From contig JAPKAX010000004.1 of NCBI GenBank assembly GCA_028825025.1, positions 1 to 43,296 of the forward strand: a stretch of 43,296 nt of DNA, read 5' to 3'. The notes beneath the pieces are model-generated. The model was not told the origin of the DNA and made no database searches. It saw only the letters and a list, made by a program, of their open reading frames with translations. This stretch comes from Rhodospirillales bacterium. Its GTDB lineage: Bacteria > Pseudomonadota > Alphaproteobacteria > Rhodospirillales > Casp-alpha2. Shown piece by piece: positions 1-43,296 of the stretch. The position numbers and the translations under genes are program-made. Numbering within the stretch: position 1 is the stretch's first letter; every line of letters begins with the position of its first letter.

Positions 1-25
1 ATGCCACACAACACGCGGGCACGGA

Positions 26-1423
26 TTAGCCGTTCTTTACGTATGCTTGCCGATATTCTTCGGTCCGAGCTTCAATTTTTTCCGTGTCTCCTAAGTCTTG
101 ACGGAAGATGATTTCAACTGCCCCCTTAGGCCCCATAACCGCAATCTCAGCCGACGGCCACGCATAATTCACATCGCCACGCAAATGCTTAGAACTCATC
201 ACATCATACGCTCCGCCATAGGCTTTACGCGTAATAACTGTAACTTTTGGCACCGTTGCTTCGGCGTAAGCAAATAACAATTTGGCACCATGTTTGATAA
301 TTCCGCCATATTCTTGTGATGTTCCGGGCAAAAATCCGGGCACGTCAACTAAGGTGACCAACGGTATATTAAAGCAATCACAAAACCGCACGAACCGAGC
401 CGCTTTAATGCTGGATGAAATATCAAGGCAACCCGCCAAAACCATGGGCTGATTTGCGACAATACCAATGGTTGAACCTTCAATCCGCCCGAACCCAACA
501 ATAATATTACCCGCATATTCGGGCTGAATTTCAAAAAAGTCCCCTTCGTCAATCAGCTTGGTGATCAATTCCATCATGTCATAAGGTTTGTTTGGATTGT
601 CTGGAATTAAAGTATCAAGCGATGGTTCAGCCCTGTTGTGCGGATCTGTTGTTGGGCGAACAGGTGTTTTTTCTTTATTATTAGCGGGTAAAAAATCAAG
701 GAACCGGCGTAAATACAAAAGTGTTTCCACATCGTTTTCGAACGCTCTATCTGCAACGCCTGAAATTTGGGTGTGGGTCGTGGCGCCACCTAGTTCTTCG
801 TGGGTTACTTCTTCATGTGTCACGGTTTTAACAACATCGGGACCGGTCACGAACATGTAGCTCGAATCTTTGACCATAAATATAAAGTCTGTGATGGCGG
901 GTGAATACACGGCTCCACCGGCACAGGGCCCCATAATCACTGAAATTTGAGGAATCACACCTGAAGCAGAAACATTGCGTTGAAAGACTTCAGCGTATCC
1001 TGCCAGCGAATCAACGCCTTCTTGAATTCGTGCCCCACCAGAATCATTGAGCCCAACGATCGGAGCCCCCACTTTCATGGCTTGGTCCATAATTTTGCAA
1101 ATTTTTTCCGCATGCGATGCAGATAACGAGCCGCCAAACACAGTGAAATCTTGAGAGTAAACAAAAGTTAAGCGGCCATTTACGGTACCAAACCCGGTAA
1201 CCACACCATCACCTGAAATGGTTTGCTCTTCCATGCCAAAATCTGTGCAGCGGTGTTCGACAAACATGTCTCGCTCTTCAAACGATTCAGGATCCAAAAA
1301 CAAATCAATCCGTTCGCGAGCCGTCAGTTTTCCTTTGGAATGCTGGTTATCAATGCGGCGCTGACCACCGCCCAAGCGTGCTTGTTCGCGTTTTTGTTCT
1401 AATTTACGAATAATGGTATTCAT
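26..1423 (-). CDS. pccB: Propionyl-CoA carboxylase beta chain, C-terminus lost
   Basis: This is the carboxyltransferase subunit of a biotin-dependent acyl-CoA carboxylase. It moves CO2 from carboxybiotin to propionyl-CoA to give methylmalonyl-CoA in the cytoplasm. The 465 residues begin with a helical arm (KLTARERI near 32-39), then the N-terminal crotonase-like domain ([35 protein letters not shown]) and the C-terminal one ([31 protein letters not shown]). The ATG has GGAG six bases upstream. Family members run to about 510 residues. Here the reading frame stops just where a conserved Ala-Asn-Pro segment is expected, and codons for ANP appear in the neighbouring frame at once. The last 45 or so residues are therefore missing through a frameshift. 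No partner subunit is in view. Identity is sure; whether it still works is doubtful. Confidence 0.88.
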
Positions 1424-1469
1424 TGCTCACTCCGTTGTGAAATCACGGGTTATTAATTAAAGGTGTGAT

Positions 1470-1490
1470 TTAGGATTTAATAAATCCTAA
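1470..1490 (-). other. AT-rich hairpin between the ATP12 gene and pccB
   Basis: A perfect 9-bp inverted repeat (TTAGGATTT / AAATCCTAA) with a three-base loop lies between the ATP12 chaperone gene and pccB. No run of T follows it on the coding strand, so it is not a typical terminator. It could be an mRNA-processing or stabilising hairpin. Confidence 0.4.
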
Positions 1491-1507
1491 CCGCATTGTT
1501 GGAAAAA

Positions 1508-2215
1508 TCAAACCAACGCTTCAAGATATTGCGTAGCGAATTTAATATCGGCTTCTAAATTGTTACGCCGTTCCAGAGCTTCTTCATCTACGCCCCATTG
1601 TTTAGTTTGCCAATCATCATCGATTTGCGAGGCTTCAAATGCAAAAGCCCCGTCAATATGGCCCTCCATACAAGCAAGTCCCAAAGCGAGTGATCCGGTT
1701 AATTGAGTAATTTCACCCAATGCGGCGAGTTTAAAGTCATCATAAACATCAATGATTACCGTAAGTTTTTCAACGGTACCATCTGGTTGGTCAATGTGCA
1801 CAATGCCGGATGTGACATTCAGCGGAACCTGCATGGAATGCGCTACCCAATCTAAGATTGGTTGCCATTGTTTGTGTTGCAGAGCGACCAGATCGTTTGG
1901 CCGTTCAGAACGATAACACAACAAGTCGCTCAACCCATATCGAGCAAGCTGCTCAATAACACCAGCCCGAACAGGTGCCACCTTATCAATCGCCGTACAC
2001 ACCAAGCGCATCAGCGGCATGCTTAAGGGCTTAATCTCATCTTCTTGTGCCGCCCACTCTGATGCGACGTCATTCGCCAGCACTTGGAACGGAATAAGCA
2101 AAGCACTGCCTTCTGGTGTTTTTATGGGTTTGGTATCTAAGCGAACGCTATAGCTGTCTCCTTCTAAGACAACATCAACGGTCTCGAAAAATTTTTGTAT
2201 TTTTTTAGTAAGCAT
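1508..2215 (-). CDS. ATP12-family F1-ATPase assembly chaperone
   Basis: This is an ATP12-type chaperone, thought to bind the F1 ATP synthase alpha subunit before the hexamer forms. The 235-residue protein has the family's N-terminal beta-rich part (KKIQKFFETVDV, LDTKPIKTPEG) and its helical C-terminal part (EWAAQEDEIKPLSMPLMRL, LCYRSERP, WQPILDWV). The ATG at 2215 is preceded by AAGGA about 13 bases upstream. An in-frame TTG at 2242 would add nine residues, but it overlaps the end of the upstream AsmA relic and has no good ribosome site. In relatives this gene usually follows an rluC-like gene and a HAD hydrolase gene. Here the HAD gene is still upstream, with the AsmA relic in between. Confidence 0.85.
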   Translation of the reverse strand: MLTKKIQKFFETVDVVLEGDSYSVRLDTKPIKTPEGSALLIPFQVLANDVASEWAAQEDEIKPLSMPLMRLVCTAIDKVAPVRAGVIEQLARYGLSDLLCYRSERPNDLVALQHKQWQPILDWVAHSMQVPLNVTSGIVHIDQPDGTVEKLTVIIDVYDDFKLAALGEITQLTGSLALGLACMEGHIDGAFAFEASQIDDDWQTKQWGVDEEALERRNNLEADIKFATQYLEALV

Positions 2216-2231
2216 ATGCGATTTATGGTCC

Positions 2232-2550
2232 TTAATTCCCAAATAAAATTTTCAAGCCAGAGCCAATTCCCTTTGCAATGCCTTCAATAGCGCTTTCTTC
2301 TATCTTGGGCTTATCCCCAAGGGGCATTTGCAAAGCTGATGCCCTCAACGGCAATTTATGGGGTCAAAGAAATTTCTAGATTCAAATCACCAGTGACAAC
2401 TAAATCACGGCCTGTTGCCTCTTTAGCTTTTTCAGCAATAAGGTCTTTGTATTCATTAAAATCTGTAGACTTTAAAATAGCGATCCCAGCAACAAGAACC
2501 CCTGTAAACAAGACCATGACAACTCAAAAAAATTTAATTCCAGTTTTCAT
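2232..2550 (-). pseudogene. AsmA-family protein, collapsed relic (both ends only)
   Basis: Read from an ATG at 2550 with GGGGAGA upstream, the translation gives an N-terminal membrane segment (VLFTGVLVAGIAIL), then STDFNEYKDLIAEKAKEATG and RDLVVTGDLNLEISLTP, then IAVEGISFANAPWG. This is the hallmark start of AsmA-family envelope proteins. It has an in-frame TGA after codon 8, probably a former Trp, and a TAA after SLTP, probably a former Gln. Right after APWG the frame shifts and the text becomes DKPKIEESAIEGIAKGIGSG and LKILFGN followed by TAA, which resembles the usual AsmA C-terminus. The several hundred residues between are gone. The relic lies 14 bases after the HAD gene and just before the ATP12 gene, so it was probably a member of the same operon. 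Confidence 0.82.
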
Positions 2551-2564
2551 TTCATTCTCCCCAA

Positions 2565-3224
2565 TCAGCTCAGCGCTGAATGTAATTCGTTGAACTCATT
2601 AATAACACATTGGGCACCACTGGCCATTAATTCAGAAGCATCATGATACCCCCAATTCACGCCAATCGCACGCACCCCAGCGTTAAGCGCCATATCAATA
2701 TCAAATGTTGTATCACCAATCATGACAGCGTTCGATTTATCCACGCCAGCTTCATTAAGGGCAGCAATCATCATGTCTGGATGTGGCTTGCCATGCATAA
2801 CCTTATCCGACGTTTGCAAGGTTACAAATTTATCCAGAATCCCGAAGTGCGTAAGCGTTGCCACCAACCCCCGGTATGATTTACCAGTAGCGACACCAAG
2901 CAACCAACCCGCGTCTTCTACAGCACTAATAGCCTCTAAAGTTCCGGGATATAGAGGTTCTTCAAGGCGATCTGTCGCGCGCATTTTTTGCCATTCATCA
3001 GAATATGCCAGTCGGAGACATTCAACCAGTTCCGCATTTGCTTCAGGTGCTAACACGGAAACCCCATCTGACAAAGGCAACCCAACAATGCGCCGAACAG
3101 CATCACGACCAAGATCTGGCAATCCATACTTGGTGAAGGCTACAGACATGCACTGGAAAATGGCGTGTTGCGAATCAACCAATGTACCATCGCAATCAAA
3201 GACAACTAATTTCAATTCACTCAC
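2565..3224 (-). CDS. HAD-IA family hydrolase (phosphoglycolate phosphatase-like)
   Basis: This cytoplasmic HAD-superfamily phosphatase of 219 residues is close to phosphoglycolate phosphatases and other Gph-like enzymes. Motif I is DCDGT with the nucleophile Asp10 and the acid Asp12. Motif II Thr is in VATGK (about 113), motif III Lys in HGKPHP (about 146), and motif IV acids are in GDTTFD (about 171-175). A four-helix cap lies between motifs I and II. The start is GTG at 3224 with only a weak ribosome site, and no better in-frame start exists. The gene normally sits directly after the rluC-like gene. Here 1.9 kb of degraded two-component and transposase sequence separates them. The exact substrate cannot be read from the sequence. 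Confidence 0.85.
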   Translation of the reverse strand: MSELKLVVFDCDGTLVDSQHAIFQCMSVAFTKYGLPDLGRDAVRRIVGLPLSDGVSVLAPEANAELVECLRLAYSDEWQKMRATDRLEEPLYPGTLEAISAVEDAGWLLGVATGKSYRGLVATLTHFGILDKFVTLQTSDKVMHGKPHPDMMIAALNEAGVDKSNAVMIGDTTFDIDMALNAGVRAIGVNWGYHDASELMASGAQCVINEFNELHSALS

Positions 3225-3366
3225 ACGTTTCTCGCATTTGTTACTGAACTCACCCTAACAGGTAAAACCTTATTTACGCGGTAATCGCATCCGCGTCACG
3301 GCAAACCAGTTAAATTAGTGCAAATATTTAAGTATATATTGGAAATATGATCAACCTTCGATTAAT

Positions 3367-4233
3367 TTAAAGGCGAAGTTGAAAATCGTGCCGCATCCTT
3401 TTATCCTAAAACTCTAATGTAGTGTCATGCGCTTCCACAATACTTTTAACAATAGACAGCCCCCGCCCTGAGTTCGGTCTTCGTCGACCAATTCTAATTT
3501 GTGGAACAGCTAAGTTTTCTTTTATTTGGTCTGAAATTCCGGGTCCCATATCCATAATCATAACAGCGCCAGAGGGCTCAATCTCGACAATGATATCGGT
3601 GTTTTTAGGTCTATACTTAATGGCGTTTTAAAATAAATTTCGAAGCGCCATTAAGAATTAGTTCTTCAAGCACGCTCAACAACAACGGCTTTTCAGCGCC
3701 CTGAATCTGATGTTCACAAACAGACAGGATTGCAGACAGAGCAAGCTCAGAAATAACGTCTTGTGTGTTTTTTGATAAATCAACGGCATCATGCTCACCA
3801 ATCTCGGACATATCCCACTTTGTGGCATCTAAAAGCTGTTCGACAGAGCGGCGCATAATATCAACATCATGGCTCAAAAAGGCTGCCATTTTTTGTCACC
3901 CATATTATCAATGGTTGCTTCCAAAAGGCGCTCGGTGTTCTTAAGTCATGCCCAACATTGATGGCAAATATTCGATTATGCTCAACACTTTTCCGTAACG
4001 CAGCTTCAACTTATTTAAATTCTGATGTGTTTGTTAGAAATCTTGCTGTGCTGCCATCATCTAAAATAAACTCTGTGACTTGCAAAACAATTCCACCTTA
4101 GTAACAAATTTCGAATGAACCGCGCGGATTTCGATGTAAATACATCTAGCATGCAATTCATTCTTCTTCTTTTTCAATCGCGTCTAAAACCAATCCTTTT
4201 CAAAATTGCACTTACATGATCTTCGAATAATGT
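3367..4233 (-). pseudogene. PAS-containing sensor histidine kinase, degraded
   Basis: Pieces of one kinase lie in order but in several frames. A PAS-like segment reads GLVLDAIEKEEE, a stop, then YLHRNPRGSFEICY, a stop, then VLQVTEFILDDGSTARFLT. It is followed by AALRKSVEHNR and an H-box FAINVGHDLRTP. After a frameshift come the second dimerisation helix (SHDVDIMRRSVEQLLDATKW) and the start of the ATPase domain (ENAIKY-like N-box broken by a frameshift at about 3640). Then come the G1 box MDMGPGIS, the G2 box RPNSGRGLSIVKSIVEAH, and a tail ending at TAA 3367-3369. Several in-frame stops fall where Trp or Gln would be expected. The N-terminal sensor part is absent, replaced by IS66 sequence. 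It was the natural partner of the response-regulator relic upstream. Confidence 0.8.
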
Positions 4234-4504
4234 GTTAGCGGTGTGTTGATCACACGAGGTTTATTTCTGCAGTATGTTTCCAGAGTAGAAGCTGTTCGAT
4301 CTTGTTAAGTTTTGTGGACACAATCAGTGAGGTAATTATGCCCCAATTTTGAGCTCCGGTATAATGACTGGCGAAGAGTGCACTCTTTTGATTAAGAGCA
4401 ATGGGTCGAATTGTCCGATCGACGGTGTTGTTGTCCATTGCGATCCGACGGGCGTTAAGGTGAGCACTATTAATATCCCAACTCGTGGACACACCCTTAA
4501 CCAT
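4234..4504 (-). pseudogene. IS66-family transposase, C-terminal remnant
   Basis: An 84-codon open stretch (4250-4504) contains ARRIAMDNNTVDRTIRPIAL, then NQKSALFASHYTGAQNWGII and TSLIVSTKLN. This matches the conserved C-terminus of IS66 TnpC, whose usual form is EIDNN..ER.IRPIAL.RKN.LFAGS...A..W..I.SLIETCKLNG. The end KIEQLLLWK resembles the true C-terminal RIDDLLPW motif, so about 20 codons appear deleted between the two. On the plus strand GTTAGCGGTG at 4234 resembles an IS66 inverted-repeat end (usually GTAAGCG). No left end, TnpA or TnpB is visible. The scrap lies between the response-regulator and kinase relics and may have triggered their loss. Confidence 0.8.
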
Positions 4505-5135
4505 TCATTTACTCTGCGGAACTCTATGGTTTTGTGAGTTCGATCCTTCATCAACAGACAGTAAATATCCAACGCCTCTAATCGTATGAACCAAACAGTC
4601 AGCCTCAAATTATTTTAGGCGCTTTCTTAATTGTGAAATACGAACCTCGATGGAGTTTTAAAAAATGTCATCATCAAACCCATAAATTGTATCCTCAATA
4701 ACATCCTTTAGAACAACCCGTCCTGCAAGGCACATCAAATGAAATATTTCCGATATCAATACAGGACCAAGGGTCCCCAGGTGGGTGCAATTAGGCACGA
4801 ATACGGGCAACCAATTACTTCATTTCAAAAGGCTTCAATAAATAATCATTACCACCCGCGTTCAAACCTTTAACACGAGCATCAACACCATCACGAGCAG
4901 TTAAAATAAGCACAGGAGTGCTGTCACCTTGATCACGCCAAGTTTTTAAAAGAGTTAAACCATCCGCATCAGGAAGGCCTAAATCAAGAATAATTACATC
5001 ATACATTACAGTTGAAAATGCGGCATCCCAATTGGCTGCCGTGGCAACGGAATCGACAGTAAACCCAGAACTCGCCTATTCTATTTTAACGAACTCTGCA
5101 AACCGCTCGTGATCTTCTACACGTAACAGTCGCAA
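4505..5135 (-). pseudogene. OmpR-family response regulator, degraded
   Basis: The receiver domain is nearly complete: LRLLRVEDHERFAEFVKIE, an in-frame TAG, then SSGFTVDSVATAANWDAAF and MYDVIILDLGLPDADGL with the phospho-acceptor Asp. PVLILTAR and DYLLKPFEMK follow, the latter with the conserved Lys. The frame then meets TAA, continues LVARIRA to another TAA, and reaches DIGNISFDV. After an internal deletion and frameshift, part of the winged-helix DNA-binding domain appears: GRVVLKDVIEDTIYGFDDDI, stop, NSIEVRISQLRKRLK, stop, then VHTIRGVGYLLSV. The remnant begins 29 bases after rluC. It cannot make a full-length regulator, though the receiver fragment at 4815-5006 is still open. Confidence 0.85.
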
Positions 5136-5164
5136 AAATAATAAGGCCTCGTTATAGTTACGGT

Positions 5165-6154
5165 TTATTCTATTTCAATAATGTAATTGTAGTTCGGTTG
5201 AATCGCAAATCCAAGGAACCGGCAGCTTTCCATAAAGTGTTCCGGCGGCGGAGCCAAAACTTCAAGCATTCCCCCACTAAGATTAGGTAACACAATTGCG
5301 CGGGCGTGAAGATGCATTTGTTTACTACTTGGCAAGCCATCAAGAAAAGCTTCAGAGCCGCCATATTTACCATCACCTACAATAGGCGTTTCTAATCCTT
5401 CAGTGGCATGAACACGAAGTTGATGCGTGCGCCCCGTTACCGGCTGGAAGGCCAACCAACTGACTTTTTGCCCGGCTGTATCTAAAATACGGTATGCAGT
5501 CCGTGCAAACTTTCCTTCTTTTTGATCTACAATCACTTTGTCACCTTTAGCGCCCGGCGCTTTTATCAACGGAAGAGTAATAATTCCCTCTTCAATTTTA
5601 GGCTGTCCAACAACCAATGCCCAATAAAGCTTTTTCGCCTCTTTACTTTGAAAGACGTCTGTATAGAAAGTCGCAGCCTTACGGCTTCTAGCAATCAACA
5701 TAACACCGCTGGTATCTTTGTCTAAACGGTGCACCAAACGCGGGCGTTCACCGTCTTTTGGCTTCAATGCATCCAACAAACCATCGACGTGGCGTGTTGT
5801 GCCGCTGCCGCCTTGAGCTGCTAATCCTGAGGGTTTGTTAATAACAAAAAGATGACTGTCTTGATATATAATCCAGCTTTTGACGAGCTCTATATCTTCT
5901 TCAGTAATTTTCATTTTTTGCTTCGGCTGAGCTTTGCGCGGCGCTCGTTCTTCAATAGGAGGAACTCGAATAATTTGTAATTCTGCAATTCTGCTGCTGG
6001 CTTTAACACGTCCCCCATCAAGCCTTACTTGCCCAGAACGGAATAATTTTTGAAGCTGTACATGACCTAAATCCGGATAGTGGGTTTTAAACCACCGATC
6101 AAGGCGCATGCCGTCTTCGGCGGGTGTGACTTCAATAATTTGAACTTGGCTCAT
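5165..6154 (-). CDS. rluC: RluA-family 23S rRNA pseudouridine synthase (RluC-like)
   Basis: This enzyme converts specific uridines of 23S rRNA to pseudouridine; E. coli RluC acts at 955, 2504 and 2580. The 329 residues begin with an S4 RNA-binding domain (about 16-65: RLDRWFKTHYP, LQKLFRSGQVRLDG). The catalytic domain follows, with INKPSGLAAQGGSG and the signature HRLDKDTSG at 142-150 (catalytic Asp145), then VTGRTHQLRVH and GDGKYGG. The ATG overlaps the crcB stop as ATGA, so the two are probably translationally coupled. It is the last intact gene of the degP-rarA-crcB-rluC unit. Substrate choice between RluC and close paralogues cannot be proved here. Confidence 0.87.
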   Translation of the reverse strand: MSQVQIIEVTPAEDGMRLDRWFKTHYPDLGHVQLQKLFRSGQVRLDGGRVKASSRIAELQIIRVPPIEERAPRKAQPKQKMKITEEDIELVKSWIIYQDSHLFVINKPSGLAAQGGSGTTRHVDGLLDALKPKDGERPRLVHRLDKDTSGVMLIARSRKAATFYTDVFQSKEAKKLYWALVVGQPKIEEGIITLPLIKAPGAKGDKVIVDQKEGKFARTAYRILDTAGQKVSWLAFQPVTGRTHQLRVHATEGLETPIVGDGKYGGSEAFLDGLPSSKQMHLHARAIVLPNLSGGMLEVLAPPPEHFMESCRFLGFAIQPNYNYIIEIE

Positions 6155-6537
6155 GTAAGTATTTGGCGAACAAACACCACTCCAATAATAAGGGCAATAA
6201 TGCCCGCAATGACAGAAACGCCCACATAAACAGCCGCGGTTATATATTCACCGCGTATTATTTGATTATAAGCATCCATAGAAAAAGCCGAAAAGGTCGT
6301 AAAGGCACCCAAAATGCCAACTTTCACAAAAGAACGCACTTCCGGCGATGGTGACCATTCCAATGCAAGAGCAGATAATAGGCAACCCAGTGCAAACGAG
6401 CCAACAATATTAACTGCCATCGTTCCATAGGGAAATCCACTATTGAACCACTGGTTGATCAAAACTGTAGATAAATGTCGTCCAACGGCGCCCAAAACAC
6501 CACCGGCCGCTATATATAATAACAGTTTAGCTGACAT
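6151..6537 (-). CDS. crcB: CrcB/Fluc fluoride ion channel
   Basis: This small dimeric membrane channel exports fluoride. The 128 residues form four hydrophobic helices. Typical motifs are GGVLGAVGRH near the start, the pore region GTMAVNIVGSFALG with the conserved Asn, and GILGAFTTFSAFSMD with the TTFS phenylalanine motif. I chose the ATG at 6537 because it gives the usual family length, follows AGGG-rich sequence and starts after the end of rarA. An upstream in-frame ATG at 6594 would add 19 polar residues and overlap rarA. The stop overlaps the rluC start by four bases. No fluoride riboswitch is evident. Confidence 0.88.
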   Translation of the reverse strand: MSAKLLLYIAAGGVLGAVGRHLSTVLINQWFNSGFPYGTMAVNIVGSFALGCLLSALALEWSPSPEVRSFVKVGILGAFTTFSAFSMDAYNQIIRGEYITAAVYVGVSVIAGIIALIIGVVFVRQILT

Positions 6538-6574
6538 TACACCCTGCCCTGAGCTGTTGTTACCTGTGTCATTT

Positions 6575-7867
6575 TTAACCACGCCCCTTTTCACGACGTA
6601 GCTTATCCCAATATTCTAGACGTTTTACAATTTCTCTCTCGAAACCTTTTCCTTCCGGATTATACAAACGCGATCGTTGCATTTCATCCGGAAAGTAGTT
6701 TTGTCCAGAAAAACCATCTTCAGCATCGTGGTCATAGGCGTATCCGTCACCATAACCAAGCTCGCTCATTAATTTTGTTGGTGCGTTCAATATATGTTTG
6801 GGTGGCATTAAAGACCCGGTTTCCCGAGCACTCTTTTTTGCAGATTTTTCAGCCTTATAAGCCGCGTTCGATTTAGGCGCTGTTGCCAGATAAATCACGC
6901 ATTGAGCAACAGCCAGTTCACCCTCCGGCGACCCTAACCGATCAAAGGCTTCCCATGCAGCAATGGATTGAGGCAATGCTTGCGGGTCGGCCATCCCAAT
7001 GTCTTCAGAAGCAAACCGGACTAATCGACGTAGGATATACGTTGAATCTTCACCGCCAGCCAGCATACGGGCAAACCAATACAGCGCGGCATCTGCATCT
7101 GACCCACGCAACGATTTATGTAAAGCGCTAATCAGATTATAATGGCCATCTTGTGATTTATCATACAACGGCATCCGCTTCTGGACGGCACTCGCTAAAG
7201 CCTTTGTATCTAAAACGGTATCGCTTGAAAGCGTAAAGACCTCTTCCGCCATATTCAGAAGATACCGTCCATCCCCATCAGCCATAGCTCTAAGCGCTGC
7301 ACGCGCATCTGCGTTCACAGGAAGGGACACACCTTCAACAGCCTCAGCACGGCATAAAAGGGCGTCCATTGCCTCATCACTCAAGCGATTGAGAACCAAA
7401 ACTTGGGCCCGTGATAGTAAAGCTGAATTAAGCTCAAATGATGGGTTTTCAGTGGTTGCCCCCACAAGGACGACAGTACCATCTTCCACATACGGCAAGA
7501 ATCCGTCTTGTTGGGCTTTATTGAAACGATGGATTTCGTCAATGAACAATAATGTTCCGCGTCCAACCGAGCGTCGATCTTTGGCCCGATCGAAGACTTT
7601 TCGCAAATCAGAAACACCAGAAAACACAGCCGACAAAGGCTCAAATTCAAAATCGCTTTGATCCGCTAGTAACCTTGCGATTGTTGTTTTACCTGTGCCA
7701 GGTGGTCCCCAAAGAATAATCGACGCCATTCGACCATTTGCGATCATCCGGCCAATAGGGCCAGCCGCACCAATCAAATGGTCTTGGCCGACAACATCAC
7801 CCAAACTTTCAGGGCGCATACGGTCGGCTAAAGGACGCGTAACAGTGGATTCAAATAAATTACTCAT
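6575..7867 (-). CDS. rarA: Replication-associated recombination protein RarA (MgsA)
   Basis: This is an AAA+ ATPase of the clamp-loader group that acts at stalled replication forks. The 430 residues carry Walker A GPPGTGKTT (54-62), Walker B LLFIDEIHRFNK (about 106-117), sensor 1 GATTENPSF (136-144) and an arginine in LLSRAQ. The C-terminal oligomerisation domain includes GGEDSTYILRRLVRFASEDIG in broken form and the end motif YNPEGKGFE. Length is normal for the family. The ATG at 7867 lies 16 bases after the protease gene, which suggests one transcript. Confidence 0.93.
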   Translation of the reverse strand: MSNLFESTVTRPLADRMRPESLGDVVGQDHLIGAAGPIGRMIANGRMASIILWGPPGTGKTTIARLLADQSDFEFEPLSAVFSGVSDLRKVFDRAKDRRSVGRGTLLFIDEIHRFNKAQQDGFLPYVEDGTVVLVGATTENPSFELNSALLSRAQVLVLNRLSDEAMDALLCRAEAVEGVSLPVNADARAALRAMADGDGRYLLNMAEEVFTLSSDTVLDTKALASAVQKRMPLYDKSQDGHYNLISALHKSLRGSDADAALYWFARMLAGGEDSTYILRRLVRFASEDIGMADPQALPQSIAAWEAFDRLGSPEGELAVAQCVIYLATAPKSNAAYKAEKSAKKSARETGSLMPPKHILNAPTKLMSELGYGDGYAYDHDAEDGFSGQNYFPDEMQRSRLYNPEGKGFEREIVKRLEYWDKLRREKGRG

Positions 7868-7883
7868 GCACCCGTCTCGGTTT

Positions 7884-9314
7884 TTACCGATTTATTACAA
7901 GATCACGCATTTTACCCGCCCGTTCGACGGATACCCGCCAACGTTCAACGGTTTTTCCTAAAACCTTTATAAGTTTTTTTACATTAGGTGTGTTTTTTCC
8001 ATTAACAGAGCGCACAATATCACCGCGCTGAAAGCCCAACCGGTTTGCAGGAGATCCCCGTTTAATAGCCAATATAAACACCCCATCAAAAAAGAGACCT
8101 AGATCCAATTCGTCAGCTAGAGCGGGTGACATATTAGCAACTTGAGCACCCTGCAATGGTTGTTCGCCGTCTAAAGCTTTAATGTTGCGTTTTGGGATTT
8201 CAGGTGCAGCTTCCAGGTTCAAATTTAGGGCGAGAGTTTTATTGCCACGCCAAACCCTTAAAACAACCTGATCACCCACAGGCAAGGTAGCAATCCTGTG
8301 TGCTAACGCATTACCATCGAAAGCTTGATGTCCGTTTACAGCCAAGATGACATCGCCGGTACGCAATCCAGCTTTTTTGGCGGCACCGTGTTTATGAACG
8401 GCATTAATTAGAACGCCCGCAGGAGTCTCTAACCCCAAAGAATTTGCAATATCTTGGTTTACTGTTTGCCCCGATGCCCCAAGCCATGGGCGCACAAGCT
8501 TACCCGCTTCTGAAATACCCCGAATAACAGCACGTACCATGTTTGAGGGTACGGCGAAACCAATACCTTGTGATCCTCCACTTTTTGAAAAAATAGCGGT
8601 ATTAATTCCAACCAATCGACCATCTAGACCGACCAAAGCCCCACCAGAATTACCAGGATTAATAGAAGCATCTGTTTGAATAAATGAACCTAAAGTTGAC
8701 AAACCTACTCCAGAGCGTGATAAAGCGGAAACAATTCCACTGGTCACGGTTTGACCAACTCCAAATGGATTGCCAATGGCTAAAACCAAATCACCAACTT
8801 CTAAGTCATCGGAATCAGACAGGACAATAACAGGTAAAGGTTTACCGTTCGTTTTGATCCGTAAAATAGCTAAGTCAGTTTTTTCGTCAGTGGCGACCAA
8901 TTCAGCATCAAATTCACGTCGATCATGCAAAACAACACGGATCGTATCCGCACCTTCAATGACGTGATTGTTGGTTACAATAACACCATCTTCAGCGACA
9001 ATGACGCCGGAACCCAGTGAGTTTTGTTGGCGTTTTATTTCACGCCCTCCCCGGCCAGCACCGAAACCATTACCAAAGAACTGTCGGAAAAAAGGATCAT
9101 CAAATAACGGCATACGGGCACGGGTACGAACAATTTTACGAGTGTAAATATTAACAACAGCTGGTGCTGTTTTTTTAACTAAAGGGGCGAATGACAGCTG
9201 CGTCTCTAGCTGGTTCTCCGGGACACTTTTTTGGGTAGCAAATGCAGTGTCACCAAGAACAAATGAACAAGCGATCAATCCGAATGCGGACAATTGACGT
9301 AGAATAAAAAACAT
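7884..9314 (-). CDS. Periplasmic Do-like serine protease (DegP/DegQ family)
   Basis: This is an S1C-family protease and chaperone that degrades misfolded envelope proteins. The 476-residue precursor has a signal peptide (hydrophobic 4-20, likely cleavage after AFA at about 26). The trypsin-like domain has catalytic His117 (TNNHVIEG), Asp147 (KTDLAIL) and Ser223 (GNSGGAL). Two PDZ domains follow, at about 270-360 (LVRPWLGASGQ, AGLRTGDVILAVNG) and 385-475 (RGSPANRLGFQRGDIVRSVNG). AAGGTGAG precedes the ATG. It heads the rarA-crcB-rluC group and is insulated from the ribosomal operon by a terminator. DegP and DegQ cannot be told apart here. Confidence 0.92.
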   Translation of the reverse strand: MFFILRQLSAFGLIACSFVLGDTAFATQKSVPENQLETQLSFAPLVKKTAPAVVNIYTRKIVRTRARMPLFDDPFFRQFFGNGFGAGRGGREIKRQQNSLGSGVIVAEDGVIVTNNHVIEGADTIRVVLHDRREFDAELVATDEKTDLAILRIKTNGKPLPVIVLSDSDDLEVGDLVLAIGNPFGVGQTVTSGIVSALSRSGVGLSTLGSFIQTDASINPGNSGGALVGLDGRLVGINTAIFSKSGGSQGIGFAVPSNMVRAVIRGISEAGKLVRPWLGASGQTVNQDIANSLGLETPAGVLINAVHKHGAAKKAGLRTGDVILAVNGHQAFDGNALAHRIATLPVGDQVVLRVWRGNKTLALNLNLEAAPEIPKRNIKALDGEQPLQGAQVANMSPALADELDLGLFFDGVFILAIKRGSPANRLGFQRGDIVRSVNGKNTPNVKKLIKVLGKTVERWRVSVERAGKMRDLVINR

Positions 9315-9397
9315 TTTAGAAAACTCACCTTAATCCAAATACACAGCGAAATCGTACATACATACCTAATCTCTACTCAGTATTAGCATCCCTAAAA

Positions 9398-9428
9398 TGA
9401 AAAAGGCAGCCATAAGGCTGCCTTTTCA
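9398..9428 (-). terminator. Rho-independent terminator after rplQ
   Basis: A GC-rich inverted repeat (AAGGCAGCC / GGCTGCCTT, extended by A/T pairs, four-base loop) sits 24 bases after the rplQ stop. On the minus strand it ends in a T-rich run. It should end the ribosomal superoperon and separate it from the protease gene. Confidence 0.85.
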
Positions 9429-9451
9429 TCAACATTATCACTGATAACGTC

Positions 9452-9886
9452 TTATTCTTGAACCAACTCGCCCGCTTCTTCAAGCTCAGCTTCATGGCGC
9501 GCAATATCTGCAGCACCTTTCGCGTCTGTGTCACGATCTACGTATTCAATAAATGCCAACGGCGCATCATCACCATAACGGAAACCAGCTTTAAGTACAC
9601 GCGAATACCCACCTTGGCGTTCTTTATAGCGTGTTGCTAATGTATCAAATAATTTAGATACAGCCGCATCATCACGCAAGAATGCAAAAGCTTGGCGACG
9701 GGCATGAATATCGCCGCGCTTGCCAAGAGTAATCATTTTATCAGCAAAACCACGAAGTTCCTTTGCTTTAGGCAAAGTTGTTTTGATTTGCTCGTGAGTA
9801 ATCAAAGAAACAACCATGTTCGAAAACATAGCCTTACGATGAGAACTGGTCCGATTGAGTAAGCGGTGTTTAAAGCGATGTCGCAT
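9452..9886 (-). CDS. rplQ: Large ribosomal subunit protein bL17
   Basis: bL17 binds 23S rRNA near the tunnel exit of the 50S subunit. The 144-residue protein starts [20 protein letters not shown] and contains [19 protein letters not shown] and [10 protein letters not shown]. It ends in an acidic tail ([15 protein letters not shown]) that is common in alphaproteobacteria. AAGGAG precedes the ATG. It is the last gene of the superoperon, after rpoA, as in most alpha operons. Confidence 0.97.
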
Positions 9887-9989
9887 AGGTAGGCTCCTTC
9901 ATTTATCTGCGCGTGCCATTTAACCCACAGATTTTGATTTTAAGTTTGTATATAGGCTTATTACTCAACAAACATTATGAACTTTGTGG

Positions 9990-11006
9990 TCAGAATGGGT
10001 CTTCAAGTCTTTTCGCTAACTCTTCGATGTTCTCTGGTGGCCATGCAGCAATTTCCATACCTAAGTGTAAGCCCATTTGGCTCAATACTTCTTTGATTTC
10101 ATTCAAAGATTTACGGCCAAAGTTTGGAGTCCGAAGCATGTCAGCTTCGCTTTTCTGAACCAAATCACCAATGTAGATTATGTTATCGTTCTTAAGGCAG
10201 TTCGCAGAACGGACGGAAAGCTCAAGCTCATCAACTTTACGAAGAAGATTGCGGTTAAACGGTAGATCATCTTTCTGCTCTGCAGTAGATTTTTGATCTG
10301 GCTCGTCAAAGTTGACGAACAACTGTAATTGATCTTGTAGAATACGTGCAGCTAAAGCCACAGCATCATCAGGTGTTACAGCGCCGTTCGTCAGCACATC
10401 GATAGCTAATTTATCATGGTCTGTAATTTGACCAACACGCGAGTTTTCAATTTTGTAAGAAACCTTACGTACAGGTGAGAACACAGCATCAATAGGAATA
10501 AGACCGATTGGGCTATCTTCTTGTTTGTTTGAGGTGGCAGCTACGTAGCCTTTGCCATTCTCAACAACCAATTCCATTGAAAGTTTAGCACCTTTGTCAA
10601 GGTGACAGAGAACCAAATCAGGATTCATCACTTCAATATCAGCACCAGTGTCAATTTGACCAGCTGTAACTTCACCGGGACCCGTTGCTTTTAAAGTAAC
10701 GTGCTTTGGACCTTCAACATGCATCTTCAGGGCAACGCCCTTCATATTTAACACAATGTCAGTTACATCTTCACGAACGCCTGGAACAGACGAAAATTCG
10801 TGTAATACACCTTCAATTTGGATAGCGGTAACTGCAGCACCTTGTAGCGAAGAAAGCAAAATCCGACGTAAAGCATTGCCTAACGTCAAACCAAAACCAC
10901 GTTCTAGAGGTTCTGCAACGATGGTTGCCATACGATTAGGATCTATACCAGGCTCGACTTCAAGTTTTGCCGGTTTAATCAACTCTTGCCAATTCTTTTG
11001 AATCAC
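9990..11006 (-). CDS. rpoA: RNA polymerase alpha subunit
   Basis: The alpha dimer starts RNA polymerase assembly, and its C-terminal domain contacts UP elements and activators. With a GTG start at 11006, preceded by GAGG, the protein is 338 residues, the usual alphaproteobacterial length, and starts with the conserved [12 protein letters not shown] farther in-frame start at 11045 would add 13 untypical residues. The N-terminal domain shows [20 protein letters not shown]. The C-terminal domain (about 260-330) has [19 protein letters not shown] and the helix-hairpin-helix region [18 protein letters not shown]. Confidence 0.96.
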
Positions 11007-11138
11007 GGGGGCGACCTCACACTCGTAGAAATTATTCCAGACCACTTATAAATGGCCCACATTTAACTAAAACCTAAATGGCTTAGCTATGGAAATAACA
11101 ATAATCCCCACGCATAAGCAGGAATTATCTGAAAACAA

Positions 11139-11531
11139 TTAAACGCGCCGACGTTTCCGTGGGCGACATCCGTTGTGCGGAATGGGCGTTACGTCACGGA
11201 TCGCCGTAATCGTAAAACCAACCGCTTGCAACGCACGCAAAGCAGATTCGCGTCCAGCACCAGGGCCTTTCACTTCTACTTCTAGCGTTTTCATGCCATG
11301 TTCGATGGCTTTATTTCCAGCATCTTCACCGGCCAGCTGCGCCGCATAAGGCGTAGATTTCCGAGACCCTTTAAAGCCCATCGTTCCAGCAGATGACCAA
11401 GCAATTGCATTGCCCTGTGCATCCGTGATGGTAATCATCGTGTTGTTAAAAGTAGCATTTACGTGTGCAACGCCGGATACAATATTCTTGCGCTCGCGGC
11501 GTCGCGAGCGTTGAGTTGTTGGCTTAGCCAT
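11139..11531 (-). CDS. rpsK: Small ribosomal subunit protein uS11
   Basis: uS11 sits on the 30S platform near the E site. All 130 residues fit the family: a basic N-terminus with [20 protein letters not shown], then [20 protein letters not shown], and the conserved end [18 protein letters not shown]. It lies between rpsM and rpoA. There is no rpsD between them, as expected for alphaproteobacteria. Confidence 0.97.
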
Positions 11532-11546
11532 ATTACGTCCTCAAAA

Positions 11547-11915
11547 TTATTTCTTTTTACCAGCAATAGACTTTGCTGGGCCTTTTCGGGTACGGGCATT
11601 GGTATGGGTCCGCTGACCACGTACCGGCAAACCACGACGGTGGCGAAGCCCCCGGTAGCACCCTAAATCCATTAAACGCTTGATATTGATTGCCCGCTCA
11701 CGTCGCAAATCGCCTTCAACTTGGTAATCTGTATCAATAAGCTCACGAATCTTCGTCAATTCGTCATCAGTTAATTGATTGACACGGCGTTCCAAAGGAA
11801 TCCCGCAGACTTCGCAAATCTTTTGCGCAGAAGTTCTTCCAATACCATGAATATATGTTAGAGCGATAATCGCCCGTTTCGCAGTTGGAATATTAACACC
11901 AGAAATACGCGCCAA
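11547..11915 (-). CDS. rpsM: Small ribosomal subunit protein uS13 (TTG start)
   Basis: uS13 lies in the 30S head and contacts the 50S subunit and P-site tRNA. The 122 residues begin [19 protein letters not shown] and contain the helix-two-turn-helix region [13 protein letters not shown]. They end in the basic tail [17 protein letters not shown]. The start codon is TTG, supported by AAGGAG seven bases upstream and by alignment of the first residues with the family. It is the first gene downstream of a strong promoter at about 11990. Confidence 0.95.
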
Positions 11916-11941
11916 AGCTTGATCTCCTTAAACTTTGGATT

Positions 11942-11967
11942 AAAAAAAATGTCCGAATAGGTTCGGA
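11942..11967 (-). terminator. Short terminator between adk and rpsM
   Basis: On the minus strand TCCGAA-CCTA-TTCGGA forms a perfect 6-bp hairpin, followed two bases later by eight T. It looks like a weak intrinsic terminator. It begins about four bases after the expected start site of the rpsM promoter, so it may stop read-through from adk or act as an early attenuator. Confidence 0.6.
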
Positions 11968-11976
11968 AAGTGCGCG

Positions 11977-12004
11977 ATTATAGGTTTTTTAATCAGTATG
12001 TCAA
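11977..12004 (-). promoter_or_regulatory. Sigma70-type promoter for rpsM-rpsK-rpoA-rplQ
   Basis: The minus strand reads TTGACA, 16 bases, then TATAAT: both hexamers match the consensus exactly. It lies after adk and points into rpsM. Transcription would start near 11970. It gives the alpha operon its own strong promoter inside the larger cluster. Confidence 0.75.
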
Positions 12005-12037
12005 CCAATCATAGTAACCTAATGTTTCACACAATTC

Positions 12038-12682
12038 CTAAACCGTAATTTCGGCCAGTTGCTTAGCTACTTGGTCTATATCCGCCATACCATCAACTTT
12101 ATCAAGTGCATCATTATCCCGATAATAAGCTATAATAGGAGCCGTTTGTTCGTGATAAGCACTTAAACGCGATCGTATAGTGGTTTCGTTGTCGTCATCA
12201 CGGCGAGAAAATTCATTCCCACCGCATTTGTCACAAACGCCATCAACTGATGGTGTTTGAAATTCGTCGTGGTATCCGGCACCACATTTTTCACACGTGT
12301 AGCGACCGGTGATTCGTTTGATCATGGCTTCATCATCGACAGCCAATTCAATCACGTGATCAATTTTCAAACCTTTAACATCGAGCATTTGATCTAATGC
12401 TTCAGCTTGTGGTGTCGTTCTTGGAAAACCATCCAAAATGAAACCATTAACACAATCGGGCTGATCAATACGGTTCGATATCATACCAATCAAAACATCA
12501 TCTGATACAAGTTGACCTGCATCCATAACTTCTTTTGCTTGCTTGCCTAAATCACTACCTGCAGCTACTTCAGCACGCAACATGTCACCGGTCGAAAGCT
12601 GTAAAATAGAGCACGATTCCTGCAATAACTTAGCTTGTGTACCTTTACCTGCGCCAGGAGGCCCTAGCAAAATCACATTCAT
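12038..12682 (-). CDS. adk: Adenylate kinase with zinc-binding lid
   Basis: This enzyme interconverts AMP and ATP with two ADP in the cytoplasm. The P-loop GPPGAGKGTQ is at 7-16. LSTGDMLR and DGFPRT bind AMP and are followed by the lid. The lid carries four cysteines (TCEKCGAGYHDEF and VCDKCGGNEF), so it probably binds zinc. Length (214) is the full long-form size. Its ATG overlaps the end of secY by four bases (ATGA), the usual secY-adk coupling. Confidence 0.96.
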   Translation of the reverse strand: MNVILLGPPGAGKGTQAKLLQESCSILQLSTGDMLRAEVAAGSDLGKQAKEVMDAGQLVSDDVLIGMISNRIDQPDCVNGFILDGFPRTTPQAEALDQMLDVKGLKIDHVIELAVDDEAMIKRITGRYTCEKCGAGYHDEFQTPSVDGVCDKCGGNEFSRRDDDNETTIRSRLSAYHEQTAPIIAYYRDNDALDKVDGMADIDQVAKQLAEITV

Positions 12683-14022
12683 GAACGGCGGCCTCGCAGC
12701 TTAGATTTCTTAATCAGGCCTTCATATTGATGAGCCAATAAATGAGATTGTACTTGAGCAACTGTATCCATAGTAACTGTTACAACAATCAACAAGCTGG
12801 TACCACCAAAATAGAAAGGAACTGAATATTTAGAAATTAACAATTCAGGTAACAAACATATGATAGCTAGATAACCAGCACCTACACACGTTAATCGTGT
12901 CAAAACGCGGTCCAAATAAGCGGCTGTGTTCTTACCAGGGCGAATACCGGGAACAAACCCACCATATTTCTTCAAGTTATCAGCTGTTTCTTCTGGGTTA
13001 AAGACAACTGCAGTATAGAAAAACGCAAAGAATACGACCATCGAAATATACATAATCAAGTAAACGGGCTGGCCACGACCAAGGTAGGATGCTGCTGAGG
13101 TAAGCCATTCAGGTCCAGTACCTGCTGAAAAGCTAATTACAGTAATCGGCATCAATAGAATTGAACTTGCGAAGATCGGCGGAATAACACCTGCGGTGTT
13201 CAACTTAAGAGGCAAGTGAGAGTTTTCACCACCCGTCATTTTATTACCACGTTGACGTTTTGGGTATTGAATTAAAATTCGTCGCTGTGCCCGTTCCATC
13301 AAAACAATGAAGTAAATGACGCAAACGGACATGATCAATAAGACAAGAATGAAGCCGGTTGAGAGCGCCCCTGTGCGTCCTAATTCAAGAACACTAGCTA
13401 ATGCGGAGGGTAAGTTTGCAACAATACCGGCAAAGATGATCAACGAAATTCCGTTACCAACACCCCGCGCAGTAATTTGTTCACCCAACCACATTAAGAA
13501 GATTGTACCACCGACCAAAGTAATGACAACTGAGAACCGGAAAAACACACCAGGATCTGCTACAGCTGGTCCTGCACTTGAAGAAACACCTTCAAGACCG
13601 GCCGCTATGCCAAAAGCCTGTACCGCAGCAATAACGACTGTTAAATAGCGTGTATATTGATTGATTTTTTTACGTCCAGCTTCGCCTTCTTTTTTCATAG
13701 CTTCCATCTGTGGCGACACAGCAGTCATAAGCTGCATGATAATCGACGCCGAGATATAAGGCATTATGTTAAGAGCAAAGATGGTCATCCGGCTTAAGGC
13801 ACCGCCAGAGAACATATCGAACATTCCAAGAATTCCACCCTGATTCTGGCGAAAAATATCCTCCAAAACAGTTGGGTCTATACCGGGCAGTGGAATAAAT
13901 GTTCCAAGCCGATATACTAGAAGTGCACCCAGTGTAAACCAGATGCGATTCTTAAGTTCCGTAGCTTTGGCAAAAGCGCCGAAATTTATATTGGATGCGA
14001 GTTGTTCTGCGGCTGATGCCAT
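12679..14022 (-). CDS. secY: Protein translocase subunit SecY
   Basis: SecY forms the protein-conducting channel in the inner membrane. The 447 residues contain about ten hydrophobic helices. Family motifs include RLGTFIPLPGIDP in the first helix, FDMFSGGALSRMTIFALNIMP in broken form, GNGISLIIFAGIVA, and the cytoplasmic loop RRILIQYPKRQ. The C-terminal YEGLIKKSKLRGRRS is also typical. It follows rplO as in the usual spc operon and overlaps adk by four bases. Confidence 0.97.
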   Translation of the reverse strand: MASAAEQLASNINFGAFAKATELKNRIWFTLGALLVYRLGTFIPLPGIDPTVLEDIFRQNQGGILGMFDMFSGGALSRMTIFALNIMPYISASIIMQLMTAVSPQMEAMKKEGEAGRKKINQYTRYLTVVIAAVQAFGIAAGLEGVSSSAGPAVADPGVFFRFSVVITLVGGTIFLMWLGEQITARGVGNGISLIIFAGIVANLPSALASVLELGRTGALSTGFILVLLIMSVCVIYFIVLMERAQRRILIQYPKRQRGNKMTGGENSHLPLKLNTAGVIPPIFASSILLMPITVISFSAGTGPEWLTSAASYLGRGQPVYLIMYISMVVFFAFFYTAVVFNPEETADNLKKYGGFVPGIRPGKNTAAYLDRVLTRLTCVGAGYLAIICLLPELLISKYSVPFYFGGTSLLIVVTVTMDTVAQVQSHLLAHQYEGLIKKSKLRGRRS

Positions 14023-14116
14023 TTAGTCTGTCTCTTTTATTTTGTTAAAGTTAAGCGGTGTTTAAGCCACGTTACTTTGGCACATATTATAGTTCAGCTC
14101 TCTGGCTTTAGTTCTG

Positions 14117-14662
14117 TTATTCAGCTCTAACTTTTGCTAAACGCTCTTGCCGTTCAGCAGAAATACGTTCTCTGGCTTTACCTTTACCTTCAACCTTAGG
14201 TTTTGGTGTCGGTAATGTAACGCTTCCACCCGCTTTCTCTATAGCTGCAATAGCAGTTTTAGAGGCACGTGCCACACTGATATTTAATTTAGCTTTAATC
14301 TCGCCTTGTGCAAGGAGCTTAACACCGTCTTTAGAACGTGACACCAAACCTAATTTTAACAAACTTACGTCTGTTAATGGTTCTTTAGCATCAAGCCGAC
14401 CAGCGTCAATCGCTTTTTGCAGCTTACTGAGGTTGATTTCAGCAAAGTCTTTCGAGAAAGGGTTGTTAAAACCACGCTTTGGAAGTCGACGATACAAAGG
14501 CATTTGGCCACCTTCAAAACCTAAAAGCGAAACACCACTTCTAGATTTTTGGCCCTTATGACCGCTTCCAGCTGTTTTGCCTTTGCCGGAACCGATACCA
14601 CGGCCGACGCGCTTACGGTTTTTGGTGGCGCCTTGCTTATCACTAATTTCATTTAGTCGCAT
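14117..14662 (-). CDS. rplO: Large ribosomal subunit protein uL15, long C-terminus
   Basis: uL15 is a late-assembly 50S protein. The start [20 protein letters not shown] and the glycine-rich [20 protein letters not shown] are typical, as is [17 protein letters not shown]. At 181 residues it is about 20-30 longer than many bacterial forms, because of a charged tail ([20 protein letters not shown] in part). The tail reads as normal basic coding sequence, not a frameshift. Confidence 0.96.
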
Positions 14663-14702
14663 TTTGCAAACTTCCTGTACTTATTGGTCAACAACGCGGG
14701 CT

Positions 14703-14894
14703 TCAGCCTGCGTCTTCAACGCGAACTAGGTGATTAATCTTGTTGATCATTCCACGAACGGATGGTGTGTCTTCCAACTCGCGTGTCCGATGCATTTTGT
14801 TCAATCCCAAACCTTTAAGAGTTTGGAGTTGATCCTTCGGGCGGCCAATTGGGCTTCCAATCTGGGTAACCGTAACTGTTTGTTTTTTCGCCAT
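14703..14894 (-). CDS. rpmD: Large ribosomal subunit protein uL30
   Basis: This is a 63-residue 50S protein with the single conserved fold of uL30: [20 protein letters not shown], then [20 protein letters not shown], then [13 protein letters not shown]. The gene lies between rpsE and rplO, its standard place in the spc operon. Confidence 0.96.
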
Positions 14895-14910
14895 GGTCTA
14901 ATTCCCGTCC

Positions 14911-15528
14911 TTATGCCGTCTCAAGTTGATCAGTACGTCGTGCGACGATCTCACCAACTTTTTTACCACGACGTGAAGCAATGCCACGTGGTGATTGACA
15001 AACTTTCAAAGCTTCAAACGTTGCTTTGATCATGTTATGTGGATTCGAGGTTCCGATAGATTTAGCTACGACGTCCTGAACACCCATTGTCTCAAAAACA
15101 GCGCGCATTGGACCACCAGCAATAATACCAGTTCCCGGAGGCGCTGCGCGCATGAATACTTTACCTGCGCCAAAACGACCTAAAATATCATGATGTAAAG
15201 TACGGCCTTCACGTAAAGGTACTCGGATCATGTCGCGCTTTGCTTGATCCGTTGCTTTACGGATTGCTTCTGGAACTTCGCGGGCCTTACCGGTACCGTA
15301 ACCAACACGACCACGTCCATCACCAACAACAACCAAAGCAGAGAACGAAAAACGACGCCCACCCTTGATTACTTTTGATACGCGGTTAATATGAACAAGT
15401 TTATCAATGAGGTCATCACCTTCGTCACGATCGTTACGTCCACGGTTTTCACCGCCACGTCCACGTCCGCCAGAACCTGAGCCTTTTTGGTTGCGTCCCG
15501 GAGCACGCGGTGTTGCTGTATCAGCCAT
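14911..15528 (-). CDS. rpsE: Small ribosomal subunit protein uS5
   Basis: uS5 helps with decoding accuracy and mRNA unwinding in the 30S subunit. The first 35 residues are a Gly/Arg-rich low-complexity extension ([20 protein letters not shown] in part), common in alphaproteobacteria. The double-stranded RNA-binding fold follows ([39 protein letters not shown]). The C-terminal domain has [16 protein letters not shown] and [16 protein letters not shown]. Length is 205. Confidence 0.96.
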
Positions 15529-15539
15529 CTCAATAACTC

Positions 15540-15902
15540 CTAAAAACTCAGGCCGCCCTCACGAGCAGCTTCGGCCAACGCTTTGATGCGGCCATGATAT
15601 TTAAAACCGCCGCGATCAAAGACGACTTCTTTGACGCCTTTTTTCATAGCGCGTTCGGCGATTAATGAGCCAATAACTGCAGCAGCAGAAGTCGTAGAAC
15701 CATTTTTCAATGTCATACGCTGATCTTTTTCAAGCGTAGAAGCAGCTGCTACCGTTAAACCCTGAGCGTCGTCGATCAATTGCACATAAATGTGTTGTCC
15801 GGACCTAAATACCGATAAACGCGGACGTCCACCAGCATTACGACGAATTTTTATGCGGGTACGTTGCTTGCGACGCGCCGTCATTCTATTATTATTGGCC
15901 AT
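15540..15902 (-). CDS. rplR: Large ribosomal subunit protein uL18
   Basis: uL18 binds 5S rRNA in the central protuberance. The 120 residues carry the basic start [20 protein letters not shown], then [16 protein letters not shown], and the end [20 protein letters not shown]. The start lies two bases after the rplF stop, so translation is probably coupled. Confidence 0.97.
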
Positions 15903-15904
15903 GA

Positions 15905-16438
15905 TTATTTCTTCTTCCCTTCTTTACGCAGGATGTATTCACCTTCGTACTTAATCCCTTTGCCTTTATAAGGCTCTGGTTTACGATAACTGCGAATTTC
16001 TGCGGCAACTTGGCCAACTCTTTGTTTGTCAGCTCCAGAAATAGAAACGTGCGTTTGATCTGCACATTTAATTTCAATACCTTCAGGAATTGGGTAGTTT
16101 ACATCATGGCTAAAGCCAAGTTGCAGGACCAATTCCTTGCCTTGAATAGCGGCACGATAACCAACACCGTTGATTTCTAGCTTCTTTTCAAAACCATCGG
16201 ATACACCGATGATTAAATTATTAACAACTGTACGCGACGTTCCCCACATTTTGCGAGCAGTGATACTGTCGCCAACAGGGTTAAGAGCAAGGATGTTTCC
16301 ATCCTGGGTGATTGCGACTTCTTGAACCAAAGTTGCAGACAATTCACCGTTTTTGCCTTTAGCCGTAACCGATTGTCCAGTAATATTTACTGTAACGCCG
16401 GCGGGAACCTCAATGGGTTTGTTACCGATACGGGACAT
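15905..16438 (-). CDS. rplF: Large ribosomal subunit protein uL6
   Basis: uL6 sits near the GTPase-associated region of the 50S subunit. The 177 residues start [19 protein letters not shown], preceded by AGGAAAG. The second domain ends with [19 protein letters not shown] in its usual place. An upstream in-frame start at 16477 would add 13 untypical residues and overlap the intergenic region, so I rejected it. Confidence 0.96.
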
Positions 16439-16483
16439 GGACTTTCCTATTCTCACTATAATCAAGTGTAAAAACACTCAACT

Positions 16484-16882
16484 TTAAAATACCTGACAAA
16501 GAACTTCACCACCGACATTGCCTTCGCGTGCTTCGGAGTCCGAAAGCACACCGCGAGGCGTCGAAAGAATGGCAATACCCAATCCATTATAAACCCTAGT
16601 TAGGTCTTTGATGCCTGAGTAGACACGGCGGCCCGGAGTAGATACGCGTTTAATTTCGCGAATAACCGGATCACCTTCGTGATACTTAAGTTCAATTGAA
16701 ATTTCCGAAATACCGGGGCGAAGTTCATGTTGAGAGAAGTCACGAATGTAACCTTCGCGCTTCAACACGTCCAATACGCCGTTCCGCAATTTCGATGCGG
16801 GTGAAGAAATTGTATTCTTGCGTGCTCGTTGTCCATTACGGATACGAGTCAGCATGTCACCCAAGGGATCTGTCATTGACAT
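16484..16882 (-). CDS. rpsH: Small ribosomal subunit protein uS8
   Basis: uS8 is a primary 16S rRNA-binding protein and, in E. coli, the translational repressor of the spc operon. The 132 residues start with [19 protein letters not shown] and end with the conserved [16 protein letters not shown] and GGEVLCQVF. The ATG at 16882 has GGGAGAG upstream; a second ATG two codons later is possible. Confidence 0.97.
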
Positions 16883-16895
16883 TTAAAGGCTCTCC

Positions 16896-17201
16896 CTACC
16901 AACTAGACTTGACCATGCCGGGAATTTGCCCAGCAGAAGCCAACTCGCGCAGAGCTATACGGCTCAGCTTAAATTTTCTATAATTGCCGCGGGGACGACC
17001 CGACAGCTCACAACGTAATCTTAGGCGCACAGCTGCAGAATTTCGTGGAATTTCTGCAAGTTTTAAGCGAGCATTAAATCTCTCTTCAGGCGTCAAAGAC
17101 GTATCTTTTGCCACTACCATTAAAGCAGCTCGCTTTGAAGCGAACTTCTTTACTAGTAAGGTGCGCTTTAAATTGCGCTCGACGGCACTTTTCTTAGCCA
17201 T
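16896..17201 (-). CDS. rpsN: Small ribosomal subunit protein uS14 (zinc-free form)
   Basis: uS14 lies in the 30S head next to uS3 and uS10. At 101 residues it is the long, zinc-independent form: the CxxC pairs of the short form are absent. Typical stretches are [20 protein letters not shown] and the conserved [18 protein letters not shown]. The order rplE-rpsN-rpsH is standard. Confidence 0.97.
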
Positions 17202-17223
17202 TATTCATTCACTCCAGTTGTCA

Positions 17224-17763
17224 TCAGTTCGCAAACGGCATGTCGAAGCCCTTAAGGAGCGCTTTTGCTTCAGCGTCCGTCTTGGCTGTCGTACAAACAA
17301 TAATATCCATACCTCGGATCTGATCGACTTGGTCATAATCAATTTCTGGGAATACAATCTGTTCTTTCATGCCCATAGCGTAGTTGCCATTGCCATCAAA
17401 GCTTTTTCCCGAAACCCCGCGGAAATCTCTAACGCGTGGTAACGCAATAGTCACCAACCGATCGAGAAATTCGTACATACGATGACGACGTAATGTAACT
17501 TTACAGCCAACTATCATGCCGTCACGTAATTTGAAAGTAGCAATTGATTTCTTAGCTTTTGTGATTACTGGCTTTTGGCCTGTAATACGTTGCATGTCTT
17601 CAACTGCGCCAACAATTTTCTTTTTGTCCTGAGAAGCTTCGCCAACGCCCATATTTAGAACGATTTTGTCGAGCTTCGGGACTTCCATAACACTCTCATA
17701 ACCAAACTCTTCAAGTAGAGATGCTTTGATTGTGTTATTATATTCGTCCTGTAACCGTGTCAT
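17224..17763 (-). CDS. rplE: Large ribosomal subunit protein uL5
   Basis: uL5 binds 5S rRNA and contacts P-site tRNA. From the ATG at 17763 the protein is 179 residues, the standard size, starting [26 protein letters not shown] lies upstream. A TTG at 17787 would overlap the rplX stop and is unlikely. Further marks are [33 protein letters not shown], and [19 protein letters not shown]. Confidence 0.96.
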
Positions 17764-17776
17764 GTGTCGTGTCCTC

Positions 17777-18094
17777 TTAGGAATCAATCACTTCACCAGA
17801 CCGCTTTGCGAACCGGACTTTACGTCCATCTTCGAGGACTTTTGTGCCAACGCGAGTTGGTTTATCGTCCTTTGGGTCTAAGTGAGCTAAGTTTGAAACG
17901 TGAATTGCAGCTTCTTTTTCAATGATCCCGCCGGCAACTGAGCCTGTTGGACGAGTATGGCGCTTGACCATATTTACGCCCTGAACAATTGCCTTATCTA
18001 GCTTTGGGAACACTTTAACCACGTCGCCGGTTTTACCCTTGTCGCGGCCGGTTGTAACCGCAACGCGGTCACCTTTTCTAATTCTAACAGCCAT
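17777..18094 (-). CDS. rplX: Large ribosomal subunit protein uL24
   Basis: uL24 starts 50S assembly. The KOW motif lies in [20 protein letters not shown] near the N-terminus. The gene opens with two consecutive ATG codons that overlap the rplN stop. I chose the second (18094) because it is seven bases from GGAGG; the first (18097) is only four away. The protein is 105 residues. Confidence 0.94.
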
Positions 18095-18462
18095 CATAGC
18101 ACCTCCGGAGCAAGTGAGATGATTTTCATATATCCTTTGCCACGTAATTCACGAGTTACTGGGCCAAAGATACGAGTTCCAACAGGCTCGCCTGCTGTGT
18201 TTACAAGCACAGCTGCGTTTCCATCAAATCTGATCGTTGTTCCATCACTACGTTGAATGTCTTTTGCAGTACGAACCACAACAGCCTTCATTACGTCGCC
18301 CTTTTTAACGCGACCACGTGGAATTGCTTCCTTAATGCTGACGACAATAATATCGCCTACAGAAGCATACCGACGCTTAGAGCCACCCAAAACCTTGATG
18401 CATTGCACCTGACGAGCGCCTGAATTGTCAGCAACTTCTAATCTTGTTTCTACTTGGATCAT
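18094..18462 (-). CDS. rplN: Large ribosomal subunit protein uL14
   Basis: uL14 is at the subunit interface and binds the silencing factor RsfS in known systems. All 122 residues fit the family: [20 protein letters not shown], then [15 protein letters not shown], then [20 protein letters not shown]. The stop overlaps the start of rplX. Confidence 0.97.
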
Positions 18463-18492
18463 TTCTTATATCCTTTACGTCTCGACAAGTTC

Positions 18493-18729
18493 TTAAGAAC
18501 CTTCGGAGACTACTTCCCAACGCTTACGCTTAGATATTGGATTGCATTCACGAATGCTGACAATATCGCCCTCTTTGTATGCATTTCCCTCATCGTGTGC
18601 AGCATACTTTTTGGACCGCTTGATCACCTTCTTGTAAAGCGGGTGCATAACACGACGCTCAACACGAACTGTGATCGTTTTTTCCATTTTGTCGCTTACA
18701 ACGACACCTTGAAGAACCCGTTTCGGCAT
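18493..18729 (-). CDS. rpsQ: Small ribosomal subunit protein uS17
   Basis: uS17 is a primary 16S rRNA binder of the OB-fold type. The 78 residues start [20 protein letters not shown] and contain [20 protein letters not shown] and [19 protein letters not shown]. It lies in the standard rpmC-rpsQ-rplN order. Confidence 0.97.
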
Positions 18730-18746
18730 TTTTGCCTACTCCTACT

Positions 18747-18947
18747 TTATGACGCTGCCTGGGCACTACGTGCACCCAGAACCGTCTTGATTCGCGCAAT
18801 AGAACGCCGCACTTGGCGAACTTGCGCTGTATTTTCCAACTGACCACTGGCCGTACGGAACCTCATATTGAAGGCTTCCTTACGGAGATCCAAAAGCTTT
18901 TCTTTAAGCTCATCATCACTTTTGGCGTGTACTTCTTCCGCTTTCAT
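18747..18947 (-). CDS. rpmC: Large ribosomal subunit protein uL29
   Basis: uL29 lies by the tunnel exit and helps dock trigger factor and SRP. From the ATG at 18947 the protein is 66 residues, starting [20 protein letters not shown], with [11 protein letters not shown]. The longer in-frame version, with a start at 19034, would lie inside rplP and is rejected. The ATG is five bases after the rplP gene. Confidence 0.96.
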
Positions 18948-18951
18948 AGCC

Positions 18952-19371
18952 TTAACCCTCTTCACCCATACGGGTAACAAATTTAGTGCGGATCGGAAGT
19001 TTTGCTGCTGCCAGTTCAAATGCGCGTTTTGCAATCTCTAATGGAACACCATCTACTTCAAACATAATCCGACCCGGTTTAACTCTAGCAGCCCAAAACT
19101 CTGGGTTACCCTTACCTTTACCCTGACGAACTTCAGCAGGCTTTTGCGATACAGGAACATCCGGAAAAATTCGGATCCACACTTTTCCAGCACGTTTCAT
19201 ATGACGTGTCATGGCGCGACGAGCTGCCTCAATTTGACGAGCAGTAACACGTTCTGGCTGCAACGCTTTTAAACCATAAGCGCCGAAATTCAGCGTAGTG
19301 CCACCTTTTGCATTTCCGTGAATACGCCCTTTGTGGGCCTTCCGGTATTTTGTACGTTTAGGACTCAACAT
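18952..19371 (-). CDS. rplP: Large ribosomal subunit protein uL16
   Basis: uL16 shapes the A-site tRNA pocket in the 50S subunit. The 139 residues include [52 protein letters not shown] and the conserved [20 protein letters not shown]. Full length with no oddities. Confidence 0.97.
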
Positions 19372-19401
19372 TTTGAGATTTCCTTATCCTAAAACCAGCA
19401 C

Positions 19402-20079
19402 TTAACGTGCAGGCTGCTGGTCTTGTGCAAGCTTATCGACTGCCATTGGATCATGATCCATGATGTCGCCCTTATAGATCCAAACTTTAACGCCAGTAGC
19501 GCCATAAGTTGTGAATGCAGTAGCTTCACCGTAATCGATATTTGCGCGTAATGTATGTAAAGGAACCCGACCTTCTCGGTACCACTGAGTACGCGCGATT
19601 TCGGCTCCGCCCAAACGACCTGCACAGTTAATACGGATACCACCGGCACCCATCCGCATTGCGGATTGAACTGAGCGTTTCATAGCGCGACGAATTGAAA
19701 CTCGCCGCTCCAACTGCTGTGCAATATTTTCAGCAACCAATTGACCGTCAATTTCTGGTTTACGAACTTCAACAATGTTCAAGTGCACTTCAGATCCGGT
19801 CAATTTTGAAATTTCACGACGCAGGACTTCAATGTCAGCACCTTTTTTACCAATAACAACACCTGGACGGGCTGTATGAATGGTAACGCGTGCCTTTTTA
19901 GCAGGACGCTCAATGATAACTTTAGAAATACCAGCTTGAACTAGTTTTTTCTGTAAGAACTTACGAATACGAAGATCTTCGTGAAGAAGCGTCGCATAGT
20001 CCCCATCAGCAAACCAGCGCGAATCCCATGTCCGGTTAATACCAAGACGCAGGCTGATTGGATTAACTTTCTGACCCAT
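19402..20079 (-). CDS. rpsC: Small ribosomal subunit protein uS3
   Basis: uS3 forms part of the mRNA entry site and helicase of the 30S subunit. The 225 residues start [20 protein letters not shown] and carry the KH domain motif [19 protein letters not shown]. The C-terminal domain includes [20 protein letters not shown] and [16 protein letters not shown]. Its start shares one base with the rplV stop. Confidence 0.97.
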
Positions 20080-20462
20080 TAGACTGTTTCCTCATCACGT
20101 TCGCGGACAATAACCCGTAAGTTACTGAACGGCTTCAAAATCTTGCCAGTACGTCCGCGAGCACGTGCACGCCAACGCTTCATGGTAATATCTTTACCAA
20201 CAGATGCTTCTGATACATACAACCGGTCCACATCTAGTTGGTGGTTGTTTTCGGCGTTAGCAATCGCGCTTTGTAGTACTTTCTTGACGTCTTGAGCGAT
20301 CCGACGGTGCGAGAATGTCAATGCTGCAAGAGCACTTTCACAATCTTTACCGCGGATTGTTGCTGCAACCAAGTTGAGCTTCTGTGGGCTTGTCCGAAGA
20401 TGCTTTGTTGTGGCCAAAGCTTCATTGTCTGCCAACTGGCGTTCTAATGCTTTCTTTCCCAT
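20079..20462 (-). CDS. rplV: Large ribosomal subunit protein uL22
   Basis: uL22 lines the exit tunnel with its long loop. From the ATG at 20462 the protein is 127 residues and starts [20 protein letters not shown], with [19 protein letters not shown] and the hairpin tip region [21 protein letters not shown] start at 20546 would lie within rpsS, so the shorter form is chosen; it begins four bases after the rpsS stop. Confidence 0.95.
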
Positions 20463-20466
20463 AATT

Positions 20467-20745
20467 CTAGCCCCTCTTCGCTTTTTTGTCAGCCGTATGG
20501 CCGAGGTAAGTACGAGTTGGTGAGAATTCGCCGAGCTTGTGGCCAATCATGTCTTCAGTTACCAAAACAGGTATGAATTTTTTACCATTGTAGACACCAA
20601 ACGTTAAGCCAACGAACTGTGGCAAAACAGTTGAACGACGAGACCAAGTCTTAATGACTGTGTTGCGGCCCGAAGCGCGAGTAACTTCAGCTTTTTTAAG
20701 TAGGTAACCGTCAACAAACGGACCTTTCCAAACGGAACGAGGCAT
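20467..20745 (-). CDS. rpsS: Small ribosomal subunit protein uS19
   Basis: uS19 pairs with uS13 in the 30S head. The 92 residues start [20 protein letters not shown] and include [19 protein letters not shown] and [15 protein letters not shown]. Standard S10-operon position between rplB and rplV. Confidence 0.97.
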
Positions 20746-20757
20746 TTCAGCTCTCCT

Positions 20758-21588
20758 TTATTTCTTAGCGTGACGACGGCGCATGATAAGCCGGTCAGTC
20801 TTTTTGTTGGAACGGGTCCGCTTACCTTTAGTGGGTTTTCCCCACGGGGTTACCGGATGACGACCACCTGAGGTACGGCCTTCGCCGCCACCATGTGGGT
20901 GATCTATCGGGTTCATAGCAACACCGCGCACTGCAGGGCGTTTACCTAACCAACGTTTACGACCAGCTTTACCAAGCTTAACGTTTTGTTGATCTGGATT
21001 TGATACCGCACCGATCGTAGCCATACACTCACTGCGGATCAGGCGCAGTTCGCCTGAACTTAAACGAAGCTGTGCGTAGCCTTGGTCCTTACCAATGATC
21101 TGAGCATATGTTCCTGCAGAACGAGCAATCTGACCGCCCTTGCCGACTTTCATTTCCACGTTGTGGATAATCGTGCCAACTGGGATATTTTGCATTGGCA
21201 TCGCGTTGCCAGGCTTAATATCACAAGCGTTGCCAGAAATAATTTTATCACCTGGTTGGATACGCTGTGGAGCGATGATGTAAACGACTTCATCGTCCGG
21301 GTATCTGATCAATGCAATAAAAGCAGTCCGGTTCGGATCGTACTCTATACGTTCAACAGTACCTTCTACATCGTACTTCAAACGTTTGAAGTCGATCATA
21401 CGGTAACGTTGTTTGTGTCCACCACCGCGACGACGCGCTGTGATACGACCATTATTATTACGGCCCCCTTTAGAGTGTAGACCTTCAGTCAAACTCTTTT
21501 CGGGCTTACCTTTCCACAAATCCGAGCGGTCGACGAGGACTAGTCCCCGTTGGCCCGGCGTGTTCGGTTTGAACTTCTTAAGTGCCAT
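20758..21588 (-). CDS. rplB: Large ribosomal subunit protein uL2
   Basis: uL2 is needed for subunit joining and peptidyl transfer. The 276 residues contain [20 protein letters not shown], then [11 protein letters not shown], and the conserved [20 protein letters not shown] loop with its critical histidine. The end [14 protein letters not shown] is typical. Confidence 0.97.
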
Positions 21589-21604
21589 GCTAACGTGTCC
21601 TCTA

Positions 21605-21931
21605 CTATATACCGGTCGTCACGTCGATCGATTGGCCTTCGGCCAATGTCACAACAGCTTTTTTGGTTTCGATACGCTGACCAAGTTTGCCACGAAATCG
21701 CTTTACCTTACCTTTGGTACGAAGCGTATTTACAGCATTCACTTTAACCTTAAACAGGTTTTCAATAGCCAATTTAATTTCGAACTTGTGGGAATCCACG
21801 GGAACGCGAAATGTCACCTGATTGAACTCTGAAAGCAACGTTGCTTTTTCAGTGATCAACGGGAAACGAATTAATTCATACATCCGCTCCTGGCTCGGCT
21901 TCTTATCGCGAAGTGCGTTATATTTGCTCAT
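21605..21931 (-). CDS. rplW: Large ribosomal subunit protein uL23
   Basis: uL23 is the trigger-factor and SRP docking site at the tunnel exit. The 108 residues include [40 protein letters not shown], and [19 protein letters not shown]. Its ATG overlaps the end of rplD by four bases. Confidence 0.97.
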
Positions 21932-22548
21932 TTCAAGCGCTCCACTAACTTTTCGACTGCGTCTTTAGTAAGAACTAAAGTATCGCGGCGAAGTATGTCG
22001 TAAACATTCGCACCAGCTGTTGGCAACACATCAAGACCGATAATGTTACGTGAAGCTAAAGCAAAATTCACATCAACTGCAGCACCGTCGATGACCAAAG
22101 CACGGCCCCAACCCATTACAGAGATTTGCTTAGATAATTCAGAAGTTTTTGGTGTTTTAGACTTAGCGTCCTCAATAACAACCAATTTTCCTTCTGCTTG
22201 CATAGAAGACAATGCCGTCTTCAGTGCTAAGCGACGAACTTTCTTTTGCAAAGAATGACCGTGATCACGAACAACCGGGCCAAATGCAACACCACCACCT
22301 CGCATTTGCGGAGCACGAAGTGTGCCTTGACGCGCACGTCCGCCACCTTTCTGTGCGAACGGCTTACCTTTACGACCACTCACTTCAGAGCGACCTTTTG
22401 TTTTGTGGTCGCCAGAGCGACGCTTTGCCAATTGCCAGTTCACTGCACGAGCGAGTAAATCGCCACGTACTTCAAGACCGAAGACTGTGTCATCGAGCTC
22501 GATAGAACCTGCTTTTTTATTGGCCAGACTGATTACATCAATTTTCAT
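21928..22548 (-). CDS. rplD: Large ribosomal subunit protein uL4
   Basis: uL4 reaches into the exit tunnel and in E. coli regulates the S10 operon. The 206 residues include [20 protein letters not shown] and [20 protein letters not shown], then the loop [19 protein letters not shown]. The C-terminal half has the usual [20 protein letters not shown]. Confidence 0.97.
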
Positions 22549-22554
22549 GGCCGT

Positions 22555-23310
22555 TTATTCCTTTGTTTCTGCGACGTCGTCAGCAGAGACTTCTGCTGCT
22601 GGAGCCTCAACTTCGGCAGGAGCCTCAGCAGGAGTTTCAGATTTCAAACCGGCTGGGTAAGGAACACCTTTAGCAGCTGCTTTTTTAACAGCGTCTGTAA
22701 TCCGAACGTAACCGCTTTTAGAACCAGGGACAGCACCTTTAACAAGAATAAGTCCGCGGGCTTCATCAACACTTACAACTTCAAGATTTTGAGTTGTAAT
22801 CCTCGTGGCACCCATGTGTCCGGCCATTTTCTTGCCTTTAAAGACACGTCCAGGGTCTTGACATTGACCTGTCGATCCTAATGAACGGTGACTGATTGAA
22901 ACACCGTGCGAGGCGCGTAAACCGCCGAAACCGTGGCGCTTCATACCACCAGCAAAACCTTTACCAATGCTGGTTCCACAAACATCAACAAATTGTCCAT
23001 CAACAAAGTGTTTAGCTGATAATTCAGCGCCAACTTCAACGAAGTTATCATCGGAGATGCGGAATTCTACTAAACGCTGTTTTGGCTCAACTTTTTGTTT
23101 TGCGAAGTGACCACGCATTGGCTTGGTGACGTTTTTGACTTTTGCTTTGCCGAAGCCCACTTGAAGAGCGTTATATCCGTCATTTTCATCTGTTTTGTGT
23201 GCAACGACACGAAGATCGTCCAATTGCAAAACAGTGACAGGAACGTTCTCGCCTTTCTCGCGAAAGACACGGGTCATTCCGACTTTGCGTGCTAGTAATC
23301 CTGTACGCAT
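22555..23310 (-). CDS. rplC: Large ribosomal subunit protein uL3, acidic tail
   Basis: uL3 nucleates 50S assembly and reaches the peptidyl transferase centre. From the ATG at 23310 it is 251 residues and starts [20 protein letters not shown], a family signature. The core includes the glutamine of [19 protein letters not shown], the residue methylated by PrmB in other bacteria. The last 30 residues form an Ala/Glu-rich tail that is common in alphaproteobacteria but not in E. coli. The longer start at 23355 overlaps rpsJ and is rejected. Confidence 0.96.
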
Positions 23311-23320
23311 TCTAAGTCCC

Positions 23321-23629
23321 CTACAGCTTAATTTCGACGTCAACACCAGCAGCAAGATCGAGCTTCATTAGCGCGTCTACTGTTTGTGGTGTTGGATCGA
23401 CAATATCGAGAACCCGCTTGTGGGTACGGATTTCAAACTGTTCACGAGATTTTTTGTTTACGTGAGGTGAACGAAGAACTGTAAATTTCTCGATACGAGT
23501 TGGTAGTGGAATCGGCCCACGGACCGAAGCTCCGGTACGCTGAGCGGTGTTAACAATTTCACCAGCAGATTGATCAAGAGTGCGATGATCAAAAGCTTTC
23601 AAACGAATTCGTATATTTTGTTGTTCCAT
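23321..23629 (-). CDS. rpsJ: Small ribosomal subunit protein uS10 (NusE)
   Basis: uS10 is a 30S head protein and, as NusE, links RNA polymerase-bound NusG to the ribosome. All 102 residues fit: [57 protein letters not shown]. It opens the S10 block right after tuf. Confidence 0.98.
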
Positions 23630-23657
23630 GGCTTATGCCTTAGCTTTCAAAACAGAG

Positions 23658-23683
23658 GATCGCCACTCCGAAAGGAGACGATC
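23658..23683 (-). other. Hairpin between tuf and rpsJ
   Basis: The 68-base gap between the first tuf gene and rpsJ holds an interrupted inverted repeat, GATCG..CTCC / GGAG..CGATC with a four-base loop. No T run follows. It may be a processing or attenuation site at the str/S10 junction. Confidence 0.4.
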
Positions 23684-23692
23684 AATAAAAGT

Positions 23693-24890
23693 AAATATTA
23701 CTCGACGACTGTTGCAACGACGCCAGCACCAACAGTGCGGCCGCCTTCGCGGATAGCGAAACGAAGACCTTCGTCCATTGCGATCGGAGCGATCAAAGTC
23801 ACTTCCATTGCAATGTTATCACCAGGCATAACCATTTCCGTGCCAGCTGGCAATTCGATGGTGCCCGTTACATCCGTAGTACGGAAGTAAAACTGTGGAC
23901 GATAGTTCGAGAAGAATGGCGTGTGACGGCCACCTTCGTCTTTAGTTAGAATGTAGCACTCGCCTTTGAATTTCGTGTGCGGTGTAATAGATCCTGGCTG
24001 TGCCAAAACCTGACCACGCTCAACGTCTTCACGCTTCGTGCCACGAAGAAGAACACCAACGTTATCGCCAGCTTCGCCTGAATCAAGCAGCTTGCGGAAC
24101 ATCTCAACGCCTGTGCAGGTCGTCTTTTGTGTATCTTTAACGCCAACGATTTCAATCTCTTCACCCACTTTGACAACGCCACGCTCAATACGGCCAGTAA
24201 CAACTGTACCACGACCGGAAATTGAGAATACGTCCTCAATCGGCATCAAAAAGGGAAGATCAATAGCGCGCTCTGGCTGTGGAATGTATTCGTCAACAGC
24301 GGCCATCAATTTATGAATGGCTTCTTTACCTGTTGCTTCATCACCGTCTTCAAGTGCACCAAGAGCTGTACCCATTACGATAGGGATATCGTCGCCAGGG
24401 AAATCATAAGAGCTGAGAAGCTCACGAATTTCCATTTCAACAAGCTCCAAAAGTTCATCGTCATCAACTTGGTCAACTTTATTCATGAATACAACTAAAG
24501 CCGGAACTCCAACCTGACGGGCAAGCAAGATGTGCTCGCGGGTCTGTGGCATAGGGCCGTCAGCTGCCGACACAACCAAAATAGCACCGTCCATTTGAGC
24601 AGCACCCGTGATCATGTTCTTCACATAATCAGCGTGGCCTGGGCAATCAACGTGAGCGTAGTGACGAGCTTTTGTCTCATACTCAACGTGAGCCGTTGAA
24701 ATGGTGATTCCACGTGCTTTCTCTTCAGGTGCTTTATCAATATCAGCATAGTCCTGGAATTCTGCGCCACCTTCTTCAGCCAATACTTTCGTAATCGCTG
24801 CTGTTAATGTCGTCTTACCGTGGTCAACGTGGCCAATTGTGCCAATGTTGCAATGCGGTTTATTGCGTTCAAATTTTTCTTTTGCCATCT
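23693..24890. repeat. 1198-bp exact repeat carrying tuf, copy 1
   Basis: This block matches 40337-41534 in the same orientation. It covers the whole tuf gene, five bases past the stop and two bases before the ATG, and the sequences diverge immediately outside. The sharp edges at gene ends fit gene conversion between the two copies. Confidence 0.9.
23698..24888 (-). CDS. tuf: Elongation factor Tu, copy 1
   Basis: EF-Tu delivers aminoacyl-tRNA to the ribosome with GTP. The 396 residues contain G1 GHVDHGKT (19-26), switch [13 protein letters not shown] with the conserved Thr, G3 [12 protein letters not shown], and G4 NKVDQVD. Two beta-barrel domains follow, ending GVVATVVE. The gene follows fusA by 39 bases, as in classical str operons. 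Its protein and DNA are identical to the second copy at 40342-41532. Confidence 0.98.
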
Positions 24891-24927
24891 CTGACTATTC
24901 TCCGTAACGTATTATTTTTGTAAACGA

Positions 24928-27009
24928 TTAGCCAGCTAATCGAGCTTTAATTTCATCAGACACCTGATTAGGTACGACTGAATAATGATCGAAAGTCATT
25001 GAGAACTGAGCACGGCCCTGACTTTGAGACCGTAGCGTATTCACATAACCAAACATGTTTGCGAGGGGAACAAATGCATTAATAACCCTTGCGTTTCCGC
25101 GTTGGTCCATGCTTTCAACTTGTCCACGACGACTGTTCAAATCACCGATGATGTCGCCCATGTAATCTTCAGGGGTTACAACTTCAACTTTCATAGTTGG
25201 CTCAAGCAACTGAGGACCGGCTTTGGCAGCACCTTCGCGGAAGGCAGCGCGAGAAGCTAATTCAAAAGCCATGACACTAGAGTCAACATCGTGTGATCCA
25301 CCGTCATAAAGAGTTGCTTTTAAATCGGTCATTGGGAAACCAGAAATGATACCGTTTGAAAGTGCGCCGGTAATACCCTTTTCTACGCCTGGGATATATT
25401 CGCGAGGAACATTACCACCAGTAACCGTGCTTACAAATTCAAACCCAGATCCAGGTGGAAGTGGTTCGAACTTGATTTTAACCCGAGCAAACTGACCAGA
25501 ACCACCAGTTTGTTTTTTGTGGGTGTAATCGACATCTGCAAGCTTAGAAATCGTTTCACGATAAGCCACTTGAGGCTGACCAATGTTAGCATCAACTTTG
25601 AATTCACGGTGCATACGATCAACCAAAATCTCTAAGTGAAGCTCACCCATACCTTTAATGATTGTTTGTCCGCTTTCGTGATCGGTCTCAACCCGAAAAG
25701 AAGGGTCTTCAGCTGCTAAACGTGCCAAAGCCATACCCATTTTTTCTTGGTCGCTTTTGGTTTTAGGCTCAACCGCGATCTCGATAACCGGATCAGGGAA
25801 CTCCATGCGTTCCAAAATAACTGGTTTCTGAGGATCACAAAGCGTATCGCCTGTTGTTGTGCCCTTCATACCAACCAAGGCAATAATGTCACCTGCACAA
25901 GCAAACTTAACGTCTTCACGTGAGTTTGCGTGCATTTCCAACATACGGCCAACACGCTCGCGCTTGCCTTTAACTGAGTTGACTACCGTTTGACCGGTTT
26001 CCAACACACCCGAGTAAACCCGGGCAAATGTTAAAGAACCAACGAACGGATCGTTCATAATTTTAAATGCTAGAGCAGAGAATGGCGCATCATCAGAGTT
26101 TTCTCGAACCATTTCGACGTCTTTGTCGTCAACATCAACACCCTTAATGGCATCAACGTCAGTCGGAGCGGGCATATAATCAACAACAGCATCCAACAAA
26201 GGCTGAACACCTTTGTTTTTAAAGGCTGAGCCAGTCAACACAGGAACGTGAGAGTTATTCAGTGTGCCCTTACGAATACAGTCCTGAAGCGTCTCGAAAG
26301 AAGGCTCGGTGCCTTCTAAGTAGGCTTCCATGGCGTCATCGTCTTGCTCAAGAGCTAGTTCGATCATTTCCTCACGATACATGTTGACGCTATCAACCAT
26401 ATCAGCAGGAACAGGCTCTTCATGGAATTTAGCACCAAGTGTTTCTTCGTCCCAAATGATTGCAACATTACGAACAACATCAACAACACCAACAAACTCA
26501 GCTTCGTTACCAATTGGCAACTGACAGACCAGTGCGTTCGCACCAAGGCGATCTTTGATCATATCTAAGCAACGATAGAAATCAGCGCCTGTACGGTCCA
26601 TTTTGTTCACGAAACACATACGTGGGACGTTATATTTATCAGCTTGACGCCAAACAGTCTCAGACTGCGGCTCAACACCTGCGACACTATCAAATACAGC
26701 GACTGCACCATCCAAAACACGTAAAGAACGTTCTACTTCAATTGTGAAGTCAACGTGGCCTGGAGTATCGATGATGTTAATCCTGTAATCATTCCAGAAC
26801 GCTGTTGTTGCAGCTGAAGTAATTGTAATTCCGCGCTCTTGCTCTTGTTCCATCCAATCCATGGTGGCGTTGCCATCATGAACTTCACCAATTTTATAAG
26901 ATTTACCGGTGTAATAAAGGATACGTTCTGTCGTCGTGGTTTTACCAGCGTCGATGTGAGCCATAATACCGATGTTGCGATACATACTAAGGGGTGTTGT
27001 GCGTGACAT
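24928..27009 (-). CDS. fusA: Elongation factor G
   Basis: EF-G is the GTPase that drives translocation and, with RRF, ribosome recycling. The 693 residues show G1 [13 protein letters not shown], switch [14 protein letters not shown]3 DTPGHVDFT and G4 [10 protein letters not shown]. Domain IV has [12 protein letters not shown], and domain V ends [18 protein letters not shown]. Normal length; standard place between rpsG and tuf. Confidence 0.98.
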
Positions 27010-27032
27010 TTTATTTATCCCAGACTTTTCGA

Positions 27033-27503
<471 letters not shown>

Positions 27504-27513
27504 TTATAATTCC

Positions 27514-27885
27514 TTACTTTGGCCGCTTAGTGCCGTATTTAGAACGACGCTGACGACGATCAGCAACACCCTGCGTATCGAGCGTGCCGCGAATAACGTG
27601 ATAACGAACACCGGGCAAATCTTTTACACGGCCACCGCGGATCATAACGACCGAGTGCTCCTGCAAATTATGACCTTCACCGCCGATGTAGCTAGTAACT
27701 TCAAAACCGTTCGTTAAACGCACTCGTGCGACCTTACGAAGAGCTGAGTTCGGCTTTTTTGGAGTAGTTGTGTAAACACGTGTGCAAACACCACGCTTTT
27801 GAGGACATGCCTCAAGTGCAGGAACTTTGTTACGTACCACAGGAGCCTTACGTGGCTTGCGGATAAGTTGGTTAATAGTCGGCAT
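27514..27885 (-). CDS. rpsL: Small ribosomal subunit protein uS12
   Basis: uS12 controls decoding accuracy. From the ATG at 27885 the protein is 123 residues, starting [19 protein letters not shown]. It carries [11 protein letters not shown] and [11 protein letters not shown], both with the lysines found in streptomycin-sensitive ribosomes. GGATG precedes the start. The frame stays open 17 codons upstream, to an ATG with no ribosome site; that start is rejected. It is the first gene of the str group, with its own promoter at about 28120. Confidence 0.96.
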
Positions 27886-27900
27886 TACGTCATCCAATCC

Positions 27901-27955
27901 TATATCGGTCGATATATACAACCGCTTTCTAAGCATAAGTTTTGATATTCAAAAC
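27901..27955 (-). promoter_or_regulatory. Two short palindromes in the rpsL leader
   Basis: The roughly 210-base leader between the promoter and rpsL contains TATATCG-GT-CGATATA (27901-27916), just before the ribosome site, and GTTTTGA-TAT-TCAAAAC (27939-27955). Each is a perfect 7-bp inverted repeat. They could fold in the mRNA and affect rpsL translation. The rest of 27957-28100 holds no gene that I can see, only a repeated TCTAGAC heptamer. Confidence 0.45.
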
Positions 27956-28104
27956 CTGTAACCCTTTGAGCAGTCTCAACAAAAACGCCGCGCCGGATGT
28001 CTAGATTTCCCGGGGGCGCACTTGTTTCAAATTTTAATCTCTTAGTCGCTTTTGGATCGCGTCTAGACTGAAAAGCCTACCACCAACCCCGGCGAATTGA
28101 GCGG

Positions 28105-28133
28105 AATATAGTGAGAGGGTTTCAAATCGTCAA
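28105..28133 (-). promoter_or_regulatory. Sigma70-type promoter for rpsL-rpsG-fusA-tuf
   Basis: The minus strand reads TTGACG, 17 bases, then TATATT, pointing to rpsL. It lies just beyond the terminator region of rpoC. Transcription would start near 28098 and give a leader of about 210 bases. Confidence 0.7.
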
Positions 28134-28138
28134 GCAAT

Positions 28139-28200
28139 AAAAAAACGGCGGATATTATAGGGTTCTGGAGGAAGTTAATTTTATTTCTCCGCCAGAACCC
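28139..28200 (-). terminator. Terminator region after rpoC
   Basis: Sixteen bases after the rpoC stop is a hairpin GGGTTCTGG / CCAGAACCC with inner pairs GGA/TCC. Fourteen bases later comes a run of seven T, directly after TCCGCCG. The GGCGGA in the first hairpin could instead pair with that TCCGCC, placing a second hairpin right before the T run. The two structures exclude each other. It very likely ends or attenuates the rpoBC transcript. Confidence 0.65.
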
Positions 28201-28215
28201 AATAACCTAAGAATC

Positions 28216-31200
28216 CTATTCAGCAGTTTCCGCTACAACACCCTCAGATGCAGCATCGATTTTCGCTTCAGCAACCAATACAGCAGCATGTTCTGCTTCA
28301 AGAGCAGCCATGTCGTTGTCCCGTGCCTCGGCAACTTCACGGAATTGGTTCATTCTGGCACCAGTTCCCGCGGGAATCGGACGCCCAACAATAACATTTT
28401 CCTTCAAACCAATCAGAGTATCAATTTTTCCTGATACGGCGGCTTCTGTAAGTACCCGAGTCGTTTCTTGGAACGAAGCGGCAGAAATGAAGGAGTGTGT
28501 TTGCAAGCTAGCCTTCGTAATACCCTGAAGTACAGGATCACCCGTAGCTGGTTTACCACCTTCCTCAACGGCTTTGTTGTTGATCTTCTCGAATTCTTTA
28601 CGATCAACCAACTCACCAATTAACAAGGTTGTGTCCCCACCAAAGTTCACTTCAACTTTTTGCAGCATTTGACGAACAATAACTTCAATGTGCTTATCGT
28701 TAATCGTAACGCCCTGCAAACGGTAGACGTCTTGAATTTCGTTAATCAAGTACTCGGCCAACGCCTCAACACCCAAAATACGTAGGATGTCGTGAGGAAC
28801 AGGGTTACCGTCCATCAACGAATCGCCAATCAAAACATAATCACCTTCCTGAACGGAAATATGCTTTCCTTTTGGTATCAAGTATTCGACAGGTTCAGAA
28901 TCGCCTTCGGTTGGGACAACAACAATACGACGTTTGTTCTTGTAATCCTTACCAAATTCAACACGGCCCTCATTTTCAGCGATAATTGCGTAGTCTTTAG
29001 GCTTACGTGCTTCAAACAATTCAGCAACCCGTGGCAGACCACCCGTGATATCACGCGTTTTAGCGGATTCGCGAGGGATACGAGCTAAGATATCACCAGC
29101 ATATACTTTCTGACCCGGAGCCACCGAAAGAACGGCGTCCATTGATAGGAAGTAACGTGCTTCTAGGTCATTTTCCAACATGATGACTTCACCATCTTCG
29201 TCACGGATCGTAACCCGTGGCTTAAGATCAGAACCTTTTGGCTGCTGTTTCCAGTCAATAACCACACGGGTTGAAATACCCGTTGCTTCGTCCATGCGGT
29301 CAGTGACAGAAATGCCATCAACCAAATCAACAAAGCTAGCATAACCTTCTTTTTCGGAAATAACCGGCAAGGTGTATGGATCCCACTCGGCCAGTTTCGT
29401 ATCGCGTTTAACTTTGGCTTTATCTTTAACCAATAAACGTGCCCCGTAAGGAACCCGCTGTCGTGAACGCTCACGCCCTTGATCGTCTAACATAGCGATT
29501 TCACCATTACGGCTCATCAAGATTTCAACACCATCAGAGTTCTTAACGGTTTGACAGTTCGTCAGCAAAATCTTGCCGCTGATTGTCGCTTCAATATTCG
29601 ATTGCTCGGTACCACGCTGCGCCGCTCCACCAATGTGGAATGTCCGCATGGTTAGCTGTGTGCCCGGCTCGCCGATCGATTGTGCAGCGATAACACCTAC
29701 AGCCTCGCCCGCATTTACTTCGGTTCCACGGGCCAAATCACGGCCATAACAAACACCACAAACACCTTCGTCAGTTGTACATGTCAAAACAGATCGAATT
29801 TTAAGGCTTTCAATCTCAACCGCATCAATAGCAACGCATGTTTCTTCGACGATCAATCCACCAGCAGGCAAAATAACTTCACCTGTTTCAGGGTGTAAGA
29901 TATCCAAGGCCGTACTTCGGCCCAAAATCCGCTCGCTCAAAGGAGAAATAATTTCGCCCCCTGCAACAACCGCTTCAACCGTAATACCATCTTCCGTTTT
30001 ACAATCACGCTCACGGATGATGCAATCTTGTGCAACGTCTACCAAACGGCGGGTTAAGTAACCCGAGTTAGCCGTTTTAAGAGCTGTATCGGCCAAGCCT
30101 TTACGCGCTCCATGGGTCGAGTTGAAGTACTCAAGAACCGTCAAACCTTCTTTAAAGTTTGAAATAATAGGTGTCTCAATGATCTCGCCGTTTGGCTTAG
30201 CCATAAGGCCACGCATTCCAGCAAGCTGTTTCATCTGAGCTGCAGAACCACGCGCGCCAGAGTGAGCCATCATGTAGACTGAGTTCATCTGTTTGCCATC
30301 TTCCAACATGGAAATACGGGCCATCATTTCGTCCGCTACAACATCCGTACAATTCGACCAAGCATCAACGGCTTTGTTGTACTTCTCGCCTTGCGTAATC
30401 AATCCTTCTTGATATTGCTGCTCATATTGTTTGACCAACGCTTCTGTATCAGCAACCAGCTTTTCTTTGGTTTCTGGAATGATCAAGTCATCCTTACCAA
30501 ACGAAATACCGGCACGACATGCATGACTAAAGCCGAGGCCCATCATTCGATCGCAGAAAATTACAGTCTCTTTTTGACCGCAGTGACGGTAAATTTCATC
30601 AATAACGTTAGTGATTTCTTTTTTTGTTTGCAGGCGGTTAATGATATCAAATGGGATGTTTTTATTACGCGGAAGAATATCCGACAAAATCATCCGACCC
30701 GGTGTTGTTTGAACACGAATAGCAATTGGATCATCATTTTCGTCAACCGTATGATACCGCGCCTGAACTTTAGCTTGTAAGCTTACGGCGCCACTATCTA
30801 ATGCATGCTGGATTTCAGCCGCATCAAGAAACGCCATACCTTCACCCTTTTCGCCATCACGTTCCATAGTCATGTAATACAGACCCAAAACGATATCCTG
30901 CGAAGGAGTGATGATTGGCTTGCCACTTGCAGGGCTTAAGATGTTGTTCGTTGACATCATCAAGACCCGAGCTTCAAGCTGTGCTTCTAATGAAAGCGGT
31001 ACGTGAACAGCCATTTGATCGCCGTCGAAATCAGCGTTAAAAGCAGCACAAACCAAGGGGTGAAGCTGGATCGCTTTTCCTTCAATCAATACCGGCTCAA
31101 ATGCCTGGATGCCCAAACGGTGAAGCGTAGGTGCACGGTTCAACATTACAGGGTGCTCGCGGATTACTTCTTCAAGAATATCCCAAACTTCAGGTCGTTC

Positions 31201-32412
31201 TTTTTCAAGCATCCGCTTCGCTGCTTTAATGGTTGTTGCCATGCCGTAGAGTTCTAGTTTGGCATAAATAAACGGCTTGAATAACTCAAGCGCCATCTTT
31301 TTCGGCAATCCACATTGATGAAGCAATAAAGTTGGTCCAACAACAATAACCGAACGTCCAGAATAATCGACACGCTTTCCAAGTAAGTTTTGACGGAAAC
31401 GGCCTTGCTTGCCTTTAAGCATATCAGATAGAGACTTCAACGGACGCTTATTCGCACCCGTAATCGCCCGGCCGCGACGGCCGTTATCGAATAAAGCGTC
31501 AACTGATTCTTGCAGCATACGCTTTTCGTTACGAACAATAATCTCAGGCGCATGAAGTTCAATCAAACGCTTCAAACGGTTGTTCCGGTTGATAACACGG
31601 CGATAAAGATCATTCAAATCAGACGTTGCAAAACGACCGCCATCCAAAGGAACCAATGGGCGCAATTCAGGAGGAATAACAGGAATAATTTCCATGATCA
31701 TCCACTCAGGACGAGCACCTGATTCTAAGAACGCTTCAACCAATTTCAAACGCTTAACGTACTTTTTACGCTTGGCTTCAGAACCGGTTTCTTTCAAATC
31801 AACTTTGATGTTTTCGCGTTCTTCTTCCAAATCAATAGCCGCCAACATTTCACGTAATGCTTCAGCGCCAATACCAACTTGGAAAGAATCTTCTCCGTAT
31901 TCATCAATCGCATTCTGGTACTGATCTTCGTTCAGCATTTCATGCAATTTAAGCGGAGTTAAACCCGGCTCAACAACTACATAGTTTTCGAAATAAAGCA
32001 CACGCTCTAAATCCTTCAACGTCATATCAACCAAAAGACCGATACGGCTAGGAAGAGACTTTAGGAACCAAATGTGAGCAACCGGCGAGGCCAATTCGAT
32101 ATGGCCCATGCGTTCGCGACGGACTTTTTGAAGGGTAACTTCAACGCCGCACTTTTCGCAGACAATACCCTTGTACTTCATCCGCTTGTATTTGCCACAC
32201 AAGCATTCGTAGTCCTTAACAGGGCCAAAAATACGTGCACAGAACAAACCATCACGCTCCGGCTTAAATGTCCGGTAGTTGATAGTTTCTGGCTTTTTAA
32301 TTTCACCAAAAGACCAAGATCGAATGCGTTCCGGAGAAGCAATCGAGATTTGGATTTGGTCAAACCGCTGCGTTCCTTGCGGTTGACCGAAGATTTTTAC
32401 GAGTTCGTTCAT
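28216..32412 (-). CDS. rpoC: RNA polymerase beta' subunit
   Basis: Beta' forms half of the RNA polymerase cleft and holds the catalytic Mg. The 1398 residues begin with the N-terminal zinc site ([20 protein letters not shown] near 69-88). They contain the active-site motif [16 protein letters not shown], the second zinc-type cysteines ([16 protein letters not shown]), and the trigger-loop region [20 protein letters not shown]. The end has an Ala/Glu-rich tail. AAGGAG precedes the ATG, 27 bases after rpoB. The genes are separate, unlike the fused rpoBC of some Rickettsiales. Confidence 0.98.
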
Positions 32413-32439
32413 CTTAGTGTCTCCTTAAAGGTTCAGCGA

Positions 32440-35400
32440 TTAGTTAAGTTCAACGTTAAGACCCAAAGAATGTAACTCTTTGACTAAAACATTAAAGGAT
32501 TCTGGGATACCTGCTTCGAACGTATCATCACCACGAACAATGGCTTCATATACTTTCGTACGACCTGAAACGTCATCAGACTTAACTGTCAACATTTCTT
32601 GCAGCGTATAAGCAGCACCATAAGCTTCAAGTGCCCAAACTTCCATCTCACCAAATCGCTGTCCACCGAACTGAGCTTTACCACCCAGCGGCTGCTGAGT
32701 AACAAGACTGTATGGTCCAATTGAACGGGCGTGGATTTTATCATCAACCAAGTGATGAAGTTTTAAGATGTAGATGTATCCGACCGTAACCTTACGAGCG
32801 AAAGTTTCGCCCGTACGACCGTCAATCATCGTCATCTGTCCTGAAGTATCCAAACCAGCTTTAGTCAACATGTCGTTGATATCAGCTTCATTTGCACCGT
32901 CGAATACTGGCGTTGCGATCGGAATACCGTTCCGCAAGTTTTCAGCCATTTCAACGATTTCAGTATCATCAAGAATGTTAATTTCATTCTTAAAGACTTC
33001 ATCGCCATAAATAACATTCAGTTTTTTACGAAGCTCTGACGAGTCCTTATTAAGGACCTTCATTGTATCAACAATGTCACCGACTTGATTGCCTAGTCCA
33101 CGACATGCCCAGCCTAAGTGAGTTTCAAGAATCTGACCCACGTTCATACGTGAAGGAACACCAAGTGGGTTCAACACAATATCAACAGCCGTTCCGTCTT
33201 CAAGGTGTGGCATATCTTCAACAGGAATAATCTTCGAGATAACACCCTTGTTACCGTGACGACCAGCCATCTTATCACCGGGCTGCAATTTACGCTTAAC
33301 AGCAACAAAGACTTTAACCATCTTCATAACGCCAGGGCTTAAATCATCACCACGCTGTAATTTGTCGACTTTGTCTTCAAAGCGCGACTGAAGACGAGAG
33401 ATATCAGCTTCAAAGTGTGTCTTAAGCTCTTCAATGCCTTTCATCGCCGTGTCGTTTTCGACAACGATTTGAGACATTTGACCAACTGTGTATTCACCCA
33501 GAACTTCTGGTGTCAACTGCGTGCCTTCTTTCAAGTCTTTCGGTCCACCAACAGCATTCTTGCCTTCAAGGAATGTCACCAAACGAGTCTGGAAGCTGCC
33601 TTCAAGGATCGAGCGTTCATCATCACGGTCCTTTGCAAGACGTTCGATTTCAGAGCGTTCAATCGCTAGCGCACGCTCGTCTTTATCGACACCACGGCGC
33701 GAGAACACACGAACTTCAACAACAGTACCCGCAACACCCGGCGGCAAGCGCAAAGATGTATCACGGACGTCAGACGCTTTTTCACCAAAGATAGCACGCA
33801 GCAATTTCTCTTCTGGTGTCATCGGGCTTTCACCTTTTGGTGTGACTTTACCAATCAAGATATCGCCCGGCTTGATTTCAGCACCAATGTAGACAATGCC
33901 TGCTTCATCCAAGTTCTTCAGCGCTTCTTCACCAACATTAGGGATATCACGAGTGATTTCTTCTTGACCCAATTTGGTATCACGAGCCATCACTTCAAAT
34001 TCTTCAATGTGAATTGAGGTGAAGACGTCGTCTTTAACGATACGCTCAGAGATCAAAATCGAATCTTCGAAGTTATAGCCATTCCAAGGCATAAACGCGA
34101 CAAGCACGTTACGGCCCAAAGCCAAATCACCAAGATCCGTAGAGGGACCATCACCAATCGTATCACCGGCAACAACCCGGTCATTAACTTTAACCAATGG
34201 GCGCTGGTGCATGGCTGTGTTTTGGTTTGAACGTTGGAACTTCAACAAGTTGTAGATATCAACGCCGGTTTCTGCATTTGTCTCGTCATCCGTTGCCCGA
34301 ATAACAATCCGGTTGGCTTCAACCTGATCCACAATTCCAGAACGACGTGCAATAATTGTTGCACCAGAATCTTTAGCAACAGCCGCTTCCATACCCGTTC
34401 CAACAAACGGAGCTTCAGCTCGCAACAACGGCACCGCTTGGCGCATCATGTTGGATCCCATCAGCGCGCGGTTTGCATCATCGTTTTCAAGGAAAGGAAT
34501 AAGTGCAGTGGCAACAGATACCAGCTGCTTTGGTGAAACGTCGATGTAATGGATGTCTTCTGGTAAAGACATGACAAAATCGCCACCTTTACGTGAGCTA
34601 ACCAATTCATGGACAAATTTACCATTATCGTCGAGCGCTTCGTTGGCCTGAGCGATCGTGTAACGGCCCTCTTCCATAGCCGACATGTAAACAACATCGT
34701 CTTTAACAACGCTATTTTCAACTTTACGGTATGGAGTTTCAATGAAACCGTATTTGTTAACCCGTGCAAACGTAGCCAGCGAGTTTATCAAACCAATATT
34801 TGGCCCCTCTGGTGTTTCAATCGGGCAAATACGACCATAGTGCGTTGGGTGAACGTCACGAACTTCAAAGCCAGCACGTTCACGTGTCAAACCGCCCGGC
34901 CCAAGAGCTGATAAACGACGCTTGTGCGTAATTTCAGATAGAGGGTTGGTTTGATCCATAAACTGTGACAACTGCGATGACCCAAAGAATTCACGAACAG
35001 CAGCAGCAGCTGGTTTAGCATTAATCATATCGTGCGGCATAACAGTGTCAATATCGACAGAGCTCATGCGTTCCCGAATAGCGCGTTCCATACGCAGCAA
35101 TCCGACACGGTATTGGTTTTCCATCAATTCACCAACAGAACGAACGCGACGGTTGCCTAAGTGATCGATATCATCAATTTCACCACGGCCATCTTTTAAT
35201 TCAACCATTGTGCGAACGACTTCAAGGATGTCTTCTTTTCGCAGGACACGCATTGTGTCTTCTGTTTCGAAGTTAAGGCGTGAATTCATTTTCACACGAC
35301 CAACAGCACTTAAGTCATAACGCTCTGAATCGAAGAACAAGCTATTAAACAAGTTCTGAGCTGTCTCGAGTGTCGGCGGCTCACCTGGGCGCATAACCCG

Positions 35401-36600
35401 GTAAATATCGATCAGTGCTTCCTCGCGGCTGGTGTTTTTATCAATAGCCAGCGTATTACGGATATAAGGACCAACATTTACGTGATCGATAGCCAAAGTG
35501 TCTAGTTCTTCGATTTTAGCATCTGCCAGAATTTCTAGAGTTTCTTCTGTAATCTCTTCACCGGCTTCAATAAAAACTTCACCCGTGGATTCGTTGATTA
35601 CATCGACAGCCGCATAACGACCAATCAGATCTTCATCAAGAAGAAGGACATTCTTTAGCCCCCGTTCTTCAAGTTGCTTGATCAAACGCGGTGTCATCTT
35701 TGTGCCCGCTTCAGCAGCGACTTTACCAGTCTTAGCATCAACCAGATCGCCACTGAGCTTTTTGCCCTTTAGCTGCTCACCTGAAAAGTCTGTCTGCCAG
35801 CCTTTTTTGATTTTTGTATAGCTAATTGTTTCGTAGAAATATGAAAGGACGTCTTCTGGAGACATACCATCAATATCTTCTGGTAAAACGTCTTTACCCA
35901 ACTTTTTAGCTTCAGCACCCGCAACCACACTGTCTTCGCTTTCAAGCGCCAACAGTAGGGTTGAGACTGGTAATTTACGACGACGGTCGATGCGAACATA
36001 AACCAAATCTTTTGCATCAAATTCAAAATCGAGCCAAGAACCACGGTAAGGAATAATTCGTGCAGCGAACAGGTATTTACCAGATGAGTGGGTTTTTCCT
36101 TTATCGTGATCAAAGAAAACGCCCGGTGAACGGTGCATTTGAGATACGATAACGCGCTCGGTTCCGTTCACAACAAACGTACCGTTAGAAGTCATCAAGG
36201 GCATATCACCCATGTAAACTTCTTGCTCTTTTACATCGCGAATAGAACGGGCTTGGGTATCTTCATCGATATCCCAAACTACCAAACGCAAGACAACTTT
36301 CAAAGGAGCCGAATAGGTCATGCCGCGCTGTTGGCATTCTTCTACATCATACTTTGGCTCCTCAAATTCGTAACTTACGAATTCTAGAGTTCCGCGCTCT
36401 GAAAAATCATGGATTGGAAAAACAGATTTGAAGACTTCCTGTAATCCGGCATCAAGCCGATCATTAGCAGGAGTTGTCCGTTGCAAGAAAAAGTCATACG
36501 AGGATTTTTGTACCTCGATAAGATTTGGCATTTCAACCGCAGTTGATAAACGCCCAAAAGACTTACGTACGCGTTTGCGCCCCGTAAAGGAAGTAGCCAT
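32440..36600 (-). CDS. rpoB: RNA polymerase beta subunit
   Basis: Beta forms the other half of the catalytic cleft and is the rifampicin target. From the ATG at 36600 it is 1386 residues and starts [17 protein letters not shown]. The rifampicin region reads [20 protein letters not shown] then [20 protein letters not shown], which is wild-type-like. Near the C-terminus are [13 protein letters not shown] and the clamp contact [26 protein letters not shown] precedes the start. The frame remains open 52 codons upstream to 36756, but that stretch looks like leader, not protein. Confidence 0.97.
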
Positions 36601-36788
36601 TACAGTACCTTCACCCAAAAATTGACATGGACCCTTAATGCTGATTACCGCAAACGCACAAAAAGGTCTCAAGAACGACGCACAAGCCGGCAACACTAAT
36701 GTTGCGGTCCATACTCTGGTAAAGGTATCCACGGTTCCCGGCTGCGGTCTAGCCAATACGAATGAACACCAGTTTATTTTAATCGGTT

Positions 36789-36817
36789 AGCCGAAGAAAC
36801 AATAAGTTTCTTCGGCT
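36789..36817 (-). promoter_or_regulatory. Perfect hairpin between rplL and rpoB
   Basis: A 12-bp perfect inverted repeat (AGCCGAAGAAAC / GTTTCTTCGGCT, five-base loop) lies in the 282-base gap between rplL and rpoB. No T run follows on the minus strand. Its place matches the attenuator and RNase III processing region known from E. coli rplL-rpoB. The remaining leader up to rpoB has no clear promoter. Confidence 0.65.
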
Positions 36818-36882
36818 ATAATCTTCACCAAACCAAGCCCGACAAAACGCTTAGATGGTTTAAATAACTAGGCTTAATCGAT

Positions 36883-37260
36883 TTATTTAACTTCGACTGT
36901 GGCGCCAGCTTCTTCAAGTTTCTTTTTGATCTCTTCAGCTTCGTCCTTAGATGCGCCTTCTTTAACGGCAGCAGGTGCAGACTCAACCAAATCTTTTGCT
37001 TCTTTAAGACCAAGGCCCGTAATCGCACGGACTTCTTTAATCACATTGATTTTCTTTTCGCCAATGTTGGCCAAAATCACGTCAAATTCAGTCTTTTCGC
37101 CAGCATCGTCGCCGGCATCTGCAGCGCCGCCAGCGGCAGCAACAGCAACAGGAGCAGCAGCAGAAACGCCCCATTTTTCTTCAAGAAGTTTAGAAAGCTC
37201 AGCGGCTTCCATAACTGTCAATGCTGACAATTCGTCAACAATTTTTTCTAGATCGGCCAT
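36883..37260 (-). CDS. rplL: Large ribosomal subunit protein bL12 (L7/L12)
   Basis: bL12 forms the flexible stalk that recruits translation GTPases. The 125 residues have an N-terminal dimer domain ([20 protein letters not shown]), an Ala/Gly-rich hinge at about 38-52, and a C-terminal domain ([35 protein letters not shown]). It follows rplJ by 58 bases. Confidence 0.98.
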
Positions 37261-37318
37261 ATTAATAACTCCTAGGCTTGAACATTAGTAAAGTTTCGGA
37301 TACTGCGACTCACGTCGT

Positions 37319-37831
37319 TTACTCTCCAGCGTTCGCATGGGCACCGATAACACGGGCCACTTGACCGGCAGGCGCTTGAAGTACACCAGCGATACGTGTT
37401 GCAGGTGTAGAAATCATGCCTACCAATTTAGCGCGAAGTTCATCCAACGACGGTAAGGTCGCTAGAGCTTTAACACTATTCACGTCCAGATTATCTGAAC
37501 CCATGGCACCACCGAGAACGATGAGCTTATCATTGGTTTTCGAAAAATTAACTGAAGCTTTAGCAGCAGCCACTGGATCTTTAGAATAGGCGATAGCCGT
37601 AGGGCCCGAAAACATGTCCGAGACCCCCTCGAACTTCGTGCCAGCAAGAGCAAGTTTAGTGAGCCGATTTTTAGTCACTTTGAAGCTAGCACCCGCCTCA
37701 CGCATTTTTCCACGAAGTTCACCCATCTCAGAAACTGTCAACCCAGAATAATGGGTAACAACAACTAATTCAGCGCCTTCGAAGATTTTACGCAGGGACG
37801 AGACCTGTTCTTCTTTTTGTGTACGGTCCAC
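37319..37831 (-). CDS. rplJ: Large ribosomal subunit protein uL10 (GTG start)
   Basis: uL10 anchors the bL12 stalk and, with bL12, represses its own operon by binding the leader. The 170 residues include VVTHYSGLTVSEMGELRGKM, FKVTKNRLTKLALAGT and FSGPTAIAYSKD, followed by the helical stalk C-terminus. The start is GTG, with GGAG seven bases upstream. A well-formed L10-type leader lies before it. Confidence 0.96.
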   Translation of the reverse strand: MDRTQKEEQVSSLRKIFEGAELVVVTHYSGLTVSEMGELRGKMREAGASFKVTKNRLTKLALAGTKFEGVSDMFSGPTAIAYSKDPVAAAKASVNFSKTNDKLIVLGGAMGSDNLDVNSVKALATLPSLDELRAKLVGMISTPATRIAGVLQAPAGQVARVIGAHANAGE

Positions 37832-37882
37832 GTAACGTCTCCAGTTCCTGGCGTACGGATCTCATTATTAAGATCATAAGCC

Positions 37883-37957
37883 GTTGCACGAAGATTTCGA
37901 ATACAAAACATCAGACGATGTTTCAAAAACGAAATCCAATCGCCTGTCCTCTGCAAC
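37883..37957 (-). ncRNA. L10-type mRNA leader (autoregulatory)
   Basis: Nested inverted repeats form a long imperfect stem: outer GTTGCA/TGCAAC, middle GATTTCG/CGAAATC, inner AAACATC/GATGTTT with loop GTCT on the minus strand. A large asymmetric internal loop lies between the outer and middle stems. Its place, 51-126 bases before rplJ, and its shape fit the known leader bound by the L10-(L12)4 complex. The rest of the 307-base rplA-rplJ gap holds a possible promoter. Confidence 0.7.
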
Positions 37958-38078
37958 AGTTCAAGCCGAGTAAAATGCCGAAGCATAAAAATCGGATATA
38001 TCACTATCTGTGCAGGTTAGTTACCTAATTAAGCCAATCGAAATCAGCACCTACAGTCTTGGACAGGTCGAAAGCGAC

Positions 38079-38109
38079 ATTATAAAAAGCCGCTTTCTAA
38101 GCCGCTCAA
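38079..38109 (-). promoter_or_regulatory. Possible promoter for rplJL-rpoBC
   Basis: On the minus strand TTGAGC is followed after 19 bases by a consensus TATAAT. The spacing is longer than ideal, but the site lies directly after rplA and before the L10-type leader, where this operon usually has a promoter. Confidence 0.45.
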
Positions 38110-38138
38110 ATTAATGAGCAGAATTCATTACCTCAATT

Positions 38139-38837
38139 TTAAGCGTCCGGAGAAGAAAAATCAACACGTATACCTGGTCCGACGGTTGAGCTAATGCTCA
38201 CCTTCTTCATGTACGTGCCTTTAACACCAGTTGGCTTGGCCCGCACTATGGCGTCGATAAAGGTCGTAATGTTCTCAGTCAAGGCTATTTCACTGAAGCT
38301 TGTTTTACCAACACCCGCTTGAACAATACCGGCTTTTTCAACACGAAATTCAATCTGACCCGCTTTAGCAGCCTTAACAGCGCCAGCAACATCAGGAGTT
38401 ACCGTACCTAGTTTAGGGTTCGGCATCAAACCTTTAGGTCCAAGAACTTTACCCAAACGACCAACAACAGCCATCATGTCTGGTGTAGCGATGCAACGAT
38501 CAAACTCGATTTCGCCTTTTTGAATTTGTTCAGCTAATTCTTCAGCACCAACAAATTCAGCACCAGCAGCTTTCGCTTCATCGGCTTTTTCGTTGCGAGC
38601 AAAAACAGCAACTGTAACTGATTTACCTGTACCATGCGGCAAAGCAACAGTACCACGAACCATTTGGTCTGCGTGACGTGGATCAACACCTAAGTTCAAA
38701 GCAATTTCAACAGTTTCATCAAACTTTGTTGTGCTTGCAGCTGATTTAATGATTTTCACAGCTTCAACCGTTGAGTACGCGGTTTCGCGGTCGAAACCTT
38801 CGTATGCCGTTTTAAGACGCTTACCATATTTAGCCAT
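38139..38837 (-). CDS. rplA: Large ribosomal subunit protein uL1
   Basis: uL1 forms the mobile L1 stalk and, in many bacteria, represses rplK-rplA translation. The 232 residues include [40 protein letters not shown], the conserved [20 protein letters not shown], and [16 protein letters not shown]. Its ATG directly abuts the rplK stop (TAAATG), and its ribosome site GGAGG lies inside rplK. Confidence 0.97.
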
Positions 38838-39269
38838 TTACGCGCCCTCCACTTCGATGCCCATAGACCGTGCAGAACCACAAATCATCTTTGCTGCTTG
38901 GTCTATGTCGTACGCATTCAAATCAACCATTTTCATTTCCGCAATTTCGCGAACTTGAGCCATGGTTACTTTACCAATAATTTCCTTGCCAGTAGTGCCA
39001 GTGCCTTTTTTGATCTTGGCAGCTTTCTTAAGGAGGAAACTTGCAGGAGGTGTTTTTGTCACAAAACTAAAAGTGCGATCTTGATACGCGGTAATAACTA
39101 CCGGAATCGGCATTCCAGCTTCTAGATTTTGCGTTTGCGCGTTGAAAGCTTTGCAGAATTCCATGATGTTCAAACCAGCCTGACCCAATGCAGGGCCGAT
39201 CGGTGGGGATGGGTTTGCTTGTCCGGCAGGGACTTGCAACTTTACATATCCAGCAATTTTCTTTGCCAT
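38838..39269 (-). CDS. rplK: Large ribosomal subunit protein uL11
   Basis: uL11 forms the GTPase-associated centre with uL10. The 143 residues include the proline-rich start [20 protein letters not shown], then [14 protein letters not shown], and the C-terminal rRNA-binding part ([20 protein letters not shown]). Its ribosome site GAGG lies within the end of a 21-codon upstream ORF, whose stop is one base before the ATG. Confidence 0.97.
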
Positions 39270-39270
39270 T

Positions 39271-39336
39271 TTAATACCTCAGTTCGTTAATGTTATAGCC
39301 CCCAAACGGAGGCTCTGAAGTGCGTGGTTCGGCCAT
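39271..39336 (-). CDS. Possible 21-residue upstream ORF coupled to rplK
   Basis: An ATG at 39336, six bases after a perfect GGGAGG, opens a 21-codon frame ([21 protein letters not shown]). It ends TAA one base before the rplK ATG, and the rplK ribosome site is inside its last codons. I know no named product. It could be a leader peptide, a translational coupler, or a chance frame within an L1-binding leader; GGAGG and CCTCC in this region can also pair. Confidence 0.4.
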
Positions 39337-39371
39337 GGCTGACCTCCCACACATATAATGCAGACGTAAAG

Positions 39372-39410
39372 CCTGCAAATTGAACCTGCAGGTTAAACCT
39401 GCAAATTCGA
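39372..39410. repeat. Three tandem 13-bp repeats after nusG
   Basis: CCTGCA recurs at 39372, 39385 and 39398, exactly 13 bases apart, followed by AATTGAA, GGTTAAA and AATTCGA. The middle unit contains CCTGCAGG and can pair with its neighbours. It starts three bases after the nusG stop on the minus strand and may influence read-through into rplK. Confidence 0.6.
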
Positions 39411-39412
39411 AA

Positions 39413-39943
39413 TTATAATTTCTCAACCTGTGCATACTCGAGTTCAACAGGTGTTGCACGACCAAAGATCGATACAGAAACTTTCAAACGGGCGCGGTCC
39501 TCATCAACATCTTCAACAAATCCGTTGAAGGAATTAAATGGTCCATCACAAACCCGAACTTCTTCACCGATCTCAAACGTAACAGACGGCTTCGGACGCT
39601 CGACACCTTCTTTAACTTGATGAAGAATTCGATCGGCTTCTCTGTCTGGAATTGGAGTTGGACGCCCTTGAGCACCCAAAAAGTCAGTTACCTTCGGTGT
39701 ATTCTTAACTAAATGCCAAACTTCGTCAGAAAGCTCCATACGCGCAAGAACATATCCGGGAAAGAATTTACGCTCTGCATTTACTTTTGCGCCCCGGCGA
39801 AGTTCAACAACTTCTTCCATTGGAACCAACACCTGATCAACTTCGTCTTCTAAACCGGCTTGACGAACTTGCTCTTCAATAGATTCCGAAACTTTCTTCT
39901 CAAATCCAGAATACACATGGATGACGTACCAACGCATAGCCAT
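39413..39943 (-). CDS. nusG: Transcription elongation and termination factor NusG
   Basis: NusG binds RNA polymerase and couples it to Rho or to uS10. From the ATG at 39943 it is 176 residues: an NGN domain (RWYVIHVYSGFEKKVSESIE, FFPGYVLARMELSDEVWHLV) and a KOW domain (GEEVRVCDGPFNSFNGFVED). GGGGG lies eight bases upstream. An ATG two codons later is also possible, and the start at 39964 overlaps secE. Confidence 0.96.
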   Translation of the reverse strand: MAMRWYVIHVYSGFEKKVSESIEEQVRQAGLEDEVDQVLVPMEEVVELRRGAKVNAERKFFPGYVLARMELSDEVWHLVKNTPKVTDFLGAQGRPTPIPDREADRILHQVKEGVERPKPSVTFEIGEEVRVCDGPFNSFNGFVEDVDEDRARLKVSVSIFGRATPVELEYAQVEKL

Positions 39944-39944
39944 A

Positions 39945-40145
39945 TCAATTACCCCCAATGCCAAGAATCAGCTTTACGCCATACTGCAAAATTTGATCAG
40001 CAACCAAGAAAAATATAGCAGACACGATCACCATAATAAAAACCATGACCGTTGATACGGTGGTTTCTTTGCGTGATGGCCAAGTGACTTTTGCTGTTTC
40101 TTGACGTACTTCTTGAATAAACTGTGCCGGGTTAATTTTAGCCAT
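39945..40145 (-). CDS. secE: Protein translocase subunit SecE
   Basis: SecE clamps SecY in the inner membrane. The 66-residue protein has the amphipathic segment FIQEVRQETAKVTWPSRKE and one membrane helix (TVMVFIMVIVSAIFFLVADQ). This short form with a single helix is normal outside the enterics. Its stop is one base before the nusG ATG. Confidence 0.96.
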   Translation of the reverse strand: MAKINPAQFIQEVRQETAKVTWPSRKETTVSTVMVFIMVIVSAIFFLVADQILQYGVKLILGIGGN

Positions 40146-40191
40146 CGAGTTATTCCAAATAAATCCATTAAAATCAGGGCATCTTAGAAAG

Positions 40192-40267
<76 letters not shown>

Positions 40268-40297
40268 ATACATGACGAGCGTATCTTCAACTCATAA

Positions 40298-40332
40298 AAT
40301 AACGAGGCCGGCAAAATACCGACCTCGTTATT
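40298..40332 (-). terminator. Terminator after the second tuf gene
   Basis: A long inverted repeat (AATAACGAGG / CCTCGTTATT plus CGG/CCG inside) begins nine bases after the tuf stop, followed by a T-rich stretch. It separates tuf from tRNA-Trp and secE, although some read-through is likely because no strong promoter is visible between them. Confidence 0.75.
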
Positions 40333-40336
40333 ATTC

Positions 40337-41534
40337 AAATATTACTCGACGACTGTTGCAACGACGCCAGCACCAACAGTGCGGCCGCCTTCGCGGATAG
40401 CGAAACGAAGACCTTCGTCCATTGCGATCGGAGCGATCAAAGTCACTTCCATTGCAATGTTATCACCAGGCATAACCATTTCCGTGCCAGCTGGCAATTC
40501 GATGGTGCCCGTTACATCCGTAGTACGGAAGTAAAACTGTGGACGATAGTTCGAGAAGAATGGCGTGTGACGGCCACCTTCGTCTTTAGTTAGAATGTAG
40601 CACTCGCCTTTGAATTTCGTGTGCGGTGTAATAGATCCTGGCTGTGCCAAAACCTGACCACGCTCAACGTCTTCACGCTTCGTGCCACGAAGAAGAACAC
40701 CAACGTTATCGCCAGCTTCGCCTGAATCAAGCAGCTTGCGGAACATCTCAACGCCTGTGCAGGTCGTCTTTTGTGTATCTTTAACGCCAACGATTTCAAT
40801 CTCTTCACCCACTTTGACAACGCCACGCTCAATACGGCCAGTAACAACTGTACCACGACCGGAAATTGAGAATACGTCCTCAATCGGCATCAAAAAGGGA
40901 AGATCAATAGCGCGCTCTGGCTGTGGAATGTATTCGTCAACAGCGGCCATCAATTTATGAATGGCTTCTTTACCTGTTGCTTCATCACCGTCTTCAAGTG
41001 CACCAAGAGCTGTACCCATTACGATAGGGATATCGTCGCCAGGGAAATCATAAGAGCTGAGAAGCTCACGAATTTCCATTTCAACAAGCTCCAAAAGTTC
41101 ATCGTCATCAACTTGGTCAACTTTATTCATGAATACAACTAAAGCCGGAACTCCAACCTGACGGGCAAGCAAGATGTGCTCGCGGGTCTGTGGCATAGGG
41201 CCGTCAGCTGCCGACACAACCAAAATAGCACCGTCCATTTGAGCAGCACCCGTGATCATGTTCTTCACATAATCAGCGTGGCCTGGGCAATCAACGTGAG
41301 CGTAGTGACGAGCTTTTGTCTCATACTCAACGTGAGCCGTTGAAATGGTGATTCCACGTGCTTTCTCTTCAGGTGCTTTATCAATATCAGCATAGTCCTG
41401 GAATTCTGCGCCACCTTCTTCAGCCAATACTTTCGTAATCGCTGCTGTTAATGTCGTCTTACCGTGGTCAACGTGGCCAATTGTGCCAATGTTGCAATGC
41501 GGTTTATTGCGTTCAAATTTTTCTTTTGCCATCT
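40337..41534. repeat. 1198-bp exact repeat carrying tuf, copy 2
   Basis: This is the direct-orientation partner of 23693-24890. Identity begins five bases beyond the stop and ends two bases before the ATG. The two copies bracket about 15.4 kb of essential genes. Confidence 0.9.
40342..41532 (-). CDS. tuf: Elongation factor Tu, copy 2
   Basis: This second gene encodes an EF-Tu of 396 residues identical to the copy at 23698-24888, with the same [22 protein letters not shown] and NKVD motifs. Its context differs: it follows tRNA-Tyr and tRNA-Gly and precedes tRNA-Trp and secE, like tufB of E. coli. Transcription probably comes from the tRNA promoter at about 41865. Two copies support high EF-Tu demand and are kept alike by conversion. 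Confidence 0.98.
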
Positions 41535-41605
41535 TATCTTCCTAAATCTCTTTATCCCCAAAGTGTTCAGACAGATAGATGATATTACCTAGCCGTCTAA
41601 CGATT

Positions 41606-41679
41606 TGGAGCGGGTGAAGGGAATCGAACCCTCGTCGTAAGCTTGGAAGGCTTCTGCTCTACCATTGAGCTACACCCGC
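41606..41679 (-). tRNA. tRNA-Gly (TCC anticodon)
   Basis: A 74-base cloverleaf: acceptor GCGGGTG with CACCCGC, D-arm TAGCTCAATGGTAGAGC, anticodon loop CTTCCAA with TCC, and T-arm AGGGTTCGATTCCCT. CCA is encoded. It lies between tRNA-Tyr and tuf in the same transcript. Confidence 0.97.
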
Positions 41680-41723
41680 TTAACACTCGCTCCGGCCCAA
41701 ATTGTATACCGAAACTTAAATGA

Positions 41724-41809
41724 TGGTGGAGGGAGTTGGATTCGAACCAACGTAGGCGTACGCCAACGGGTTTACAACCCGTCTCCTTTAGCCACTCGGA
41801 CACCCCTCC
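41724..41809 (-). tRNA. tRNA-Tyr (GTA anticodon)
   Basis: An 86-base class II tRNA: acceptor GGAGGGG with TCCCTCC, anticodon stem-loop ACGGGTTGTAAACCCGT with GTA, a long variable arm (TGGCGTACGCCTA region), and T-arm GTTGGTTCGAATCCAAC. CCA is encoded. It is the first gene after the promoter at about 41865. Confidence 0.97.
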
Positions 41810-41849
41810 ATCATAAATCTCCGGCAACCTTTCAGTCGTCGGAAGACCC

Positions 41850-41879
41850 GCAATATGGAGATTTGCGTGCCATTGTCAA
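41850..41879 (-). promoter_or_regulatory. Promoter for tRNA-Tyr, tRNA-Gly and tuf
   Basis: The minus strand has a consensus TTGACA and, 18 bases on, TATTGC followed by a GC-rich discriminator. It points to tRNA-Tyr, 40 bases downstream. GC-rich discriminators are typical of stringently controlled stable-RNA promoters. Confidence 0.65.
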
Positions 41880-41963
41880 CGCCTAAAATTACGATTTCCG
41901 TTAGCTTTTTTTAGATCATTCTTTTTAAGCTCCAAACTCGGTTACAGACAAGCAGGATTTATC

Positions 41964-42767
41964 GTGCTAAAGCGCCCTATGAGCAAACAGAAACTTAAGA
42001 AAATTCACCGTAAATCAGAGCGCCAGCAATCGCCCGCCCTGGCCCCAACTAACCTATGGATATATGGCATCCATGCCTGCGTTGCAGCACTAAGTAATCC
42101 GGATCGTCAGATCAATATGATCCTAACAACAAAACATTCAGCTGATTTTGTGGCGAATCTAAACAATCCAAATTTACCACAGCACCAAATTGTTGATCGA
42201 AATCAACTTGATGCAACCTTACCACCGGATTCTGTACATCAAGGTATCGCCATCCAGTGTGCCCCCCTTCCCTCCCCCCATTTAGAGGATGTGATAGCTG
42301 ATCAACCCGATAACAGTGCTTTAATTATTTTGGATCAAGCGAACGATCCACGTAATATTGGTTCTGTTTTGCGGTCAGCGGCAGCATTTGGGGCAACAGC
42401 AGTGATTGTTCCCGACCGCGGTACACCCGAAATAAGTGGATCGATGGCAAAAGCAGCGGCGGGAGCAATAGAGCAGGTGCCGATTGTTCGGGTAACGAAT
42501 CTAGCGCGTTCTTTACGTCATATAAAAGATGCTGGGTATTGGTGCGTCGGCTTAGATGGTCGAGCAACCCAAACTTTAGCCGAGTCAAAATTAAGCGGAA
42601 AAATAGCAATTGTGATGGGTGCTGAAGGAAGTGGGTTGCGTCAGTTAACCTCAGAAACTTGCGATTATTTAGCAAAAATACCGATTTCAGGACAGATGGA
42701 AAGCCTCAATTTATCGATCGCGACATCGATCGCTTTGTACGAGCTTAATCGAACAAATTCGATTTAA
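41964..42767 (+). CDS. rlmB: 23S rRNA (guanosine-2'-O-)-methyltransferase RlmB
   Basis: This SpoU-family enzyme methylates a 23S rRNA guanosine (G2251 in E. coli) with S-adenosylmethionine through a trefoil-knot fold. The 267 residues have a substrate-binding N-terminal domain (LWIYGIHACVAALSNPDR). The three SpoU motifs follow: LDQANDPRNIGSVLRSAAAF, VMGAEGSGLR and IPISGQMESLNLSIATSIAL. The GTG start at 41964 has AGGA six bases upstream; an ATG five codons later lacks a good site. It is transcribed divergently from the tRNA-tuf group. Confidence 0.92.
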   Translation: MLKRPMSKQKLKKIHRKSERQQSPALAPTNLWIYGIHACVAALSNPDRQINMILTTKHSADFVANLNNPNLPQHQIVDRNQLDATLPPDSVHQGIAIQCAPLPSPHLEDVIADQPDNSALIILDQANDPRNIGSVLRSAAAFGATAVIVPDRGTPEISGSMAKAAAGAIEQVPIVRVTNLARSLRHIKDAGYWCVGLDGRATQTLAESKLSGKIAIVMGAEGSGLRQLTSETCDYLAKIPISGQMESLNLSIATSIALYELNRTNSI

Positions 42768-42778
42768 AAAAAACCGTC

Positions 42779-42807
42779 TTGCCGATCCGGAAACATCCGT
42801 CTATGTT
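42779..42807 (+). promoter_or_regulatory. Possible promoter for tRNA-Thr
   Basis: TTGCCG is followed after 17 bases by TATGTT and a GC-rich stretch, 22 bases before the tRNA. Its position in the short gap after rlmB suggests that the tRNA is transcribed by itself. Confidence 0.5.
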
Positions 42808-42829
42808 CCGCCCGCAATAGAAATGACAC

Positions 42830-42905
42830 GCCGGTTTAGCTCAGTTGGTAGAGCGGCTGATTTGTAATCAGTAGGTCACGAGTTCGAATCTTGTAACCGG
42901 CACCA
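42830..42905 (+). tRNA. tRNA-Thr (TGT anticodon)
   Basis: A 76-base cloverleaf: acceptor GCCGGTT with AACCGGC, D-arm TAGCTCAGTTGGTAGAGC, anticodon stem-loop CTGATTTGTAATCAG with TGT, and T-arm ACGAGTTCGAATCTTGT. CCA is encoded. Confidence 0.97.
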
Positions 42906-42913
42906 TTACTTTC

Positions 42914-42952
42914 AATGACTTAGCTGTTTTCAGTTAGGTCATTTTTCGTTTT
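42914..42952 (+). terminator. Terminator after tRNA-Thr
   Basis: AATGACTTAGCTG and CAGTTAGGTCATT form a 13-bp stem with two G-T pairs and a four-T loop. A T-rich tail (TTTCGTTTT) follows. It lies nine bases after the tRNA on the plus strand. Confidence 0.8.
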
Positions 42953-42989
42953 AGGTACCATATAGGTTCCAAATCGACATAAAATACTT

Positions 42990-43238
42990 TTAACTTTCAG
43001 GCGGCAAAATTTCCTGAATACAAATGTCATCCACCAAGTGTTCCCGACCTATATCAATTAGATGCAACCGTTTCTGCTCATTCGGTATGTGTACGCCAAG
43101 GCCATTATTCATGGTCATTGCCAGCGATCTATCGCCAAGGTCCAGCCAATAGTTACGGCGGACAAGTTTTCCATCACCATCTCTGGCAAATGGATCGTTT
43201 TTGTCTGTGTTTAAATCGGGCTTGTAAAAGTTGGGCAT
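42990..43238 (-). CDS. Small hypothetical protein
   Basis: I do not recognise this 82-residue protein. From the ATG at 43238, with GGAA seven bases upstream, it begins MPNFYKPDLNTDKNDPFARD. It continues with basic and polar sequence (VRRNYWLDLGDRSLAMTMNN, LHLIDIGREHLVDDICIQEI). It has no signal peptide, membrane helix or metal motif, and the composition fits a small soluble protein. A longer in-frame start at 43286 lacks a better ribosome site. It converges with tRNA-Thr; its upstream context is outside the window. Confidence 0.5.
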   Translation of the reverse strand: MPNFYKPDLNTDKNDPFARDGDGKLVRRNYWLDLGDRSLAMTMNNGLGVHIPNEQKRLHLIDIGREHLVDDICIQEILPPES

Positions 43239-43296
43239 TGATTGTTCCAGTATAGTTAAGTTTGCTTTCCCAATATAATACAACAATAGGCAGCTA

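Follow-up and report, generated by a model that had tools for sequence, protein, structure and literature searches.

The window analysed here, a 43,296-nucleotide stretch of DNA, corresponds to contig C245 in the 3.45-Mb draft assembly (G000; 402 contigs, 96% complete) of a Rhodospirillales bacterium. On its minus strand lies a gene series that reads degP, mgsA, crcB, rluC, a relic, HAD, ATP12 and a carboxyl transferase gene, of which the relic is the only member that is not open. An intact rluC-type pseudouridine synthase gene (5165–6154, minus strand) flanks the relic upstream and an intact HAD-superfamily hydrolase gene (2565–3224, minus strand) flanks it downstream, followed by an intact ATP12 chaperone-like gene (1508–2242, minus strand). 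Between rluC and HAD, the listed open frames include none longer than 90 residues. An earlier note on this DNA had placed a dead two-component system at 3367–5135, limits that proved nearly exact, as the aligned homology runs from 3363 to 5135.

Composition of the rluC–HAD interval

In order to define the relic, frameshift-aware alignments were performed with the intact proteins of a congener, G003. The segment nearest rluC (4538–5135, minus strand) is the relic of an OmpR/PhoB-type response regulator. Codons 1–227 of 230 could be aligned at 72% identity, with five stops, one frameshift and a deletion of 27 codons that falls between the receiver and the DNA-binding domain. The alignment score was 657, compared with a maximum of 41 in 30 single-base shuffles. 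Response_reg was detected by Pfam (E 4.7e-16) in an open piece at 5006–4815, which is open for 63 residues and retains the stretch around the Asp that we take to be the phosphorylated residue. The intact G003 ortholog carries a receiver (E 4.5e-25) followed by a winged-helix Trans_reg_C domain (E 1e-20), the domain order of the OmpR/PhoB family, and the receiver core is still legible in the relic. Unlike known OmpR/PhoB regulators the relic is dead, as no open reading frame spans both domains. The nearest NCBIfam models for the ortholog are PmrA, QseB and TctD, but the best 25 of 94 matches all lie below their cut-offs (PmrA, 228 bits against a cut-off of 330), and we therefore assign no named regulator. 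No close copy of the regulator was found elsewhere in G000, where the other matches are 24–38% identical.

The segment nearest HAD (3363–4236, minus strand) is the relic of a PAS/HisKA/HATPase sensor kinase. Here codons 188–480 of 486 aligned at 57% identity, with six stops and five frameshifts, and codons 1–187 are absent; the score was 705, compared with a maximum of 43 in 30 single-base shuffles. Together the two relics thus hold 11 in-frame stops and six frameshifts, and shuffled sequence scores about 16-fold lower, which bears out the earlier reading of a dead OmpR-type regulator followed by a kinase between rluC and HAD. The motif GHDLRTP is legible in one frame of the kinase relic, and DMGPG and GRGLS in another; presumably these represent the HisKA and HATPase_c boxes (N and G boxes). 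A 51-residue open piece gave a HATPase_c match (E 1.9e-4) of 22.2 bits, under the Pfam cut-off of 26.4, and no Pfam family was found in the open piece at 3889–3676. The intact ortholog has the make-up of a PAS-HisKA-HATPase_c sensor kinase, with HisKA (E 2.6e-7), which holds the phospho-accepting His, HATPase_c (E 1.2e-17) and two PAS stretches at residues 36–135 and 159–262. Its nearest NCBIfam models, PmrB and PhoR, are among the best 25 of 67, all of which fall below their cut-offs. In contrast to such kinases, the relic has lost the first PAS stretch and all but the C-terminal part of the second, and has neither an open frame nor the sensor region encoded by codons 1–187. Other kinase matches in G000 are 25–35% identical, none of them a close copy.

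The place of the first 187 kinase codons is occupied by some 270 bases of a different origin, the degenerate 3′ tail (4234–4510, minus strand) of a tnpC gene for an IS66-family transposase. The C-terminal part of DDE_Tnp_IS66 (PF03050) was recognized in it with an E value of 4e-8, the family search match covering 4349–4510. DNA comparison revealed a second such tail on contig C68 (15571–15934), which matches window positions 4234–4447 with 88% identity over 149 bases and 83% over 71. These two degenerate tails are the only IS66 transposase matches in G000, so that the likeness to the IS66 family is confined to tails at both sites. Homology to the G003 kinase begins at 4236, with codon 188, next to the end of the tail at 4234; since the two abut, the first PAS stretch is absent and the second is cut. 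When the G001 kinase served as the query, the alignment reached 4391 with two inserts and a gap, an extension that we take as a chance run into the IS66 tail. IS66 insertions are marked by terminal inverted repeats and an 8-bp target duplication, and only one end of the fragment remains in the window. The earlier description of the whole interval as a regulator followed by a PAS/HisKA/HATPase kinase thus stands for both relics but not for the stretch taken up by the IS66 tail, and the first PAS stretch is gone.

A further remnant, of an AsmA-family gene, lies between HAD and ATP12 (2302–2565, minus strand) and was identified by frameshift-aware alignment with shuffled controls. The stub aligns over 88 of 710 codons at 67% identity and contains three stops, the remainder of the gene being deleted. 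A relocated AsmA gene was sought in G000 alone, where just a 26% identical paralog was found, on contig C15. The earlier note had overlooked this stub as well as the IS66 tail.

Intact orthologs in relatives and origin of the relic

In two members of the same genus, G001 and G003, rluC and HAD enclose an intact regulator, 230 residues long in each genome, and an intact kinase of 484 and 486 residues, respectively; an AsmA-family gene, some 700 codons long, separates HAD from ATP12. The same arrangement was found in G021, a member of the same family, with an intact pair and AsmA after HAD. A living pair in the rluC–HAD intervals of relatives, for which the earlier note had suggested looking, is therefore present in three genomes. 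The assembly of a third congener, G002, contains no rluC ortholog (only a 37% identical paralog), no HAD ortholog and no ATP12 match, and is thus uninformative on the pair. A four-protein tree grouped the window with G001 and G003 (100/100), beside a clade containing G021. Considering that the intact pair occupies the same place in G001, G003 and G021, the pair is ancestral here and decayed in place. With an intact ortholog at the same position in the congeners and no close copy of either gene in G000, the relic is an ordinary unitary pseudogene pair produced by ordinary reductive decay, and we put the probability that an ancestral regulator–kinase pair became such a pseudogene pair in the window's lineage at roughly 94%.

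From the arrangement in these relatives, the ancestral order would have been rluC–regulator–kinase–HAD–AsmA–ATP12. An IS66 element would then have entered the kinase gene at about codon 188, and most of the element would have been deleted together with the 5′ part of the kinase, leaving the orphaned regulator and the remaining pieces to drift without selection. Either event may have come first, the IS66 insertion or the stops.

The earlier note had favored a different history, in which the pair was an insertion that split a usually tight rluC–HAD–ATP12 order and later died. Such a tight order does exist in some distant alphaproteobacteria: where rluC was found upstream, the two genes lie within 100 bases (≤100) at 10 of 73 named loci and at 5 of 73 loci of the order, two sets that overlap in some genomes. 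However, both usable congeners and G021 have intact orthologs of the pair at this position, with AsmA rather than ATP12 directly after HAD, and the tree places the window with the former and beside the clade that holds the latter. For the window's genus we therefore reject insertion into a tight order, a history that we consider highly improbable; an insertion may have taken place deep in the order, long before the genus arose. Decay in place of an ancestral pair replaces the notion that the pair was inserted recently.

Alternatively, part of the relic could still be in use, for example as a short receiver-like peptide or as promoter DNA for HAD. The open receiver piece at 5006–4815, with its phospho-Asp region kept, would be the natural candidate for a peptide, but stops both precede and follow it. 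Promoter-like sites in 3200–5300 numbered six, against 5.5 expected from shuffles, and hence show no excess that would indicate a promoter serving HAD. As we found nothing in the relic that speaks for a working gene, residual use appears very unlikely. The weakest alternative, that assembly or sequencing errors broke an intact pair, could appeal to the draft state of the genome (402 contigs) but is scarcely credible and was rejected on the number and kind of the lesions, since 11 stops, six frameshifts, a 27-codon deletion, 187 missing codons and the tail of a transposase gene all fall within 1.8 kb while neighboring genes are open across kilobases. The claim that both genes are non-functional thus holds, given the stops, frameshifts, deletions and insertion remnant in the relic on the one hand and open degP, mgsA, crcB, rluC, HAD and ATP12 on the other.

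The preferred reading, decay of an ancestral pair, makes the locus a clean example of the loss of a signalling pathway, with intact congeners at the same spot, in an apparently shrinking alphaproteobacterial genome. At the level of titles and abstracts, a literature search brought no paper on the regulator–kinase pair to our notice.

Age and genomic context of the loss

The earlier note had also proposed that the loss was recent. Divergence was counted at sites where G001 and G003 agree. As judged from these substitutions, the regulator relic differs at 26 of 194 second codon positions compared with 24 of 29 fourfold sites, which suggests that most of its divergence arose under constraint; in relative terms, a recent loss is consistent with the regulator data. 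It is only weakly indicated for the kinase relic, which differs at 44 of 265 second positions, not clearly above intact rluC (44 of 307) or ATP12 (29 of 185), so that dating by the kinase is weak. Since the fourfold sites are near saturation, they yield the relative comparison but not an absolute age.

HATPase_c, a family that also holds non-kinases, is matched 36 times in G000 compared with 86 times in G001 and 99 times in G003, whose genomes measure 4.6 and 5.9 Mb; the lower count may partly reflect the draft state of G000 (402 contigs, 96% complete). Other decayed signalling pieces in G000, judged by eye from the open frames, were seen at three loci (L215, L216 and L217, on contigs C202, C397 and C8), where PAS-, receiver- and kinase-like pieces are broken over several frames. 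Given the reduced number of HATPase_c matches and these other broken pieces, the most plausible view of the loss is as one episode in a broader shedding of signalling genes, and loss of the pair probably fits such shedding in a shrinking genome.

Losses elsewhere in the family and the AsmA gene

To place the relic among its relatives, 48 genomes of the family were searched, of which 38 contain HAD. Several lineages among these 38 have a broken or missing regulator or kinase: that of the window, one genus comprising G006, G018, G057 and G056, and G010, G011, G059 and G061. Ghosts of the regulator were detected in G018 and G057, and in G061 the regulator is broken by a single frameshift. In G059 (L130), the regulator, the next gene (in the place of a DUF2336-like gene) and the kinase are all broken, and HAD and AsmA are open. 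In the genus of G006, G018, G057 and G056, AsmA is also cut to a front stub that reaches codon 65 to 105 of the query. On a four-protein tree of 44 genomes, which includes genomes outside the family, at least seven changes were counted for the regulator and seven for AsmA.

AsmA is missing from six of the nine regulator-dead genomes compared with 1 of 25 genomes with an intact regulator (Fisher p 0.0004 on raw counts). This table used 34 genomes, excluding G007, G022 and G058, whose contigs end before the regulator, and G054, for which only HAD was usable in the tree. G006 was scored as regulator-dead because of an internal deletion of 35 codons, with no stop present; G059 and G061 were scored likewise on one stop and one frameshift in the regulator, respectively, which could be assembly errors. 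AsmA was scored as present in G047 (where the match ends at codon 397 of 737), in G045 and G013 (where the contig ends) and in G041 (one stop in the alignment, a 703-codon open frame). Phylogenetically independent pairs numbered two to three concordant against zero to one opposite, a sample that cannot reach significance; the link between loss of the regulator and loss of AsmA is non-significant after relatedness is taken into account and is only a lead, not a result.

Across the order, both flanks were present at 63 of 101 loci, of which 27 have both genes intact, 15 have AsmA without the regulator, 11 have neither, four have the regulator without AsmA, and six hold remnants of one or both; this tally was made by open-frame length alone, so that G006 and G061 count as regulator-intact in it. 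Outside the family, G106, G094 and G026 keep the regulator and kinase, and AsmA is not there. It is a doubtful proposal that in this family the regulator–kinase pair belongs with HAD and AsmA to a single functional module in which the pair controls AsmA, and with it envelope lipid traffic, so that the fall of one would make the other dispensable and the module would have been taken apart on several independent occasions. Should regulator and AsmA indeed be lost together, this would point to a regulator, as yet unnamed, that acts on an envelope protein of the AsmA family.

The interval itself varies further among these genomes. In the g6 and g7 genomes an extra protein separates the regulator from the kinase; such a protein, of about 380–400 residues, occurs in two genera of the family (L136, L038, L039, L040 and L131). 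The sole one tested, L136 of G060, is DUF2336-like (E 4.6e-8, just under the Pfam cut-off). Several genomes carry an opposite-strand gene in the interval; the single one tested, from G004, encodes an OmpA domain. In G029 (L033), the rluC–HAD interval contains the beginning of a regulator (MRLLLVEDNERLAE) that passes into unrelated sequence, together with a kinase-like match on the opposite strand.
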